A stretch of 64,000 nt of DNA from Granulicella sp. 5B5 (GTDB lineage: Bacteria > Acidobacteriota > Terriglobia > Terriglobales > Acidobacteriaceae): assembly GCF_014083945.1 (NCBI RefSeq), contig NZ_CP046444.1, forward strand, positions 1,302,001 through 1,366,000, in the 5' to 3' direction. The position numbers and the translations under genes were made by a program. Of the stretch, positions 1-64,000 are shown piece after piece. The notes below the pieces were generated by a model. The model ran no database searches. It was not told the DNA's origin and saw only the letters and a program-made list of their open reading frames with translations. The stretch's first letter is position 1. Each line of letters opens with the position of its first letter.

Positions 1-1
1 C

Positions 2-64
2 GTAGGCACACCAGCGGAGATGGCGGCGTTCAAGACGGCGTTCGCCGAGGTGATGTCCGCGTAA
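2..64 (+). CDS. C-terminal end of a HisC-like aminotransferase (partial)
   Basis: Only the last 20 codons lie in the window; the frame ends at TAA 62-64. The tail reads VGTPAEM then a helix-like AAFKTAFAEVM, which resembles the C-terminus of histidinol-phosphate aminotransferases, where a conserved 'GT..EM..F' segment precedes the last helix. An aminotransferase next to pheA would fit aromatic amino acid synthesis, because HisC-type enzymes often act on phenylpyruvate or imidazole-acetol phosphate. With only 20 residues visible the family is an inference. Confidence 0.45.
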   Translation, partial: VGTPAEMAAFKTAFAEVMSA

Positions 65-129
65 GAAGCAGTAGAGGGAGTAGAGCAGTGGAGGAGTAGA
101 AGAGTAGAGACGGTCTACTCCTCTGCTGC
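64..129. repeat. Inverted polypurine/polypyrimidine repeat forming a hairpin between convergent genes
   Basis: Purine-rich GAGTAGA/GGAG units on the left (70-110) face a CTACTCCTC unit on the right. GAGGAGTAGA (91-100) pairs perfectly with TCTACTCCTC (114-123), and AGCAG with CTGCT extends the stem. It lies exactly between the HisC-like tail and the pheA stop, so it could end transcription from both sides. It belongs to the polypyrimidine repeat family seen at about ten sites in this window. Confidence 0.6.
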
Positions 130-135
130 TTTGCC

Positions 136-1029
136 TCAAGCGGCTTTGTAGCGGCCGAGCTCCTTGACCATGCCGCAGTGCGGCAGCAGAGCGGCAATGG
201 CGCGGTCGGCCATGGCTGCGTCGGCGATGCGGAGATCGACGTAGAAAACATACTCCCAAGGCTTGCCGGGCACGGGGCGGGACTCGATCTGCGTGAGGTC
301 CACACCGGCGTCGGCGAGCGCCTGCAACGCCTTGACGAGAGTGCCGGGGCGGTGTTCGACGGCGAAGGCCACACTCATCTTGTCCGGCGGTGGCAGCGCG
401 GGGTCGCGCGCGTCGGTAGCGCGGCGAACGAGATGGAAGCGCGTGTAGTTCTGCACGTGGTCCTCGATGCCGCGCACGAGGATCTCCGCGCCGTACTCTT
501 CCGCGGCGAGTTCAGGTGCGATGCCGGCGGTGTCGCGAAGTCGTTCGGCCATGACGTGCTTGACGCTGCCCGCGGTGTCGTAGAACGGCGTGGCGCGTGC
601 CTTGCGTGTGGCCGTCAACGCGGAGAGATAGCGGCGGCATTGACTGAGCGCGACAGGGTGACTGAGGACGACCTTGATGTCGTCGAGCATGACGCCGGGC
701 GCGGCGATGAGGTTGTGGCGAATGCGGAGCAGGCTCTCGCGCTCGATGCGCACGGGCTGCTCCATGAGCAAATCGTAGTGCTCGGCGACAGAGCCGTGCA
801 GGCTGTTTTCGATAGGCAGCACGGCGGCGTCGACGCGGCCCTGCACGACGGCGGCGACGACCTCGGCCGATACGCTGCACGGCACGATGTCGATGGTTCC
901 CAGCATCTCCAGCGCGGCCATGTGGCTGTTCGAGCCACGCTCGCCCTGGATGGCGATGCGTAAGACTTCGGTGTCGCGGGTTGCCTCGTCGCCCGCCTTA
1001 TTTTTCGCTTCTTCCTGTGTGTCTGTCAT
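136..1029 (-). CDS. pheA: Prephenate dehydratase
   Basis: Converts prephenate to phenylpyruvate in phenylalanine synthesis (cytoplasmic). The prephenate dehydratase domain begins near residue 25 (IAIQGERGSNSH) and contains the TRF motif in NYTRFHLV before residue 200. A C-terminal ACT domain with the phenylalanine-binding ESRP motif (ESRPVPGKPWEYVFYVDL) follows, so feedback inhibition by phenylalanine is expected. There is no chorismate mutase domain, so this is the monofunctional form. The ATG at 1029 is preferred because GGAGAAG lies about 9 nt upstream; a GTG at 1056 would add nine residues but has poorly placed upstream purines. It converges on the HisC-like gene. Confidence 0.93.
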   Translation of the reverse strand: MTDTQEEAKNKAGDEATRDTEVLRIAIQGERGSNSHMAALEMLGTIDIVPCSVSAEVVAAVVQGRVDAAVLPIENSLHGSVAEHYDLLMEQPVRIERESLLRIRHNLIAAPGVMLDDIKVVLSHPVALSQCRRYLSALTATRKARATPFYDTAGSVKHVMAERLRDTAGIAPELAAEEYGAEILVRGIEDHVQNYTRFHLVRRATDARDPALPPPDKMSVAFAVEHRPGTLVKALQALADAGVDLTQIESRPVPGKPWEYVFYVDLRIADAAMADRAIAALLPHCGMVKELGRYKAA

Positions 1030-1186
1030 TCGTGCAGACTTCTCCCGCTTGCCCACCTGGATCAGGACAACCTCGTTGCTCTATGCGGCAACTTACCATA
1101 CTGTGCGCCATACGCGCGCGATTTCACAAATTGAGTGCTTCCGCGCAGCAAGTAGCTAAGGACGCACACAAAGGGGGTTCGGACTT

Positions 1187-1336
1187 ATGCTCTGGACCAT
1201 TACTGTCATTCTCGTCTTGCTTTGGCTCGTCGGCTTTATAGGCTTCCCCGCGCTGGGTATGTGGGTGCATTTGCTTCTGCTGCTCGCGCTGATCTCGCTG
1301 ATCTTCAACCTGATCAGCGGCCGCCGCGCCTTATAG
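1187..1336 (+). CDS. Small membrane protein, lmo0937/DUF-type, 49 aa
   Basis: A 49-residue protein with two hydrophobic segments (residues 3-20 and 24-44) separated by GFPALGMW and ending in a basic GRRAL tail. This is the size and layout of the 'lmo0937 family' of small membrane proteins, which are common in soil bacteria and often sit beside stress genes. AAGGGGG lies about 10 nt before the ATG, a good ribosome-binding site. CsbD, a stress-associated protein, follows 73 bp downstream on the same strand. The biochemical role is unknown. Confidence 0.8.
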   Translation: MLWTITVILVLLWLVGFIGFPALGMWVHLLLLLALISLIFNLISGRRAL

Positions 1337-1409
1337 CCATTGGGCCTGCAAGGTCATCTTCGATTCTTTGATTCATTCACTCTCTCTAACGCACTAAAGG
1401 AGTATCGCC

Positions 1410-1706
1410 ATGTCAACCAACACTCTGCACGGAAAGATCGATGAAGGCACCGGCAAGCTGAAGCAGTCTGTCGGCGAGGTGACCGGCAACGAAAAGCTCG
1501 CCAACGCAGGTGCGGCGCAACAGATCAAGGGCCATGTGGAACAGGCCTGGGGTTCGGTGAAGGATGCCGTGAAGGACTCCCATGACCGCCACAAGCCGGA
1601 GATGGACCAGCATGCGCACAACGTACGCGAGTCGCTGGTGAACGCCGCGCAGAACGTAAAGGACCATGTTCAGCATGCGGTCGATCCGAAGAACAAGAAC
1701 ATCTAG
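1410..1706 (+). CDS. CsbD family stress-response protein
   Basis: A 98-residue hydrophilic protein. The N-terminal half has the CsbD signature: GKIDEGTGKLKQSVGEVTGNEKL followed by A..QIKGHVEQAWGSVKDAVKD. Family members are small, helical, general-stress-induced proteins of unknown mechanism. The C-terminal 35 residues are His-rich (HDRHKPEMDQHAHN, DHVQHAVD) and longer than in the minimal family. AAAGGAG lies 7 nt before the ATG. A strong hairpin at 1764-1793 probably ends this transcript, which may also carry the 49-aa membrane protein. Confidence 0.88.
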   Translation: MSTNTLHGKIDEGTGKLKQSVGEVTGNEKLANAGAAQQIKGHVEQAWGSVKDAVKDSHDRHKPEMDQHAHNVRESLVNAAQNVKDHVQHAVDPKNKNI

Positions 1707-1737
1707 AGGTAAGGAGTGGGAGTAAGGAGTAGAAGAG
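1706..1737 (+). repeat. Polypurine copy of the CTACTCCCTATTCCC repeat
   Basis: Directly after the CsbD stop the + strand reads GTAAGGAGTGGGAGTAAGGA and GTAGAAGAG, the complement of the CTACTCC/TTCCC repeat seen elsewhere in the window. Confidence 0.6.
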
Positions 1738-1763
1738 ACCTCGCTTACTCAAACTCTTATAAA

Positions 1764-1793
1764 ACGAAGGCCCGCTCACGAGCGGGCCTTCGT
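1764..1793. terminator. Strong hairpin, probable transcription terminator
   Basis: ACGAAGGCCCGCTC (from 1764) is the perfect complement of GAGCGGGCCTTCGT (ending 1793) with a 2-nt gap, giving a stem of up to 13-14 bp flanked by AAAA on the left and TCCTTC on the right. It sits between the CsbD gene (+) and the ATP-grasp gene (-) and could work in both directions. Confidence 0.75.
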
Positions 1794-1884
1794 CCTTCTA
1801 CCAGGTGCATAGTTCCAGCATTTGGTAGTGCACTTTATACAAAGGCTGGAAAGAGGCACTATGCTCCGAGCTCAAGTCCCACTT

Positions 1885-1915
1885 TTCTATTCCCCACTCC
1901 CTATTCCCTGCCTCT
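1885..1915 (+). repeat. Polypyrimidine repeat at the end of the ATP-grasp gene
   Basis: CTATTCCCCACTCCC then TATTCCCTGCC abuts the stop codon of the ATP-grasp gene (at 1914, - strand). Confidence 0.65.
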
Positions 1916-3134
1916 AAGACGTCGGCTTATCCGGCACATCCATCCGTGCGCAGAACTCATCCAGAAACCGCGCGCTGTAATCATCCAGCAGCGTCTTCAC
2001 CCGCTCCGCCGACTGGGACTTCACAATCAGCCCAGCATGGTGGTGCTTCTGCATCCGGTACACCACCTCCGCCGCATCATAGCTGCCTAACTCCGGATGC
2101 TCCTGCCGCGCCAGGCAAAGCACACTGCCCGCATAGTCATACCGCAGCGAAGGCAGTTCATACTCCTCCCCACGCAGCTGAGCGACTTCAATCTTCGCCC
2201 ACTCCGCCCACGGATTCAGCCCACTCGCAAACTCCACCACCTCTGCGATGAACGCCCCACCCACGCGCGCCGCCGTCTCCAGAAAATAAACCTGCCCGTC
2301 GCGATGAGCGCGGATAAACTCCGTATGCGTCACCCCGGTCATCTGGCCGTGGCCCGCAGCCCCCAGCGCCCGCACCGTCTTCGCATGAGCCGCATACAGC
2401 TCATGAGCCTCGTCACTCTCGCGGTCCAGCGTCCGAGTCGTAAACACCCCACCCTCGTGCATCGTCTGCATCGGAGGACGCCCATACTTGTGCGCCGCCG
2501 CAAACTTCAGCTCGCCATGCCACCACAGCGCGTCCACGTGATACACCTCACCCGGTACAAAGCTCTCCAGCAGATGATGGCTCGCCTCATCCCCCAGCCG
2601 CTCCAGCAGCGGCCAAACCTCATCCTGACGGCCCACCTTCTGTATCCCGATCGCCGAAGCATTCGAGCGCGGCTTCAGCAACCACGGTCCACCCGTGCTC
2701 CCCATAAACCGCCAAAGATCATAGTGGTTTGCCACGCCATGAAACTCCGGCACCGCCACACCACCACGCCGCGCGCCCTCACGCATCGCCAGCTTGTCCC
2801 GAAAGTACCGTATCGCCGTCTGCCCCATCCCCGGCAGCCGCAGGTGCTCCCGCGCCAGCGACGCGGTCTCCATGTCGAACTCATCCAGCGCCACAATGCG
2901 CCCATAGTTGTTATGCCGAAACAGTCGCGTGATGTACGGCAGCGCCTGCTCCGGAGTCAGGTTCACCGGCATCGTGTGCAGCCCCGTCAGCGACTCGCGA
3001 GGCCAGTCCGCCCCCGCAAGCTTCTCCGTCGTGAGCAAACTCACCGGGCAGCCCAGCACCGCCGCCTGCCGCAGAAACGCCTGCCCCTTCTCATAGCTGC
3101 TGATGCAAAGTATCCCCGCCTGCCCCTCGCCCAT
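1914..3134 (-). CDS. ATP-grasp domain protein (carboxylate-amine ligase-like)
   Basis: A 406-residue cytoplasmic protein with a pre-ATP-grasp Rossmann-like domain (residues 5-110, ILCISSYEKGQAFLRQA) and an ATP-grasp fold. The latter shows the ATP-binding segment GGPWLLKPRSNASAIGI, the hinge LESFVPGEVYHVDALWW, and the metal/phosphate-binding FLETAARVGGAF. ATP-grasp enzymes couple ATP hydrolysis to joining a carboxylate with an amine or thiol through an acyl-phosphate. The substrate cannot be told. GGAGG lies 7-8 nt before the ATG. It is read in the same direction as hldE, 27 bp downstream of it, so the two may be co-transcribed. Confidence 0.8.
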   Translation of the reverse strand: MGEGQAGILCISSYEKGQAFLRQAAVLGCPVSLLTTEKLAGADWPRESLTGLHTMPVNLTPEQALPYITRLFRHNNYGRIVALDEFDMETASLAREHLRLPGMGQTAIRYFRDKLAMREGARRGGVAVPEFHGVANHYDLWRFMGSTGGPWLLKPRSNASAIGIQKVGRQDEVWPLLERLGDEASHHLLESFVPGEVYHVDALWWHGELKFAAAHKYGRPPMQTMHEGGVFTTRTLDRESDEAHELYAAHAKTVRALGAAGHGQMTGVTHTEFIRAHRDGQVYFLETAARVGGAFIAEVVEFASGLNPWAEWAKIEVAQLRGEEYELPSLRYDYAGSVLCLARQEHPELGSYDAAEVVYRMQKHHHAGLIVKSQSAERVKTLLDDYSARFLDEFCARMDVPDKPTS

Positions 3135-3161
3135 CGCACCGCCTCCATCCGAAGCCGTTCG

Positions 3162-4649
3162 TTAGTCTGTCGTATTTTCTGTAGCGTTCTCCACCATCTT
3201 CCGCATAATGTTCGTCGTCGAAAACCCCTGCACTATCGGCACAATCTCCACTCTGCCCCCCGCTGCCAGCACCACCTCGTGGCCCACAACCGTCTCCACC
3301 GTATAGTCGCCGCCCTTCACCAGAACATCCGGCTGCAGTGCCTCAATCAACGCCAGAGGAGTCTCTTCGTCGAACAGTACCACAGCATCCACCGCCGCCA
3401 GCGCCGACATCACCTTCGCCCGCTCCCGCTCTCCCACCACTGGCCGCGACGGCCCCTTCAGCCGCTGCACACTCACATCCGTATTCAGCCCCAGCACCAC
3501 CTTCGACCCGAATCCCCTGCACTCCTCCAGCAGCGCCACATGTCCCACATGCAGCAGGTCGAAGCACCCGTTCGTGAACACAATCGTCTCGCCCGCCGCG
3601 CGCCACTCCGCCACACGACGCTCCACCTGCTCGCGCGTCAGCACCTTCTCCTCGCTGCGAACCCCGCTCGAAGGCGTCAGCTCGCTCACCAGCTCATGCG
3701 CCGCAATCGGCACCGTCCCAGCCTTGCCCACCACCACCCCTGCCGCAAGGTTCGCCAGCTCCACCGCCGTCTCCATCGACACCCCAGCAGCCAGTCCCGC
3801 AGCCAGCGTCGCAATCACCGTATCGCCCGCGCCCGACACATCGAACACCTCGCGCGCCCGCGCCGGCGACTCACGCACCCCCGCCTCCGACAGCACGCAG
3901 ATCCCGCGCTCACTCATCGTCACCGCCAAGTACTTGAACTCATGCTCCCGCCGCTGCGCCTCACCCGCCATCATCAGCGCGTCCCAGCGATGCGCCTCCA
4001 CTCCCGTCGCCGCCGCCAATTCCCCAAGGTTCGGACACACCACCGTCGCGCCCGAGTACTTGCTCAAGTCCGCCGTCTTCGGGTCCGCCAGCACCGGCAC
4101 ACCCCGCTCCCGAGCCTTCTGGATCACCGCCGCGCACAGCTCGCGCGTCAGCGCGCCCTTCGCATAGTCCGACAGCACCACCGCCTGCACCTTCTCCACC
4201 AGCAGCTCCACGCGCTCGCGCAGCCGTTCTTCATCCACGCGCCCCGGCTTCTCACGGCTCTCGATATCCAGCCGCAGTAGCTGCTGCCTCCGCCCCACAA
4301 TCCTCGTCTTCGAAACCGTCGGCAGCGCCGTCGTCACCACGCCACTCACATCCACCTTCGCGCCGCTAAGAATCCCCGCAAGCTCCGCGCGCTCCCCATC
4401 ATCCCCCCAGAACCCCGCCAGCAGCGCCTCGCACCCCAGCCCCGCCAGGTTCATCGCGACGTTCGCAGCTCCCCCAGCGCGCTCATACCGCTGCGCATGC
4501 CGCAACACCGGCACCGGCGCCTCCGGAGACACCCGGTCCACATCCCCCAATATGTACCGGTCCAGCATCAGGTCGCCCACCACCAGCACCTTCAGCCGGC
4601 CAAACCCCTCTTCCAGCAACCCGAGCACCACATGAACGTCCCTAAGCAT
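3162..4649 (-). CDS. hldE: Bifunctional heptose-7-phosphate kinase / heptose-1-phosphate adenylyltransferase
   Basis: Makes ADP-heptose for the LPS inner core. The N-terminal PfkB/ribokinase domain (residues 1-325) has VVGDLMLDRYILGDVDRVSPEAPVPVL, GGAANVAMNLA and the catalytic GAGDT (DVSGAGDTVIATLAAGLA). The C-terminal nucleotidyltransferase domain (from about 350) starts TNGCFDLLHVGHVALLEE, the HxGH signature, and ends with the usual DVLVKGGDYTVETVVG and IVQGFSTTNIMRKM. Length (495 aa) matches fused HldE. A heptosyltransferase lies immediately upstream on the same strand, separated by a polypyrimidine repeat, so substrate and transferase are made together. Confidence 0.95.
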   Translation of the reverse strand: MLRDVHVVLGLLEEGFGRLKVLVVGDLMLDRYILGDVDRVSPEAPVPVLRHAQRYERAGGAANVAMNLAGLGCEALLAGFWGDDGERAELAGILSGAKVDVSGVVTTALPTVSKTRIVGRRQQLLRLDIESREKPGRVDEERLRERVELLVEKVQAVVLSDYAKGALTRELCAAVIQKARERGVPVLADPKTADLSKYSGATVVCPNLGELAAATGVEAHRWDALMMAGEAQRREHEFKYLAVTMSERGICVLSEAGVRESPARAREVFDVSGAGDTVIATLAAGLAAGVSMETAVELANLAAGVVVGKAGTVPIAAHELVSELTPSSGVRSEEKVLTREQVERRVAEWRAAGETIVFTNGCFDLLHVGHVALLEECRGFGSKVVLGLNTDVSVQRLKGPSRPVVGERERAKVMSALAAVDAVVLFDEETPLALIEALQPDVLVKGGDYTVETVVGHEVVLAAGGRVEIVPIVQGFSTTNIMRKMVENATENTTD

Positions 4650-4695
4650 CGCCGCCTGTCTCCGCCCACCATCATCTCACCCACCAACGCGACGC

Positions 4696-4724
4696 TCTAC
4701 TCCCTATTCCCTACTCCCTGCCTT
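4696..4724 (+). repeat. Polypyrimidine repeat between the heptosyltransferase gene and hldE
   Basis: CTCTACTCCCTATTCCCTAC followed by TCCCTGCCT touches the stop codon of the heptosyltransferase gene and lies 47 bp upstream of the hldE start. Confidence 0.7.
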
Positions 4725-5836
4725 TAGTGCTTCGGCGCCACCCGCTCCAGCATCTCACCCACCGCCTCCATCACCTCGCCCACCTCAATCGACAGCAGAC
4801 ACCGCTTCCCCTCGTCGACACAAGTCTCCAGCCCGCACCCCGCGCACTCCACCTCGTGGTAGATCACCGTATGCTTGTCCCCCATCGGGAACCACATCCG
4901 CGGTATATTCCGCGCCGCAAACAGCGCCACACAAGGAGTCCCCACCGCCGCCGCCAGATGCATCGGCCCGCTGTCATGCCCAATAAAAATCTGCGCCGTC
5001 TCCAGCGCCGCCGCGCTCTGCCGAGGGTTCAGCCGCCCGCACAGGTTCACCACCTGCCCGCCGCCATTCGTGCGCCAGGAGGTCGCCGCAAACTCGCTCG
5101 CAGCACTCTCCTCCGGAGCCCCCACCAGCAGCAGCGTTCGCCGCGGATACACATCCGCCACCCTCCCCAGCAGCGCCCGCCAGTTCTCCACGCCCCAGTC
5201 CTTCGCCTGCACCTTCGTCCCCACACTCACCGCAATCGGACGCCGCTCCAACGCCTGCGCGCCAATCTGCCGCACCGCCTCCGCCCGCTCTTTCTCCGAC
5301 AAGTGCAGGTCCCAGCTAGCCTTCTGCCCCACCTTCGCATCGCCCAGCTCCGCGATACACCGCGCCAGCCGCTCCGCCTCCGGCTCCCAGTTGCCCTTGC
5401 ATCCTTCGTCGGTCTCCGCCCCATAAAAGTTCCGCTGCAGCCCCTCGGTCAGCGGTAGCCCGATGAACCGCTTCACCCCGCACTTCCGCAGAAACCCCTC
5501 ATCCCGCTCGACAATCGCAATCCCACGAGCGCTCGCCAGGTACACCACCACCTCCGGCTTCCATCGTCGGACCGCCCACACCAGCTTCGTCAACTCCCAC
5601 CCACTCCGCGTCCCCACCGGATACCCCAAATATCCATCCACCAACCCCGTCCCCGCCAGCACCGCCTCCGCCGTCGGTGCCTTCGCATGCACCGGAAGGT
5701 TCGTCAGCATCCGCCGCTCCGCATTCGGAAACGCCCGCGAGATCAGGTGCAGACTCGGCAGCGCGACCACCATGTCGCCCAGGCTGCCCAGCCTGTAGAT
5801 CAGCACCCGCCGCGTCTCCGTATCCACCACACTCAT
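4724..5836 (-). CDS. Glycosyltransferase family 9 (ADP-heptose:LPS heptosyltransferase-like)
   Basis: A GT-B glycosyltransferase of family 9, expected to transfer heptose from ADP-heptose to the growing LPS core at the inner membrane. Visible family features are RVLIYRLGSLGDMVVALPSL near the N-terminus, VSVGTKVQAKDWGVENW at the start of the second Rossmann domain, and the donor-binding IGHDSGPMHLAAAVGTPCVALF. A Cys-rich loop (ECAGCGLETCVDEGKRC) near the C-terminus is typical of this family. The ATG at 5836 has AGGA 8-9 nt upstream and is preferred over a TTG at 5845. The substrate is supported by the adjacent hldE. Confidence 0.9.
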   Translation of the reverse strand: MSVVDTETRRVLIYRLGSLGDMVVALPSLHLISRAFPNAERRMLTNLPVHAKAPTAEAVLAGTGLVDGYLGYPVGTRSGWELTKLVWAVRRWKPEVVVYLASARGIAIVERDEGFLRKCGVKRFIGLPLTEGLQRNFYGAETDEGCKGNWEPEAERLARCIAELGDAKVGQKASWDLHLSEKERAEAVRQIGAQALERRPIAVSVGTKVQAKDWGVENWRALLGRVADVYPRRTLLLVGAPEESAASEFAATSWRTNGGGQVVNLCGRLNPRQSAAALETAQIFIGHDSGPMHLAAAVGTPCVALFAARNIPRMWFPMGDKHTVIYHEVECAGCGLETCVDEGKRCLLSIEVGEVMEAVGEMLERVAPKH

Positions 5837-5907
5837 TCGCGGCAATCCTATCGCACCATCTTCACTCTCTCCGTATTAATTACCGAAGTAGCACAGCGCC
5901 AAATTCT

Positions 5908-5976
5908 GGGAGGGAGCAGGGGCCTTCAGGCCCCTGAATTCCATCCGCCTGAAGATGAGCTTTAGCCCCGGGCGAT
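5908..5976. repeat. Two-hairpin repeat (TTCA/TTTA loop family), copy 1
   Basis: CAGGGGCC-TTCA-GGCCCCTG (5917-5936) is a perfect hairpin. About 30 nt later GAGCTTTAGCCCCGGG is the second, partly decayed hairpin with a TTTA loop. It lies between the alaS 3' end and the heptosyltransferase gene. Copies 2 and 3 are at 15062 and 34588. Confidence 0.75.
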
Positions 5977-5998
5977 GCCAGATGGAAACACCGAATCT

Positions 5999-8900
5999 CT
6001 ACCCCAGCAGCTCCCCAACCACATCCTTAGCCCCGGCCAACGCACCATCCAGAGCACCAACATCACTCCCGCCAGCCTCCGCCAGATCAGGCCGTCCGCC
6101 GCCCTTGCCGCCAACCTTCGCAGCCAGCAAGCCAACGATCTTCCCAGCCTGCACCTTGCCCGTCAGGTCCTTCGTCACACCCACAATCAGCGACACCTTC
6201 CCCTCACCCGCCGCTCCCAGCACCACCACACCACTGCCCAGCTTGCCACGCAGCTCATCCACAAGGTTCCGCATCTGGCTCTTATCCAGAGCATCCACCC
6301 GCTGGCTCAGCACCTTCACACCCTTCACCTCAACCGCTGACCCAGCCGCATCCGCCGTCGCCGCGCTCGCGCTCTTCATCTTCAGCGACTCCAACTCGCG
6401 CCGCAGCTTCTTCATCTCCTCTTCCTGCTGCGACACACGAGCCCGCAGCCCGTCGGCCGAAACATCACCGCCACCTACAAACTGCCCCGCCACCTTCGCC
6501 ACATCCGCATCGCGCCTGAACAAATCGAGAGCCCCCAGCCCGCTCACCGCCTCCACACGCCGCACCCCACTCGCGACAGCCCCTTCGCCCACCAGCTTCA
6601 GCAGCCCAATCTCACCCGTCGCAGCCAGATGCGTTCCACCACAAAGCTCCGTCGAGAAGTCCCCAATCTTCACCACCCTTACGCGCTCGCCATACTTCTC
6701 GCCAAACAGCGCCATCGCCCCCAGCTCATGCACCGCCACATCGATCGGCACATCCACCATCGTCTGCACCGGCGTGTTCTTCAGCACCTGAGCATTCACA
6801 ATGCTCTCCACCTCGGCCAGCTCCTCGTCAGCGACACCGGCAAAGTGTGAAAAATCAAACCGCAGCTTATTCGGATCATTCAACGACCCCGCCTGCTTCA
6901 CATGCGTCCCCAGCACCTGCCGCAGCGCCGCATGCAGCAGATGCGTCCCCGTATGGTTCCGCATCACCGCCGCCCGCACCTCGCCATTCACCTGGGTGTC
7001 CACCGTATCGCCCACACCAATCGTCTGCTTCGCAATCACCTGATGCGCAAACACGCCCTGCACCGGCTTCTTGCATCCGGTCACCTCGGCCACAACGGTA
7101 TGATGATCGCTCGCCAGCAGCCAGCCCACATCGCCCACCTGTCCGCCCGAGTCCGCGTAGAAGCTCGTCGCATCCAGCACCACCTCGCCCGTCTCACCGG
7201 TCTTCAACATCTGCACACCGACGCCGTCCTTCACCAGCGCAAGCACCTTCGCCCCATCCACCCGCAGCGCCTGATACCCCTCAAACTCCGTCTTCGGCAG
7301 CTCCCGATACACCGGCGCCGCCGACTTCTGCGACCCACCCTTCCAACTAGCCCGCGCCCGTTGCTGCTCCTCTTCCTTCGCGCGCTCAAAGCCAGCCATA
7401 TCAAACTCAATACCAGCATCACGTGCAGCATCGACCATGAAGTCCAATGGCATGCCAAACGTCTCGTACAAACCAAACGCTTTAGCGCCATCAAAGACGG
7501 CTTGCGTGTTTAGAATTTCTAAATATTCTCGATCCTTGCTCCGTGCTGGAACTATTGGAGCGAGTTTGGTGTAGGTCGCTTTAGCGTCGAAACCATACAA
7601 GACATCACGGTCGTGAAGCTTGTTCTCGCCGGTAAAAGCGATATTCTCATCGCCATAATTTTGCGCGAGCAAACTTGCGCTAGCGGAACATTTGGCGCTG
7701 TGATTAGCGTTGGACTCAGTCAGCAACTTGTTGAGTTCACGGGAGCCGAGGTCGAGCACCCGCGCAAACTGCAACTCCTCCGCGAGCACCACCTTCGCAA
7801 CCCGCTCCGCGCTCTCCTTCAGCTCTGGATACGCCGCCACCATCTCATCCCGAACCGCATACACCATCTCGTGCATAAACGGCTTCTCCTGCCCCAGCAG
7901 CCGTCCATGCCGAATCCCGCGCCGCAGAATCTTCCGCAGCACATACCCGCGCCCTTCATTGCTCGGCAGCACCCCATCCGAGATCAAAAACGTGCTCGCC
8001 CGCGCATGGTCCGCAATAATCCGCAGCGACGCCGCCCCCTTCTCATCGCTCACCGCCAGCCGCTCAACCTCGCTCTCACCAGGACCCACCCCAGAGGTGT
8101 CATCTCGACCGGAGTCCGCGTTCTTTGCGGACGGAGTGGAGAGACCTGCGTTTGTGCCGCCACGGAACCCCGTCAACTCCATCGCTCTCGCAATCAGCGG
8201 CGTAAACAAATCACTCTCATAGTTCGAAAGCTTCCCCTGCAGCACTGCCGCAACCCGCTCCAACCCCATCCCCGTATCGATGCTCGGCTTCGGCAGCGGA
8301 GTCAGCACCCCATCGCTCGACCGATCGAACTGCATAAACACCAAATTCCAGATCTCGACATACCGCTGGTCATCCTCAGGAAACGGCTTGTCCTCCCCCG
8401 TCTCACTCGCAGCCAGCCCAAGATCATAAAAAATCTCGCTACAAGGCCCACAAGGCCCGGTATCGCCCATCTGCCAGAAGTTGTCCTTGGCCGACATCCC
8501 AAAGATCCGCTCCTTCGGCACACCCGTCTCAATCCACAGCCGCTCCGCCTCGTCATCCCGAGGCACCTTCGCGTCACCCTCGAACACCGTCACATACAGA
8601 CGGTCCTTATCGATCCCAAACCAGTCCGCACTCGTCAGCAGCTCCCACGCAAACGCAATCGCGTCTTTCTTAAAGTAGTCGCCAAAGCTGAAGTTCCCCA
8701 GCATCTCAAAGAACGTATGGTGCCGCCGCGTGAACCCCACGTTCTCCAGATCATTATGCTTGCCGCCCGCCCTTACACACTTCTGCGAAGATGCAGCGCG
8801 CGAGTACTCCCGCACCTCCGCGCCCAGAAACACGTCCTTGAACTGGTTCATCCCAGCATTCGTAAACAGCAGCGTCGGATCATTGGCCGGAACCAGCGAC

Positions 8901-9007
8901 GACGAATGGACACGCCGGTGCCCCTTGCTCTCAAAAAACCGCAAAAACTCTTCCCGAATCTGGTTCCCGCTCAAGTTACGCATAGGGATTAAGTTTAGCA
9001 GTGCCAT
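5999..9007 (-). CDS. alaS: Alanyl-tRNA synthetase, with two unusual internal insertions
   Basis: Charges tRNA-Ala (cytoplasmic). The class II catalytic core is at residues 1-280 ([47 protein letters not shown]). The editing domain has [16 protein letters not shown] and CGGTH; the C-terminal coiled-coil/C-Ala region ends [10 protein letters not shown]. At 1002 aa it is longer than the usual 870-900. One extra segment (about residues 287-304, [14 protein letters not shown]) is encoded by a palindromic repeat at 8097-8149, just before [11 protein letters not shown]. Another (about residues 420-527) sits in an AT-richer stretch with atypical codons (7425-7750). The start could also be ATG 8983 ([10 protein letters not shown]); neither has a clear Shine-Dalgarno. 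Confidence 0.96.
8097..8149. repeat. ORF-inserted palindromic repeat inside alaS
   Basis: It begins GTGTCATCTCGACCG and ends GGAGAGACCTGC, with an inner stem GTCCGC/GCGGAC. The same end boxes occur inside rimO (21947), inside the tricorn-like gene (61781) and between genes (30247). Here it is translated from the strand opposite to that used in the other two genes, and still has no stop codon. Confidence 0.8.
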
Positions 9008-9045
9008 CCCGAATCCATTTAGAATCAGCCTGAGGAACGATCTCG

Positions 9046-9303
9046 ATGCGCAGCGTATCCGTGCAGGAATTCGAACAGCACCCCGCCGACTTCATCTCCG
9101 AAGTCGAAGCCGGCTCACGCCTCACATTGGTCCGCGGCGGCAAAGCCATCGTCACACTGGCGCCTACTGAGCAGAAATACCCTCTTCCCGAAGGCCCCGA
9201 ACGCGAGGCTGCCATCAAGGAATTTTTCGAAATGATGGACAAGGGGGCCGATCTCAAAGGCCTCCGCATCAATCGCGATGAACTTTACGACGACGCTATC
9301 TGA
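9046..9303 (+). CDS. Antitoxin of a VapBC-type module (Phd/YefM-like)
   Basis: An 85-residue protein. The N-terminal 45 residues ([39 protein letters not shown]) match the Phd/YefM DNA-binding fold: an initial beta strand, a helix, then a hairpin with a 'RGGKAIV' turn. The C-terminal tail is acidic and probably wraps around the toxin. GAGGAA lies 9 nt before the ATG. Its stop overlaps the toxin start by one base (TGATG), the classical translational coupling of toxin-antitoxin operons. Repression of its own promoter is expected from the family; no operator was identified. Confidence 0.8.
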
Positions 9304-9740
9304 TGTTCACGAACGATACGAACATCCTGGTCTATTCCATCGACGCCACCGATTTGCCGAAGCATCTCACCGCGAAACGAATTGTCCAAGCCCATACGAT
9401 TCGTCGATATCCAGTGATGCTGCAGTCCTTGTCAGAGCTGTACTTCGCCACAACTCGAAAATCCCTGCTCTCAAATGCTGATGCGTCACAGATCGTCACC
9501 AGAACGCTTTCGATCTCACCAGTAATCCCTTACGACTCCAGCGATGTTGCCGCAGCGATGCGTCTCCACGACCTGCACAAGATTCAGTTCTTCGACGCCC
9601 TCCTCCTCGCCACCGCCGCCCGCTCCGGCTGCACCACACTTTTCAGCGAAGACTTCCAGCACAACCGTGCGTACGGCACCATCACCGTCCGCAACCCCTT
9701 CCTCCTGTCGCCCGCCGAACTCGACGCACTCCTCGATTAA
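9303..9740 (+). CDS. PIN-domain toxin (VapC family)
   Basis: A 145-residue PIN-domain ribonuclease. Acidic residues expected to hold the metal are visible in TNDTNILVYSID (first Asp), LSELYFAT (Glu), FFDALLLATA (Asp) and LFSEDF (Glu-Asp). VapC toxins cut tRNA or rRNA when released from the antitoxin. The gene shares one base with the upstream antitoxin gene. The two form a self-contained unit between alaS (divergent) and a membrane-protein gene. Confidence 0.88.
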   Translation: MFTNDTNILVYSIDATDLPKHLTAKRIVQAHTIRRYPVMLQSLSELYFATTRKSLLSNADASQIVTRTLSISPVIPYDSSDVAAAMRLHDLHKIQFFDALLLATAARSGCTTLFSEDFQHNRAYGTITVRNPFLLSPAELDALLD

Positions 9741-9798
9741 ACCTCGATCACCCGCCGCAACTACCGTTCTTGCTATAGCGTCAAACCTGACAGCAAGC

Positions 9799-10476
9799 AT
9801 GACCCACGGCCTCGCCACTCTCGTCGCTCTTGCCGCCCCCGCCGCTCACCACGGCAACCCCGTCATGCACTTCTTCTTCAAGTTCGGCCTCGCCGGCCTC
9901 CCCATCATCTCCGCGGTCGACAGCTCCTTCGTCCCGCTCCCTGTCCCCGGCGTCACCGACATCATGATCATCCTCTATGCCGCCGGCCACGCCAACGTCT
10001 TCCTCCTCGTCGGCCTCGCCACCCTCGGCTCCGCCATCGGAGGCTTCCTCTCGCACGCCGCAGGCCGCGCCGGCGGCATGGCGTTCCTTGAAAAACACGT
10101 CCCCGCCCGCATCCTCAAACCAGCCTCAGCCTGGATGGAACACCACGCCATCCTCGCCGTTGCCTTGCCCGCGCTGCTGCCGCCGCCCATGCCGCTCTCG
10201 CCCTTCGTCCTCGTCGCCGGAGCGGTCCACATGTCCCGCCGAACCTTCATGACGGCCTTCACCCTCAGTCGCCTCGTCCGTCACGCCCTCGCCGCCTGGA
10301 TCGGCGTCTACTACGGCCGCCACGTCCTCCATCTCTGGAACCGCTTCTCCGCCCGCTGGGGCGCCACCGTCCTCACCGTCATCTGGACGCTCATCATCCT
10401 CTTCACCGCCATCGCCATCTGGCGCCTCTACAAGGCCTCCCGCGAGATGAAACACGCCTCCACCGTCTCCGCATAG
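9799..10476 (+). CDS. DedA/VTT-type membrane protein
   Basis: About 225 residues with a hydrophobic pattern typical of DedA/YqaA (VTT domain) proteins: a re-entrant segment VDSSFVPLPVPGVTDIMIILYAAG, then LVGLATLGSAIGGFLSHAAGRAGG, then ALPALLPPPMPLSPFVLVAGA, and a last membrane helix (TVLTVIWTLIILFTAIAIW). Family members are thought to move lipids or polyisoprenyl carriers across the inner membrane. The ATG at 9799 places the start at a natural N-terminus; an upstream in-frame extension would overlap vapC heavily. The Shine-Dalgarno is weak. The transported molecule cannot be told from sequence. Confidence 0.75.
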   Translation: MTHGLATLVALAAPAAHHGNPVMHFFFKFGLAGLPIISAVDSSFVPLPVPGVTDIMIILYAAGHANVFLLVGLATLGSAIGGFLSHAAGRAGGMAFLEKHVPARILKPASAWMEHHAILAVALPALLPPPMPLSPFVLVAGAVHMSRRTFMTAFTLSRLVRHALAAWIGVYYGRHVLHLWNRFSARWGATVLTVIWTLIILFTAIAIWRLYKASREMKHASTVSA

Positions 10477-10815
10477 CATCTGCTAACCCTGTCAAGCCCC
10501 GTCTCCCTCACGGGCCACATAACTCCTTCTAAAACAACTACTAAGCCACCAAAACCAAAAACACTTTCTCCCACCCCACCTTCTATACTGGAAGCAGGAA
10601 ACAAAACTGGTTCCCTGGCAAACTGGCAACTGAGCGCCGCAAACCCGAACCTGCACAGACCCCCTCTAACCCCTTTCCCTGCCATATCATACCCGTAACT
10701 ATATACAGAATCAGCCACTTACCCCTTGGATCACCCCGTAAGTCGCTGATTCCACTAGATACCTCCGCTACATAGGGAGGGGGGAGGGGTATCGGAACGA
10801 TCCACATTCACCCTC
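10477..10815. other. Non-coding stretch with no recognised gene
   Basis: About 340 bp of lower GC content than the neighbouring genes, with short homopolymer-like runs (A-rich near 10530-10565, a G-run near 10776-10790). Open frames on the minus strand have no family features and no ribosome-binding site. It probably holds the upstream region of the SRP RNA gene. Confidence 0.5.
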
Positions 10816-10824
10816 TGATAAACT
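10816..10824 (+). promoter_or_regulatory. Extended -10 promoter element of the SRP RNA gene
   Basis: TGATAAACT has an extended -10 (TG-N-TAAACT) 6-7 nt upstream of the expected 5' end of the SRP RNA. The identical nonamer occurs before rimO (20998-21006). No convincing -35 hexamer is seen. Confidence 0.55.
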
Positions 10825-10830
10825 AGCTCC

Positions 10831-10930
10831 TGTGCCGGGTCCTACGCGACGTATTCCCGCCAACCCCGCCAGGTCCGGAAGGAAGCAACGGTAACGGGCC
10901 AATACGGGCGCAGTAGGGTAACCCGGTACA
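10831..10930 (+). ncRNA. ffs: Signal recognition particle RNA (4.5S type)
   Basis: The invariant apical domain is present: CCAGGTCCGGAAGGAAGCAA, containing the GGAA tetraloop and the asymmetric loop that bind Ffh. The ends pair: GTGCCGGGT at 10832-10840 with ACCCGGTAC at 10921-10929. Internal arms ATTCCCG and CGGG also pair. The length of about 100 nt fits the short bacterial form without an Alu domain. The RNA joins Ffh to bring ribosomes to FtsY, whose gene is also in this window (35234). Confidence 0.93.
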
Positions 10931-11114
10931 CTTTCTCCTCTTCACCACCGCGGTTCTCAGCCCCTTCTCTATTCCTTGAAAAATCAGCGCATCCTCGCCG
11001 GTTCTGCCTCGCTCCAATCCGCAGCCATCGGTCCTCATCGCCGCCACGCGCGACCCTTGCGTACGGACGCGATAAGATGCTCTCTGTTGCCTTAAAGCCT
11101 TTGGAGGTTGAAGT

Positions 11115-12131
11115 TTGAGTCTGTCGTTGAAGCCCAGGAACTCCGTCCGCGCCAAGATCTCAGCCGTCGGAGCCTACGTCCCTCCCCGCCTGCTCACCAA
11201 CGCTGACCTCGAGAAGATGGTCGAGACCAACGACGAGTGGATTCAGACCCGCACCGGCATCCGCGAGCGCCACATCGTTGAGCCCGGCACCGCCACCAGC
11301 GATCTCGCCGTCGAAGCCGCCAGGATCTGCCTCGCCAACCGCGGCATCCACCCCTCCGAGCTCGACGCCATCATCGTCGCCACCGTCACCCCGGACATGC
11401 TCTTCCCCGCCACCGCCTGTATCGTCCAGGCCAAGCTCGGCGCGCCCAACGCCTGGGGATTCGACCTCTCCGCCGCCTGCTCCGGCTACCTCTACGCCCT
11501 CCAGATCGGCGCCAAGCTCATCGAGTCCGGCGCCCAGAAGAAGGTCCTCATCATCGGTGCCGATGTCATGAGCTCCATCGTCGACTACACCGACCGCTCC
11601 ACCTGCATCCTCTTCGGCGACGGCGCCGGCGCAACCCTGCTAGAGCCCTGCGAACCCGGCGAGATCGGCCTCATCGACTACGTCCACGAGGTCGACGGCA
11701 CCGGTGCAGCCTCCCTCAACATGCCCGCCGGCGGCAGCCTCCACCCCGCCACCCATGCCACCATCGACGCCCGCCAGCACTACGTCCACCAGGACGGCGG
11801 CTCCGTCTACAAGGTTGCCGTCCGCAAAATGGCCGAGCTCACCGAGTGCGTCCTCAAGCGCAACGACATCACCGGTGCCGACCTCGACTGCTTCATCCCC
11901 CACCAGGCCAACCGCCGCATCATCGAGGCAACCGCCGACCGTCTCGGCATGCCCCTCGAACGCGTCGTCATCAACATCGACCGCTACGGCAACACCACCG
12001 CCGCAACCATCCCCCTCGCCATGGACACCGCGATCAAGGAAAACCGCATCAAGAAGGGCGACCTCGTCATGCTCGCCAGCTTCGGCGGCGGCTACACCAT
12101 CGGCTCCACTCTCCTCCGCTGGGAGTTCTAA
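11115..12131 (+). CDS. fabH: 3-oxoacyl-ACP synthase III (KAS III)
   Basis: Starts fatty-acid synthesis by condensing acetyl-CoA (or a branched acyl-CoA) with malonyl-ACP. The thiolase-fold catalytic triad is visible: Cys122 in FDLSAACSGYLYAL, His263 in IPHQANRRI and Asn293 in DRYGNTTAATIP. The N-terminal NDEWIQTRTGIRERHI and the C-terminal GGGYTIGSTLLRWEF are standard. Length 338 aa is normal. The start codon is TTG with a strong GGAGG 7 nt upstream. Its stop overlaps the stop of the convergent MutS-like gene. It stands alone, without plsX or other fab genes. Confidence 0.95.
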   Translation: MSLSLKPRNSVRAKISAVGAYVPPRLLTNADLEKMVETNDEWIQTRTGIRERHIVEPGTATSDLAVEAARICLANRGIHPSELDAIIVATVTPDMLFPATACIVQAKLGAPNAWGFDLSAACSGYLYALQIGAKLIESGAQKKVLIIGADVMSSIVDYTDRSTCILFGDGAGATLLEPCEPGEIGLIDYVHEVDGTGAASLNMPAGGSLHPATHATIDARQHYVHQDGGSVYKVAVRKMAELTECVLKRNDITGADLDCFIPHQANRRIIEATADRLGMPLERVVINIDRYGNTTAATIPLAMDTAIKENRIKKGDLVMLASFGGGYTIGSTLLRWEF

Positions 12132-13915
12132 CCCATCAGCCCCAGCAACCGCACGATCGCCAGCGCATTGGTCGTGCGGTTCACGCCAGGCTTCAGCAGG
12201 TAGTCGAACTCCAGCGGATCGTCGTCGTTCGGGCTAGCCATATGCACATTGCGCCCGCTCAGCTCTGCAATCTCCGCCAGTTCCGCCAGCGCCAGGTCAT
12301 GCGTGGATAGCGCCCCAATCGCTCCAACCTCCAGCAGCCCCCGCAGCACCGCCCCGGCCGCCGCTCTCCGGTCCGCCGAGTTCGTCCCACTCAAAATCTC
12401 ATCAATCAAAAACAGGCACTGAGCCGGGTTCTCACGAGCCATCGTCAGCACCGCGCGCAGCCTCTCCACTTCCGCCAGAAACTTCGACTTGCCCTCAGCC
12501 AGCGAGTCGCGCACCGCCAGCGATGCGCCGATTCGCAGTGCACTCAACCGGAGCCTCTTCGCCGGCACCGGAGCTCCCGCCAGCGCCAGCACCGCATTCA
12601 CGCCAATCGTGCGCAGCAGCGTCGACTTCCCCGCCATATTCGACCCCGAAATCAGCAGAAACTGCGCCTCTCCGCCAAGCGCCACATCATTCGCCACAGC
12701 CTTCCCCCGCGGCAGCAGCGGATGCACCATCGCCACAGCCTCAAACACCGCAGCCGTATCGACAATCTCCGCATACACATTCTCCGCATGCTCGGCAGCA
12801 TAGGTCGCCAGCGCCAGCAGCGCCTCCATCTCCGACCACGCCGCCAGCCAGCGCCGCATCGGCTCGGCATACAGCTTCTTCCATCGCCGCAGCCCAAACA
12901 GCGCCTGCGTTCCACCGCAGAACAACACCGTCAGCACCGAGAACCACTCCTTCTCGCGGTGCTCCACCACCATCAGCCAGCGCTCCAGCAGCCGCAGCAC
13001 TTCGTCCTGTCCAGCGCACTCACGCTGCAGCTCCAGCAGCCGTTCCGACTCGAACTTCGCCTCCTGCACAATCCGCAGTCCGCTCCGCAGAATCGTCGTC
13101 TGCCCAAACAGCTTCTTCGCCGCCGCCAACTCCTGCCGCGCTCGCGGCCGCAGCCACAGGCAAATCATCGCCTGCGCCAGCAGCAATGATTCCGTCGGCC
13201 GCAGGTACGCCGTCAGCGCCCCATAACGAGCCCAACCCACCGCCAGCAGCACAATCCACCCCACATTCACCGCAATCAGCAGCGGCCGAATCCACACCGC
13301 CGGCGCCTCTGTCTCCACCTCCAGCCACCGCTCGTAGGTCTCCGCCGGAATCTCCTCAAACTTCGACGCACCCAGCAACGCCACACGCTCTCGCAAATCC
13401 AGCGCCGGCGTCAGCTCCTTCACCGCAGCCTGCCGCTTCCGAGCGGCCGCAACCGTCGTCGGCTCCAGCAACAGCTCCGCCAGCGCCTTCTGTCCAATCG
13501 CCGTCCGCGTCGTCGCCAGCATCCCCAGCAGTGAGTCCCGTCCCACCACATCCAGGTCCCACGCATAGATATGGTCTTCCGCCGCCAGGCTCTCGCCCGT
13601 ATGTCCCGTCTGCGTCGCCACGCCGTTCACGCGGTCCAGCGCCGTCGCATACAAGCTGGAAAGCCTCACAGCCTTCCGCTCCCGAGCGCGTATCAACCGC
13701 CAGTACACTGTCAGCGCAACGAGCGGCACCAGCACGAGTAGCACGTTCAGTCCACTGCCATGGCCCCATATCGCCAGATACGCCTGCCGCACCGCCATCA
13801 CCACCAGCGCGGCAACAAAGATCCCAAACATGTCTCCACGGCTCTTCTGTTTGGCGAACTCCACATTGGCGCCACTCCTGCGCCGCTCATACTCCGCAAC
13901 AATCTCCTCAGCCAT
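12128..13915 (-). CDS. Membrane-anchored MutS-like ATPase
   Basis: A 595-residue protein with the MutS ATPase domain at its C-terminus: Walker A ISGSNMAGKSTLL (about 422-432), Walker B CLFLIDEILSGTNSADR (about 500-515) and the STHD switch (ALSTHDLALAELA). The mismatch-binding domain and connector domain of true MutS are missing. Instead there are two N-terminal hydrophobic segments (about 29-50 and 54-74) and another near 215-240, so it should be tethered to the membrane. A lever/clamp-like helical region lies between. A TATCCT box sits 6 nt before the ATG with no Shine-Dalgarno. The cellular role is unknown; it should not be called a mismatch-repair protein. Confidence 0.85.
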   Translation of the reverse strand: MAEEIVAEYERRRSGANVEFAKQKSRGDMFGIFVAALVVMAVRQAYLAIWGHGSGLNVLLVLVPLVALTVYWRLIRARERKAVRLSSLYATALDRVNGVATQTGHTGESLAAEDHIYAWDLDVVGRDSLLGMLATTRTAIGQKALAELLLEPTTVAAARKRQAAVKELTPALDLRERVALLGASKFEEIPAETYERWLEVETEAPAVWIRPLLIAVNVGWIVLLAVGWARYGALTAYLRPTESLLLAQAMICLWLRPRARQELAAAKKLFGQTTILRSGLRIVQEAKFESERLLELQRECAGQDEVLRLLERWLMVVEHREKEWFSVLTVLFCGGTQALFGLRRWKKLYAEPMRRWLAAWSEMEALLALATYAAEHAENVYAEIVDTAAVFEAVAMVHPLLPRGKAVANDVALGGEAQFLLISGSNMAGKSTLLRTIGVNAVLALAGAPVPAKRLRLSALRIGASLAVRDSLAEGKSKFLAEVERLRAVLTMARENPAQCLFLIDEILSGTNSADRRAAAGAVLRGLLEVGAIGALSTHDLALAELAEIAELSGRNVHMASPNDDDPLEFDYLLKPGVNRTTNALAIVRLLGLMG

Positions 13916-13978
13916 TCACTCAGGATAGCCCCGCCAACACGCTTGCCTGCCCGCGCCCAAACGCATAGCCTCGTACCC

Positions 13979-15025
13979 ATGCGTCTGCTCCTCTTTCTTG
14001 CCACCCTCACCGCGACCTCCCTCGCCTCTTCAGTTCAAGCTCAGGACGTCCACGTCAAAGTCGATCCCCACGGTCCCGGCTCCATCGCCAGCACCACCGA
14101 CTACACCACCATCCAGCAGGCGCTCGACCACCATCCCTTCGCGCCCGCAGGCTATCGCGTCATCATCTCCATCGTCCCCGGCGTCTACCACGAGCGCATC
14201 ATCGTCACCCAGAACCACAACAACATCACGCTGCTCGGTCTCGGCAAATCCCCCGAGGACGTCGTCATCACCAACTCGCTGAACGCAAAGACCGCCGGCG
14301 GAACCTTCTTCACCGAAACCGCCGAGATCAACGGCACCGGCTTCGAGGCCGATAACCTCACCTTCGAGAACACCGCCGGCAACACCGGCCAGGCCGTCGC
14401 CGCCGCCGTCCGTGGCGACCGCGCCGTCTTCAAGCACTGCCGCTTCCTCGGCCACCAGGACACCCTCTTCGCCGACTACGGCCGCCAGTACTACGTCGAC
14501 AGCTACATCGAAGGCGGGGTCGACTTCATCTTCGGCAACGCCGCCGCCGTCTTCGACCACGTCGAACTCCACGCCAACGGCCCCGGCTACCTCACCGCCC
14601 AATCCCGCACCGACCCCAACCAGCCCACCGGCTACGTCATCACCCACTCCACCGTCACCACCTCACTCGAAGCGACACTACCTCCGCCCGCAGGCGCACC
14701 CGGCGTCGCCTCCACAGCAGCCGCGCACAACATGACCGCCCTCGGCCGCCCCTGGCGCCCCTACGCCCGCGTCGTCTTCATGCATACCGTTCTCCCCGCC
14801 CAGCTCAACCCCGCGGGCTACACCGTCTGGAAGCGCGACGACCCCGTCCCACCGCTCGCCTGGTACGCCGAGTTCGACAACTCCGGCCCCGGCTGGCAGC
14901 CCACCGAGCGCCCCTCCTGGGAGCACATGCTCACCGCGAAAGAAGCCTCCGCCTTCGAGCCCCAGAACTTCCTCCGAGGTCGCGACCAATGGAACCCCAT
15001 CGCCGCCGCCGCTAAACTCCCTTAA
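13979..15025 (+). CDS. Secreted pectinesterase (carbohydrate esterase family 8)
   Basis: Removes methyl esters from pectin outside the cell. A signal peptide (MRLLLFLATLTATSLASSVQAQ) begins at ATG 13979, which is why this start is chosen. The right-handed beta-helix shows the CE8 motifs in order: GVYHERIIV, the catalytic QDTLFADYGRQYYVDSYI (Asp), GGVDFIFGNAAAVFD (second Asp) and LGRPWRPYARVVFM (Arg). Length 348 aa is ordinary. A two-hairpin repeat follows at 15062 and may end the transcript. With the GH2 enzyme, the beta-helix protein and the alginate lyase it points to plant or algal polysaccharide use. Confidence 0.92.
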   Translation: MRLLLFLATLTATSLASSVQAQDVHVKVDPHGPGSIASTTDYTTIQQALDHHPFAPAGYRVIISIVPGVYHERIIVTQNHNNITLLGLGKSPEDVVITNSLNAKTAGGTFFTETAEINGTGFEADNLTFENTAGNTGQAVAAAVRGDRAVFKHCRFLGHQDTLFADYGRQYYVDSYIEGGVDFIFGNAAAVFDHVELHANGPGYLTAQSRTDPNQPTGYVITHSTVTTSLEATLPPPAGAPGVASTAAAHNMTALGRPWRPYARVVFMHTVLPAQLNPAGYTVWKRDDPVPPLAWYAEFDNSGPGWQPTERPSWEHMLTAKEASAFEPQNFLRGRDQWNPIAAAAKLP

Positions 15026-15061
15026 CCTCCCATCGCTCTGCGTAAACGGCCACAAATCAGG

Positions 15062-15121
15062 TACCCCGAGGCTTCAGCCTCGGGTTTCATAACCCAAAAT
15101 GAAGCAGGGCTTTAGCCCTGA
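15062..15121. repeat. Two-hairpin repeat (TTCA/TTTA loop family), copy 2
   Basis: CCCGAGGC-TTCA-GCCTCGGG (15065-15084), a 20-nt spacer, then CAGGGC-TTTA-GCCCTG (15105-15120). The first stem differs from copy 1 at several positions, yet pairing is complete and the loop is unchanged, a sign of selection for structure. Confidence 0.8.
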
Positions 15122-15148
15122 GGTATGCTTCTCTTCGGAGATCCACCG

Positions 15149-17200
15149 ATGCCTTCCCACCGTATTGCCCTCGTCACTACACTCGCGCTCACCGCCTCAC
15201 TCGCCGCCACTCTCGCTATAGCGCAAACCCCCGGCATCCAGCCCAACGACATCGACCACGCCGTCAAGCCCGGCGACGACTTCTACCTCTACGCCAACGG
15301 CACCTGGCTCGATCGCACCGTCCTGCCGCCTGACCGCGTCGCCATCGGCGCCTTCTCCATCGTCGCCGACAAGACAGACAAGCAGGTCGCCGCCATCGTC
15401 GACGACGCAGCCGCGGCCAACGCCGCTCCCGGCACCAGCAAACGCCTCATCGCCGACCTCTACCACGCCTACATGGACGAGTCCGCCATCGAGAAGCACG
15501 GCATGGCCACCCTCAAGCCGCAGCTCGCCGCTATCGCCGCCATCAAGGACAAGCACGAGCTCTCCACCGCCCTCGGCCACTCTCTCCGCGCCGACACCGA
15601 CGCCCTCAACAACACCAACTTCCACACCTCCAACATCTTCGGTCTATGGGTCGCGCCCGGCTTTCAGGACTCCGACCACTACGCCCCCTACCTCATGCAG
15701 GGTGGCATCGAGATGCCCGATCGAGCCTACTACCTCGACGACTCCGCGCACATGAAGTCCATCCGCGACTCCTACTCCAAGCACGTCGTCGCTGTCTTCA
15801 CCATCGCCGGCCTCTCCGATCCCGAAGCCCGCGCCGCCCGCGTCATCGCCCTCGAGCACGCCATCGCCGAAGCCCACATCGCACTCGCCGACAACGAAGA
15901 CATCCACAAGGCCAACAACCTCTGGCAGACCGCCGACTTCGCCACAAAGGCCCCCGGCCTCGACTGGACCGAGTTCTTCCACGCCGCCGGCCTCTCCACC
16001 CAGAAGACCCTCTACGTCTGGCAGCCCACCGCCATCACCGGCGAGTCCGCCCTCGTCGCCTCGCAGCCGCTCGACGCCTGGAAGGACTGGCTCGCCCTTC
16101 ATCTCATCGACGACAACACCTCCGGCATCTCCAAGGCCCTCGCCAACGAGCACTTCGCCTTCTTCGGCACCACGCTCTCCGGCGCACCACAGCAGCGCCC
16201 CCGTGACCAGCGCGCCCTCGCCGTCGTCAACTCCTATCTCGGCGACACCGTCGGCCAGCTCTACGCCGAGCGCTACTTCCCGCCCGCCGCGCGCGCCAAA
16301 GCACAAGCGATGGTCTCCAACCTCCTCGCCGCCTTCCACAAGCGCCTCGAAGCCATCGACTGGATGGCCCCCAGCACCAAAGCCGAGGCCATCCGCAAGC
16401 TCGACGCCCTCTACGTCGGCGTCGGCTACGCCGATCACTGGCGCTCCTACGCTGGTCTCGAGATCAAGCCCGACGACCTCCTCGGCGACTACCAGCGTGC
16501 CGACCTCTTCGAGTACCACTACGCCCTCTCGCGCATCGGCAAGCCCGTCGACCGCCACGAGTGGTGCATGGAGCCGCAGACCGTCAACGCCGTCAACCTG
16601 CCGCTGAACAACGGCCTCAACTTCCCCGCGGCCATCCTGCAACCGCCGTTCTTTGACGCCTCCGCACCCGACGCCTCCAACTACGGCGCCATCGGTGCCG
16701 TCATCGGCCACGAGATCTCCCACACCTTCGACTCCGAGGGTGCCGAGTTCGACTCCAAAGGCCAGGTCCGCAAGTGGTGGACCGACGCCGACTATGCGCA
16801 CTTCAAACAGGTCACCGGCGCGCTCGCCGCGCAGTTCGACGGCTACGAGCCCTACCCCGGCGTCCACGTCAACGGCCGCCAGACCCTCGGCGAAGACATC
16901 GCCGACCTCGGTGGCCTCGCCGCGGCCTACGACGCCTTCCACGCCGCCCAGCATGGCCAGCCCATCAAAGTAGTCGACGGCTTCGACGGCGACCAGCAGT
17001 TCTACCTAGCCTTCGGCCAAATCTGGCGCACCAAGATCCGCGAAGCCGCCGAGCGCCGCCAGATCCTCACCGACCCCCACGCCCCCGGCCACTACCGCGC
17101 AGAAACCGTCCGCAACTTCGACGCCTGGTACAAAGCCTTCCACATCCAACCCGGCGAAAAGCTCTACCTCGCCCCCGACCAGCGCGTGCGCATCTGGTAA
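15149..17200 (+). CDS. Secreted M13 family zinc metallopeptidase (neprilysin-like)
   Basis: A 683-residue endopeptidase. ATG 15149 starts a signal peptide (MPSHRIALVTTLALTASLAATLAIAQ) and has GGAG about 8 nt upstream. The first domain (M13_N) begins IQPNDIDHAVKPGDDFYLYANGTWL. The catalytic domain carries His521-Glu522-x-x-His525 (GHEISHTFD) and the third zinc ligand Glu582 with Asp586 (GEDIADLGGLAAAYDAF). The substrate-binding NAYY-type motif is altered to NAVNLPLNN before FPAAILQPPFFD. Likely periplasmic or extracellular, digesting short peptides. Confidence 0.93.
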   Translation: MPSHRIALVTTLALTASLAATLAIAQTPGIQPNDIDHAVKPGDDFYLYANGTWLDRTVLPPDRVAIGAFSIVADKTDKQVAAIVDDAAAANAAPGTSKRLIADLYHAYMDESAIEKHGMATLKPQLAAIAAIKDKHELSTALGHSLRADTDALNNTNFHTSNIFGLWVAPGFQDSDHYAPYLMQGGIEMPDRAYYLDDSAHMKSIRDSYSKHVVAVFTIAGLSDPEARAARVIALEHAIAEAHIALADNEDIHKANNLWQTADFATKAPGLDWTEFFHAAGLSTQKTLYVWQPTAITGESALVASQPLDAWKDWLALHLIDDNTSGISKALANEHFAFFGTTLSGAPQQRPRDQRALAVVNSYLGDTVGQLYAERYFPPAARAKAQAMVSNLLAAFHKRLEAIDWMAPSTKAEAIRKLDALYVGVGYADHWRSYAGLEIKPDDLLGDYQRADLFEYHYALSRIGKPVDRHEWCMEPQTVNAVNLPLNNGLNFPAAILQPPFFDASAPDASNYGAIGAVIGHEISHTFDSEGAEFDSKGQVRKWWTDADYAHFKQVTGALAAQFDGYEPYPGVHVNGRQTLGEDIADLGGLAAAYDAFHAAQHGQPIKVVDGFDGDQQFYLAFGQIWRTKIREAAERRQILTDPHAPGHYRAETVRNFDAWYKAFHIQPGEKLYLAPDQRVRIW

Positions 17201-17203
17201 AAA

Positions 17204-17271
17204 CAAGAAGCAGCGAGCGGGGATAAGGAGCAGTTTCTACTCCCTATTCCCCGCTCCCTATTCCCTGCCCT
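17204..17271 (+). repeat. Paired polypurine and polypyrimidine repeat
   Basis: A purine block (GAAGCAGCGAGCGGGGATAA) is followed by a pyrimidine block (CTACTCCCTATTCCCCGCTC and on to CCCTGCCC). They are roughly complementary and could fold back. The repeat fills the whole gap between the M13 gene and the next start codon, leaving no room for a Shine-Dalgarno. Confidence 0.65.
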
Positions 17272-17595
17272 ATGCACCACATCATCGCCGCCATCAAATC
17301 AGGGACCGACCCGGTGGCTCCCTTGCCGCCGGGCGCGTTCACGCGTCAGCTTGAAGAGCCCGTCTACTGCCCCAAGTGCGACGTCTACTACCTGCTCATC
17401 GCCGACTACGAGGCCTCCGTCAACAAGTACTTCCCGCAGGAGACCCGCCGCCACCTCTCGCTACTCAAAAAAGCCGTCATGATGGGCCACGACTACGGCC
17501 ACCGCGTCACCCACTTTGAGACCAACGGCGTCGTCGTCACCCGCCACATGCCCGAGAAGACCGTTCTCCCACCCATCCCCAAGCGGGTCATGTAA
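17272..17595 (+). CDS. Hypothetical protein with a CPKC motif
   Basis: A 107-residue protein with no signal peptide or membrane segment. The core VYCPKCDVYYLLIADYEASVNKYFP contains a CxxC pair that could bind a metal or be redox active; the C-terminal half is rich in His, Lys and Arg (GHDYGHRVTHFETNGVVVTRHM). Codon use matches the neighbours, which supports a real gene. The ATG directly follows a polypyrimidine repeat. The function is not recognised. Confidence 0.65.
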   Translation: MHHIIAAIKSGTDPVAPLPPGAFTRQLEEPVYCPKCDVYYLLIADYEASVNKYFPQETRRHLSLLKKAVMMGHDYGHRVTHFETNGVVVTRHMPEKTVLPPIPKRVM

Positions 17596-17605
17596 CCACG
17601 CGCAA

Positions 17606-18388
17606 TCAGTTCGCCGACGGCCGCTCCACCTGGTCGAGCACGATGCATTCCACACCCGTCTTCACCGGCTCCAGCTTCAATCCAAGTTGCTCGCGGATCG
17701 CCGTAAACAACTCCGGCGGCGCGCTGCCATCCGTCGCCGGCTCCTCACCCGCGAAGAACGGCTTGGTCGAAGTCGCCGTCATGTCGAAGTTGAACTCTCC
17801 CTTCACCCCGGTCTGGTCCACCACCGGCCTGTCCATCTCCACCCGCTGTAGTTCAGCCGCCAGCTGCGGCATCGTCCCATAGACGCCCACCACGCGCATC
17901 CACAGGTGCGGCCCGCGCTGGATGCGCACACCCTTCGCCATCCCCTCAACATCCCTCGCCGTCTCCAGCTTCGGACCACCCTTCGCAACCGTCAGCGCAT
18001 ACGCCGGCATCACTCTCGGCTCGCGGTGATACCGCATCCCCAGCCGGTCCGCCAGCAGCCGCTGCATTCGCTCCCGCCACTCCGCCGCCGAAGGCTCACC
18101 AGCCTCCGCCACGCCTTCAATATCGAACGTCTCCGTATCAAACCATGAAGGCTCACCCACAATCTGCTTCGCCTGCACGTTATACGCAAACTGCAGCATC
18201 TGGCTCATCGTAGTATCGTGTGCCGCAAACCGTCGCCCCTCCCACCCCAACGACCGCCCACTCTGCCCCGCAGCACTCGGCTTGATCGTCGCCGCCTCAA
18301 ACCCCGGCCCACTTGCCGCAGGCTTCTGAGCTGTGGCACTCAGCGCCGCCATCACCATCACCCAACCAATTCGTTTCAGCAGTCCCAT
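17606..18388 (-). CDS. TIGR03435 family secreted protein (acidobacterial family)
   Basis: About 260 residues with a signal peptide (MGLLKRIGWVMVMAALSATAQ). It then shows the TIGR03435 pattern: FEAATIKPSAAGQSG, LLQFAYNV-type segment (MLQFAYNVQAKQIVGEPSWFDTETFDIEG), RMQRLLADRLGMRYHREPRVMPAYALTVAKGGPKL, and MPQLAAELQRVEMDRPVVDQTGVKGEFNFDMTAT. The family is large in soil acidobacteria and has no known biochemical role. The ATG at 18388 is chosen because it begins the signal peptide and has TAAAGT exactly 7 nt upstream; a GTG at 18418 would hide the signal. It converges on the CPKC protein gene and diverges from the GH2 gene. Confidence 0.85.
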   Translation of the reverse strand: MGLLKRIGWVMVMAALSATAQKPAASGPGFEAATIKPSAAGQSGRSLGWEGRRFAAHDTTMSQMLQFAYNVQAKQIVGEPSWFDTETFDIEGVAEAGEPSAAEWRERMQRLLADRLGMRYHREPRVMPAYALTVAKGGPKLETARDVEGMAKGVRIQRGPHLWMRVVGVYGTMPQLAAELQRVEMDRPVVDQTGVKGEFNFDMTATSTKPFFAGEEPATDGSAPPELFTAIREQLGLKLEPVKTGVECIVLDQVERPSAN

Positions 18389-18442
18389 ACCTGCAACTTT
18401 ACGATGTTCACACCCCACGTTCTTGCCGTATAACGTGTTGCT

Positions 18443-20329
18443 ATGCCGACTCCCTCCTTTCTGCGCCGCGCCAGCACTTCAACATACTTCTTCGCAATGC
18501 TCGCTCTCTCCGTCGCCTCGCACGGAGCCTCCGCGCAGGCCGCGCCCAAAAACTTCCAGACGCTGCTCGTCGGCATCGACCATCGCAACGTCGTCTCGCT
18601 CGACGGCGACTGGCACTACCTCATCGATCAGTCCCCGGCCCGCGCGCTCTACTCTCCCACCGGCGCCATCAACGACAACACGTACGCCCTCAACACCCAC
18701 CCCACCATCGTCGGCCCGCACAATCAGGAGTACGACTTCGCCACCGCGCCTACCCTCAAAGTCCCCGGCGACTGGAACACCCAGGTCCCGCAACTCTTCA
18801 ACTACGAGGGTGTCATCTGGTATCAGCGCGACTTCGACTTCCAGCCCAAACCCGGCACGCGCACCTTCCTCCACATCGGCGCCGCCAACTACCGCTCCCA
18901 TGTCTGGGTCAACCAGAAGCGCATCTGTGACCACGAAGGCGGCTACACGCCCTTCGACTGCGAGGCCACCTCCGTCCTTCACCCCGGCTCCAACTTCGTC
19001 GTCATCGCCGTCGACGCCACCCGCATGGTCGACGGCATTCCGTCCGTCGGAATCGACTGGCTCAACTATGGCGGTCTCACCCGCGACGTCTCCCTCCTCA
19101 CCGTCCCCACCGCCTTCATCGACGACTACGATGTCCACCTCGCCCACGGCCCCGCCTGGCAGCCCGGCAACAAACAGCTCACCGGCTACATCCACATCCT
19201 CAACGCGACCGCCAACACGCCCGTCACCCTCGACATCCCCGAGGCCGGCATCCACACCACGCTCCACACCGACGCCGACGGCCGCGCGCCCTTCACCGTC
19301 ACCGCCAGCAAGCTCACCCTCTGGTCACCCGACTCACCGAAGCTCTACAAGGTCACTCTCGCCACCGGCACTGGCGATCAACGCGACTCCATCACCGACG
19401 ACATCGGCTTCCGCGACATACGCGTCGATGGGACGCATATCCTCCTCAACGGCAAGCCCATCTATCTGCAAGGCGTAAACCTCCACGCCGAAGCCCCTAT
19501 CCGCGGCGGCCGCGTCGACAACGACCAGGACGTCTCCATCCTCTTCGGCTACCTCAAAGACCTCAACGCCAACTTCGTCCGCCTCGCCCACTACCCGCAC
19601 GACGAGCGCATGGAGCGCGCAGCCGACCGCGACGGCATCATGATCTGGTCTGAGATCCCCCTCTGGCAGCACATCTCCTTTGACAAGCCCGAGGTCTACG
19701 CCAAAGCCGTCACCATGCTCAAGGAGATGATCCGCCGCGACCGCAACAAGGCCTCCGTCATCCTCTGGTCCATCTCCAACGAGACACCCAACAACCCCAC
19801 CCGCACCCAGTTCCTCACCAACTTAGCCAACGAAGCACGCGCCCTCGACCCCACCCGCCCCATCACCTCCGCGCTCAACACCGCCCACATCGAAGGCACC
19901 ACTGCTACGCTGCCTGACCCCTTCGCCAACGCCCTCGATGTCGTCGGCGTCAATCAGTACATCGGCTGGTACACCGGCACGCCCGAAAGCGCCGACAAGA
20001 TCCAGTGGACGCTCCCGCAGAAGCCAATCATCGCCAGCGAGTTCGGCGCCGAAGCCAAACAGGGCAACCACGGAACGGTCAATCAGCGATGGACCGAAGA
20101 GCAACAGGTCTTCGTCCTCCAGCACCAGTTCACCATGCTCTCCAAAATCCCTCAGCTCCGCGGCGACACTCCCTGGATACTCATGGACTTCCGCTCCCCC
20201 ACCCGCAACATCCCCAAGCTACAGGACGGCTACAACCGCAAGGGTCTCATCTCCGAAGACGGCAAGAAGAAGGAAGCCTTCTACTTCGTCCAGAAGACCT
20301 ACAAGGAGCACTCCGTCGGCAAACCTTGA
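18443..20329 (+). CDS. Secreted glycoside hydrolase family 2 (beta-galactosidase/glucuronidase-like)
   Basis: A 628-residue enzyme with a signal peptide (to about residue 32, ending ASAQA). It has the GH2 sugar-binding jelly roll (FNYEGVIWYQRDFDF, HIGAANYRSHVWVNQKRICDHEGGYTPF), an Ig-like domain and a TIM barrel (FRDIRVDGTHILLNGKPIYLQGVNLH). The acid/base is Glu447 in LWSISNETPNN and the nucleophile Glu533 in PIIASEFGAEA. GH2 enzymes release beta-linked galactose, glucuronate or mannose; which one cannot be decided here. TATAAC lies 8 nt before the ATG and TTCACA 16 nt further upstream. Confidence 0.92.
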   Translation: MPTPSFLRRASTSTYFFAMLALSVASHGASAQAAPKNFQTLLVGIDHRNVVSLDGDWHYLIDQSPARALYSPTGAINDNTYALNTHPTIVGPHNQEYDFATAPTLKVPGDWNTQVPQLFNYEGVIWYQRDFDFQPKPGTRTFLHIGAANYRSHVWVNQKRICDHEGGYTPFDCEATSVLHPGSNFVVIAVDATRMVDGIPSVGIDWLNYGGLTRDVSLLTVPTAFIDDYDVHLAHGPAWQPGNKQLTGYIHILNATANTPVTLDIPEAGIHTTLHTDADGRAPFTVTASKLTLWSPDSPKLYKVTLATGTGDQRDSITDDIGFRDIRVDGTHILLNGKPIYLQGVNLHAEAPIRGGRVDNDQDVSILFGYLKDLNANFVRLAHYPHDERMERAADRDGIMIWSEIPLWQHISFDKPEVYAKAVTMLKEMIRRDRNKASVILWSISNETPNNPTRTQFLTNLANEARALDPTRPITSALNTAHIEGTTATLPDPFANALDVVGVNQYIGWYTGTPESADKIQWTLPQKPIIASEFGAEAKQGNHGTVNQRWTEEQQVFVLQHQFTMLSKIPQLRGDTPWILMDFRSPTRNIPKLQDGYNRKGLISEDGKKKEAFYFVQKTYKEHSVGKP

Positions 20330-20351
20330 CGACAGCATGGAATTCTCTGCT

Positions 20352-20357
20352 TATAAT
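20352..20357 (+). promoter_or_regulatory. Consensus -10 box of the toxin-antitoxin operon
   Basis: A perfect TATAAT ends 6 nt before the antitoxin ATG at 20364, so transcription should start at or next to the start codon. ACGACA at the correct distance (17 nt) is a poor -35. Confidence 0.65.
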
Positions 20358-20363
20358 TGCACC

Positions 20364-20678
20364 ATGCCAAAGCTCCCGGCCGTCGACATCAACGATATCC
20401 GCTCCGTCACAGACTTCCAGCGCAACGCGAAAAAGCATGTTGCCCGCCTCCGCAAGACCAAAGCTCCCATGGTTCTTACAGTCAACGGCAGCGCCGCCAT
20501 CGTCGTTCAGGATGCCGCAACCTACCAGGACCTCTTGAACCGGGTGGACTCGCTTGAAGAAGAACATCGCTTTATAGCCGCCGTGAATGAGGGGCTCGCC
20601 GACGTCGAAGCCGGCAGAACGCGCCCATTTCGCGAGGCGTTCGCAGAAGCGGAGTTGAGACTTGGCATACGCCGTTAG
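20364..20678 (+). CDS. Antitoxin, Phd/YefM family
   Basis: A 104-residue protein. The N-terminal half (DINDIRSVTDFQRNAKKHVARLRKTKAPMVLTVNGSAAIVVQDAATYQDLL) has the Phd/YefM fold with the 'L.VNG..A.VVQD...Y..LL' signature. The C-terminal half (from about residue 60) is acidic and probably neutralises the toxin. The ATG lies 6 nt after a TATAAT box and has no Shine-Dalgarno, so the mRNA may be leaderless. It overlaps the downstream toxin gene by 17 nt if the toxin uses its TTG start. Confidence 0.85.
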   Translation: MPKLPAVDINDIRSVTDFQRNAKKHVARLRKTKAPMVLTVNGSAAIVVQDAATYQDLLNRVDSLEEEHRFIAAVNEGLADVEAGRTRPFREAFAEAELRLGIRR

Positions 20679-21000
20679 AATGGCCGTCACTGCCATGCGC
20701 GATGCCGAGGAGTATCACGCCTACATCCTTGGGCAGAGCCATGACAACATCGCTGCCAATCAATGGTGGGACGGACTCTTCAAAGCCATAGCTTCGCTAG
20801 AGACGCTACCCGCACGGTGCCCACGCATTGAGGAACGGGGAAACTTCCGGCACCCCTTGCGGCAGCTTCTTTATGCTTCGCACCGGATTCTCTTTTGGGT
20901 AGACGCAAAGACGGTGCATGTTTTGCGTATCTATCCCTCTTCAGGCCGGCCCTTGCAGTCCCTGCAGCAACGTCCGAAGCACGGCAAAAGCCTGGACTGA
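20662..21000 (+). CDS. RelE/ParE family toxin
   Basis: A 112-residue RelE/ParE-fold protein: an N-terminal beta strand AYAVRMAVTAMRD, helices (AEEYHAYILGQSHDNIAANQWWDGLFKAIASLETLPARCPRI), then the strands RQLLYASHRILFWVDAKTVHVLRIYPSSGRPLQ. Pairing with a Phd-type antitoxin suggests ParE-like gyrase poisoning or RelE-like mRNA cutting. The TTG at 20662 is preferred because it keeps the whole first beta strand; an ATG at 20680 would remove half of it. The stop is immediately followed by the rimO promoter. Confidence 0.85.
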   Translation: MAYAVRMAVTAMRDAEEYHAYILGQSHDNIAANQWWDGLFKAIASLETLPARCPRIEERGNFRHPLRQLLYASHRILFWVDAKTVHVLRIYPSSGRPLQSLQQRPKHGKSLD

Positions 21001-21006
21001 TAAACT
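20998..21006 (+). promoter_or_regulatory. Extended -10 element of rimO
   Basis: TGATAAACT, identical to the element before the SRP RNA gene. It ends 7 nt before the GTG start of rimO, and its TGA is the stop codon of the toxin gene. Confidence 0.5.
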
Positions 21007-21013
21007 AAAGTTA

Positions 21014-22723
21014 GTGAGCAACACCCCTACCCTCGAAATTCCAACAGCCCCCGAAACCGAGTTCTACCGCCCCAAGGTCGGCTTCGTCTCGCTCGGCTGC
21101 CCCAAGAACCTCGTCGACTCCGAGGTCATGATGGGCCTACTTCACCGTTCCGGTGCCGAGTTGACCCCCCGCGCTGAAGACGCCGAAATTCTCGTCGTCA
21201 ACACCTGCTCCTTCATCGACTCCGCCAAGCAGGAATCAGTCGACACTATCCTCGAGATGGTGCAGCACAAGATCGCCAACGGTGGTCGCGCCCAGCGCCT
21301 CATCGTCGCTGGCTGTCTCGTCGAGCGCTATCGTGACGAAATCCGCAAGAACATCCCCGAAGTCGACGCCGTCGTAGGCACCGGCGAGCTAGAAGCCATC
21401 CTCGAAGCCGCAGGGCTCAACCGCCCCGCCCCCGCCGAAAACAACTCGCCCTTCGCCATCCTCACCTCGGCCCAAATCGAGCGCCACGCCAGCAGCGTCA
21501 ACCAGCACTCCCGCCCGGAAGGCGACAGCCCTCAGCTCCGCCACGAGGCCGAATCGTCTTCTCTATCCTCTATCCCCTACTCTCTTTCCCCTGCTTCCAG
21601 AGCCGAAGGCGACGCCCGCGAGCAAGCCGGCCGCTTCTCCCGCGAAGCCTGGGACGGCGCCACCGCCGCCCTCCCCAGCTACCTCTACTCCGACGAGACC
21701 CCACGCATCCTCACCACTCCGCGCGCCTCGGCCTACATCAAGATCGCCGAAGGCTGCGACCACCCCTGCAGCTTCTGCATCATCCCGCAACTGCGCGGTA
21801 AGTTCCGCTCGCGCCCCATTGCCTCCATCGTCGCGGAAGCCAAATCCCTCATCGCACAAGGCGTCCGCGAGATCACCCTCATCGGCCAGGACACCACCTG
21901 CTACGGCGAAGACCTCCTTCCAAGCATCCCTCTCCATACCCATGAAGTGTCATCTCGACCGAAGCGCAGCGAAGCGGAGAGACCTGCAGTTGGGACCGCC
22001 ACAAATCTCCGTCGCCCCGAACTCGCCGATCTCCTCGAAGCCCTCGCCCCACTCCCCGGTCTTAAGTGGCTGCGCTTCCTCTACGCCTATCCCAACAAGA
22101 TCACCACGCGCCTGCTCGAAACCATCGCACGCCACGACACCATCGCAAAGTACCTCGACGTCCCGCTGCAACACGCCAGCGCCAGCGTCCTCCGCCGCAT
22201 GAAGCGTGGCGGCTCCGCCGACCGTTTCCTCCAGATCATCGACAAGGCCCGCGCCACCGTCCCCGGCCTCGTCCTCCGCACCAGCTTCATCGTCGGCTTC
22301 CCCGGCGAAACAGAAGAAGACTTCGCCGAGCTCATGACCTTCGTCGAAGCCGCTCGCATCGACTGGCTAGGCGTCTTCAGCTACTCCGACGAAGAAGGCG
22401 CAGGCGCCTTCGCACTCGACCAGAAGGTCCCGAAGCGCACCATCGAGTCCCGCCGCAAGAAGCTGATGAAGCTCCAGCAAAAAATCAGCAAGCGAGCCCG
22501 CGCAGCCTGGGTTGGCTGCGAACTCGACATCCTTGTCGAAGGCGAGTCCGAAGAGACCGAGCTCCTCTGGCAGGGCCGCTCCCTCGAGATGGCCCCTGAG
22601 ATCGACGGCAAAGTCCTCATCAACGACTTCGGTCCTCACGAGTCCTTAGTCCCCGGCACCTTCTACCGCGCCGAAATCACCGAGTCCCACGACTACGACG
22701 TAGTCGCCCGCATCATCGAATAA
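21014..22723 (+). CDS. rimO: Ribosomal protein S12 methylthiotransferase, enlarged by repeat insertions
   Basis: Adds a methylthio group to an Asp of ribosomal protein S12 using two iron-sulfur clusters. The UPF0004 domain has SLGCPKNLVDSE, NTCSFIDSAKQES and AGCLVERY cysteines. The radical SAM cysteines are Cys248, Cys252 and Cys255 (EGCDHPCSFCIIP), then GQDTTCYGED and a C-terminal TRAM domain. At 569 aa it is about 130 residues longer than usual (about 440). The excess is in two places: residues about 135-235, which include a polypyrimidine repeat (21557-21598), and residues about 305-335, which include a palindromic repeat (21947-21987). Both keep the frame. The GTG start follows TAAACT by 7 nt and has no Shine-Dalgarno. 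Confidence 0.94.
   Translation: MSNTPTLEIPTAPETEFYRPKVGFVSLGCPKNLVDSEVMMGLLHRSGAELTPRAEDAEILVVNTCSFIDSAKQESVDTILEMVQHKIANGGRAQRLIVAGCLVERYRDEIRKNIPEVDAVVGTGELEAILEAAGLNRPAPAENNSPFAILTSAQIERHASSVNQHSRPEGDSPQLRHEAESSSLSSIPYSLSPASRAEGDAREQAGRFSREAWDGATAALPSYLYSDETPRILTTPRASAYIKIAEGCDHPCSFCIIPQLRGKFRSRPIASIVAEAKSLIAQGVREITLIGQDTTCYGEDLLPSIPLHTHEVSSRPKRSEAERPAVGTATNLRRPELADLLEALAPLPGLKWLRFLYAYPNKITTRLLETIARHDTIAKYLDVPLQHASASVLRRMKRGGSADRFLQIIDKARATVPGLVLRTSFIVGFPGETEEDFAELMTFVEAARIDWLGVFSYSDEEGAGAFALDQKVPKRTIESRRKKLMKLQQKISKRARAAWVGCELDILVEGESEETELLWQGRSLEMAPEIDGKVLINDFGPHESLVPGTFYRAEITESHDYDVVARIIE
21557..21598 (+). repeat. Polypyrimidine repeat translated inside rimO
   Basis: TCTTCTCTATCCTCTATCCC followed by CTACTCTCTTTCCCCTGCTT matches the intergenic CTACTCCCTATTCCCTGC repeats. 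It is read in-frame as a Ser/Pro/Leu-rich stretch (about residues 182-195) in the linker before the radical SAM domain. Confidence 0.65.
21947..21987. repeat. ORF-inserted palindromic repeat inside rimO
   Basis: It starts GTGTCATCTCGACCG and ends CGGAGAGACCTGC around a short GAAGCGCAGCGAAG core. It is translated as EVSSRPKRSEAERPA. The tricorn-like gene copy at 61781 is read in the same frame (EVSSRP...EAERPA). Confidence 0.8.
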
Positions 22724-22742
22724 AGGCATGCCGCCCAGCAGA

Positions 22743-22764
22743 AAGGGCCCCACACGGGGCCCTT
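22743..22764. terminator. Hairpin between convergent rimO and a secreted-protein gene
   Basis: AAGGGGCCC-type stem: AAGGGCCCC (22743-22751) pairs with GGGGCCCTT (22756-22764) around ACAC. It lies 20 nt after the rimO stop. The right side has no long T-run; the minus-strand side continues TTTCT. Confidence 0.65.
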
Positions 22765-22789
22765 CGCCGTCACTGTCTCCATCTGCAAA

Positions 22790-23128
22790 TTACATGCCAC
22801 CGTTGCCGTTGTTATGCGCAAGCGCGGCCTTGTAGCCCTCGGTAAACGAGCTGCGATACGCTTCGCGGTCAGCCGACTTCTTCACGGGGGGGTGGTTGTA
22901 AAGGTAGGAAGTCTTGGGGTCTACCGGGCGCTTCGCTACCGTATCCAGCTTTGCTGCCTCGATGCCGTCCTTGTAAGCCTGGCCCTGTTCTGTGCCGGCC
23001 GGCGGCGTCGTCCAGTCATTCTGGGTGCTGTTCTGGGTCTGGTTCTGCGTCTGGGCCGCCATCACCATCGGGGCGGTCATCATCGTCACTGCGATCAGCG
23101 ACGTTGCGATACGGGAAAACTTGCTCAT
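22790..23128 (-). CDS. Small secreted protein of unknown function
   Basis: A 112-residue protein starting at ATG 23128, with AAGAGG 6-7 nt upstream and a signal peptide (MSKFSRIATSLIAVTMMTAPMVMAAQ). The mature part opens with a Gln/Asn/Thr repeat (QTQNQTQNSTQND). Two similar segments follow, each with a 'Y..G...A' pattern (GTEQGQAYKDGIEAAKLDTVAKR and DREAYRSSFTEGYKAALAHNNGNGG), suggesting an internal duplication. There are no cysteines or catalytic motifs. An in-frame start at 23233 would destroy the signal peptide. Confidence 0.7.
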   Translation of the reverse strand: MSKFSRIATSLIAVTMMTAPMVMAAQTQNQTQNSTQNDWTTPPAGTEQGQAYKDGIEAAKLDTVAKRPVDPKTSYLYNHPPVKKSADREAYRSSFTEGYKAALAHNNGNGGM

Positions 23129-23459
23129 CGGATGCCTCTTACTGCTTGATACCAACGACGTCGTGGTCGTGGCTTTGTTGCTGGCGATCCACTGCCACAC
23201 AAACAGACGCAAGGTACACCCTTGAAGTTGCAAATTGCAAGTCGAATCTCACTAAAGAATCTTCATCGTTATGCGAACGATTTCGCATCAACCAGGCATT
23301 CCACTCAAAATAAACCACTTGCAACAAGCATCAATACAGCATTACAAATTCACAACCGTAACCGCCGTCACGCAATTTTCATCCTTCACCCTCGTGCAGT
23401 ATCCTCAACCAAAGCGTCACTGTGCGAGTTCAGCTCGCCCCTTCGCACGAAAGAAACGT
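23129..23459. other. AT-rich divergent intergenic region with inverted repeats
   Basis: About 330 bp between the small secreted protein gene (-) and yacG (+), clearly lower in GC than its surroundings. It contains ATGCGAA-CGAT-TTCGCAT (23271-23288) and two TTGCAA units in TTGCAAATTGCAA (23228-23240). No gene is apparent inside it. Confidence 0.5.
23271..23288. promoter_or_regulatory. Candidate operator: 7-bp inverted repeat with 4-nt spacer
   Basis: ATGCGAACGATTTCGCAT is a perfect 7+7 dyad in the divergent promoter region upstream of yacG and the secreted-protein gene. It is the size of a dimeric regulator site. No regulator gene is adjacent. Confidence 0.3.
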
Positions 23460-23696
23460 ATGCCTGCCACCAAGCCCATCCTCTGCCCCACCTGCCGCAA
23501 AGTCGTCGACCCCACCGCCGAAGACTTCCCCTTCTGTTCCGACCGCTGCCGCCTCATCGACCTCGGCAAATGGGCCTCCGGAGACTACAAGATCAGCTCC
23601 CCCATCTTCGACGAAGAGCTCCTCGAAGACCTCCAGCGCCGCCAGGAACAATCCTCCTCCGACCCCGACGACACCCTCTCGAAGTGGAAGAACTAA
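23460..23696 (+). CDS. yacG: YacG-type zinc protein (DNA gyrase inhibitor family)
   Basis: A 78-residue protein with the complete YacG zinc site: CPTCRK near the N-terminus, then FCSDRCRLIDLGKWASGDYKI. In Escherichia coli YacG binds GyrB and blocks DNA binding. The acidic C-terminus (EELLEDLQRRQEQSSSDPDD) is the gyrase-contacting part in that family. The Shine-Dalgarno is weak. pgpA follows in the same direction after a dispersed repeat. Confidence 0.88.
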   Translation: MPATKPILCPTCRKVVDPTAEDFPFCSDRCRLIDLGKWASGDYKISSPIFDEELLEDLQRRQEQSSSDPDDTLSKWKN

Positions 23697-23708
23697 TCTT
23701 CTAAGGTC

Positions 23709-23757
23709 CGTCATTCTGAGCGAACCCTGAGCTTGTCGAAGGGGAAGTCGAAGAACC
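23709..23757 (+). repeat. Dispersed repeat of the TGAGCTTGTCGAAGGG type
   Basis: GTCATTCTGAGCGAACCCTG then AGCTTGTCGAAGGGG and GTCGAAGAACCCC. From memory this kind of sequence is scattered in many unrelated bacterial genomes. It creates a misleading TTG start in the pgpA frame. Confidence 0.6.
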
Positions 23758-23825
23758 CCGACGCTCTAAAACTCACCTCGGGTCTCGATCCCTTTCTGCC
23801 ACCTATACCCGGTAAACTGCTAGCT

Positions 23826-24320
23826 GTGACTCAACCCAAGAAATCCTTCTGGGCCTGGACGCTCGCCACCTGGTTCGGCGCCGGCTACCTCAAGCCCGGC
23901 CCCGGAACCTACGGCAGCGCCGCCGCCGTCGTACTCTGGTACATCGCCGCGCAGCTCATTCCCAGCACCCCCACCACGCTGGCGGTAGCCACTCTCATCG
24001 CCGCCATCATCATCACGCTCATCGGCATCCCAGCCTCCACCACCGTCGCCCGCGAGTCCGGCCGCAAAGACCCCGGCTTCGTCGTCATCGACGAGTTCGC
24101 CGGCCAGCTCTTCGCCCTCGTCCTCATGCGGCCCAACTGTCAGCACGCCCTCATCGCTCTGCTCCTCTTCCGCGCCTTCGACATCACCAAGCCTTGGCCC
24201 ATCCGCAAGCTCGAAGCCCTCCCCGAAGGCACGGGCATCATGCTCGACGACGTAGCCGCCGGCCTCGCCGCCCTCCTGCTCGGCGCCATACTCAGCCGAT
24301 TCCTTCCTCTCACACGTTAG
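23826..24320 (+). CDS. pgpA: Phosphatidylglycerophosphatase A
   Basis: Removes the phosphate from phosphatidylglycerophosphate at the inner membrane, giving phosphatidylglycerol. The PgpA core is visible: WFGAGYLKPGPGTYGSAAAV, VVIDEFAGQLFAL with the metal-binding Asp-Glu pair, FDITKPWPIRKLEAL and GTGIMLDDVAAG. Three to four hydrophobic segments fit the family, and the length (164 aa) is normal. The GTG at 23826 is chosen because it begins at the expected N-terminus (VTQPKKSFWAWTLATWFG) and has TAAACT exactly 7 nt upstream. A TTG at 23733 would add a tail encoded by a dispersed repeat. Confidence 0.9.
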   Translation: MTQPKKSFWAWTLATWFGAGYLKPGPGTYGSAAAVVLWYIAAQLIPSTPTTLAVATLIAAIIITLIGIPASTTVARESGRKDPGFVVIDEFAGQLFALVLMRPNCQHALIALLLFRAFDITKPWPIRKLEALPEGTGIMLDDVAAGLAALLLGAILSRFLPLTR

Positions 24321-24361
24321 CGCTGGTTTTTATCAGCAAAATTCACGTATCATGGGCGACC

Positions 24362-25942
24362 ATGTTCAGCCGCTCTCTCACGCTTGCGTTCTGCTTCGTC
24401 GTCCTTGCTCCCGCGCTGCCCGCCGTCGCCCAGCAATCGGCCTGGGCGCACCTTGGCCCCCACGGCGACCTCGTCTACAAGACCACCCCGCGCGGCGACC
24501 GCATCCCCGACTTCTCCTACGCCGGCTACATGGCCGGAGGCGTCGCCCTCCCCACCGCTCCCGTCGCCGAAACCCTCAACCCTAGCGGCTCCGATGACAC
24601 CGCCGCACTGCAGGCCGCACTCGACCGCACCGCCAAAGCCGCAGCACGGTCAAACCACCCCGTCGCGCTCCTGCTCGCCCCCGGTGACTTCCACCTCAGC
24701 ACCACCATCGAGCTTCGCGGCTCCAACGTCGTCCTGCGCGGCTCCGGTGCAGACAAGACCACACTCACCCTCACCGGCGAGCCCCACCTCGGCCTCCGCG
24801 TCGGCCCGGCATCAGCCGCCGGCGAGCCCGAAGGCCGCCTCGACCCAAAGCTGCCATCTACACAGGCATCCACTACGCTCGCACCGGACATCTACGTCCC
24901 CAACGGTTCACTCTCCGTTCGCGTCGTCAACGCCCGCCTCTTCCATCCCGGCGACACCGTCCTCATCAACCGCCCCGTCACGCCCGCATGGCTGCACTTC
25001 ATGCAGATGGACAACCTCATCCGTAGGGGCAAGCCCGAGCACTGGGTCGGTGCGAACCTCCCCACCGAACGCACTCTCGCCGCCGTCCACGGCAACACCC
25101 TCACCTTCACCTCGCCGCTCATGGACGACTACGATCCAGCCTACGGTGGCGGCACGCAAACCACTGTCGCCCGCATCGCCACACCTGTCCGCATCCAGCA
25201 GGTCGGCATCGAATCGCTGCACATCGTCGCGCCGCCACGCCGCATCGCACTCGGCAACCCCGCCTTCGACGCCATCACCCTCACCGCAACGCAGGACGCC
25301 TGGGTCCGCGACATCCGCATCGACGACACCACCACCTCCATCACCATCACCGACACCAGCCAGCGCATCACCATCGACCGCGTCGATGTCGTCGACTCCG
25401 TCACCGTCACCACCCCTGCCAAGCCCTTCGGCTTCTCACTCGGTGGCACACAGACCCTCGTCATGCGCTCCAGCATCACGGGCGACAAAATCTTCTTCGC
25501 CGCCACGCAGGCCCGCAACCAGGGCCCAAACGTGCTGCTCCACTGTACCTTCAAGGGCGACACCGCACTCGAACCCCACCAGCGCTGGGCAACAGGTCTG
25601 CTGGTGGACAACGTCACCGTCCACGACGGCGCCATCAACCTCTACAACCGCGGCGAGATGGGCTCGGGCCACGGCTGGGCCATCGCCTGGAGCGTCGTCT
25701 GGAACTCCTCAGCCGACACCATCACCGTACAATCGCCGCCCGGCACCATCAACTGGGACATCGGCACCACCGGCGAGCGCGTCCTCCGCCCCATGCCCGT
25801 CTTCGACAACCAGCCCAAGGGCCCGGATATCCCCCAAGGCACCGTCGACTCGCCCGGCCACCCCGTCATCCCCGACAGCCTCTACCTGCAGCAGCTCCGC
25901 GACCGCCTCGGCGAAAAAGCCGTCCACGCCATCGGCTGGTAA
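24362..25942 (+). CDS. Secreted right-handed beta-helix protein (pectate lyase/GH28-like fold)
   Basis: About 526 residues with a signal peptide (MFSRSLTLAFCFVVLAPALPAVAQQ). The N-terminus has the pectate-lyase superfamily pattern IPDFSYAGYMAGG followed by DDTAALQAALDRTAKAA, and the body shows parallel-beta-helix rungs (VVLRGSGADKTTLTLTG, WVRDIRIDDTTTSITITDTSQRITIDRVDV). The exact family and substrate are not recognised and no catalytic residues are assigned. TATCAT lies 8 nt before the ATG. With the pectinesterase it suggests polysaccharide degradation. Confidence 0.75.
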   Translation: MFSRSLTLAFCFVVLAPALPAVAQQSAWAHLGPHGDLVYKTTPRGDRIPDFSYAGYMAGGVALPTAPVAETLNPSGSDDTAALQAALDRTAKAAARSNHPVALLLAPGDFHLSTTIELRGSNVVLRGSGADKTTLTLTGEPHLGLRVGPASAAGEPEGRLDPKLPSTQASTTLAPDIYVPNGSLSVRVVNARLFHPGDTVLINRPVTPAWLHFMQMDNLIRRGKPEHWVGANLPTERTLAAVHGNTLTFTSPLMDDYDPAYGGGTQTTVARIATPVRIQQVGIESLHIVAPPRRIALGNPAFDAITLTATQDAWVRDIRIDDTTTSITITDTSQRITIDRVDVVDSVTVTTPAKPFGFSLGGTQTLVMRSSITGDKIFFAATQARNQGPNVLLHCTFKGDTALEPHQRWATGLLVDNVTVHDGAINLYNRGEMGSGHGWAIAWSVVWNSSADTITVQSPPGTINWDIGTTGERVLRPMPVFDNQPKGPDIPQGTVDSPGHPVIPDSLYLQQLRDRLGEKAVHAIGW

Positions 25943-25953
25943 AACACCGCAAC

Positions 25954-25973
25954 CTACTCCCTACTCCTATCCT
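25954..25973 (+). repeat. Short polypyrimidine repeat
   Basis: CTACTCCCTACTCCTATCCT lies between the beta-helix gene and the beta-propeller gene. Confidence 0.5.
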
Positions 25974-26013
25974 GATTTGCCACCACCCCCAGCGGCATCT
26001 ACCCTAACTCTAG

Positions 26014-27081
26014 ATGCCGCTGCAACTTCCAATCCGTCTTCACCCCGACGCTCCGCACCTCGATCACCTCACCCCGCGCTCCGCCATCCCCGGCGGCAGC
26101 TTTGAGGTCACCGGCTCGCTCCTCCTCAAGGACGGCGAGCTCCCCGAGGCCTTCTTCGGCGAAACGCCTGCCTCCTTCGACATGGCGCGCCCCACCCACG
26201 CCCGCATCCGCGTCCCCTCCGGAGCCATCTCGTCCGACCTCGTCCTCCGCCGCAACGGCGTCGCCTCCAACGTCCTCCACGCCAACGTCGGCGTGCCCAT
26301 GGCGGAAGACCTGCACCTCGTCTCCAACCCCGCCATCGACGCCGACGGCAACCTCTTCGCGATGGTCTCCGGCCCCCGCGGCGAAAAGGTTCCTGTCTCC
26401 ATCTACCGCATCGCCCGCGACCTCCAGATGTCGGCCTTCGCGCACGATCTCCTCAACATCTCCGCGCTCGCCTTCGACCCCACCGGCAACTCCGGCCGCG
26501 ACCTCTACGCCAGCTCCCGCGCCGACGGCACCATCTACCGCATCACCCCTGAAGGCCACGTCACCACCTTCTCCGAAGGCATGGGCATCGCCACCGGCAT
26601 CGCCTTCGACCGCAACGGCAACCTCTTCGTCGGCGACCGCTCCGGCACCATCTTCCGCATCAACCCCACCGGCGAGATCTTCGTCTTCGCCACCCTCGAA
26701 CCCTCCGTCGCCTTCTACCACCTCTGCTTCCACCCCGACGGCCGCCTGCTCGTCACCGCCCCCACCACCAGCTCCAACCAGCCCATCTACGCCATCGACC
26801 GCGACGGCAACACCACCACCTTCTTCCACGGCCTCGGCCGCCCGCAGGGCATGGCCTTCGACGTCGACGCTAACCTCTACGTCGCCGCCTCACTCCAGGG
26901 AGAACGCGGCATCATCCGGGTCTGGCCCTCGCGCCTCGGCAACGAAATGCACGCCGAACTCACCGTCACCGGCTCCGACATCATAGGCCTCTGCTTCCTC
27001 GACGACGGCTGCTGCGCCCTCGCTACCCACACTACCCTCTTCCACGCCGACCTAGGCATCGAAGGCCTCCCGCTCATATAA
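26014..27081 (+). CDS. NHL/SMP-30-like beta-propeller protein with an N-terminal IPT/TIG-like domain
   Basis: A 355-residue protein without an obvious signal peptide. Residues 15-95 resemble an IPT/TIG Ig-like domain (LTPRSAIPGGSFEVTGSLL, VRRNGVASNVLHANVG-like ending). From about residue 100 there are propeller blades with the repeating pattern 'AFD..GNLFV......I.RI...G' (AIDADGNLFAMVSG, AFDRNGNLFVGDRSGTIFRI, HPDGRLLVTAP, AFDVDANLYVAAS). Such domains bind ligands or act as lactonases, but no catalytic set is evident. TACCCT lies 8 nt before the ATG. It converges on a VapBC module. Confidence 0.7.
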   Translation: MPLQLPIRLHPDAPHLDHLTPRSAIPGGSFEVTGSLLLKDGELPEAFFGETPASFDMARPTHARIRVPSGAISSDLVLRRNGVASNVLHANVGVPMAEDLHLVSNPAIDADGNLFAMVSGPRGEKVPVSIYRIARDLQMSAFAHDLLNISALAFDPTGNSGRDLYASSRADGTIYRITPEGHVTTFSEGMGIATGIAFDRNGNLFVGDRSGTIFRINPTGEIFVFATLEPSVAFYHLCFHPDGRLLVTAPTTSSNQPIYAIDRDGNTTTFFHGLGRPQGMAFDVDANLYVAASLQGERGIIRVWPSRLGNEMHAELTVTGSDIIGLCFLDDGCCALATHTTLFHADLGIEGLPLI

Positions 27082-27228
27082 GCCGCTGGACTGGTGAGCC
27101 TCTGGACTGAGATCTCAACTCGCCCCACCCAAACTCCCGGTGCTCCATTCATGACGACAGCCTCACCGTCGGCATGAGTGGGTTGACGACGCTCTCACCC
27201 TCGCCACAATGGGCATCAGCTCCCACAA

Positions 27229-27597
27229 TCATAGGATCGTCCGATGCACCCGCATCGCCTCCGCCACCCCATGCAGCCTCTTATCCACCGTCCAAAGACT
27301 AGTTCCCGGCGTAATCATCACCGACGCGATCAGATGAACATCCACCAGCCCAATCCCCTTGCCATGCAGCTTATGGGCCTCCGCCATCCGCCGCACCTCG
27401 CTCAGCATCGCCACCTGTAGCTGCGGCAACATCTCCAGCATCGCCACCGTCTTCCGCCGGTCCTTCAGCGATCCCAGCGCCAGTTCCGCCGTCACATACG
27501 GATGCATCACAATCCGCCCTTGCTCCAGCTCAAACCTCAGTGCTGAACTCGTTCCCCTCAGATGGTCGATCCACACCGACGTGTCGGCAAGAATCAC
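27229..27597 (-). CDS. PIN-domain toxin (VapC family)
   Basis: A 122-residue ribonuclease toxin with the PIN acidic residues: ILADTSVWIDHLRG (Asp), YVTAELALG (Glu), GIGLVDVHLIAS (Asp) and LWTVDKRL (Asp). The start overlaps the antitoxin stop by 4 nt (ATGA-type coupling). It is the second VapBC module in the window and differs in sequence from the one at 9303. Confidence 0.9.
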   Translation of the reverse strand: MILADTSVWIDHLRGTSSALRFELEQGRIVMHPYVTAELALGSLKDRRKTVAMLEMLPQLQVAMLSEVRRMAEAHKLHGKGIGLVDVHLIASVMITPGTSLWTVDKRLHGVAEAMRVHRTIL

Positions 27598-27791
27598 CGC
27601 TCCGCCATCCTGCGCCTCGGCGCCGCACTCGCCTTGGGCATCGAGCCCTCCAGCGCCGCCAGCCTGCGAGCCGCTTCGCGCTCAATCAAAGCCCGCAGGG
27701 CCTCGCGCACCAGCGCCGTCTTCTCCATCACGCCGGTAAACTCCTGCGCCGTGGCAACTAACTCATCATCCAAAGCCAACGTCGTTCTCAT
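27594..27791 (-). CDS. VapB-type antitoxin (ribbon-helix-helix)
   Basis: About 65 residues. MRTTLALDDELVATAQEFTGVMEKTALVREALRALIERE is the VapB pattern: an initial beta strand, then two helices with the 'KTALVREALR' signature. The C-terminus is basic. ATG 27791 is preferred because GGAG lies 6 nt upstream; a start at 27806 would add MRGEY. Expected to repress its own operon with VapC. Confidence 0.85.
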   Translation of the reverse strand: MRTTLALDDELVATAQEFTGVMEKTALVREALRALIEREAARRLAALEGSMPKASAAPRRRMAER

Positions 27792-27859
27792 ATATTCTCC
27801 ACGCATCTAAAAGTAGCATCATTCGATGCCTTCTGAAGCCATATTGCCCATCCGCACAC

Positions 27860-27865
27860 TAAACT
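27860..27865 (+). promoter_or_regulatory. Candidate -10 box of the J-domain protein gene
   Basis: TAAACT, the same hexamer as before ffs, rimO and pgpA. Here a short leader with GAGGA precedes the GTG start at 27883. Confidence 0.4.
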
Positions 27866-27882
27866 AATCTTGAGGATTTCCC

Positions 27883-28707
27883 GTGTCCACCGCCATCTTC
27901 CGCCGCCCCACACCCGCGGAAGCCGAACTCGTCCGCCGCCGTCTGGAGCTGGAGTCCCTCCGCTCCACACTCGCCGCGCGCGAGCTCGCACTCGGCGACC
28001 TGCGCAACCACCTCATCAGCTTTGAAGGCCGCTACATCCGCCAGGTCGGCATCCTCTACCGCCAGCTTGACCACTGGGAGCGCCGCTTCGCCGTCCTGCA
28101 AGTTCAGAATCTCACCCTCGAAGAGCTGGAAGCCGAACTAGCCGACGACCTCGGCAACATCTCCTCCGCCGACGAACCGTGTGCCCCGCGTCTCGCCTCT
28201 GAGACGCGGGATCAAGCCGCGGAGCCCTCGCTCAAAAGCCTCTTCCACGCTCTCGTCAAACGCATCCACCCCGACCACGCCACCAGCGCCCGCGACGAGC
28301 ACCACCGCACGCGCCTCATGGCCCAGGCCAACGACGCCTTCCGCCGCAAAGACACCACCATCCTCCAGCGCCTCCTCGACGGCTATACCATCTCCATCGA
28401 AACCCTCACCCCCGAAGCCGAGCTAACCCACGTCCTCCACCAGATCGCTCTCGTCCAGCAGGACATCCTCGCCATCGACGCCACCCACCAGCGCCTCCAC
28501 TACTCCGAGCACGCCCAGCTCGAGCGCGACGTCATCGCCGCCGCCCGCGCCGGCCGCGACCTCCTCGCCGAGATGGCCGCCCGCGTCAAAGGCCAGATCG
28601 GCCTCGCCATGGCCCGCTACGAGCGCGAGCTCCACCGCCTCAAGCACCCCAACCGCGGCCTCCGCACCAAAGACGTTCTCTCCGCCGAAACCCGTCGGAC
28701 ACCCTAG
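27883..28707 (+). CDS. Coiled-coil protein with a J-domain-like segment
   Basis: A 274-residue protein. Residues 10-85 are strongly helical and heptad-like (AEAELVRRRLELESLRSTLAARELALGDLRNHL). Residues 115-160 resemble J-domain helices II-III: SLFHALVKRIHPDHATSA with HPD at 129-131, then RLMAQANDAFRRKDTTILQRLL. A second helical region fills the C-terminus. A J domain would make it a partner of an Hsp70. A 26-bp palindrome (28185-28210) is translated just before the J segment as CAPRLASETRD. GTG start with GAGGA upstream. The biological role is unknown. Confidence 0.75.
   Translation: MSTAIFRRPTPAEAELVRRRLELESLRSTLAARELALGDLRNHLISFEGRYIRQVGILYRQLDHWERRFAVLQVQNLTLEELEAELADDLGNISSADEPCAPRLASETRDQAAEPSLKSLFHALVKRIHPDHATSARDEHHRTRLMAQANDAFRRKDTTILQRLLDGYTISIETLTPEAELTHVLHQIALVQQDILAIDATHQRLHYSEHAQLERDVIAAARAGRDLLAEMAARVKGQIGLAMARYERELHRLKHPNRGLRTKDVLSAETRRTP
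28185..28210. repeat. Palindrome translated inside the J-domain protein gene
   Basis: CCCGCGTCTC-GCCTCT-GAGACGCGGG is a perfect 10-bp stem with a 6-nt loop. It sits in the linker between the coiled coil and the J segment. It is a different sequence family from the alaS/rimO insertions. Confidence 0.65.
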
Positions 28708-28733
28708 CCTCGGCAAACACCGCAACGAAACTG

Positions 28734-28751
28734 GCCGCTCTCAGGAGCGGC
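28734..28751 (+). terminator. Short hairpin after the J-domain protein gene
   Basis: GCCGCTC-TCAG-GAGCGGC, 27 nt after the stop codon, without a T-run. It could end transcription or protect the mRNA end. Confidence 0.45.
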
Positions 28752-28954
28752 TCGATCGTACTGCAGGAAGGCTTTCATATCGCGAAGTATAGGTGACCCA
28801 ACAGCAAGCGTGTGAGTACGAAAGCCTCACACGTTCGTACCAATTCCGTTTTAGACCATGCCCTCGTGGCGAAACTCTCTTTAAAAACCTCCGCGCACTT
28901 TGCGGGCGCCTCCGCCTTTCAGCACCTCGACCCACCAGCTATCATCACCTCAGC

Positions 28955-30223
28955 ATGATCGCTGAAATCATCGCCGTGGGCTCAGAGATGCTTACCCCCC
29001 ACCGGCAGGACACCAACTCGCTCTTCCTCACCGCCGGGCTCAACGATCTCGGCGTCTCCGTCGCCTTCAAAACCATCGTCGGCGACAACCGCCGCCACCT
29101 CGTCGCCGCCATCCGCATCGCCATCGCCCGCGCCGACATCGTCCTGCTCTCCGGCGGCCTCGGCCCCACCGAAGACGATCTCACTCGCGAGTGCCTTGCC
29201 CAGGTCCTCGGCGTCAACCTGCATCGCGACACCACCATCCTCAACGCGCTCCGAGCCCGCTACGCCGCGCGCAAAATGGCAATGCCCCCCAACAACGCCC
29301 GCCAGGCCGACGTCCTCGACGGCGCCCATGTCCTCCCCAACGCCAACGGTAGCGCCCCAGGCCAGTACACCGACATCGTCCTCCCCGACGCCTCAGGGCA
29401 GGCCTTTCGCAAGATCATCATCCTCCTCCCCGGGCCGCCCAAAGAGCTCAAACCCCTCTTCGACTTCGAATGCCGCCCACGCCTCTCCGCCGCTCTGCCC
29501 GCGCACTACATCGCGCGCCGCCAGCTTCGCATGGCCCTCATCCCCGAAAGCCAGGTCGACGCCCGCTGCGCCCCCATCTACTCGCAGTTTGAAGACGTCG
29601 AGACCACCATCCTCGCCGGCCACGCCGAGATCCAGCTCCACTTCGTCTGCAGCAAACACACCCTCGAGCTCGCCCAGCAGCGCGTCGACACCCTCGCCGA
29701 CCTCATCGCCCGCGAGATGGGCGACGACATCTTCTCCGACGACGGCGAGGACCTCGAAGCCGTCGTCCTCCTCATGCTCGGCCTCCGCGAACACACCCTC
29801 GCCATCGCCGAAAGCTGCACCGGCGGCTGGCTCGGCGAGCGCCTCACCTCCGTCCCCAACAGCTCACGAGTCTTCCTCGGCGGCGCCATCACCTACGCCA
29901 ATGCCCTCAAGGCTTCTTTCACCGGCGTCGATCCCGACCTCATCGCTCAACACGGCGCCGTCTCCGGCCCCGTCGCCCGCGCCATGGCCGAAGGCATCCG
30001 CTTCCGCACCGGTGCCACCCTGGGCCTCAGCATCACCGGCCTCGCCGGCCCTACCCCCGGCACCGGCCCCGACGCCGACAAACCCATCGGCCTCGTCTAT
30101 ATCGGCCTGGCAGACGGCGAAGACACCCAGGTTCGCCAGCTCCACATCACCGGCGACCGCGAACGCATCCGCCTCTGGTCCACCCAGCACGCCCTGGAGC
30201 TACTTCGACGCAGCTTGATGTAG
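28955..30223 (+). CDS. cinA: CinA family protein (competence/damage-inducible; nicotinamide nucleotide repair)
   Basis: A 422-residue protein with both CinA domains. The N-terminal MoCF-like (COG1058) domain runs from MIAEIIAVGSEMLTPHRQDTNS and contains LLSGGLGPTEDDLTRE and LLPGPPKELKPLF. The C-terminal amidase domain has AESCTGGWLGERLTSVPNSSRVFLGGAITYAN and SITGLAGPTPGTGPDADKPIGLVYIGLA. Family members hydrolyse ADP-ribose and deamidate NMN, recycling damaged NAD. TATCAT is 9 nt before the ATG and there is no Shine-Dalgarno. A compound repeat follows the stop. Confidence 0.92.
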   Translation: MIAEIIAVGSEMLTPHRQDTNSLFLTAGLNDLGVSVAFKTIVGDNRRHLVAAIRIAIARADIVLLSGGLGPTEDDLTRECLAQVLGVNLHRDTTILNALRARYAARKMAMPPNNARQADVLDGAHVLPNANGSAPGQYTDIVLPDASGQAFRKIIILLPGPPKELKPLFDFECRPRLSAALPAHYIARRQLRMALIPESQVDARCAPIYSQFEDVETTILAGHAEIQLHFVCSKHTLELAQQRVDTLADLIAREMGDDIFSDDGEDLEAVVLLMLGLREHTLAIAESCTGGWLGERLTSVPNSSRVFLGGAITYANALKASFTGVDPDLIAQHGAVSGPVARAMAEGIRFRTGATLGLSITGLAGPTPGTGPDADKPIGLVYIGLADGEDTQVRQLHITGDRERIRLWSTQHALELLRRSLM

Positions 30224-30246
30224 CCCGGCCAACACCTGCCATAGAA

Positions 30247-30299
30247 GTGTCATCGCTAGGCAGGACAGCTTCATCGTCCTGCCTAGCGGAGAGACCTGC
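30247..30299. repeat. Intergenic copy of the ORF-inserted palindromic repeat
   Basis: It starts GTGTCAT and ends CGGAGAGACCTGC. The inner stem is CGCTAGGCAGGAC against GTCCTGCCTAGCG, 13 bp and perfect. Only the end boxes are shared with the copies in alaS, rimO and the tricorn-like gene; the stem is different. Confidence 0.8.
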
Positions 30300-30366
30300 T
30301 CTTGCTTTTCTTTCTTCCATTCCGAGCGCAGCGAGGAACCTGCTTCTCGCGCGCGAAGCGCGCGCC
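30296..30366 (+). repeat. 70-bp GAGCGCAGCGAGGAACCTGC repeat, copy 1
   Basis: A T-rich part (CTCTTGCTTTTCTTTC) leads into CATTCCGAGCGCAGCGAGGA and ACCTGCTTC, then an inverted GCGCGCGAAGCGCGCGC tail. Copies at 32165 and 59136 share the whole length. Confidence 0.75.
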
Positions 30367-30414
30367 TCTGCCCCCTCTCTTCACCCACCCTTGCTACACT
30401 CACCAGTGACTGCT

Positions 30415-31047
30415 ATGACCCGCATCCTCCTCACTCTGGCGCTGGCCTACCTCATCGGCTCCATCCCCTTCGGCTACCTTCTCGTCCGCTTCTTCCTTAA
30501 GCAGGACATCCGCGCCGTCGGCTCCGGCAACATCGGCGCTACCAACGTCGCCCGCTCCGGCAAAAAGGGCCTGGCCATGCTCACGCTCGCCCTCGACGCC
30601 CTTAAGGGATACACCGCCGTCTACTTCGCTCTCCTCATCGCCCGCCAGACACAGCCCGGCATCACCTTCGCACTCAGCCCACTAGCCGCCAGCGCCGCCG
30701 TCATCTGCGTCCTCGCCAACATCTTCCCTGTCTGGCTCCGCTTCAAAGGCGGCAAGGGCATCGCCACAGCCTTGGGAGTCTTCCTCGCCCTCGTCCCCGT
30801 CGCCGCGCTCTCGGCACTGGCGCTCTTCATCGTCATCGTCGCGCTCACCCGCTACGTCTCACTCGGTTCCATCCTCGCGGCAGCCTCCATCCCCATCTTC
30901 GCGTTCTTCTTCACGCATCCCCGCAGCGTTGCACTCGTCCCCAGCGTGGCCATCGTCGGCCTCGTCTGCATCTGGCGACACAGCGCCAACATCTCCAGAC
31001 TTCTCCAGGGCACCGAAAGCCGCCTCGGCCAGAAGAAACCCGCCTAA
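30415..31047 (+). CDS. plsY: Glycerol-3-phosphate acyltransferase (acyl-phosphate dependent)
   Basis: Transfers an acyl group from acyl-phosphate to glycerol-3-phosphate, the first step of phospholipid synthesis, in the inner membrane. The three PlsY motifs are visible: GSGNIGATNVARSGKKG (motif 1), FKGGKGIATALG (motif 2, phosphate binding) and a later IWRHSANISRLLQGTE (motif 3). Five or so membrane helices; 210 aa is standard. An in-frame GTG at 30406 is possible. TACACT at 30395-30400 could be its -10 box. gpsA, which supplies the substrate, follows 46 bp downstream. Confidence 0.95.
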   Translation: MTRILLTLALAYLIGSIPFGYLLVRFFLKQDIRAVGSGNIGATNVARSGKKGLAMLTLALDALKGYTAVYFALLIARQTQPGITFALSPLAASAAVICVLANIFPVWLRFKGGKGIATALGVFLALVPVAALSALALFIVIVALTRYVSLGSILAAASIPIFAFFFTHPRSVALVPSVAIVGLVCIWRHSANISRLLQGTESRLGQKKPA

Positions 31048-31056
31048 TCCTGACGC

Positions 31057-31083
31057 CCTACTCCCTATTCCCTACTTCCTACA
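31057..31083 (+). repeat. Polypyrimidine repeat between plsY and gpsA
   Basis: CCTACTCCCTATTCCCTACT and TCCTAC fill most of the gap between the two genes and end at the Shine-Dalgarno of gpsA. Confidence 0.7.
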
Positions 31084-31093
31084 AGGAATCATC

Positions 31094-32104
31094 ATGAGCC
31101 GCATCGCCGTCATCGGAGCCGGGTCCTGGGGCACCGCCCTCGCCATCTCACTAGCCCGCCGCGGAGGCCACTCCCTCACCCTCTGGGCCCACTCGCCCGC
31201 CCACGCCGACGACATCGCCGCAGCCCGCACCAACACCCGCTATCTCCCCGGCTTCCCCGTCCCGCCCTCCATCCGCGTCACCTCGTCCCTCTCTGACGCC
31301 ATCGCGCCCCAAAACCAACCCGCCGCCGAGATCATCCTCTGCGTCACCCCCTCACAAGCCCTCCGCGCCACCCTGCAGCAGATGATTCCGGCACTTCGGC
31401 CGCAACAAATCCTGCTCTCCGCCAGCAAGGGCGTCGAAGAAAAAACCTACCTCCGCATCTCCGAGATCATGCACGAGCTCGCCCCGCAAAACCTCGTCGG
31501 CACCCTCGGCGGCCCGTCCTTCGCGCAGGAGGTCGCCGCCGCCATGCCCACCGCCATCACCATCGCCACCGAAGACCCCGCGCTCGGCGAGCGACTCCAG
31601 AACGACTTCACCTCCGAGTCCCTCCGCGTCTACCGCAACGACGACGTCCCCGGCACCGAGCTCGGCGGGGCGCTAAAAAATGTCATCGCCCTCGCCGCCG
31701 GCGTCGTCACCGGCCTCGAGTTGGGCAATAACGTCACCGCCGCCCTCATCACCCGCGGCATCGCCGAGATGACCCGCCTCGCCGTCGCCTGCGGCGGCCA
31801 GCGCGAAACCCTCTCCGGCCTCTCCGGCGTCGGCGACCTCGTCCTCACCTGCACCGGCGGCCTCTCCCGCAACCGCACCGTCGGCGTTGAGCTCGGCAAA
31901 GGCCGCAAGCTCCACGAGATCATCGCCTCCCTCAACGGCAAGGTCGCCGAAGGCGTCCGCACCACCACCGCCGCCCTCGGCCTCGCCCAGCGCCACAACG
32001 TCGAGATGCCCATCACCGAGCAGATGCACGCCGTCCTCTACGAAGACAAATCCCCGCAGGACGCCATCCGCAACCTCATGACCCGCCCTGGCCGCACCGA
32101 GTAA
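31094..32104 (+). CDS. gpsA: Glycerol-3-phosphate dehydrogenase [NAD(P)+]
   Basis: Reduces dihydroxyacetone phosphate to sn-glycerol-3-phosphate for phospholipids (cytoplasmic). The Rossmann motif is IAVIGAGSWGTALAISLARRG. The catalytic region has ELGGALKNVIALAAGVVTGLELGNN with the catalytic Lys, then LSGVGDLVLTCTGGLSRNRTVG and the C-terminal AEGVRTT. 336 aa is normal. AAGGA lies 7 nt before the ATG. It forms an operon with plsY: enzyme and acceptor for the same step. Confidence 0.96.
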   Translation: MSRIAVIGAGSWGTALAISLARRGGHSLTLWAHSPAHADDIAAARTNTRYLPGFPVPPSIRVTSSLSDAIAPQNQPAAEIILCVTPSQALRATLQQMIPALRPQQILLSASKGVEEKTYLRISEIMHELAPQNLVGTLGGPSFAQEVAAAMPTAITIATEDPALGERLQNDFTSESLRVYRNDDVPGTELGGALKNVIALAAGVVTGLELGNNVTAALITRGIAEMTRLAVACGGQRETLSGLSGVGDLVLTCTGGLSRNRTVGVELGKGRKLHEIIASLNGKVAEGVRTTTAALGLAQRHNVEMPITEQMHAVLYEDKSPQDAIRNLMTRPGRTE

Positions 32105-32145
32105 CCACCGCAGCTCCTCCTTCTGCATACACTGCGGTTAAACAT

Positions 32146-32238
32146 TGCGCCCTCTGCGTTCAAAGCCTTTGCTCTTGCCTTTCTTTCTGTCATTCCGAGC
32201 GCAGCGAGGAACCTGCTTCCCGCGCGAGCGAAGCGAGC
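32146..32238 (+). repeat. CTCTGCGT-type remnant followed by the 70-bp repeat, copy 2
   Basis: TTGCGCCCTCTGCGTTCAAA (32148 on) belongs to the 'TTTGCG..CTCTGCGT' group. It runs into TTTGCTCTTGCCTTTCTTTC, then CATTCCGAGCGCAGCGAGGA and an inverted CGCGCGAGCGAAGCGAGCG tail like the copy at 30296. Confidence 0.7.
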
Positions 32239-32362
32239 GCCCTGCGACTTTCCCCACCGCCTCACCGTCTCAACCTGTATCGTCACCATCAGGCCCTTAC
32301 CCCTCGCCAAGCCGCGAGCTGCCGTCCGGGCTATACGCACCCTTTCACCTCAAAGGATCTCC

Positions 32363-34426
32363 ATGAAGTCCACACTTCGTCTGCCTCTGCTGTCCCTGCT
32401 CGCCACAGCGTCGCTCGCACTCGCGCAGTCCCCTACCGCCAAGCCCGACACCCCCACAAGCACATTCGACCCCCGCATCACCTTCGCACCACTCACACTA
32501 CCCGGCCCTGTCAACGCCTACCGCTCCTCCAACGGAGCACCCGGCCCCTCCTACTGGCAGAATGAAGCCGACTACGAGATGCACGCCAGCATCGATACCG
32601 AGAAAAAGATCCTCACCAACTCCGAGATCATCACCTACACCAACAACTCCCCGGACACCCTCACCTCGCTCTGGATTCACCTCGAGCAGAACACCTACCG
32701 CGAGGACTCCCGCTCCCACAACCTCGGCTCGCCCGTCGGCGGCGAGCGCCGCACCCGTCCCGGCGGCGCCCCAGCCCGTGAGCGCGGCGAGCGCGGCACC
32801 ACCAACGGCATCGAGTTCGACTCCGTCCAGATCGAAGACGCTCCCGGCCACCTCACCAAGGCCGACTACGTCGTAGCCGACACCCGCATGCAGGTCCGCC
32901 TCGCCAAACCCCTCGCACCCAAGGGCGGCCATCTCCGCATCCACATCAAGTACCACTACACCATCCCCGGCGTCTGGGGCGGCCGCACCTCCTGGGGCAA
33001 AGCCGAGCACGGCGAGATCTACGACATGGCCCAGTGGTACCCCCGCATGTGCGTCTACGACGACATCCGCGGCTGGGACACGCTTCCCTACATCGGCTCC
33101 GAGTTCTACCTCGAGTACGGCCACTTCGACTACTACGTCACCGTCCCCTGGAACTTCATCGTCGCCGGCTCCGGCGAGCTCATGAATGAATCCGACGTCC
33201 TCACCAAAACCGAGATCGCCCGCCTTGAGCAGGCCCGCCACTCCGACGCCACCGTCTACATCCGCAAGCCCGACGAGACCACCGACCCCGCCAGCCGCCC
33301 CAAGCAATCCGGCACCCTCACCTGGCACTTCCACATGGACCACACCCGCGACGTCGTCTTCTCCGCCTCGCCCACCTTCGTCTGGGACGCGGCCCGAATG
33401 AACGTCAAGCGTGAGGGCTTACCGAACCAGCTAGCCCCCGGCAAAGTCCAGCTAGCCATGTCCGTCTACCCGGTCGAAAGCGTCGGCGATGACGCCTGGA
33501 CCAAGTCCACCGAGTACGTCAAAGACACCGTCGAAAACATGTCGAAGCGCTGGTACCCCTACCCGTACCCCAATGCCATCTCCGTCGCTGGCTTCTCCAC
33601 CGGCATGGAGTACCCCGGCGTCGTCTTCGACGGCATCCACGACAACGGCAGCTTCCTCTTCTGGGTCACCGCCCACGAGATCGGCCACGACTGGTTCCCG
33701 ATGATCGTCGGCTCCAACGAGCGCCGCTACGCCTTCATGGACGAGGGCTTCAACACCTTCATCGACATCTTCGAGTCCGAGGACTACGCCCACGGCAAGT
33801 ACGGTCCCAAGCGCGACAGCGAGTACTCAGCCGGCGGCGAACCGCCCGACACCATCCTCAAGGTCCTCGACAACCCCATCGCCCCGCCCATCCTCACCCG
33901 CGCCGACGGCTTCCCCGGCAACCTCGGCCATCCCGTCCAGTACTTCAAGGGCGCCTACGGCAACGTCCTCCTCCGCGAGCAGATCCTCGGCCCCGAGCGC
34001 TTCGACTGGGCCTTCCGCAAGTACATCCGCGACTGGGCCTTCAAACACCCCCGCCCCTCCGACTTCTTCCGCGAGATGGAGAGCGAAGGCGGCGAGGACC
34101 TCAGCTACTTCTGGCGCGGCTGGTACATGAACAACTGGACCCTTGACCTCGCTGTCGAGAATGCCAAGTACGTCGGTGACGATCCCACCAAGGGCGTCAT
34201 TGTCACGGTCGCCAACCTCCGCCCGCTCGTCCTGCCCGCCACCCTCCAGGTCAACTACAAGGACGGCACCAACGAGCGCATCCGCATCCCTGTCGAAGCC
34301 TGGCTCTCCAAGGGCGTGGCCAACTTCACCTTCCACGGCGACAAACCCGTCACCACCGTCGTCATCGACCCCGACCACGTCCTCCCCGACGACAACCGCA
34401 CCAATAACACCTTCACCCTGCCGTAG
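32363..34426 (+). CDS. Secreted M1-like zinc metallopeptidase
   Basis: A 687-residue gluzincin. A signal peptide (MKSTLRLPLLSLLATASLALAQ) precedes an N-terminal beta domain (YEMHASIDTEKKILTNSEIITYTNNSPDTL). The catalytic site is His438-Glu439-x-x-His442 (AHEIGHDWFPM) with Glu461 after 18 residues (FMDEGFNTF), the M1 spacing. The GxMEN motif is replaced by GMEYPGVVF. An Arg/Gly/Ala-rich insertion (GGERRTRPGGAPARERGERG) lies near residue 130. AAGGA lies 6 nt before the ATG. Likely periplasmic or extracellular peptide digestion. Confidence 0.9.
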   Translation: MKSTLRLPLLSLLATASLALAQSPTAKPDTPTSTFDPRITFAPLTLPGPVNAYRSSNGAPGPSYWQNEADYEMHASIDTEKKILTNSEIITYTNNSPDTLTSLWIHLEQNTYREDSRSHNLGSPVGGERRTRPGGAPARERGERGTTNGIEFDSVQIEDAPGHLTKADYVVADTRMQVRLAKPLAPKGGHLRIHIKYHYTIPGVWGGRTSWGKAEHGEIYDMAQWYPRMCVYDDIRGWDTLPYIGSEFYLEYGHFDYYVTVPWNFIVAGSGELMNESDVLTKTEIARLEQARHSDATVYIRKPDETTDPASRPKQSGTLTWHFHMDHTRDVVFSASPTFVWDAARMNVKREGLPNQLAPGKVQLAMSVYPVESVGDDAWTKSTEYVKDTVENMSKRWYPYPYPNAISVAGFSTGMEYPGVVFDGIHDNGSFLFWVTAHEIGHDWFPMIVGSNERRYAFMDEGFNTFIDIFESEDYAHGKYGPKRDSEYSAGGEPPDTILKVLDNPIAPPILTRADGFPGNLGHPVQYFKGAYGNVLLREQILGPERFDWAFRKYIRDWAFKHPRPSDFFREMESEGGEDLSYFWRGWYMNNWTLDLAVENAKYVGDDPTKGVIVTVANLRPLVLPATLQVNYKDGTNERIRIPVEAWLSKGVANFTFHGDKPVTTVVIDPDHVLPDDNRTNNTFTLP

Positions 34427-34436
34427 CAGCGTGTCC

Positions 34437-34477
34437 GCAGATTCCCTTCTGGTTTGTCGTTCCCGAAGGGAATCTGC
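34437..34477 (+). terminator. Hairpin after the M1-like peptidase gene
   Basis: GCAGATTCCCTTC (34437-34449) is perfectly complementary to GAAGGGAATCTGC (34465-34477) across a 15-nt loop, 10 nt after the stop codon. Confidence 0.65.
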
Positions 34478-34495
34478 GTTTGCATTGGCCGTTGC

Positions 34496-34553
34496 TCGCT
34501 TTTTCTTTGCGACCTTTGCGGGCTTTTACTTTGCGCCCTCTGCGTGAAAGCCT
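34496..34553 (+). repeat. TTTGCG/CTCTGCGT-type dispersed repeat
   Basis: CTTTGCGACCTTTGCGGGC, then CTTTGCGCCCTCTGCGTGAA and AGCCTTTGC. Related pieces occur at 32146, 40175 and 51337. Confidence 0.6.
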
Positions 34554-34587
34554 TTGCCGCAGCAAGCGCCACAGGCGCGAGCGCACC

Positions 34588-34655
34588 CCGGAGGGAGCAG
34601 GGGCCTTCAGGCCCCTGAAACCGACGCCCGGCAAGAAGGGCTTTAGCCCTGGGCC
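34588..34655. repeat. Two-hairpin repeat (TTCA/TTTA loop family), copy 3
   Basis: CAGGGGCC-TTCA-GGCCCCTG (34598-34617), identical to copy 1, then AGGGC-TTTA-GCCCT (34638-34650). Located at the 3' side of the M1-like gene. Confidence 0.8.
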
Positions 34656-34714
34656 TTAAAAACCTAGGAGCGGAGAGACCCACACTCTCCGCTCAGCACC
34701 ACTGCTCACTGCAC

Positions 34715-34912
34715 TTACTGCGGATGCGCCTGCATAGGCTGGCTCTGGTTCTGGTCCGGCTGCGTCGCCCCACCCGCGCTGGGACGCATCGCCACAAAAA
34801 AGATCGTGCCAATCACAACCGCCAGCACCATCACCGCCAGTAACGTAAAGATGGTCCTGTTCGGAAACCGCTGCAACCACCGGTCTGCCGTTCTGTTATC
34901 AGTCGTAACCAT
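34715..34912 (-). CDS. Small single-pass membrane protein
   Basis: A 65-residue protein: a short polar N-terminus (MVTTDNRTADRWLQRFPNR), one membrane helix (TIFTLLAVMVLAVVIGTIFFVAM) and a Pro/Gln-rich tail. AAGGAGG lies 8 nt before the ATG at 34912, a very strong ribosome-binding site that fixes the start. No family is recognised. It converges on the M1-like gene. Confidence 0.75.
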   Translation of the reverse strand: MVTTDNRTADRWLQRFPNRTIFTLLAVMVLAVVIGTIFFVAMRPSAGGATQPDQNQSQPMQAHPQ

Positions 34913-35233
34913 GGGAAAAGCCTCCTTACGGCCACTTCTCTTACGATGCCAACCCTTAACCACCGGGTGCCCCACGTCTTGCCTCCGAGACATGGATTCG
35001 CAGGATGCCCCTTGACACACCACGTACAATAGAGAGTAGGAAAACCCGGCCCAGCGCCGGGTTTCGTCGTCTCAGGCTCTTTCTCAACTCGAATCTCGCA
35101 TCTAGCTTCGTATCCCCCTACCAAAGTGCAAACGAAAGGGTATACACCGCTAACTCCAATCCGCTGCGGATCATAGCCCCCAAACCGGGGGAGGGTCAGC
35201 GCCCCCGCAACCGCTCCGCTACACTGAAAGGCG
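34913..35233. other. Divergent upstream region of the small membrane protein gene and ftsY
   Basis: About 320 bp. It contains the hairpin at 35042-35064 and, at its right end, the TACACT box before ftsY. No gene is supported in it. Confidence 0.5.
35042..35064 (+). terminator. Hairpin upstream of ftsY
   Basis: AAACCCGGC-CCAGC-GCCGGGTTT, a perfect 9-bp stem. No gene on the + strand ends just before it, so it may belong to a short leader transcript or protect an mRNA end. Confidence 0.4.
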
Positions 35234-36214
35234 ATGGCTTTCTCTCTCTTCGGCAAGCGCGAAACCCCGGAAACTCCGGAACCCGAGCAGCAGCCCCGCG
35301 GCCTCTTCGACCGCATGAAGCAGGCGGTCACCCGCACCCGCGAATCGCTCGCCAGCTCCATCTCCTCCGTCGTCGCCCTCACCCGCGAGGTCGACGAGGC
35401 CTCGCTCGACGACCTCGAGTTCGCCCTCCTCGCCTCCGACATCGGCTCCTCCACCACGCAGCAGATCATCGCCAACCTCCGCGACCTCGCCCTCCGCAAG
35501 GGCATCTCCGACGGCGCCGAGCTCAAGCGCCACCTCAAAGCCGAGATCCTCTCGATTCTGCGCGCGGTGGATGCAGCAAAACCGGTCATCCACCCATCCA
35601 CCTCACCCGAAGTCATCATGATGGTCGGCGTCAACGGTGCCGGCAAGACCACCACCAGCGGCAAGCTCGCCGCCCAGTTCCACCGTGACGGCAACACCGT
35701 CCTGCTCTGCGCCGCTGACACCTTCCGCGCCGCCGCCATAGAGCAGCTTGAAGTCTGGGCCGACCGCTCCGGCGTCGACCTCATCAAGACCAAGCAGGGT
35801 GGCGATCCCTCAGCAGCCCTCTACGACGCCCTCGCCGCCGCCAAGGCCCGCAGCACCAACATCCTCCTCGTCGACACCGCCGGACGCCTCCACACCAAGT
35901 CCGACCTGATGAAGGAGCTCGACAAGATGCGCCGCACCGCCGAAAAACTCATCCCCGGCGCCCCGCACCAGACGCTCCTCGTCATCGACGCTACGACTGG
36001 CCAAAACGGATTACAGCAGGCCCGCCTCTTCACCGAGGCCGCCCACGTCACCGGCATCGTCCTCACCAAGCTCGACGGCTCCGCCAAGGGCGGAATCGTC
36101 GTCGCCATCGCCCACGACCTCGGCCTCCCGGTTCGGTACTGTGGCGTCGGCGAAAAGCTCGAAGACATCATCCCCTTTGATGCCAACGCCTTCGTCGATT
36201 CGCTCCTCGACTGA
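35234..36214 (+). CDS. ftsY: Signal recognition particle receptor FtsY
   Basis: The membrane-associated SRP GTPase that receives ribosome-SRP complexes. The N domain (from about residue 25) is followed by the NG GTPase: P-loop GVNGAGKTTTSGKLA (G1), DTFRAAAIEQL (G2, I-box), DTAGRLHTK (G3), TKLDGSAKGG (G4) and CGVGEKLEDI (closing loop). 326 aa with a short acidic-poor N-terminal A domain. TACACT is 8 nt before the ATG. Its RNA partner ffs is at 10831. Confidence 0.96.
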   Translation: MAFSLFGKRETPETPEPEQQPRGLFDRMKQAVTRTRESLASSISSVVALTREVDEASLDDLEFALLASDIGSSTTQQIIANLRDLALRKGISDGAELKRHLKAEILSILRAVDAAKPVIHPSTSPEVIMMVGVNGAGKTTTSGKLAAQFHRDGNTVLLCAADTFRAAAIEQLEVWADRSGVDLIKTKQGGDPSAALYDALAAAKARSTNILLVDTAGRLHTKSDLMKELDKMRRTAEKLIPGAPHQTLLVIDATTGQNGLQQARLFTEAAHVTGIVLTKLDGSAKGGIVVAIAHDLGLPVRYCGVGEKLEDIIPFDANAFVDSLLD

Positions 36215-36331
36215 TTCATCAGCTGTCGCAAAGAAAGACAAATCTTCCCCAAAAGTGGTATCTACATCTCTGCCAGCTTGGCCGATGCTTCCCTTACAGA
36301 TCGCACCCCCCAAGCAGCTTCGGAGAGCCAT

Positions 36332-36592
36332 ATGAGCACCTCCTTGCACTTTTCTTTGCCTTCGTTCTCTCCCTTCGGAAGCGTCCGGACCGCCAGCGCG
36401 CACCCGTCCACCGACTTCATCCAGACCGAAAACGGCCTCGTCAGCACCTACGGCGAGATCGTGACCGTACCCGACCACACCTTCACCGTGCGCCGCATCG
36501 CCCTCAACAGCTATTCTGAGAACGCATGCCACTTCTGCCGCTCGACGAACAGCACCTCGCAACCGCACTGGGTCTGGCGCGCACCGCGGTAG
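36332..36592 (+). CDS. Possible small protein overlapping the ribD start
   Basis: An 86-codon frame starting at ATG 36332, with GGAG 7 nt upstream. Protein features: Ser/Pro/Phe-rich N-terminus (MSTSLHFSLPSFSPFGSV), a middle with plausible strands (NGLVSTYGEIVTVPDHTFTVRRIALNS) and a C-terminus that runs 67 nt into ribD. It would fill the otherwise empty 310 bp between ftsY and ribD. It could equally be leader sequence. No family is recognised. Confidence 0.35.
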   Translation: MSTSLHFSLPSFSPFGSVRTASAHPSTDFIQTENGLVSTYGEIVTVPDHTFTVRRIALNSYSENACHFCRSTNSTSQPHWVWRAPR

Positions 36593-37689
36593 GCCTCACC
36601 TCTCCGAACCCAACCGTAGGCTGTGTCCTCGCCAGCGGCGAAACCATCCTCGGCCAGGGCGCGCATCACTACGACACCTACGACCACGCCGAGATCGTCG
36701 CACTTAAACAAGCCGCATCACTCGGCCACAACATCCAGGGCGCAACCGCCTACGTCACCCTCGAACCCTGCTCACACCACGGCCGCACCGGCCCCTGCTC
36801 CGACGCCCTCATCAAGGCAGGAATAATCCGCTGCGTCATCGCAACCGTAGACCCCAACCCACTCGTCAGCGGCAGCGGCATCGCCAAACTCCGCGCCGCA
36901 GGCATCGAGACGATCATCCTCGATCCCGCCTCGCCGCTCGCTCTCGAAGCCCGCACCCTCAACGACGCCTTCACCTTCTTCATCCAGCACAAGCGCCCCT
37001 TCATCACCCTCAAAGCCGCGCTCTCGGTCGACGGCAAGCTCGCGCCACCGCCAACGGAACGCACCTCCATCGCACCGCACTGGGTCACCGGCCCAGCCGC
37101 TCGTACCAGCGTCCAACCTCTCCGCCATGCCGTCGACGCCATCCTCACCGGCATCGGCACCGTGCTCGCCGACGACCCCTCACTCACCGACCGCTCCGGC
37201 CTCCCCCGCCGCCGCCCGCTACTCCGCATCGTCCTCGACAGCGAGCTCCGCACCCCGCTCAACAGCAAACTCATCACCACAGCAGCCGACGACCTCCTCC
37301 TCGTTTGCTCCAACGAAGCACCTCTCCCCGCCGAGTACGAACGCCTCGCCCTCGGCGCGCAACTCCTCCGCCTCCATCCGCACGAAGGCCGCCTCAACCT
37401 GAACACTCTGCTGACAGCACTCGCAGCCCGCAACATCCAAAGCATCCTCGTCGAGGCCGGGGCGGCCATCAACGGCGCGCTGCTCCGCGCCGACCTGGTC
37501 GACAAACTAGTCCTCTACTACTCCGAACGCGAGTTCGGCCTCAACGGAGTCCCCTTCGCCCAGGGCTACGAATCCCCCTACGTCATCCAGCAACGTCTCA
37601 CCCGCACTTCGCACGAGACGTTCCCCAACGAAGGCACCACCGACATCCGCATCACCGGCTACCTCCACGACCCCTGGTCTAACGTGTAG
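36526..37689 (+). CDS. ribD: Bifunctional riboflavin deaminase/reductase
   Basis: Catalyses the second and third steps of riboflavin synthesis. The N-terminal deaminase has the zinc motif HAEIVALKQA and LEPCSHHGRTGPC; the C-terminal reductase begins after FITLKAALSVDGKLAPP with VTGPAARTSVQPLRHAVDAILTGIGTVLADDPSLTDR and ends VEAGAAINGALLRADLVDKLVLYYS. 387 aa is typical. An in-frame stop lies 10 nt upstream, and TATTCT is 8 nt before the ATG. ribE follows after a polypyrimidine repeat. No FMN riboswitch was seen upstream. Confidence 0.95.
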   Translation: MPLLPLDEQHLATALGLARTAVGLTSPNPTVGCVLASGETILGQGAHHYDTYDHAEIVALKQAASLGHNIQGATAYVTLEPCSHHGRTGPCSDALIKAGIIRCVIATVDPNPLVSGSGIAKLRAAGIETIILDPASPLALEARTLNDAFTFFIQHKRPFITLKAALSVDGKLAPPPTERTSIAPHWVTGPAARTSVQPLRHAVDAILTGIGTVLADDPSLTDRSGLPRRRPLLRIVLDSELRTPLNSKLITTAADDLLLVCSNEAPLPAEYERLALGAQLLRLHPHEGRLNLNTLLTALAARNIQSILVEAGAAINGALLRADLVDKLVLYYSEREFGLNGVPFAQGYESPYVIQQRLTRTSHETFPNEGTTDIRITGYLHDPWSNV

Positions 37690-37727
37690 GACTATTCCCT
37701 ACTCCCCGATTCCCTATACCCTGTACT
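37688..37727 (+). repeat. Polypyrimidine repeat between ribD and ribE
   Basis: ACTATTCCCTACTCCCCGAT and TCCCTATACCCTGTAC fill the gap between the ribD stop and the ribE start. Confidence 0.65.
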
Positions 37728-37731
37728 TACT

Positions 37732-38385
37732 ATGTTCACAGGACTCATCGAAGCCACCGGCACCATTGCATCGCTCACCCCCGGCGAAGGCGCAACCCGC
37801 ATCATCATCGCAGCCCCTGCGCTCGCCAACCGCTGGCGTACTGGCGACAGCATAGCCGTCAACGGCACGTGTCTCACCGCCATCCCTGTCGACGACCCCC
37901 ATCAATTCGCAGCCGACCTCGCCGCCGAAACCCTCGAGCGCACCACCCTCGGCTTACTCACCGTCGGCACCACCGTCAACCTGGAGCTCCCCACACCCGC
38001 CGGCTCTCCCCTCGGCGGCCACGTCGTGCAGGGTCACGTCGACGCCACCGCAACGCTCATCTCAATCGCCCCAATCCACGACGACTTAGCCACCACCGAC
38101 TGGCGTCTCACTGTGGAACTCCCCCCACAGCTCGCGACGCAGGTCATCTCACAAGGCTCTATTACACTCGACGGCATCAGCCTCACCATCGCCAAGCTGA
38201 ACGGCCTCCGCATCGAAGTCGCCATCATTCCGCACACCTACGCGGCCACCAATCTGCACACACTCAAGCCCGGTACCCGCATGAACATCGAAACCGATGT
38301 ACTCGCCAAGTACGCCGCCGCCCAGCACCGCCATGCCGAAAGCGACTGGCTCACCGAGCCTTACCTGATCGCCAATGGGTACTAG
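37732..38385 (+). CDS. ribE: Riboflavin synthase alpha chain
   Basis: Joins two lumazine molecules to give riboflavin. Two lumazine-binding repeats are present: MFTGLIEATGTI...GDSIAVNGTCLTAI...LGGHVVQGHVDATATL, then DWRLTVELPP...GSITLDGISLTIAKL...IPHTYAATNL. 217 aa is standard. Co-directional with ribD and 42 bp downstream, so probably co-transcribed. No ribH or ribBA is in the window. Confidence 0.95.
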   Translation: MFTGLIEATGTIASLTPGEGATRIIIAAPALANRWRTGDSIAVNGTCLTAIPVDDPHQFAADLAAETLERTTLGLLTVGTTVNLELPTPAGSPLGGHVVQGHVDATATLISIAPIHDDLATTDWRLTVELPPQLATQVISQGSITLDGISLTIAKLNGLRIEVAIIPHTYAATNLHTLKPGTRMNIETDVLAKYAAAQHRHAESDWLTEPYLIANGY

Positions 38386-38400
38386 CAACTCGGGGCAACG

Positions 38401-38709
38401 CTAACCAATCTCATCCAGCATCGCGCTCATCTCGCTGGCTGCATGGCTGTTACCGGTCCTCTGACACACCGCAATCCCGGCCTCCAGCCGCGCCTTAGCC
38501 TCATCAACTCGGCCGGCCTTTAGCAATTCCTGTGCCGACATCTGATACGCAGGCACATACTCCGGGCTGCGCTCAATCGTCTCGGCAAACTCCTTCAGCG
38601 CCTCTTCTCGCTTGCCTTCGGCTACATACGCCATCGCGAGCCCATAGCGCGCAAAGGCATCGCCCGGGTTCTGCTGCAGGATCTCGTTCAACATCGCAAT
38701 TCTGTCCAT
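38401..38709 (-). CDS. Small TPR protein
   Basis: 102 residues with two to three tetratricopeptide repeats: ILQQNPGDAFARYGLAMAYVAEGKREEALKEFAETIERSPEYVPAYQMSAQELLKAGRVDEAKARLEAGIAV. TPR proteins mediate protein contacts. AGGA lies 7 nt before the ATG. It is transcribed divergently from the thioesterase gene and converges on ribE. Confidence 0.82.
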   Translation of the reverse strand: MDRIAMLNEILQQNPGDAFARYGLAMAYVAEGKREEALKEFAETIERSPEYVPAYQMSAQELLKAGRVDEAKARLEAGIAVCQRTGNSHAASEMSAMLDEIG

Positions 38710-38757
38710 GCTTCCATCCTACGTTGGGGCAACCAGACTCGCACGGTCGCGGCAATT

Positions 38758-38763
38758 TACAAT
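38758..38763 (+). promoter_or_regulatory. -10 box of the thioesterase gene
   Basis: TACAAT ends 6 nt before the ATG at 38770; no Shine-Dalgarno lies between them, as expected of a leaderless mRNA. Confidence 0.55.
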
Positions 38764-38769
38764 GGTTTC

Positions 38770-39291
38770 ATGAGCGACGCGCATCCCTCTCGTCCGGTCT
38801 TCGACTCGCAGTCCGAGCGCTCCGAGATCATCTTCCCCGGCGACACCAACCCGCTCGGCAACCTCTTCGGCGGCCGCCTCATGCAGTTCATCGACCTCGT
38901 CGGAGCCATGACCGCCAGCCGTCACTCCCGGGCCATCCCCATCACCGTGTCGATGGACCACCTCGACTTCGTCGCCCCCGTCAAGGTCGGCGACATCCTC
39001 ATTCTTAAAGCCAGCGTCAACCGCGCCTTCAACACTTCGATGGAAGTTGGTGTCAAAGCCATGGTCGAGGATGTCCACGCCGGCACCCTGCGTCACGTAT
39101 CCTCGGCCTACCTCACCTTCGTCGCCGTCGATCACACCGGTAAGCGCGTCCCCGTCCCCCATATCGTTCCCGAAACCGAGCACCAGCACCGCCGCTTCGA
39201 GGACGCAGGCCGCCGCCGCGAGATGCGCTCCGGCGAAGTCGCCAGAAAAAAAGAGCTCCGCGCCACGCTCACACCCGAGTGGCACATCTAA
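38770..39291 (+). CDS. Acyl-CoA thioesterase (hotdog fold, YciA/BACH type)
   Basis: A 173-residue hotdog protein: NPLGNLFGGRLMQFIDLVGAMTASRHS carries the conserved 'G.LFGG..M...D' catalytic signature, followed by VSMDHLDFVAPVKVGDILILKASVNRAFNTSMEVGV. It hydrolyses acyl-CoA in the cytoplasm. A basic C-terminal tail (RRREMRSGEVARKKELRA) is usual for this subgroup. The Mrp ATPase gene follows 46 bp downstream. Confidence 0.88.
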   Translation: MSDAHPSRPVFDSQSERSEIIFPGDTNPLGNLFGGRLMQFIDLVGAMTASRHSRAIPITVSMDHLDFVAPVKVGDILILKASVNRAFNTSMEVGVKAMVEDVHAGTLRHVSSAYLTFVAVDHTGKRVPVPHIVPETEHQHRRFEDAGRRREMRSGEVARKKELRATLTPEWHI

Positions 39292-39337
39292 CTCACATCC
39301 AGCATCTCGTTTCCAGCATCTTCAGAAGAGGCACCAC

Positions 39338-40168
39338 ATGGCACACTCGCACGCAACACCACCCGGCCCACAGGCTCTCCCCGGCATCCAGCACATCATC
39401 GCCGTCGGCTCCGGCAAAGGCGGAGTCGGCAAGACCACCGTCTCCGTCAACCTCGCCATCTCACTCGCGAAGCTGGGCTACAGCGTCGGTCTCATCGACG
39501 CCGACATCTACGGCCCCAACGTCCCCACCATGCTCGGCACCACGCGTCAGCCCAGCATCCTCGACGGCAATATGATGGAGCCTCTCACCGCGCACGGCGT
39601 CAAGTTCATCTCCATCGGCCTCATCTCCCCCGGCGACAAGCCCATGGTCATGCGCGGCCCCATGCTGCACCAGATCATCCGCCAGTTCCTCCAGCAGGTC
39701 CTCTGGGGCGAGCTCGACTACCTCATCGTCGATCTCCCCCCAGGCACCGGCGATGTCGTCATCTCGCTCGTCCAGACCGTCCCGCTCACCGGCGCAGTCG
39801 TCGTCTCCACCGGCTCATCGGTCGCGCTGCAGGACGCCCGCAAAGCCCTCGAGATGTTCCACCAGGTCAACGTCGAAGTCATCGGCCTCGTCGAGAACAT
39901 GAGCCAGATGACGCTCCCCGACGGCACCGTCATCGACGTCTTCGGCGCTGGTTCCACCGAACAGACCGCCCGGCAGTACAACCTGCCTTTCCTCGGCTCT
40001 GTCGATCTCGACCCGCAGGTCCGCGAAGGTGGCGACAAAGGCCTGCCTGCAGCGCTCGCCGGTGACACATCCGCCCGCGGCAAAGAATTCGCTGCCATCG
40101 CCGCCAAAGTCGTCGAACGCGCCGAGCAGATCGCAGCCACGCAGGAGAACATACTCGAGATCACTTAG
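39338..40168 (+). CDS. Mrp/NBP35-type P-loop ATPase lacking all cysteines
   Basis: A 276-residue MinD-like ATPase: deviant Walker A GSGKGGVGKTTVSVNLA, switch I GLIDADIYGPNVPTMLG, and LIVDLPPGTGDVVISL. These are the hallmarks of Mrp/ApbC iron-sulfur carriers. The N-terminal MIP18 (DUF59) domain is missing, and the CxxC that normally follows ENMS is replaced by QMTLPDGTVIDVFG; no cysteine occurs anywhere in the protein. It therefore cannot bind a bridging cluster in the usual way. AAGAGG lies 7 nt before the ATG, which fixes the start. Confidence 0.85.
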   Translation: MAHSHATPPGPQALPGIQHIIAVGSGKGGVGKTTVSVNLAISLAKLGYSVGLIDADIYGPNVPTMLGTTRQPSILDGNMMEPLTAHGVKFISIGLISPGDKPMVMRGPMLHQIIRQFLQQVLWGELDYLIVDLPPGTGDVVISLVQTVPLTGAVVVSTGSSVALQDARKALEMFHQVNVEVIGLVENMSQMTLPDGTVIDVFGAGSTEQTARQYNLPFLGSVDLDPQVREGGDKGLPAALAGDTSARGKEFAAIAAKVVERAEQIAATQENILEIT

Positions 40169-40174
40169 AGTTCG

Positions 40175-40212
40175 CTGCGTAACGCCGCGCTCTCTGCGTA
40201 CGCCGCGTTTGC
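40175..40212 (+). repeat. Short CTCTGCGTA-type repeat remnant
   Basis: CTGCGTAACGCCGCGCTCTC then TGCGTACGCCGCGTTTGC, a relative of the TTTGCG/CTCTGCGT repeats, between mrp-like and hrcA genes. Confidence 0.35.
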
Positions 40213-40249
40213 AGTTGCTCTTCTGCTCAGGTCTACTCGAATACCAACC

Positions 40250-41338
40250 ATGGCACGTCCCATCACAACCCGTCAGCGCGAGATCCTCACCGCGATCATC
40301 GACAGCTACATCACCACCGGCGAGCCGGTCAGCTCAGGTGCGCTCGCGCAGACGGCCTTCGCCAAGACCTTCAGCTCGGCCACCATTCGCAACGAGATGG
40401 CCGAGCTAGCCGACGCCGGCCTCCTTGAGCAGCCGCACACCTCCGCCGGCCGCATCCCCTCTGCCGAAGCCTTTCGCCTCTACGTCGCCACCCTCACCGG
40501 CCGCAACACACCCGACGCACCACGCACAGCGCTTCAGTCACGCATTGACACCTCCTTCGCGGGCATCGCCGGCGAGTCCGCTCTCCTCGAACGCACCTCG
40601 CATGTCCTCGCCGCTCTCTCCAGCGGCGTCGGCCTCGCCATCGGTGCCGCCGCATCCACCGATCTCCTTGAGCACATCCACTTCAGCCGTCTCGCATCGC
40701 AGCGAATCCTCGCCGTGGTTGTCACGCGCAGTGGCATGGTCCGCGATCGCGTCCTCGCACTCGACCACGACCTCTCCTCTGTCCAGCTTGAAACCGCTGC
40801 CAACTTCCTCAACGAACACTTCCGCGGCTGGAACATCGACCGCGTCCGCACCGAACTGGCCCGCCGCGTCGAGCAGGAACGTAGCGCCTACCGTCAGCTC
40901 TCCGACGCAGTGGAACTTTGGTCCCGCGCCATCCCAACCGACACCGCGCAGCAGCAGGCCGTCTACATTGACGGCGTAGCGAACCTCATCTCTCTTCCCC
41001 AGTCGCTCCTCGAACGCGATCGGCTCCGCCAAATGCTCGCCGCCCTCGAGGAAAAACAACGCCTCATCGAGCTACTCAACGCCTACATCGACGCCCGCCA
41101 GGACTCCGTCCGCGTCATCTTCGATCTCGACCAGCAGGACCCCAACATGGCGGGCCTCGTCCTCATCGCCGCCCCCGCGCGCATCGGTACGGACAACCCC
41201 GAGACCGCCCTCGGCACCGTCGCCATCATCGGCCCCCAGCGCATGCACTACCAAAGCGCCATCGACGCCGTTGGCTACATCGCCCGCCTTCTCCAGCGCA
41301 ACGCCACCGGCGAGCTCCCTGAATCCTTCACCTCGTAA
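40250..41338 (+). CDS. hrcA: Heat-inducible transcription repressor HrcA
   Basis: Represses groE/dnaK-type heat-shock genes by binding CIRCE operators. The N-terminal winged helix is TRQREILTAIIDSYITTGEPVSSGALAQ followed by FSSATIRNEMAELADAGLLEQPHTSAGRIPSAEAFRLYV, both strongly conserved. A GAF-like effector domain follows (from about residue 110), ending GTVAIIGPQRMHYQSAIDAVGYIARLLQ. 362 aa is normal. grpE and dnaJ follow in the same direction. No CIRCE dyad (TTAGCACTC-N9-GAGTGCTAA) was found in front of hrcA or grpE, so its targets are probably elsewhere. Confidence 0.95.
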   Translation: MARPITTRQREILTAIIDSYITTGEPVSSGALAQTAFAKTFSSATIRNEMAELADAGLLEQPHTSAGRIPSAEAFRLYVATLTGRNTPDAPRTALQSRIDTSFAGIAGESALLERTSHVLAALSSGVGLAIGAAASTDLLEHIHFSRLASQRILAVVVTRSGMVRDRVLALDHDLSSVQLETAANFLNEHFRGWNIDRVRTELARRVEQERSAYRQLSDAVELWSRAIPTDTAQQQAVYIDGVANLISLPQSLLERDRLRQMLAALEEKQRLIELLNAYIDARQDSVRVIFDLDQQDPNMAGLVLIAAPARIGTDNPETALGTVAIIGPQRMHYQSAIDAVGYIARLLQRNATGELPESFTS

Positions 41339-41439
41339 AGCCGCCATCGCGCGACGCGCACCCGCACATTAAGAGACACTAGAAACTGGGATACTCTCCC
41401 CAGGGACACACTCGCCATTGAGCCGAGACAGGATCATCC

Positions 41440-42078
41440 ATGACCACCCTGAAAGACCGCTTCGCCCAATGGTCGCGAAGCCGGACCACTCAAGAGGACA
41501 CATCCATGAGAACTGAGACACACACCGAGCAGACTGAAGCAACCGAAACCCCGGTCGTCGAACTCGAAGCCGGTACCGAAGCCAGCGCCACCGACACATC
41601 CGATATCGAGCAGCTCCGCGCAGAGCGCGACCAGCTTGCCCTGCAGCTCACTCAGTCGCAGGACCGCTTCGCCCGCCTCCAGGCCGAGTTCGACAACGCC
41701 CGTAAGCGCGAGATTAAGGAGCGCCAGGACTCCCGCGACCACGCCGTCCAGTCCACCGTCGAGCCCTTCCTCGGCGTCATGGACAACTTCGCCCTCGCCC
41801 TCAAGGCCACCGGCGACGTCAACCAGCTCCGCACCGGTGTCGAGCTCATCCTCAAGCAGATGGACGAAGCCCTCCGCACGCTGCAAGTCCAGCCCGTTGA
41901 GTCCGTCGGTGCCCAGTTCGACCCCCGCATCCACGAGGCCCTCGGCAGCATCGAAACAGTGGAGCATCCTGACCACCAGGTCCTCGAGGAGATCCGCCGC
42001 GGCTACAAGCTCCGTGACAAACTCCTTCGCCCTGCGCTGGTCCGCATCGCCACCAACGCAGCTCAAAAGAGCGAGTAG
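41440..42078 (+). CDS. grpE: Nucleotide exchange factor GrpE
   Basis: Releases ADP from DnaK. A long coiled coil (IEQLRAERDQLALQLTQSQDRFARLQAEFDNARKREIKERQ) precedes the beta-wing domain (VEPFLGVMDNFALALKA, GVELILKQMDEALRTLQVQPVESVGAQFDPRIHEALGSIE, GYKLRDKLLRPALVRIA). 212 aa. Two starts are possible: ATG 41440 (AGGA 7 nt upstream) and ATG 41506 (AGAGGA 8 nt upstream). The second gives a more typical short acidic N-terminus. Part of hrcA-grpE-dnaJ. Confidence 0.95.
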   Translation: MTTLKDRFAQWSRSRTTQEDTSMRTETHTEQTEATETPVVELEAGTEASATDTSDIEQLRAERDQLALQLTQSQDRFARLQAEFDNARKREIKERQDSRDHAVQSTVEPFLGVMDNFALALKATGDVNQLRTGVELILKQMDEALRTLQVQPVESVGAQFDPRIHEALGSIETVEHPDHQVLEEIRRGYKLRDKLLRPALVRIATNAAQKSE

Positions 42079-42122
42079 CTTCGCTCCGCGTATCACGTAC
42101 CAACTCGTCACCTGACTGCCCT

Positions 42123-43253
42123 ATGCCCACCACTATGAAGCTTGACTACTACGAAGTCCTCTCCGTCGAACGCACCGCCACTGACGTCGAGATCAAGTCC
42201 GCCTACCGCAAACTCGCCATGCAGTTCCACCCCGACCGCAATCCGAACAACCCGGAGGCGGAGGAGAAGTTTAAAGCCTGCAGCGAGGCCTACCAGGTCC
42301 TCTCTGACCCCGACAAGCGCGCGGCCTACGACCGCTACGGCCATGCTGGTGTCAGCGGAGCCGGCAACCCCTTTGCAGGCGGCGGCTCGCCCTTTCAGCA
42401 AGGCGACCTCGGCGACATCTTCGGCGATCTCTTCGGCGAGATGTTCAACATGGGCGGCAACCGCCGCGCCTCACGCCAACAGCGCGGCCGCGACCTCCAG
42501 TTCAACATGAAGCTTGAGTTCGAAGAGGCCGTCTTCGGCATCGAGCGCGAGATCAGCATCCGCCGCGCCGAACCCTGCGACGACTGCCACGGCACTGGCT
42601 CCTCCAGCGGCAAACAGCCTGAAACCTGTCAGCAGTGCGGCGGTCGCGGCCAGATCCGCTCACAGCAGGGATTCTTCTCCGTCGCTCGCACCTGCCCTGT
42701 CTGCAGTGGCACCGGCTCGGTCATCCGCACACCCTGCACCACCTGCAAAGGCGACACCCGCGTCCTCCGCGAGCACAAGATTCTCGTCAAGGTCCCCGCC
42801 GGCGTCGAGCAGGACACCCGCATCCGTTACTCCGGCGAAGGCGAAGCCGGTCGCTTCGGCGGCCCCGCTGGCGATCTCTACGTCGTCCTCGATATCAAGC
42901 AGCACAAGTTCTTCGAGCGTGACGGAGACGACCTTCATTGCGTCATTCCTATCAGCTTCCCGCAAGCAGCGCTCGGTGCCGAGCTCGAAATCGAAACCCT
43001 CGAAGGCATCGAAACCCTCAAAGTCCCCGAAGGCACTCAGAGCGGCCGCGAGTTCAAGCTCCGGGGTAAAGGCGTCCCCCACCTCAACGCCCACGGCAAA
43101 GGCGACCTCGTCGTCGAAATCCGCGTTCAAACACCGGGCAAGCTCACCAAGCAACAGAAAGACCTCCTCAAGCAACTCTCCGAAACCATCACCGTCGAGA
43201 ACACTCCACACGCTCGCGGCCTCTTCAGCAAAGTCAAGGAGATGTTCAGCTAA
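42123..43253 (+). CDS. dnaJ: Chaperone protein DnaJ
   Basis: The Hsp40 partner of DnaK, type I. The J domain (DYYEVLSVERTATDVEIKSAYRKLAMQFHPDRN) has HPD; a Gly/Phe region follows (GNPFAGGGSPFQQG). The zinc domain shows CDDCHGTG, CQQCGGRG, CPVCSGTG and CTTCKGDT; in the last repeat the usual second Gly pair is changed to Asp-Thr, though the cysteines remain. C-terminal substrate-binding beta domains end the protein (376 aa). An internal ATG at 42135 is an alternative start. dnaK is not in the window. A strong terminator follows at 43274. Confidence 0.96.
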   Translation: MPTTMKLDYYEVLSVERTATDVEIKSAYRKLAMQFHPDRNPNNPEAEEKFKACSEAYQVLSDPDKRAAYDRYGHAGVSGAGNPFAGGGSPFQQGDLGDIFGDLFGEMFNMGGNRRASRQQRGRDLQFNMKLEFEEAVFGIEREISIRRAEPCDDCHGTGSSSGKQPETCQQCGGRGQIRSQQGFFSVARTCPVCSGTGSVIRTPCTTCKGDTRVLREHKILVKVPAGVEQDTRIRYSGEGEAGRFGGPAGDLYVVLDIKQHKFFERDGDDLHCVIPISFPQAALGAELEIETLEGIETLKVPEGTQSGREFKLRGKGVPHLNAHGKGDLVVEIRVQTPGKLTKQQKDLLKQLSETITVENTPHARGLFSKVKEMFS

Positions 43254-43273
43254 CCCCTCAGTCTATGCAAACA

Positions 43274-43304
43274 AAAACAGCGACCGCACTCCGGTCGCTG
43301 TTTT
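43274..43304. terminator. Bidirectional intrinsic terminator between dnaJ and rsmE
   Basis: AAAACAGCGACCG-CACTC-CGGTCGCTGTTTTC: an 11- to 13-bp stem flanked by A-run on the left and T-run on the right, suitable for both convergent genes. Confidence 0.85.
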
Positions 43305-43321
43305 CTTATGTGGAGCGTCCT

Positions 43322-44026
43322 TCACAACACAGACGCACAAACCGCCAGTCCTGCAATCGCCGCTGTCTCCGCCCGTAGAATCCTCGGCCCCAGCGTCACA
43401 CTCTTCCATCCTGAGGTCTCGAACAACGCCATCTCCTCCGGAGTCCATCCACCCTCAGGTCCAATCGCCAATGCCACATCGCGCGCATCCACCAACCCTG
43501 CGCTCAAAGTGCTCTCCTGCTCAGTCTCCGCAAGCAGCAACTTCGTAACCGCCGTAACATTACCGAGCGCAGCCTTCAGCATCAACGGATCATCCACCAC
43601 CGGCACATCCGTCCTGCGCGACTGCTTCGCTGCCTCCAGCACAATTCTCCGCCATCGATCCACGCGCTTCCCCGCAGCCTGCGCAAGGTGCTTCTCCGTT
43701 CTTCGCGCAAGCACGGGCGTGATGCGTGCAGCACCCAGCTCTGTCGCCTTCTCGATCCCCCACTCCATGTGGTGGAACTTGAACACAGCCATCAGCAGAT
43801 GCACCGGCAGAGCCGCCTCCGCTTCAAGCTCTTCATGTAGAGCAAACACCACTGCACTCTCGTCCGCCGACACAACCTCGGCGCGGTGCAAAAAACCTCC
43901 CGCAACCACATCGAAGATCTGTCCCGGCTGCGCACGCAGCACCCGGGCCAGATGCATGGCCTGCTCTCCCGTCAGCGTTGCAGTGGTCTCTGTTCTCTCG
44001 TCGGCGATCCATCGGCGTCGTGTCAT
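43322..44026 (-). CDS. rsmE: 16S rRNA (uracil1498-N3)-methyltransferase
   Basis: Methylates U1498 of 16S rRNA. A PUA-like N-terminal domain (MTRRRWIADE...ATLTGEQAMHLARVLRAQPGQIFDVVAGG) leads to a SPOUT methyltransferase domain whose knot is LAIGPEGGWTPEEMALFETSGWKSVTLGPRILRAETAAI. 234 aa is typical when the start is ATG 44026, where MTRRRW is the normal beginning. TATGCT lies 6 nt upstream of that ATG and there is no Shine-Dalgarno. A longer frame back to 44224 runs through the next terminator and is not credible. Confidence 0.94.
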   Translation of the reverse strand: MTRRRWIADERTETTATLTGEQAMHLARVLRAQPGQIFDVVAGGFLHRAEVVSADESAVVFALHEELEAEAALPVHLLMAVFKFHHMEWGIEKATELGAARITPVLARRTEKHLAQAAGKRVDRWRRIVLEAAKQSRRTDVPVVDDPLMLKAALGNVTAVTKLLLAETEQESTLSAGLVDARDVALAIGPEGGWTPEEMALFETSGWKSVTLGPRILRAETAAIAGLAVCASVL

Positions 44027-44098
44027 GCACCCAGCATACTTCGATCGCGCGCCATGTAACACCCCTCGCAAACCCGCATGAACACTAGCCGAAAACAC

Positions 44099-44129
44099 CT
44101 CAGGGAGCGCATCGTGTGCGCTCCCTGAG
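44099..44129 (-). terminator. Intrinsic terminator of the candidate small RNA
   Basis: CTCAGGGAGCGCA (44099-44111) is perfectly complementary to TGCGCTCCCTGAG (44117-44129) with a 5-nt loop. On the minus strand it is followed by GTGTTTTC. Confidence 0.8.
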
Positions 44130-44139
44130 TGTGTTGCCT

Positions 44140-44217
44140 TTAGGTTGATGCTTTGCCTTGGTTGCGTTTGCCTGCGCTCCCATTCGATGTTGCCATCGAC
44201 GTTGCGTTCACATGCAT
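44140..44217 (-). CDS. Possible 25-residue peptide within the candidate small RNA
   Basis: ATG 44217 opens MHVNATSMATSNGSAGKRNQ then GKAST and stop. It is polar and basic, with no Shine-Dalgarno. It ends 11 nt before the terminator hairpin, which would be a natural gene arrangement. Comparative conservation would be needed to accept it. Confidence 0.3.
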   Translation of the reverse strand: MHVNATSMATSNGSAGKRNQGKAST

Positions 44218-44232
44218 GAAGCAACTAACGAG

Positions 44233-44261
44233 AGTATTGTTTTCTCGCGCGTAAGAGTCAA
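44233..44261 (-). promoter_or_regulatory. Sigma-70-type promoter of the candidate small RNA
   Basis: TTGACT (minus strand, 44261-44256), 17-nt spacer, AATACT (44238-44233): five of six and four of six consensus positions at the optimal spacing. Confidence 0.6.
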
Positions 44262-44444
44262 GAAAAAAACGTGCCTTCGCAAGCAAAATTTTTAACCTCC
44301 TATCGCCGCATTTGAATCCCCAACTCACACACCGTCTCTCTCCTCATCGCACGAACGCTGCATCCCATCCAGTGCGGGGCCTCATGGCCCACACAAACAC
44401 GTCTCATTCTCATCCTCAAATCGTCAAGCTGCATCCAATAGAAC

Positions 44445-45206
44445 ATGTCTCTCAATGCACAACGCTTCACCGGCCGCGCCGAAGACTACGACCGCTATCG
44501 TCAGCGTTACCCCGCGGAACCAGTGCTCATGCGCCTCCGCGAATGGTGTGGCCTTACGCCGCAACACCGCGTCGCCGACATCGGCGCAGGCACAGGCATG
44601 TTGACCGAAGTCTTCCTCGCCAACGGCAATCCCGTCATCGCCATTGAACCCAACGCCGAGATGCGCGCACTCTGCACCGCACTGCAGACACAACATCCCT
44701 CTCTCACCGTCGTTGACGCCACCGCCGAGCACACAACCCTCGCCGAGCACTCCATCGACCTCGTCGCAGCCGGCCGCGCCTTCCACTGGTTCGACCGCGA
44801 CCGCGCTCTCGCCGAGTTCCGCCGCATCCTCAAGCCCGACGGCTGGGTCACTCTCGTCTCCATCGGCCGCGCCAAAGACGACTCCCCGCAGTCTCGCGAC
44901 TTCGAGCGGCTACTCATCGACCACGGCACCGACTACACCTATGTACGCGCCGGCTACCGCATTCACGAAGACCTGCACACCCTCTTCACCCGCGACTGGC
45001 ACCACGAAGAAATTGACGGAGAACTCGCACATGACTGGGACGCCTTCCTAGGCCACGCCATGTCACTCTCCATGACCCCCAAGCCCGACGACCCGCGCTT
45101 CCCGCCCTTCCTTCGCGCACTCGAAGACTTCTTCCACCGTTACGCCATCAATGATGCTCTCACCCAACCCACTACCTGCTGGATCAGCGCCGGCCGCTTC
45201 GCATAG
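44445..45206 (+). CDS. Class I SAM-dependent methyltransferase
   Basis: A 253-residue methyltransferase: N-terminal FTGRAEDYDRYRQRYP, then motif I VADIGAGTGMLTEVFLANG, the acidic end of strand 2 VIAIEPNAEMR, motif IV IDLVAAGRAFHWFDRDRAL and LKPDGWVTLVSIG. The 'YD.YR..YP' opening and 'AFHWF' are shared with UbiE/Tam-like methyltransferases. The substrate is not known. Confidence 0.85.
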   Translation: MSLNAQRFTGRAEDYDRYRQRYPAEPVLMRLREWCGLTPQHRVADIGAGTGMLTEVFLANGNPVIAIEPNAEMRALCTALQTQHPSLTVVDATAEHTTLAEHSIDLVAAGRAFHWFDRDRALAEFRRILKPDGWVTLVSIGRAKDDSPQSRDFERLLIDHGTDYTYVRAGYRIHEDLHTLFTRDWHHEEIDGELAHDWDAFLGHAMSLSMTPKPDDPRFPPFLRALEDFFHRYAINDALTQPTTCWISAGRFA

Positions 45207-45215
45207 CCGCCAGCC

Positions 45216-46739
45216 TCAGCACTCGATAATATTCAGCGCGAGTCCAGCCAGACTCGTCTCCTTATACCGCGACTGCATGTCCATCCCCGTGCGGTACATC
45301 GTCTCGATCACCTGATCGAGCGACACCTTATGCACGCCCTGATCATTCATCGCCAGCCGCGCCGCATTCACCGCCTTCACCGCACCCATCCCATTGCGCT
45401 CGATGCAAGGAATCTGTACTAGCCCACCAATCGGATCGCACGTCATCCCCAGGTTGTGCTCCATCGCAATCTCCGCCGCGCCCTCCACCGCGCGAGCATC
45501 ACCACCCAACGCCGCCACCAACCCACCCGCCGCCATCGAACACGCCACGCCCACCTCACCCTGGCACCCTACCTCCGCACCGCTGATCGAAGCATTCTCC
45601 TTGTACAGAATCCCAATCGCCGCCGCCGTCAAAAAATACCGCAGCAACCCCGCCTCTCGCTCGCTCTCACTCAACTCATCCGAAGCATGATGCAGATAGT
45701 AGTACGCAATCGCCGGCACCACTCCCGCCGCGCCGTTCGTCGGAGCCGTCACCACACGCCCACCCGCTGCATTCTCCTCATTCACCGCCATCGCCACCAG
45801 CGTCACACTATCCAGCGGCGCCAGTGGATCGCGAACTTTGCCAGCCTCATCCATCGCCGCCAACCGCCGCGCCAACCCTGGCGCTCGCCTCCGCACATTC
45901 AGCCCACCCGGTAACGTCCCTTCGGTCGTCTTCCCGCGTTCGATGCTCTCCGCCATCGTCCCCCACAACGACAGGATCGCCGACTTCACCAGTTCCTCCG
46001 GTGTCAGGGCATTCATCGGCGGCGCAATCGTGTTTCCCGGTCGCTCCGGCGAAATAATTCTCTCTACCCGCCGCAGAATCGTCGCATCCTTCAGCAGCGC
46101 CATCTCATTCGCCAGCACCATCTCCGCAATTGTCAGCCCGTGCTCATCGCTCAACCACAGCAACTCATCCGCACTCGAAAACGGATACGGCACATCGCGC
46201 TTCTTCACGCCACCATCAGCCGCAGCAAACTCCTCCGCGGTCAAAATAAACCCACCACCCACCGAGTAGTACACCTGCGAAAACACCACGCATCCTTCCG
46301 CATTAAGCGCCGTAAACCGCATCCCATTCGGATGCGTCTCCACACCTGCCTCCGGATACATCTGGTCGCGGTGAAACCGTAGGTCCACCGCAGGGTCGAA
46401 CCGCACCGCATGCTCCCCCAGCAGCTTCAGCATCTTCGTCTCTCGCAGCGCCTCAAGCCGGGCATCAATCGTCTGCAGGTCCACAGTATCCGGCGACTCC
46501 TCCAGCAGCCCCATCATCACCGCGCGGTCAGTCGCATGCCCAATGCCCGTCAACGCCAGCGACCCATACAAGTCCACAGCGAGCGCAGCGGTGGATACAT
46601 TGCCTGCCACACCAAACTCGCCACGCCGTGCCAGCTCACGCACAAAACTCAACGCCGCCCGCATCGGCCCCACCGTATGCGAGCTCGAAGGCCCGATCCC
46701 CACCTTGAACAACTCAAACAAACTCGTATTCATCGTCAT
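45216..46739 (-). CDS. sdaA: L-serine ammonia-lyase (iron-sulfur)
   Basis: Converts L-serine to pyruvate and ammonia with a [4Fe-4S] cluster. The beta domain begins [27 protein letters not shown]; the catalytic alpha domain contains APTNGAAGVVPAIAYYY, EVGCQGEVGVACSMAAGGL and MTCDPIGGLVQIPCIERNGMGAVKA with the cluster cysteines. 507 aa, fusing both domains and about 40 residues longer than the Escherichia coli enzyme. ATG 46733 is an alternative start. It overlaps the end of the YjbR-like gene upstream by 20-26 nt, so translation is probably coupled. Confidence 0.95.
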   Translation of the reverse strand: MTMNTSLFELFKVGIGPSSSHTVGPMRAALSFVRELARRGEFGVAGNVSTAALAVDLYGSLALTGIGHATDRAVMMGLLEESPDTVDLQTIDARLEALRETKMLKLLGEHAVRFDPAVDLRFHRDQMYPEAGVETHPNGMRFTALNAEGCVVFSQVYYSVGGGFILTAEEFAAADGGVKKRDVPYPFSSADELLWLSDEHGLTIAEMVLANEMALLKDATILRRVERIISPERPGNTIAPPMNALTPEELVKSAILSLWGTMAESIERGKTTEGTLPGGLNVRRRAPGLARRLAAMDEAGKVRDPLAPLDSVTLVAMAVNEENAAGGRVVTAPTNGAAGVVPAIAYYYLHHASDELSESEREAGLLRYFLTAAAIGILYKENASISGAEVGCQGEVGVACSMAAGGLVAALGGDARAVEGAAEIAMEHNLGMTCDPIGGLVQIPCIERNGMGAVKAVNAARLAMNDQGVHKVSLDQVIETMYRTGMDMQSRYKETSLAGLALNIIEC

Positions 46740-47214
46740 TCACCAGCTTCGATTGTAGGCGCTGTATCTTGGCCTTTGTCTTCACGCGAACAGCCTGCAT
46801 CTTCCCCAGCGTATGCCGGTGCGCCGTCTCCAGCCCGCCCGCCAACACACTCTCCGGCGCATCGAGCATCACCAGCGTCGCCCCAGTCCTTCCCCACCCA
46901 CCCGGCACAACAGAAAAATACTCCGGCGCTTCCTCAAGAAACGCAGCCTGCTGCTCCGCATCGAGCATCAAGGTTCCTTGCCCCTTACTCTCATACGCCA
47001 GCGTCGCAAAGATCCTCCGCTTCCCAGCAAGTTCAATCCGAAAATCCGCAGCCCTCATATGCGAGTCCTCCACCACATATGGCAACGCGAGCGCCAATCG
47101 TCTATAGGTCGCAGAGACACCCGTACTCTTCTTCGCGACACTCTTCTTAGCAACTGCCTTCGTCACGGCTTTCATCGCCGTCTTCTTCACCGGAACCAGC
47201 TTCCGCGCCATCAT
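46714..47214 (-). CDS. MmcQ/YjbR-like protein with a basic N-terminal tail
   Basis: A 166-residue protein. Residues 36-160 fit the YjbR/CyaY-like fold: [41 protein letters not shown], then the '[13 protein letters not shown]' and [16 protein letters not shown] segments. Residues 1-32 are a Lys/Ala-rich tail ([20 protein letters not shown]) like those of histone H1-like proteins, suggesting nucleic-acid binding. It is the first gene of a two-gene unit with sdaA. The role is unknown. Confidence 0.75.
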
Positions 47215-47283
47215 GTCATCGCCTCCACCTTCGCCGGGATGCTACACTTGCCGCACCTCCGGCCTCAAGGACAGACCAGGCAA

Positions 47284-48873
47284 ATGCTCTTCAAAGCCCG
47301 CAGCGCAGCCGTCTACGGCATCGACGCCCACATCATTGACGTAGAAGTCGACTTCGGCGCCCAGGTTGAAAAAGAGATCTTTGCCACCGTCGGTCTCCCC
47401 GACGCCGCCGTCCGCGAGTCCCGCGACCGCGTCCGCTCAGCCATCAAGAACTCCGGCTTCGACATCCCGCCCACCCGCATCACCATCAACCTCGCACCCG
47501 CCGATCTCAAAAAAGAAGGCTCCGGCTTCGATCTCCCCATCGCCATCGGCATCCTCGGCGCCTACGGCGGTCTCTCCATCAAAGACCTCTCCGACTTCGT
47601 CCTCGTCGGCGAGCTTGGGCTCGACGGCTCGCTCCGCGCCGTGCAGGGCATGCTGCCCATCGCCATAGCCGCCCGCGCCGCAAAGATCAAGAATCTCATC
47701 ATCCCCGCTGCCAACGCGCGCGAAGCCGCCGTCGTCGAAGGTGTCAACGTCTACCCCGTGCGCTCCCTTCTAGAAGTCCGCGAGCTGCTCAACTCCACTA
47801 CGCAGGGTAACCTCTTTATCCAGCCGCTCAAGGTCAACACCTCCACGCTCCTCTCCGAAGCCGTTGAATACCACGCCGACTTCCGCGACGTCCGCGGGCA
47901 GCACGTCGCCAAGCGTGCACTCGAGGTCGCCGCCGCTGGCGGTCACAACATCCTCATGATCGGCCCACCCGGCAGCGGCAAGACCATGCTCGCAAAACGC
48001 CTCCCCTCGATCCTCGCTCCGCTACGTTTTGAAGAAGCCCTCGAAACCACCAAGATCCACTCCGTCGCCGGTGTCCTCGATAAAGATGCCGGCCTCGTCA
48101 CTCACCGCCCCTTCCGCAGCCCGCACCACACCATCTCCGACGCAGGCCTCATCGGCGGCGGCATGATCCCGCGCCCCGGCGAGGTGTCTCTGGCACATAA
48201 CGGCTTGTTGTTTTTAGATGAGCTACCCGAGTTCCCCCGCAACGTCCTCGAGGTCCTCCGCCAGCCGCTCGAAGACGGCAACGTCACCATCTCGCGCGCC
48301 GCCATGTCGCTCAGCTTCCCCGCCCGCTTCATGCTCGCCGCCGCCATGAATCCCTGCCCCTGCGGCTACTTCAACGATCCCTCGCGCGACTGCATGTGCA
48401 CCCCGCCCATGATCCAGCGTTACGTCTCCAAAGTCTCCGGCCCGCTCCTCGACCGCATCGACATCCACATCGAGGTCCCAGCCGTGCAGTACAAAGAGCT
48501 CCGCAGCGGCACCGCCGCCGAAGGCTCAGCCGAGATCCGCACTCGCGTCCTCGCCGCCCGCGAGCGTCAGCACCAGCGCTTCCTCGAACACCCCACACGA
48601 GTCCCCACCACCACCCGCCCTGCTGGCCGCGCCGTCTTCTCCAACTCGCAGATGACTACCCAGCAGATCCGCACCTTCTGCGAGCTCGCCTCCGACGCCG
48701 AACGCCTCCTCGAGCGCGCCATGCTGCAGCAAGGCCTCTCCGCACGCGCCCACGACCGCATCCTCAAAGTCGCCCGCACCATCGCCGACCTCGACGCCGC
48801 ACCCACCATCGCCGTCAAGCACATCGCCGAGGCCATCCAGTACCGCACCCTCGACAGAAGCTACTGGGCCTAA
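47284..48873 (+). CDS. comM: ComM/YifB family AAA+ ATPase (Mg-chelatase-like)
   Basis: A 529-residue helicase-like ATPase that, in Vibrio and others, promotes branch migration during natural transformation. The N-terminal Lon-like domain is [24 protein letters not shown]...[25 protein letters not shown]. The AAA+ module has Walker [21 protein letters not shown], Walker [12 protein letters not shown], and the family's zinc-like [22 protein letters not shown]. The start is ATG 47284 (AGG 6-8 nt upstream). TACACT about 35 nt upstream is a likely -10 box. It is 40 bp upstream of a candidate sigma-54 promoter. Confidence 0.95.
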
Positions 48874-48912
48874 CTGTCGTCCGGAGCTTCATCGACCACC
48901 GGGGTCTTCAAT

Positions 48913-48930
48913 TTGGCACAAGCCTTGCCT
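48913..48930 (+). promoter_or_regulatory. Candidate sigma-54 promoter
   Basis: TTGGCACAAGCCTTGCCT contains the -24 GG and -12 GC dinucleotides 10 nt apart, within TGGCAC-N5-TTGC, which is the sigma-54 consensus. It lies 40 bp after the comM stop in non-coding DNA, pointing toward the omega-like gene and rho. Confidence 0.5.
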
Positions 48931-49425
48931 GACACCCCCAAATTCCCGTTTTCTGTATATGCAGCCGTCAATTCTTCCTAAAAAAAGATTGACCTCGGGG
49001 TCATGAAGCCTTATCTTGCTAGATGTAGGGAACAAACAGCCATCTACAGCTATCTAGACTCTATCTCCTTTGGTGTCCGGACTTAGCTCGTAAGTCAAGT
49101 GGTCTGTCTCCTTGCTAAGCCTTTCTTGCAGCTATCTGGAAAGCGATGTTCCGCGTCTGCGCGGATGGCCTTTCTGTCGTCTGCTTGCGAGCCTTACAGT
49201 CACAGCTACAGGATTCAACTCATTGCAAGGCATGAATTTACCTGCTGCCGTCTTGCGTAGCAGGAACGTTTTTGATGCAACTTGGCTCCGGCCTGCGCAT
49301 CTACTAATTAACCGACTTCACGGTTCTGCCCGGCTCTAACTGCCCGCTGAACCCCGAGGCAAGACAAACGGACGCGCATTGCCTTCCGACGCCCACCGCC
49401 TCAATACCCAGGAGATTTCACTTCT
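48931..49425 (+). other. Long non-coding region upstream of the omega-like gene
   Basis: About 495 bp, AT-richer than the genes. It holds the promoters at 48913 and 48989, several short dyads (for example GACTTA-GCTCG-TAAGTC and TAGATG...CATCTA) and no credible coding frame. It may be a 5' leader or an RNA gene. Confidence 0.5.
48989..49017 (+). promoter_or_regulatory. Candidate sigma-70 promoter
   Basis: TTGACC (48989-48994), a 17-nt spacer and TATCTT (49012-49017). A start near 49024 would give a leader of about 400 nt before the omega-like gene. Confidence 0.45.
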
Positions 49426-49644
49426 ATGCGCTCAGACCTGATCTTTGGTGCACTCACCCACGTCAACAATCGCTACAAGCTCTGTCAACTCGCCTCCAAG
49501 GCCACGCGTAAGCTGCACAAGCCCAACACTCGCCTGCAGGACACTACAAACGACGTCCTCGATCGCTTCAAGGACACCGTTCCCATGGCGCCGGTCTCCG
49601 AGACCGCTGAGGTTCTCGCCGTCACCGAACGCCGCGCCGCCTAA
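49426..49644 (+). CDS. rpoZ: RNA polymerase omega subunit-like protein
   Basis: A 72-residue protein. The core THVNNRYKLCQLASKATRKLHKPNTRLQDTTNDVLDRFK aligns with the omega family pattern 'NRY.L..LA.K.AR.L......R......' in which the first helix starts 'V.NRY.L'. Omega folds around the beta' C-terminus and helps assemble RNA polymerase. The usual neighbour gmk is not here; rho is downstream. AGGAG lies about 11 nt before the ATG. The assignment is by pattern only. Confidence 0.65.
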   Translation: MRSDLIFGALTHVNNRYKLCQLASKATRKLHKPNTRLQDTTNDVLDRFKDTVPMAPVSETAEVLAVTERRAA

Positions 49645-50002
49645 GGACGACCACTCTCTGGGCCGGTGGGCTCTTCTCACAGAGCCTTCATCAGAGCTTC
49701 CCACCGGCTTCAAAGCGCGTCCGCTTTTCCACACACAAATCGTTACAGACGCAAGTAACCCAGCCGCCCCTTGGCAGCGTCTGCTACAGTAAGTGTTAAA
49801 TCTACCCCGAAGCGGCAGCACCCTGCACGAAGCCCTACCCTCCTTGTAGCGCCCCTTCCGTACGACCTCCGTTTCGCAACCAGCTTGGTAGCTCTGCACG
49901 GAATCCCGTTCGGCAATCCCCTCACAATCTGGACGAGTCCAACTCTCCACCCTCCCGCTGTACCCATCCACTTCAAATATCCCACTCACAAGAAGAACCC
50001 CC
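49645..50002 (+). other. Upstream region of rho
   Basis: About 360 bp without a gene. The last 100 nt are C-rich and G-poor (for example CCAACTCTCCACCCTCCCGC), which resembles Rho-utilisation sequence and would suit rho autoregulation. Coding strands in this genome are themselves C-biased, so this is suggestive only. Confidence 0.4.
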
Positions 50003-51274
50003 ATGGAAACAACCCAAGTACTTATGACCATCTCCGAGCTCAAGGAAAAGAGCATCGCCGAGCTCGGCAAACTCGCGCGCGCCCTTGAGATTCCCGGCAC
50101 CAGCGCCCTTCGCAAGCAGGACCTGATCTTCAAGATCCTCCAGGCCCAGTCCGAAAAAGAGGGCCACATCTTCGCCGAGGGCGTCCTCGAGATCCTCCCC
50201 GACGGCTACGGCTTCCTGCGCTCGCCGGACTACAACTACCTCCCCGGCCCCGACGACATCTACGTCTCCCCCTCGCAGATCCGCAAGTTCGACCTCAAGA
50301 CCGGCGACACCATCTCCGGCAACGTGCGCTCCCCGCACGAAGGTGAAAAGTACTTTGCCCTGGTCAAGATCGAGGCCATCAACTTCGAGTCGCCCGAGGA
50401 GACCCGCAACAAGATCCTCTTCGACAACCTCACCCCGCTCTACCCCGACGAGCAAGTCAAGATGGAGACCGTCCGCGAGGCCATCTCCGGCCGCGTCATG
50501 GACCTTCTCTGTCCTATCGGCAAGGGCCAGCGCGGTCTCATCGTCGCTCCGCCGCGCACCGGCAAGACCGTCCTGATGCAGTCCATCGCGAACTCCATCA
50601 CTGCGAACCACCCTGAGATCGTCCTCATCGTCCTGCTCATCGACGAGCGCCCGGAAGAAGTCACCGACATGCAGCGCAGCGTCAAGGGCGAAGTCATCTC
50701 ATCCACCTTCGACGAACCCGCCGCCCGTCACGTCCAGGTCGCCGAGATGGTCATCGAAAAGGCCAAGCGTCTCGTAGAGCACAAGCGCGACGTCGTCATC
50801 CTGCTCGACTCCATCACCCGCCTCGCGCGCGCTTACAACACCATCGTTCCGCCCTCGGGCAAAGTCCTCTCCGGCGGTGTCGACTCCAACGCGCTGCAGC
50901 GCCCCAAGCGCTTCTTCGGTGCCGCCCGCAACATCGAAGAAGGCGGCAGCTTGACGATCATCGCCTCCGCCCTCATCGACACCGGTTCGCGCATGGATGA
51001 AGTCATCTTCGAGGAGTTCAAGGGTACCGGCAACATGGAAGTCATCCTCGACCGCAAGCTCGTCGACAAGCGTGTCTTCCCGGCCATCGACATCCAGCGC
51101 AGCGGCACTCGCAAGGAAGAGCTACTCATCCCCAAGGATGACCTCCAGCGCACCTGGATTCTCCGCAAGGTCCTCAACCCGCTGTCGCCCGTCGAAGCCA
51201 TGGAGCTTCTCTCCGACAAGCTCGGCAAGACCCGCAACAACCAGGAGTTCCTCCACAACATGAGCTCCCTCTAA
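50003..51274 (+). CDS. rho: Transcription termination factor Rho
   Basis: The hexameric RNA helicase that ends transcription. The N-terminal helix bundle ([25 protein letters not shown]) precedes the cold-shock-like RNA-binding domain ([37 protein letters not shown]). The ATPase has Walker [26 protein letters not shown], Walker [18 protein letters not shown], the Q-loop [13 protein letters not shown] and the R-loop [11 protein letters not shown]. 423 aa, with none of the long low-complexity insertions seen in some phyla. A second Met at residue 8 could be the start. Confidence 0.97.
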
Positions 51275-51290
51275 CCAAATCGCCCTACAA

Positions 51291-51327
51291 AAAGACGCCC
51301 CACATCCTTCCGGGAGTGGGGCGTTTT
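51291..51327. terminator. Intrinsic terminator between rho and the MscS gene
   Basis: ACGCCCCAC (51295-51303) pairs with GTGGGGCGT (51316-51324); AAAAAG precedes and TTTTA follows, so it could serve both convergent genes. Confidence 0.8.
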
Positions 51328-51336
51328 ACATTGCGA

Positions 51337-51378
51337 AACTTTGCATCTTTACTTCGCGAACTCTGCGTGAGGCTTTTG
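51337..51378. repeat. TTTGCG/CTCTGCGTGA-type repeat running into the MscS gene
   Basis: ACTTTGCATCTTTACTTCGC then GAACTCTGCGTGAGGCTTTT. The last residues and stop codon of the MscS-like protein (HAEFAK) are encoded by it. Confidence 0.5.
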
Positions 51379-52476
51379 CAACGGCACATCCGGCCCAGAC
51401 TGCCCCGGACTCTCCCGAGCAGCTTCCCCCACCGCGCGGTACCGCAAATTCGGATACGCTTCCGGATACTTCTCCTTCACCCACTCCATCATCTCTTCGC
51501 GCACCAGACACTGCAGATCGAACGCTTGGCCCGAGTCTGCCGAACCCATCAAACACCGGATCTCCATGCTCTGCGCCGTCAGGTTCGTCACCTGGCATCC
51601 CACCACCGTGCCGTCCCACTGTGGCGCGGCCTTCACCACCCTCTCCAGCTGCGCGCGGACCTCCTTCACCGGCACCATGTAATCCAGATACAGATATGAG
51701 TACGTCAGAATATTCGCACTCTGCCGCGTCCAGTTCGCAAACGGGTTCTCGATAAACCAGCTCAGCGGCACAATCAGCCGCCGCAGGTCCCATATCTTCA
51801 GCACCACATAGGCACTCGTAATCTCTTCCACCCGGGCCCACTCACCCGCCACCACCACTACATCGTCAATCCGGATAGGCTCCGTCAGCGCAATCTGCAA
51901 CCCAGCCAGAAAGTTCGACACCGTCGTCTTCGCCGCAGCCGCCAGCAACAAACTCGCCAACCCCGCCGACGCCAGCAGCCCGCTCCCAAAGTGCCACAAC
52001 TGCGGATCGTTGAATGTCCACAGCATCGCACCCAGCGTCAGTATCCCCACCAGTGCAATCGTCACCCGCCGAAACAATTGGAACTGTGTATGCACACTCC
52101 GCGCACGGATATTGTCCGCTGCCTTCAGGTCATACTTTCGCAGCAGATAGTCCTGGACCACATACACCAGCCCCACCGCCAGCCATCCCAGCGCCAGCAC
52201 CACCAGCATCCACACCGCGTGTTTGATGTCCTTCTCCAGCCACGCCGGCACTCCCGGCACAAACGGCAGCGCCACCTGCACGCACGTCAGCAGAAAGATC
52301 ACCCGTGCCGGTTTCCCTAGGTGCTTCTGCAGCCCCCACCCCAGCATCGCTCCCGCCGCATCCTGTCGCTTCACTAGCCGAAACAACACAAAGTGCAGCA
52401 AATTCGCCAACACCAGCGCTCCGCAGAACAGGAACACCGCAAAAAACCACCCATGACGAAAGTGAAACCCCGCCAT
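51349..52476 (-). CDS. MscS family mechanosensitive channel
   Basis: A 375-residue inner-membrane channel that opens under osmotic stretch. Four hydrophobic segments precede the pore helix (GSGLLASAGLASLLLAAAAKTTVSNFLAGLQIALTEPIRIDD), the Gly/Ala-rich TM3 of MscS; the beta domain follows (VVVVAGEWARVEEITSAYVVLKIWDLRRLIVPLSWFIENPFANWT) and then an alpha/beta vestibule. GGAGG lies 6 nt before the ATG. The C-terminal HAEFAK tail comes from a dispersed repeat at 51337. Confidence 0.9.
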   Translation of the reverse strand: MAGFHFRHGWFFAVFLFCGALVLANLLHFVLFRLVKRQDAAGAMLGWGLQKHLGKPARVIFLLTCVQVALPFVPGVPAWLEKDIKHAVWMLVVLALGWLAVGLVYVVQDYLLRKYDLKAADNIRARSVHTQFQLFRRVTIALVGILTLGAMLWTFNDPQLWHFGSGLLASAGLASLLLAAAAKTTVSNFLAGLQIALTEPIRIDDVVVVAGEWARVEEITSAYVVLKIWDLRRLIVPLSWFIENPFANWTRQSANILTYSYLYLDYMVPVKEVRAQLERVVKAAPQWDGTVVGCQVTNLTAQSMEIRCLMGSADSGQAFDLQCLVREEMMEWVKEKYPEAYPNLRYRAVGEAARESPGQSGPDVPLQKPHAEFAK

Positions 52477-52633
52477 CCTTGCCTCCCCGCAGCGTCAACG
52501 CCCCGAGCCTCGTTAGACGCCCTCCCGCACCACCTTAGCTGCCTCCAATACCGTGCCGACGGCATAAAGCGTTCCTATTCTCACAATTCCCATTGCCCAT
52601 CAGTCTCCTTACGGCTGCTACCCTAAGAGCCAA

Positions 52634-54391
52634 ATGCCCAGCCTCATTCAGCGTTCTCTCGCAGCCTTCGCCGCTCTCGCTCTTCCTCTCGCCTGCGCCG
52701 CGCAAATGCCTCTGCGCATCGAGGTGACTGTCCCCTCCACGCAGCCCCTCAACGGACACCTCATCCTCGTCATCGCCAAAGCCGGCTCCACCGCACCCGT
52801 CCGTGGTGGCGGCGCTCGCGAACCCCGCTTCATGATCTCGGAGACCTACACCTCCGCACAGGGCTTCGGCGTCGATGCAAAGAACGCCCCTGCGAACACC
52901 CCTCTCATCATCGACGCCCAAACCATCGGCTACCCGCTCCCCAACCTCGCCGCGCTCCCCGCAGGCGACTACCTCGTCCAGGCCGTCTTCAACAAGTACG
53001 AGAAGTTCCACCTCGCCGACGGCCGCGACCTGTGGCTCCCGCCCGACCAGGGCGAAGGTCAACACTGGAACCGCAAGCCCGGCAATCCCTACAACGAGCC
53101 CGTCCGCATGCACATCGACCCCGCGTCCAAGGCTCCCATCAAGCTCACCCTCGACAAGATCATCCCACCCATCACCGGCACCGACGAAGATCCCGAAGTC
53201 ATCGCGAAGCGCGACCCTGAAGCCGCAAAGTATCTCAAGTACATGAAGTTCAAGAGTGAAAAGCTCAGCAAGTTCTGGGGCCGCGACGTCTACCTTGGCG
53301 CATGGGTTCTCCTGCCCGCAGGCTTCGACGAGCACCCCGGCGCGCACTACCCGCTCGTCGTCTATCAGGACCACTTCCACGCCGGCTCGATCCCCTTCAA
53401 CAGCAAGCCCATGGCTGGAGGCCGCGGCCGTCGTGGCGGCGGCAACGTCGACCGCGGCTTCGTCACCTATCAGGACTGGACCAATGGCACACTCCCACAC
53501 GTCATCCTCCTCTACGTCCAAAACGCCAACCCGTACTACGACGACTCCTACGACGTCGACTCCGCCAACGTCGGCCCCTACGGTGCAGCGATTAACGAAG
53601 AGCTGATCCCCGCCGTCGAGAAGCAGTATCGCGGCATCGCCCAGGGCTGGGCCCGCGCTACCTACGGTGGCAGCACCGGCGGCTGGGAGTCCCTCGCCAC
53701 GCAGGTCTTCTACCCCGACATGTACAACGGCGTCTGGTCCGCATGCCCCGACCCCGTCGACTTCCACGCCTACCAGAACATCAACCTCTACGACGACCCC
53801 AACGCCTTCTACCGCTCCGGCGACTTCGGCAAGGTCCCCGTCGGCGGCGACCGCAAACCCGACGGCTCACTCATCGCCACCGCCGAAGGCGAGTTCCGCT
53901 TCGAGTACGTCCTCGGCACCCACACCCGCTCCACCGAGCAGTGGGCCATCTGGCAGGCCGTCTTCTCCCCCGCCGGCCCCGACGGCTACCCCGCCGACGT
54001 CCTCGACTCCCTCACCGGCAAGATCGACCCCAGGGTTGTCGCCTACTGGCACGACCACTACGACCTCAACGCCTACATGCAGCGCAACTGGCCCACCCTC
54101 GGCCCTAAGCTCGAAGGCAAGATCCACATCGCCGTCGGCGACGGCGACACCTATTTCCTCAACAACGCCGTCCACCTGCTGCAAAAATCACTCGACGCCA
54201 CCCGCAACCCGCACTCCGACGCGCAGTTCCAATACGGCCCCGGCGAACCCCACTGCTACACCGGCGGCCCCGTCGAGTACACCATGCAGCAGAACAACGC
54301 CAACTGGCTCCAGCGCGTCCTCCCCCAGATGACCGCCCACATGATCGCCACCGCCCCCAAAGGCGCCGACACCAGGAGCTGGGTCTACTAG
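52634..54391 (+). CDS. Secreted esterase-like alpha/beta hydrolase
   Basis: A 585-residue protein with a signal peptide (MPSLIQRSLAAFAALALPLACAAQ). An N-terminal beta-rich domain (residues 30-190) is followed by an esterase-D-like hydrolase: YLGAWVLLPAGFDEHPGAHYPLVVYQDHFHAG, ELIPAVEKQYRGIAQGWARATYGGSTGGWESLATQVFYPDMYNGVWS, where GGSTGGW holds the probable nucleophile Ser, and IHIAVGDGDTYFLNN with GEPHCYTGG near the end for the Asp and His. A Gly/Arg-rich insertion (GGRGRRGGG) lies before the nucleophile. TACCCT is 9 nt before the ATG. The substrate is unknown. Confidence 0.78.
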   Translation: MPSLIQRSLAAFAALALPLACAAQMPLRIEVTVPSTQPLNGHLILVIAKAGSTAPVRGGGAREPRFMISETYTSAQGFGVDAKNAPANTPLIIDAQTIGYPLPNLAALPAGDYLVQAVFNKYEKFHLADGRDLWLPPDQGEGQHWNRKPGNPYNEPVRMHIDPASKAPIKLTLDKIIPPITGTDEDPEVIAKRDPEAAKYLKYMKFKSEKLSKFWGRDVYLGAWVLLPAGFDEHPGAHYPLVVYQDHFHAGSIPFNSKPMAGGRGRRGGGNVDRGFVTYQDWTNGTLPHVILLYVQNANPYYDDSYDVDSANVGPYGAAINEELIPAVEKQYRGIAQGWARATYGGSTGGWESLATQVFYPDMYNGVWSACPDPVDFHAYQNINLYDDPNAFYRSGDFGKVPVGGDRKPDGSLIATAEGEFRFEYVLGTHTRSTEQWAIWQAVFSPAGPDGYPADVLDSLTGKIDPRVVAYWHDHYDLNAYMQRNWPTLGPKLEGKIHIAVGDGDTYFLNNAVHLLQKSLDATRNPHSDAQFQYGPGEPHCYTGGPVEYTMQQNNANWLQRVLPQMTAHMIATAPKGADTRSWVY

Positions 54392-54399
54392 CAAAGAGT

Positions 54400-54426
54400 G
54401 ACGGCGCAACCATAGGCTGCGCCGTC
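54400..54426. terminator. Intrinsic terminator after the esterase-like gene
   Basis: GACGGCGCA (54400-54408) pairs with TGCGCCGTC (54418-54426), followed by GCCTTTCTCTTTC. Confidence 0.75.
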
Positions 54427-54447
54427 GCCTTTCTCTTTCACTCGTAG

Positions 54448-54714
54448 CTAGCTCTTCGCAAACTTTTCCCGCAATGCCTCATCCACGCGAACCTGCCAGC
54501 CGTCACCCGTAGCCCGAAGTGCCTGCAACACATCCCGCGACAACCGCAGTGAAACGAGCATCTTAGTCGGTGCTTTCTGCGGGCCACGCTTCGGCTTGGA
54601 CAATGTCCGCTGAAGACTTGCGGGCAGGTCTTTGAACTTGATTGAGCGGGCAAATTTCTTCTCTGTCCACTCGGGATTTTCAGTGTCGTTCACTTCTTGC
54701 TTACGCTTGCTCAT
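54448..54714 (-). CDS. brnA: BrnA-type antitoxin
   Basis: An 88-residue protein with a C-terminal ribbon-helix-helix segment: KAPTKMLVSLRLSRDVLQALRATGDGWQVRVDEALREKF, the BrnA pattern (beta strand 'VSLRLS.DVL.ALRA.G.GWQ.R.DEALR'). The N-terminus (NPEWTEKKFARSIKFKDLP) also fits. It represses the brnTA operon and neutralises BrnT. ATG 54714 is chosen over an in-frame start at 54759 because it gives the canonical N-terminus; it overlaps brnT by 14 nt. Confidence 0.88.
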   Translation of the reverse strand: MSKRKQEVNDTENPEWTEKKFARSIKFKDLPASLQRTLSKPKRGPQKAPTKMLVSLRLSRDVLQALRATGDGWQVRVDEALREKFAKS

Positions 54715-54970
54715 ATCGTTTGCCTTCCTGTGTGGTGGCCTTTCGCAGGCTAATCGCACGGATGACTCCGTCTTCTACTTCTGTAAAGGTCAAGCTGTAA
54801 AGACGAGCGCCCAGAAATCCAATAGCGTTCCAACGAACCTCGCCATAATCTTCACGATCGTCGATGTCGAAACAAGCTGCATCGAAGTCGAACTCTATAG
54901 CACGTTGAAGAGATATGCCATGATCGCGGACATTCTTGACGTCTTTCGTCGGATCAAACTCAACATCCAC
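54701..54970 (-). CDS. brnT: BrnT-type ribonuclease toxin
   Basis: An 89-residue RelE-like toxin: VEFDPTKDVKNVRDHGISLQRAIEFDFDAACFDIDDREDYGEVRWNAIGFLGARLYSLTFTEVEDGVIRAISLRKAT, with the family's 'FD..K...N...HGI.F..A' opening and 'RAISLRKAT..E' ending. The start is GTG 54970. TACTAT lies exactly 6 nt upstream, so the mRNA may be leaderless. Toxin-first order is the rule for brnTA. Confidence 0.9.
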   Translation of the reverse strand: MDVEFDPTKDVKNVRDHGISLQRAIEFDFDAACFDIDDREDYGEVRWNAIGFLGARLYSLTFTEVEDGVIRAISLRKATTQEGKRYEQA

Positions 54971-55128
54971 GAGCTGATAGTAGCTACAATTTGAGTCTCC
55001 GTCAAATTAGCTCTAATCGCGAGCCTTCAAACTTTGTGCCACTTTCGAACGGCCTTCAAGACCTCAACCGCTTCATCGGCTCAACACGCCCGAATCCTTC
55101 ACCCCCGCGCGCCATCTATACTTAAACA

Positions 55129-56706
55129 ATGTCGCAGACCACTCTCCCGCGCACACTCGGCCAGCTTCGCTCCTCTGAATACACCCCCGAACGCGTCGGG
55201 CGCAGCGTCAAGGACGAACTCCGCGACAACCTCATCGTGCGTCTCCGCCAGATCGCGCCCGGCGGCAAGCACGAAGGCCAGTCGCTCTTCCCCGGCATCG
55301 TCGGCTACGACGACACCGTCATCCCGCAGGTGGTCAACGCCGTCCTCTCGCGCCACAACTTCATCCTGCTCGGTCTGCGCGGCCAGGCCAAATCCCGCAT
55401 CCTCCGCGCGCTCACCACGCTGCTTGACCCCTTCTGCCCCTTCGTCGCCGGCTCCGAGCTCCGCGACAATCCCTACGCGCCCCTCAGCAAGTTCTCCAAA
55501 GACCTCATCGCCTCCCTCGGCGACGACACACCCATCGACTGGATGACACCCGTCCGGCGCTACGTCGAAAAGCTCGCCACCCCCGATGTCACCGTCGCCG
55601 ACCTCATCGGCGACGTCGACCCCATCAAGGCCGCGCGCTCCGGCCACGAGCTCGGCTCCGAGCTCACCATGCACTACGGTCTGCTCCCCCGCGCCAACCG
55701 CGGCATCTTCGCCATCAACGAAGTCCCCGACCTCGCCGGCAAAATTCAAGTGGCCCTCTTCAACATCATGCAGGAGGGCGACGTCCAGATTAAGGGCTAC
55801 CCCGTCCGCCTCGAGCTCGACGTGGCCATCGTCTTCTCCGCCAACCCCGAGGACTACACCGCCCGAGGCAAGATCGTCACACCACTCAAAGACCGCATCG
55901 GCAGCGAAATCCGCACCCACTACCCCGAGTCCGTCGACGAAGCCATCAGCATCACCGAGCAGGAAGCCTGGACCGCGCGCAGCTACGCCCCCGGCGACAC
56001 CGCCATCCAGAACATCGTCATCCCGCACTACATCCGCCAGATCGTCGAGCAGGTCGCCTTCGTCGCTCGCGAGGACAAAAAAGTCGACAAGCGCAGCGGC
56101 GTCTCGCAGCGCCTGCCCATCTCCACGATGGAGCTCGTGCTCTCCAACGCCGAACGCCGTGCTCTGCTCCACGGCGAATCACTCGTCGTCCCCCGCGTCG
56201 GCGACCTCTTCGCCGCGCTCCCCGGCATCTCCGGCAAAATCGAGCTCGAATATGAAGGCGAGATGAAGGGTGCCGACACCGTCATCCGCGAGATCATCCG
56301 CCAGTCCGTCGCCAACATCTACGACGGCTACTTCGCGGACACCAATACGCAGCAGATCGAGCAGTGGTTCAACCTCGGCGGCTCCGTCGAGCTGAACGAC
56401 AAGCAACCCGCACGCGAAGTCTTCAAGGAGCTCCAGGGCATCCAGGGCCTCTTCGAAAAGCTCTCGCCGCTCAAGATCAACGCGCGCACCCCGGTCGAAG
56501 TGGCCGTCTCCGCCGCCGAGTTCCTCCTCGAAGGCCTCACCGCCCACAAGAAGATCTCCCGCAGCGAAGCCCGCACCTTCACCGCCGGCGAAAAGCGTCG
56601 CCGCAACGAAGACGCCGCCCAGCTAGCCGAGCGCATGCGCGACAAACTACAGGAACGCGACCTAGACGACATCGCCCGCAACCGCACCCGCCGAGGCTTC
56701 AACTAA
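55129..56706 (+). CDS. MoxR/Mg-chelatase-like AAA+ ATPase
   Basis: A 525-residue ATPase. It shows a shortened Walker A (LLGLRGQAKSRILRAL, about residues 80-95), Walker B-like NRGIFAINEVPDLAGKIQVALFNIMQEGDVQIKGYPVRLELDVAIVFSANPEDYTARGKIVTPLKDRIGSEIRTHYP (sensor 1 Asn, arginine finger) and a C-terminal helical extension with SEARTFTAGEKRRRNEDAAQLAERM. Such ATPases usually work with a VWA-domain partner encoded next door; none follows here. TATACT lies 6 nt before the ATG and there is no Shine-Dalgarno. Confidence 0.85.
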   Translation: MSQTTLPRTLGQLRSSEYTPERVGRSVKDELRDNLIVRLRQIAPGGKHEGQSLFPGIVGYDDTVIPQVVNAVLSRHNFILLGLRGQAKSRILRALTTLLDPFCPFVAGSELRDNPYAPLSKFSKDLIASLGDDTPIDWMTPVRRYVEKLATPDVTVADLIGDVDPIKAARSGHELGSELTMHYGLLPRANRGIFAINEVPDLAGKIQVALFNIMQEGDVQIKGYPVRLELDVAIVFSANPEDYTARGKIVTPLKDRIGSEIRTHYPESVDEAISITEQEAWTARSYAPGDTAIQNIVIPHYIRQIVEQVAFVAREDKKVDKRSGVSQRLPISTMELVLSNAERRALLHGESLVVPRVGDLFAALPGISGKIELEYEGEMKGADTVIREIIRQSVANIYDGYFADTNTQQIEQWFNLGGSVELNDKQPAREVFKELQGIQGLFEKLSPLKINARTPVEVAVSAAEFLLEGLTAHKKISRSEARTFTAGEKRRRNEDAAQLAERMRDKLQERDLDDIARNRTRRGFN

Positions 56707-56749
56707 ACTGTCGCGGCAGTTCTGTGAGTCGCTTTGAAAGGTACCCCGC

Positions 56750-57955
56750 ATGGAACCAGCAGAGCCCAGCGTACAGGGTCCATCGAGTGGCTTGCCGCAA
56801 TTGCGCATCGAACGAGAAAAGCACGGGAAGCATATTCCCGCACTCGACGGCCTTCGCGGTCTCGCGATCCTGATGGTCCTAGGTATGCATCTAGGCGGCG
56901 GACGCCACTCCTCGTTTCTCCTCATTCGAATCATCGCCGGTGCCATACGGATCGGTTGGTCCGGAGTGACTCTTTTCTTCGTTCTGTCCGGCTTCCTCAT
57001 CAGCGGTATTCTCTGGGACTCTTTTCAGAAAGCCGGTTGGTGGAAGCGCTTCTACTATCGCCGATCGCTTCGCATCTTCCCTCTTTATTATCTCTGTCTG
57101 ATCTACGCTGCCCTGCTCATACTCGTGTTCAGGCCGGGCGTCCTGCACGACCTCACCATCTTCGTCTTTTATCTGCAAGACTTTCCCTGGTTCTACAAGG
57201 CAACATCGCAGTTGCATCTACCGTTGCTTTCGATCGATCACTTCTGGAGCTTGGCCGTCGAAGAACAGTTCTATCTGGTATGGCCTTTCTTCTTGTTTGC
57301 ACTGCGCAAACACCGCAAGGCGGCCATCGTAGCGTCTCTGCTTGTCGTTCTCGCCTCCCTTGGCTTCCGCCTTACCATGCTGGGCATCCACGCAGATCAA
57401 CACTGGGTCTATAACGCCCCCATGGGGAGGGCTGGAGAGCTTGCGATGGGGGCGGCGCTCGCTCTCATACTTCGCGGTCCCCCGCATGAACAGGCTCAGC
57501 TCTATCGCCTCATTCCCGCCGGACTCACTCTTGCCTCCATTTCGCTTCTCGCCCTTACCATCGCAACGCGGGGATCGTTTGAAACAACTCAAGATCTTTG
57601 GCTCGGATGGGGCATCTTATGCCTGGCTCTGGCCTTCACCTGCGTCCTTGCTCTCTGCCTGCGGCCAGGACCCTTGCAGCGTCTCTTCGAGAACCGCCTG
57701 CTGCGCTGGTACGGTCGCATTAGTTATGGGGTGTATGTATTTCACCCTTTGGTTGCGGCTGCCTGCGCATGGCTCATTCAGATGTACTTCTCTTCTCACG
57801 AGGCATCGACAGCCCTGGAAGCTTTCAATTCTGTCGTCGTCATCGCAGGGACGACGCTGCTTGCCTTTATCTCCTTCTACACCTATGAATCGTACTTTCT
57901 GAGGCTGAAAGATGGTCTGCCCACAGCCAATCGCACGGCAGAGGTCCTCGGCTAA
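56750..57955 (+). CDS. Acyltransferase family 3 membrane protein (OafA/YrhL-like)
   Basis: A 401-residue protein with ten or so membrane helices. It has the family signature: HIPALDGLRGLAILMVLGMHLGGG (catalytic-type His in helix 1), GWSGVTLFFVLSGFLISGILWDSF, RSLRIFPLYYLCL and FWSLAVEEQFYLVWPF. These enzymes add acyl groups to sugars of LPS, capsule or antibiotics at the inner membrane. AAAGG lies 8 nt before the ATG. Codon choice is somewhat less C-rich than in its neighbours, so recent acquisition is possible. The acceptor is unknown. Confidence 0.9.
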   Translation: MEPAEPSVQGPSSGLPQLRIEREKHGKHIPALDGLRGLAILMVLGMHLGGGRHSSFLLIRIIAGAIRIGWSGVTLFFVLSGFLISGILWDSFQKAGWWKRFYYRRSLRIFPLYYLCLIYAALLILVFRPGVLHDLTIFVFYLQDFPWFYKATSQLHLPLLSIDHFWSLAVEEQFYLVWPFFLFALRKHRKAAIVASLLVVLASLGFRLTMLGIHADQHWVYNAPMGRAGELAMGAALALILRGPPHEQAQLYRLIPAGLTLASISLLALTIATRGSFETTQDLWLGWGILCLALAFTCVLALCLRPGPLQRLFENRLLRWYGRISYGVYVFHPLVAAACAWLIQMYFSSHEASTALEAFNSVVVIAGTTLLAFISFYTYESYFLRLKDGLPTANRTAEVLG

Positions 57956-58037
57956 GCTCGACAAACGAACGATCGCGACAACTGCTGGCGTCCCGCCTAT
58001 TTGCCCAACGCTCACACGTAGCGCTACCTTAGTACGC

Positions 58038-59129
58038 ATGTCGAACTATAGGCTTCTCGCCGCCGCTCTCGCCTTCACACTCACCGCGCACGGCCAGTCG
58101 GTCACCAACCCCAAAGCCTCCATCCTCGACGTCCCCGCCCGCCAGTCGTTCCTCCACTCCACCACCGACCCACGCCTTCGCGACGCCATCGCGCACCTCG
58201 GCTCCTGCGTCAATACACCCGTCGTCCCGGCCCCCACCGGCGTCATCGACATCCCCCACCACTATCTCAGCGGCTCGCACGGCCCCACCAATCCTGCCGA
58301 AGCCGCCGCCACGCGCGTCTACGGCGCCTTCGAGCGCCGCATCACCGCTGGCATGAACCAGTACGTCGCCACCGGCAGCCACGCCGAAGCCGCCTGCGCA
58401 CTCGCGCAGCTCGACACCTGGGCACAAGCCCACACGCTCCTCGACTACGACCCCAAAGAGTCCTCACAAGCCTGGTTCCAGGTCGAGTGGACACTCAGTT
58501 CTGCAGGCGTCACCGACTCCGTCCTCGTGAACGACCCTGCGCTCAACCCCACACAACAAGCCCGCGTCGCCGTATGGCTCAACGCCGCGGCGCACAAGCT
58601 CATCTCCTACGAGAAGCCCGGCGAGTTCGGCAACAACCATCACTACTGGCGGGCCCTCGCAGCCATCTCCGTCGGCGTCGCCACGCACGACAACGACCTC
58701 TTCCGCTTCGGCGTTGACACTTACAAGCAAGCCATCTCCGAGATCGACTCCAACGGCGCCTTCCCCCGCGAGATGGCCCGCCACGAGCGCGCCATCCACT
58801 ACCAGGCCTTCGCCCTCCAGCCGCTCGTCCTCATCGCCGAGTTCGCCACCCGCCAGGGAACCAATCTCTACGCCTACTCCTCACACAACCACACCCTTCG
58901 CGACGCCATCATCTTCCTCGGCCGCGCCATCGACAACCCCGCCCTCGTCAAGCCCTACGCCTCCGAAACCCAGGACACCCACTTCGGCCCCGACGACTAC
59001 GCTCCCTTCGAGTTCTACGCCGCACGCTTCGGCACCACCGGCCTGCCACCGTCCATCGTCAACGGCCTCCAGCATCCCACCTACGCCACCCGCATCGGAG
59101 GTAGCACAACCATCCTTGCCGGTAAATAG
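58038..59129 (+). CDS. Secreted alginate lyase (PL5-like)
   Basis: A 363-residue protein with a signal peptide (MSNYRLLAAALAFTLTAHGQ). An all-helical alginate lyase fold is indicated by the conserved GEFGNNHHYWRALAAISVGV and FPREMARHERAIHYQAFALQPLVLIAE, which carry the catalytic Asn-His and Arg-His-Tyr residues of AlgL-type enzymes. It would cut mannuronate-rich alginate by beta-elimination. TACCTT lies 7 nt before ATG 58038, the chosen start; an upstream frame would overlap the acyltransferase gene and lose the signal. Confidence 0.88.
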   Translation: MSNYRLLAAALAFTLTAHGQSVTNPKASILDVPARQSFLHSTTDPRLRDAIAHLGSCVNTPVVPAPTGVIDIPHHYLSGSHGPTNPAEAAATRVYGAFERRITAGMNQYVATGSHAEAACALAQLDTWAQAHTLLDYDPKESSQAWFQVEWTLSSAGVTDSVLVNDPALNPTQQARVAVWLNAAAHKLISYEKPGEFGNNHHYWRALAAISVGVATHDNDLFRFGVDTYKQAISEIDSNGAFPREMARHERAIHYQAFALQPLVLIAEFATRQGTNLYAYSSHNHTLRDAIIFLGRAIDNPALVKPYASETQDTHFGPDDYAPFEFYAARFGTTGLPPSIVNGLQHPTYATRIGGSTTILAGK

Positions 59130-59135
59130 CGCCGC

Positions 59136-59207
59136 GCCTTTGCTCTCGCTTTTCTTTCTGTTATTCCGAGCGCAGCGAGAAACCTGCTTCTAGCGCGCGA
59201 AGCGCGT
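59136..59207 (+). repeat. 70-bp GAGCGCAGCGAGGAACCTGC repeat, copy 3
   Basis: CCTTTGCTCTCGCTTTTCTT, then TTATTCCGAGCGCAGCGAGA and AACCTGCTTCTAGCGCGCGA. It directly follows the alginate lyase stop. Confidence 0.75.
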
Positions 59208-59278
59208 CTGCTCGAATCTATCCATCACTTCTTCTTATACTAATAGTAATTGCCATCACAATCACTTATGGTCGTCTC

Positions 59279-59965
59279 ATGCGACCCAACAACACCCAAG
59301 CCGTCTTTGACGCCACCGCCGCCACCTACGACCGCGACCGCATGAAGCTCATCCCCGGCCACGAAGCCTTCTATGCAGCCACGCTCGAGCTCATCCCACA
59401 AGACGCAAAACTCATCATCGACCTCGGCGCCGGCAGCGGCCTCTTCTCCGCGATGCTGCACGCAGCCTTCCCCAACGCCCACCTGCACCTCATCGACTTC
59501 TCCGAACCCATGCTCGCACTCGCCCGCCAGCGCCTCGGCCCATCTGAGGGACCGGCCCCGCGCCTCACCTACACCCTCGCCGACTACACCACCACCACTC
59601 TCCCTGCCAACTGCGACGCCATCGTCAGCGCGCTCTCCATCCACCACCTCGATGACGACATCAAGCAGGCCATCCTCCCGCGCATCCTCACCGCGCTCCA
59701 TCCCGGCGGCGTCTTCATCAACGCCGATCACATCGCCGGCCCCACTCCCGAGCTCGAACACGAATACCAGCAGCGCTGGCTCGCCACCATCCGCGCAAAC
59801 GGAGCAACAGACCAGCAAATCTCCGACTCCCTCTACCGTCAGCAGGAAGACCGCCGCACCCCCGTCGACGCGCAACTCACCTGGCTCCGCGCCGCCGGCT
59901 TCGCCCAGGTCGACTGCTGGTACAAGGCCTCCAGCTTCGCCGTCCTCACCGGCACGCGCCCGTAG
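59279..59965 (+). CDS. Class I SAM-dependent methyltransferase
   Basis: A 228-residue methyltransferase: FDATAATYDRDRMKLIPGHEAFYAATLELIP, motif I LIIDLGAGSGLFSAMLHAAFP, LHLIDFSEPMLALARQRLG, DAIVSALSIHHLDDDIKQAIL and LHPGGVFINADHI. It belongs to the UbiE/Methyltransf_25-like group, with no substrate predicted. Unrelated in detail to the methyltransferase at 44445. Confidence 0.85.
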   Translation: MRPNNTQAVFDATAATYDRDRMKLIPGHEAFYAATLELIPQDAKLIIDLGAGSGLFSAMLHAAFPNAHLHLIDFSEPMLALARQRLGPSEGPAPRLTYTLADYTTTTLPANCDAIVSALSIHHLDDDIKQAILPRILTALHPGGVFINADHIAGPTPELEHEYQQRWLATIRANGATDQQISDSLYRQQEDRRTPVDAQLTWLRAAGFAQVDCWYKASSFAVLTGTRP

Positions 59966-60055
59966 TTCTACGCAACTCACATCGAACCGCACAACTGCGG
60001 CCTAACCTCGCATACACTCGTCTCACAATCATTCTTTCCTCAGACGAGGTCTCAC

Positions 60056-63000
60056 GTGCGCGCATCCTTCGCCACTGCACTACTCTTCGCCCTTCCGCTG
60101 GTCGCACAGGCTCAAACCACGAAGCCCTCCTTCGCCACGCCCGCCATCTCACCCGACGGGCACGAGATCGCCTTCGCCTCCGGCGGCGACATCTGGACCG
60201 CGCCCGCCACCGGCGGCGACGCCCACCTCCTCATCTCCAACCCCGCCGAAGAGTCCCGCCCGCTCTACTCGCCGGACGGCACACGCCTCGCCTTCCAGTC
60301 CACTCGCACCGGTGCCGACGACATCTACGTCCTCACCTTCGCCACCGGCCAGCTCCAGCGCATCACCTACACCGACGCGCCCGTCTCCCTCGACGCCTGG
60401 TCCCGCGACGGCCAGTGGCTCTACTTCACCTCCTCCGCCGACGACGTCGGCGGCCAGGGAGACATCTTCCGCGTCCACAGCAGCGGCGGCACGCCGCTCC
60501 CCGTCTCTGCCGAGCGTTACCTCAACGAGTTCGAATCAGCTCCCTCACCCGATGGCAAATCCATCGTGCTCGTCGCCAAGGGCATCTCTTCCTCGCAGTG
60601 GTGGCGCAAGGGCCACGCACATATCGACGAGACCGAACTCTGGCTCAAGCCACTCACTCCGCCCTCCGCCACCGACGCTGGTTACAAACTCCTCCTCTCC
60701 GCCGACGCCAAACACGCCTGGCCCATGTGGTCGCCCGACGGGCACACACTCTTCTTCATGAGCGACAAATCCGGCGCGGAAAATATCTGGTCTGCCGACG
60801 CCGCCACTGGAGCCGCCAAACCCGTCACCCACTTCACCAACGGCCGTTGCCTCTGGCCCACCATCGCCTACGACGGCAAAACCATCCTCTTCGAGCGCAA
60901 CTTCTCCATCTGGTCGCTCAACACGGCCACCGGCAAGGCTTCCGAACTTAGCATCACCTTGCGCGGAGTCCCCAGCACGCCCGGCATCACCCACGAGCGT
61001 CTCAGCACATGGTCCAACCTCGCGCTCTCGCCCGACGGCAAAAAGGTAGCCGTCGTCGCCCACGGTGAGGTCTTCGCCGCCAGTGCCAAAGACGGCGGCG
61101 AGCCGCAACGCCTCACCCACACTCCTTCGGCCGAGTCCGACCCACAGTGGTCGCCCGACTCCACCAAGCTCCTCTACCTCTCCGAGCGCGACGGCGGCTC
61201 CTCCATCTACGAGTACGACTTCACCAGCAACACCGAACGCGCCCTCACGCACTCCGCCAACATCGACCTCTCCCCCACCTGGTCGCCCGACGGCAACTCC
61301 ATCGCCTACCTCCGCGACCGCAAAGAGCTCCACATCCTCACCCTAGCCGACACGAAGGGCAAAGCCGATTTGACCGATAAAGTCATCGCCAACGGTGAAA
61401 TCAACAGCTACGGCGGCTCTTCCATCGCCTGGTCGCCCGACTCGCACTGGGTCGTCTTCGTACCCACCGGCGTCGACGGCTTTACCAACCTCTTCGCCGT
61501 GCCCGCCGACGGCTCCGCCCCCGCGCGCCCGCTCACCTTCCTCGCCAACGGCCAAAACGGCTCGCATCTCGCCTGGTCGCCCGACGGCAAGTACATCCTC
61601 TTCGACACCGCACAGCGCGCCGAAACCCCACACCTCGCCCGTGTCGACCTCGTCCCCCACGTCCCCGCCTACCGCGAAGACCAATTCACCGACCTCTTCC
61701 GCAAGCAGACCACCCCGGGCGCACCCGACACCCCCTCGCACACCGAAACCAAGCCCGACACCGAAGCTCCTGCCACAGAGGTGTCATCTCGACCGGAGTC
61801 TTCGCAGTCTCATCGTGAAGACGAAGCGGAGAGACCTGCTTCTAAGACCCCGCCAAAGAAGCCCGAGCCCACCCGGATCGTCTTCGACGGCATCCGCGAC
61901 CGCCTCACCCTCCTGCCGATCGACCTCGATCTCCGCTTCCCCATCATCAGCCCCGACGGCAAAACCCTCGCGTTCCTCGCCGAGGTCTCCGGCGCCGAAA
62001 ACATCTACACCTACTCGCTCGACGAGCTCTCCCACGAGCCAGCCACCCCGCGCCAGCTCACCTCCACCGCGGGCTCCAAATCCAACATCGCCTTCACGCC
62101 CGACTCCAAGGCCCTTTACTACCTTGAAGGCGGCGGCCCCAACAGCGGCGCAGGTCCCGGCGGCACCGTCCGCAGCATCGCCATCGAAACCCGCACTCCT
62201 AAGCCCCTCATGCTCTCCACCTCCATCGACGTCGACTTCGACAAAGAAAAGATGGTCGTCTTCAACGAGGCATGGACCACCCTCGATCATCGCTTCTGGA
62301 ACGGAGAGTTCAACGGCGCCGACTGGCCGGCTCTCCGCGACGAGTGGCGGCCGTATATCGAAGGCGCACGCACCGGCCCCGAGCTCCGCCGCGACATCCT
62401 CCTCCTCATCGGCGAGCTCAACAGCTCGCACTCCGGCATCAGCAAACGCGAGCCGCCCGCCGAGCGCACCGGCCGCCTCGGTCTTCGCTTCGAGCGCGAA
62501 CCCTACGAAAGAGACGGCTCCCTCATCGTCCGCGAGATCGTCCCCCTCGGCCCCGCCGCGTTAGCCACAGCCGACGGCAAACCCGCGCCGTTGGCCGTCG
62601 GCGACCACCTCCTCGCTGTTGACGACACACCCATCACCCACGCCATCAACCTCGACTCGTTCCTTCTGGACAAGTCCGGCAAGCGCGTCGTCCTCACCAT
62701 CGCTCCGGCGGGTGACATGGCGAAGAAACACGACATCGTCGTCCGTCCCGTCCCGCTGCAGGTCGAATCCGGCCTGCTCTACCGCGCCTGGGTCGAATCC
62801 CGCCGCGCCTACGTCGATAAAGTCTCCGGCGGCAAGCTCGGCTACGTTCACCTCGCCGCCATGGGAGACGACGATCTCGCCCAGCTCTACCTCGACCTCG
62901 ACGTGCAGAACGAGTCCAAAGAAGGCGTCATCGTCGACGTCCGCAACAACAACGGCGGCTACGTCAACGGCCGCGTCATCGACGTCTTCGCCCGCAAAAA

Positions 63001-63397
63001 CTATCTGCTCATGACCCCGCGCAACGGCGCCACCGTACCCAGCCGTCAGGCGCTGGGCCAGCGCGCCCTCGGCCTGCCCACCGCGCTCGTCACCAACGAG
63101 TCCACTCTCTCCGACGGCGAAGACTTCACCGAAGGTTATCGCGCACTCCAGCTCGGCAAAGTCATCGGCACACCCACCGCCGGCTGGATCATCTTCACCG
63201 GCGCCTCCCGCCTCATCGACGGCTCCCAGGTCCGCGTCCCCGGCGAGCGCATCCGCACCCTCGACGGCAAGGACATGGAGATGCACCCCCGGCCCGTCGA
63301 CATCGAACAGCTCCGCCCCCTCGGCGAAACCGAAACCGGCGAAGACATCCAGCTCAAAACCGCCGTCACCACTCTCATCAACCAACTCAAGAAGTAA
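60056..63397 (+). CDS. Tricorn-like S41 protease with WD40-like propellers
   Basis: A 1113-residue secreted protein. A signal peptide (MRASFATALLFALPLVAQAQ) is followed by two beta-propellers built of 'SPDG..IAF.S....IW....G' blades (PAISPDGHEIAFASGGDIWTAPATGG and many more). The C-terminal part has the tricorn core domain, a PDZ-like domain (REIVPLGPAALATADGKPAPLAVGDHLLAVDD) and the S41 active site VTNESTLSDGEDFTEGYRAL (Ser1016/Ser1019). It degrades peptides in the periplasm. An in-frame palindromic repeat (61781-61839) is translated in the linker between the propeller regions. GTG start with GAGG about 8 nt upstream. Confidence 0.93.
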   Translation: MRASFATALLFALPLVAQAQTTKPSFATPAISPDGHEIAFASGGDIWTAPATGGDAHLLISNPAEESRPLYSPDGTRLAFQSTRTGADDIYVLTFATGQLQRITYTDAPVSLDAWSRDGQWLYFTSSADDVGGQGDIFRVHSSGGTPLPVSAERYLNEFESAPSPDGKSIVLVAKGISSSQWWRKGHAHIDETELWLKPLTPPSATDAGYKLLLSADAKHAWPMWSPDGHTLFFMSDKSGAENIWSADAATGAAKPVTHFTNGRCLWPTIAYDGKTILFERNFSIWSLNTATGKASELSITLRGVPSTPGITHERLSTWSNLALSPDGKKVAVVAHGEVFAASAKDGGEPQRLTHTPSAESDPQWSPDSTKLLYLSERDGGSSIYEYDFTSNTERALTHSANIDLSPTWSPDGNSIAYLRDRKELHILTLADTKGKADLTDKVIANGEINSYGGSSIAWSPDSHWVVFVPTGVDGFTNLFAVPADGSAPARPLTFLANGQNGSHLAWSPDGKYILFDTAQRAETPHLARVDLVPHVPAYREDQFTDLFRKQTTPGAPDTPSHTETKPDTEAPATEVSSRPESSQSHREDEAERPASKTPPKKPEPTRIVFDGIRDRLTLLPIDLDLRFPIISPDGKTLAFLAEVSGAENIYTYSLDELSHEPATPRQLTSTAGSKSNIAFTPDSKALYYLEGGGPNSGAGPGGTVRSIAIETRTPKPLMLSTSIDVDFDKEKMVVFNEAWTTLDHRFWNGEFNGADWPALRDEWRPYIEGARTGPELRRDILLLIGELNSSHSGISKREPPAERTGRLGLRFEREPYERDGSLIVREIVPLGPAALATADGKPAPLAVGDHLLAVDDTPITHAINLDSFLLDKSGKRVVLTIAPAGDMAKKHDIVVRPVPLQVESGLLYRAWVESRRAYVDKVSGGKLGYVHLAAMGDDDLAQLYLDLDVQNESKEGVIVDVRNNNGGYVNGRVIDVFARKNYLLMTPRNGATVPSRQALGQRALGLPTALVTNESTLSDGEDFTEGYRALQLGKVIGTPTAGWIIFTGASRLIDGSQVRVPGERIRTLDGKDMEMHPRPVDIEQLRPLGETETGEDIQLKTAVTTLINQLKK
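61781..61839. repeat. ORF-inserted palindromic repeat inside the tricorn-like gene
   Basis: It starts GTGTCATCTCGACCGGAG and ends CGGAGAGACCTGC, with an inner stem GTCTTC/GAAGAC. It is read as [20 protein letters not shown], the same frame as in rimO. Confidence 0.8.
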
Positions 63398-63410
63398 CTC
63401 CCCACAAACT

Positions 63411-63451
63411 AGCAAAGACCCACAGACGGCATCATCCCGTGGGTCTTTGCT
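63411..63451. terminator. Hairpin between the tricorn-like and MFS genes
   Basis: AGCAAAGACCCAC (63411-63423) is perfectly complementary to GTGGGTCTTTGCT (63439-63451), 13 bp, with a 15-nt loop. Confidence 0.75.
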
Positions 63452-63487
63452 ACTCCCTACTCCCTATTCCCTGCTTCCTCTACTCCA
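63450..63487 (+). repeat. Polypyrimidine repeat containing the MFS stop codon
   Basis: CTACTCCCTACTCCCTATTC and CCTGCTTCCTCTACTCC. The TAG stop of the MFS gene (63480-63482, minus strand) lies inside it. Confidence 0.7.
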
Positions 63488-64000
63488 GCGGCTCCACATG
63501 CTTCGGCCTGAACTTCGGCTTCTTCATCAAGTATCCAATCGGAATCAGACAAGCCACCAGCACCACCAGCACATGCACCACATCCACATACGCCAGCGTG
63601 CTCGCCTGCCGCAGCATCATGTCATACACCCGTCCCGTCGCCATCCCCGCCGCACTCGCAGCCGAGTAGCCCTGCGCCCGCAGCGTCGCCACAATCCCCT
63701 GCTGCATCGACTGGTACGTCCCTGACCCGCTCACAATATGCGCCGCCAGATAGCGCTGATGCACCTGCGCCCGCCGCACCAGCATCGTGCTGATGAACGA
63801 CACGCCCAGGCTGCCACCGATATTTCGCGCCAGCGCCGTCATACCGCTGACTTCATTGTTCTTCTCCTGCGGCACGCCCACATAGCTCATCAGGCTGATC
63901 GGCACAAACAGAAACGGCATCCCCAGCACCATCACCACGCGCCAGCTCGCCGCATTCCAGAACGTGATGCCAAGGTTCAAATCGCCGATTCGCCAGATTC
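63480..64000 (-). CDS. MFS exporter of the DHA2/EmrB type, C-terminal part (partial)
   Basis: The last 173 residues of a drug:proton antiporter; the frame continues past the end of the window (IWRIGDLNLGITFWNAASW). Visible helices include WRVVMVLGMPFLFVPISLMSYVGV, ALARNIGGSLGVSFISTMLVRRAQVHQ and YVDVVHVLVVLVACLIPIGYLM. The 'R..QGIGLGLLFVPI'-type and 'R..GGS.G.....T....R....H' features are typical of EmrB/QacA transporters. A TTG at 63980 is not the true start. It converges on the tricorn-like gene. Confidence 0.88.
   Translation of the reverse strand, partial: IWRIGDLNLGITFWNAASWRVVMVLGMPFLFVPISLMSYVGVPQEKNNEVSGMTALARNIGGSLGVSFISTMLVRRAQVHQRYLAAHIVSGSGTYQSMQQGIVATLRAQGYSAASAAGMATGRVYDMMLRQASTLAYVDVVHVLVVLVACLIPIGYLMKKPKFRPKHVEPLE

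Follow-up and report, generated by a model that had tools for sequence, protein, structure and literature searches.

Background

Rickettsia palindromic elements (RPEs), of 100-150 bp, occur in Rickettsia and Wolbachia, where they lie in frame in unrelated genes (PMC10969869, PMC3767692). Intragenic REPs are short repeats within the ORFs of several bacteria, many of them in genes for DNA synthesis or repair, and recB of two Xanthomonas species carries different REPs at about one site (PMC3733652). Transposases flanked by inverted repeats have been described in Acidobacteria, Granulicella mallensis included (PMC3733652), and the REP/RAYT and IS200/IS605 systems are associated with lagging-strand, single-strand transposition tied to replication (PMC6006769). 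REPs, defined as extragenic, have been counted with RepRanger in Granulicella aggregans (PMC12306157). Searches of an open-licence library, judged by titles and the opening of abstracts, listed no account of repeats translated in frame in Acidobacteria or RimO. Here we compare these systems with rimO of Granulicella sp. 5B5, situated in a window (the whole stretch of DNA analysed) of 64,000 nucleotides.

Methods

The genus set consisted of 28 genomes, including that of the strain itself, and RimO was found in 26 of these; the named relatives ranking high in a second search belong to Granulicella. Nine repeat-family patterns were searched on both strands of the genes for 96 distinct RimO proteins (105 before identical proteins were merged; the fragment L086 was left out, and two records in the set are labelled Rhodanobacteraceae), and neighbouring RimOs were compared on a tree within the 46-tip clade that holds the genus. 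The survey of the F1 repeat in coding frames covered 89 of 184 copies from six genomes (all listed copies of G000, G006, G009, G011, and G012, and three of the five of G007), with 17 borderline copies excluded from the in-gene count. GC skew was taken on the fetched loci, host gene included. A first gene caller, trained on C-ending codons only, had placed 34 of 34 in-gene F1 copies in sense orientation; it was biased because codon usage in this genome splits by strand into two classes of similar size, and its count is superseded by that from a two-class caller, which turned one copy (L226) from sense to antisense.

Results and discussion

Identity of the rimO gene

A single gene in the one-contig, 3.93 Mb genome exceeds the RimO cut-off, and its product combines a score above this curated threshold with the conserved UPF0004 cysteines, the CxxxCxxC motif, and a TRAM domain; the solved fold closest to its predicted structure is that of Thermotoga maritima RimO (4jc0). 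Residues C29, C65, C101, C248, C252, and C255 show no variation among 60 aligned RimOs and lie outside both inserts. Core dN/dS values of ~0.04-0.15 against two relatives indicate that the gene is under purifying selection and is not decaying, and, given that no second RimO is present, the possibility that this is a decaying copy of a rimO that is intact at another locus, which the preliminary description had named as grounds for rejecting its proposal, is excluded. Judged from its sequence, RimO is very likely a working enzyme here. Directly upstream (~20360-21000) are two small frames that resemble an antitoxin/RelE-type toxin pair. Coordinates are summarized in Table 1.

Table 1. Features of rimO, in positions of the window
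Feature	Position	Strand	Basis
rimO, ribosomal protein S12 methylthiotransferase of 569 aa (start taken as GTG)	21014..22723	+	TIGR01125 491 bits (cut-off 357)
R1, enlarged linker from UPF0004 to radical-SAM domain, 115 aa	21389..21733	+	alignment; 52/115 residues pLDDT<50
Probable divergent polypyrimidine repeat (F6), translated ESSSLSSIPYSLSPASR	21551..21601	+	matrix score for; nhmmer against
Radical-SAM CxxxCxxC motif, without insert disruption	21755..21778	+	
R2, enlarged radical-SAM-domain loop, 53 aa; 30-residue insertion at 21920-22009	21908..22066	+	alignment; residues 298-332 pLDDT<50
F1 dispersed repeat, translated EVSSRPKRSEAERPAV	21944..21991	+	29 genome copies; 184 in 28 genus genomes

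Two enlarged loops

RimO is ~130 residues longer than Thermotoga RimO (the T. maritima chain has 438 aa), just as the preliminary description had it, and the repeats it located at 21557-21598 and 21947-21987 do lie there, at residues ~180-196 and ~311-326, respectively. Relative to 4jc0, R1 contains 78 additional residues (query 133-230 opposite Tm 111-130) and R2 contains 30 (query 303-332 between Tm 202 and 203). Both inserts had been assigned to linker positions outside the catalytic motifs; the cysteines are indeed clear of both, and R1 is a linker, but R2 belongs to the radical-SAM domain itself, as one of its loops. In an AlphaFold model (60 sequences, mean pLDDT 74.6), 52 of the 115 R1 residues and residues 298-332 have pLDDT<50; the model is limited because this also applies to residues 248-263 around the cluster. 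Within R1, residues G206, R207, F208, W213, G215, L220, P221, and T229-R231 constitute family sequence that is invariant among the 60 RimOs. Recognisable repeats account for ~30 of the ~108 extra loop residues, so most of the added length is not recognisable repeat.

The element in R2, F1, is ~40 bp long, with the pattern GTCATCTCGACC..GGAGAGACC, and the rimO copy fits the 36-nt degenerate family pattern with no mismatch. F1 has 29 copies in the genome at no more than 2 mismatches, with none in the rimO copy, and a total of 184 copies is distributed over 16 of the 28 genus genomes; the reversed pattern yields 0 in either case. As single-stranded DNA, F1 folds no better than shuffled sequence (z = +0.53 and +0.71 for the consensus and the rimO copy, respectively), whereas z ranges from -2.7 to -5.1 for families F2, F3, and F5. 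What had been termed a palindromic repeat is hence a genuine dispersed repeat of only weak palindromy. Among the copies listed, F1 lies inside rimO in three of 28 genomes (G000, G007, and G009; rimO of G024-G026 was checked by the RimO pattern scan) against an expectation of ~0.07 (P ~6e-5), the gene having been chosen beforehand because it was given.

The tract in R1 is less clear-cut. Its family, F6, has 206 matches in the genome at ≤2 mismatches (0 for the reversed control), and the rimO tract has 3 mismatches in the 18-nt core. An nhmmer profile built from 27 other F6 copies did not list the tract at E≤10; by an ungapped matrix of 24 copies, it ranks 22nd among the sites in 464 kb, with 20.1 bits against 10.6 for the best reversed-matrix site, and 1 of 5000 codon-order shuffles scores as well. 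The polypyrimidine repeat earlier recognised in rimO thus stands out by matrix score, lacks a profile match, and is at best a divergent member of its family; R1 probably holds an old, eroded copy. That the family is otherwise only intergenic agrees with the gene calls available for the window; of 23 copies scored in a 464-kb portion of the genome, 2 are in-gene, namely that in rimO and one other.

The same loops in relatives

The length of R1 varies from 70 to 230 aa and that of R2 from 23 to 87 aa among relatives, and their sequence varies as well. R2 has 23 aa in most relatives outside the genus. Within the genus, none of the 25 RimOs measured has an R1 shorter than 100 aa, and 23 of them have an R2 of 29 aa or more. 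Matches to the repeat families were found in R1 of 15 and R2 of 6 RimOs (17 of the 96 overall), with 1 match in other parts of the gene and 1 for the reversed patterns; 21 of 22 region matches thus lie within R1 or R2. The resulting enrichment over the rest of rimO (P ~1e-11) is optimistic because RimO loops served in part to define the families.

The comparison with sister species that had been proposed reveals that some relatives carry different families in these same two loops. The RimO of sister L065 has F2 in R2, where the present gene has F1, and, on neighbouring tips, L068 has F3 where L076 has F7. Families F2, F3, and F5, those tested genome-wide, are multicopy in the genomes tested, except F2 in G027; in G008, 2 of 13 F2 copies are within rimO. 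Some matches call for caution: that of F2 in L089 is doubtful, since its genome, G027, has 0 F2 copies at that pattern; the reversed F2 pattern gives 1 match each in G000 and G027; an antisense F1-like match in the N-terminal part of L139 may be due to chance; and the F4 match of L134 is antisense.

In-frame repeats in other genes

Coding frames, called with two codon classes, enclose 35 of the 89 surveyed F1 copies, 32 in sense and 3 in antisense orientation. Translation of the sense copies yields SSRPERS in 23 cases, VISTGAQ in 9, and the third frame in 0, and the sense excess goes beyond what open frames alone would give (P ~4e-5 if 3/5 of open frames are sense). These in-frame copies are spread over ~30 different genes, with rimO represented three times. 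F1 is, as in RPE-like protein-coding repeats, a multicopy dispersed element within open frames of unrelated conserved genes. The 13 hosts in this genome are rimO and genes like ubiE/menG, dinB, rRNA methylase, ppc, RNase H, eutB, trpE, a large helicase, trmFO, yoaA/dinG, polA, and an RNB-domain gene, several of these names being based on scores below the NCBIfam cut-off and some loci being cut.

Occupancy by more than one family is not restricted to rimO: dinB of this genome holds both F2 and F1, and a gene presumed to be GidA/MnmG-like has F1 in one species and an F2-like peptide at that place in another. The earlier proposal of a gene that tolerates two repeat insertions away from its catalytic motifs is therefore supported and extended, as the pattern recurs among RimOs and other genes also carry several families. 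The further suggestion, that such repeats may generate protein novelty, goes beyond these data, in which 52 of 115 R1 residues and residues 298-332 have low pLDDT and both loops vary among relatives. In the paralogue MiaB, two F3-type hairpins lie in frame in the C-terminal region (L276:1492-2970; genome 240572-242050); this insert is present in 2 of 25 genomes and absent from 23, although L292, among the latter, has some additional sequence of lesser length. A single F1-like match in MiaB (L290) may be due to chance.

Two further observations concern other repeats. A 1,689-aa helicase-like frame (L188:8101-13036) with F1, F2, and two F3 exceeds the repeat load of rimO. In the window, dispersed repeat D8, whose form resembles the GTCAT..GAACC pattern (F8), has three copies (30297-30362, 32170-32235, and 59141-59206).

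Strand polarity

In six genomes, 87 of 89 F1 copies have their sense orientation on the locally C-rich strand, and in 464 kb all 71 copies, drawn from seven families, do likewise; for 23 of these, those of F6, the polarity is partly built in because this family is pyrimidine-rich. With looser patterns, a few copies (F3 at 0.86 Mb and F5 at 0.10 Mb, one of each) are opposite to the skew of the stretch as a whole. GC skew over 20 kb reaches ~+/-0.3, and genes are split by strand into classes with C-ending or G-ending codons (157 and 173 genes, with 14 others). In the RNB-domain gene (L033, L214) of two species, F1 occupies a homologous protein site with opposite orientations, sense and antisense, and this, together with the polarity, suggests that repeat orientation follows the strand and not the gene. 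Such a rule would be expected of single-strand, fork-linked mobility (PMC6006769); the polarity could alternatively result from selection or compositional drift.

Strand asymmetry is very strong, with a skew of ~-0.28 in the window, and the sign of the skew changes several times along the single contig (sampled stretches L174-L193), which may reflect many inversions or a scaffolded assembly.

Transposases

Three Y1 transposase genes are present in the genome, two of which adjoin F3 hairpins. One (L274, ~1.955 Mb) is flanked on either side by GGGGCTTTAGCCCC-type hairpins, of which one copy contains a mismatch, and another (L275, ~0.643 Mb) has a GGGGCTTTAGCCCC-type hairpin on one side; these genes and hairpins possibly represent a REP-transposase family. 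REP/RAYT systems are recognised by a cognate flanked transposase and a stable hairpin. The surroundings of the three Y1 genes yielded no F1 copy, and this, together with the weak hairpin of F1, leaves a transposase route unsupported for that element.

Explanations considered

The reading that we favour, with a probability of about 0.72, is that of a working RimO with two loops that have repeatedly accepted short dispersed repeats in frame, the repeats presumably moving as single strands and their peptides being tolerated. Repeats would move or be copied via single-stranded DNA tied to replication, like REP elements with Y1/HUH transposases, and would insert widely, surviving only if they leave the reading frame open and their peptide sits in a flexible loop. 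A loop that had once taken a repeat could then serve as a permissive slot, open to entry or replacement by later ones. Chance resemblance of both tracts in fast-evolving, low-complexity linkers is highly improbable: the failure of the profile search to list the polypyrimidine tract speaks for it, but the rank of that tract in 464 kb, its shuffle result, and the confinement of nearly all RimO matches to R1 and R2 speak against it, and for F1 the mismatch-free 36-nt fit with an empty control practically refutes it.

It is also unlikely that the loop peptides are selected as flexible, charged segments that tune RimO-ribosome docking or stability. The lower bounds on R1 and R2 length throughout most of the genus and the use of only two of the three sense frames by F1 would fit such a role, but lengths and sequences differ between close relatives, families interchange, and unrelated enzymes show the same pattern; from the sequences, the peptides are most likely tolerated and not functional. 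We consider it similarly improbable that the loops grow by slippage and drift and receive repeats through gene conversion from in-gene copies rather than by transposition. Most of the extra loop length is not repeat, and some slots (in the helicase and the mnmG-like gene) hold different families by species, as replacement would give; against this, the MiaB insert, with its many empty sites, suggests insertion. A bolder form of the favoured reading, which we put forward as possible yet doubtful, is that replication-coupled single-stranded DNA traffic keeps swapping unrelated cassettes in fixed slots of core enzymes, with the fork, not the gene, setting orientation; if true, these acidobacteria continually rewrite the same loops of many housekeeping proteins.

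Conserved enzymes with recurrent in-frame sites, several families, and empty sites in sister species provide a countable natural experiment, which would help to separate repeat insertion sites from tolerated sites and to test mobile DNA as a source of useful protein sequence. Caution is advised with alignments of RimO and other proteins from this group, which can contain translated repeats.

Comparison with known systems

F1 resembles RPEs in being a dispersed repeat located in frame in unrelated genes; RPEs occupy solvent-exposed regions, with hotspots considered possible. The two differ in that F1 is ~40 bp long, occurs in Acidobacteriaceae, is accompanied by several other repeat families, and is strand-polarised. 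Intragenic REPs share with the present case hosts in DNA synthesis and repair (here polA, dinB, a yoaA-like gene, and a helicase), yet those repeats are palindromes with a GTAG or CGTC tag, unlike F1 with its weak hairpin, and the available portion of their account (PMC3733652) mentions no replication-strand rule. With REP/RAYT and IS200/IS605 the present case would share replication-linked single-strand mobility, and Y1 genes adjoin F3 hairpins here; no transposase is tied to F1. The G. aggregans count puts REPs in print for the genus, the part of that source at hand (PMC12306157) containing nothing on in-frame copies. In-frame repeats are already known, as Rickettsia elements and intragenic REPs, and those described here are of the same kind, with a different element and an orientation rule; what is apparently new is that unrelated families serially occupy the same loops, together with the strand polarity and the phylum for in-frame cases.
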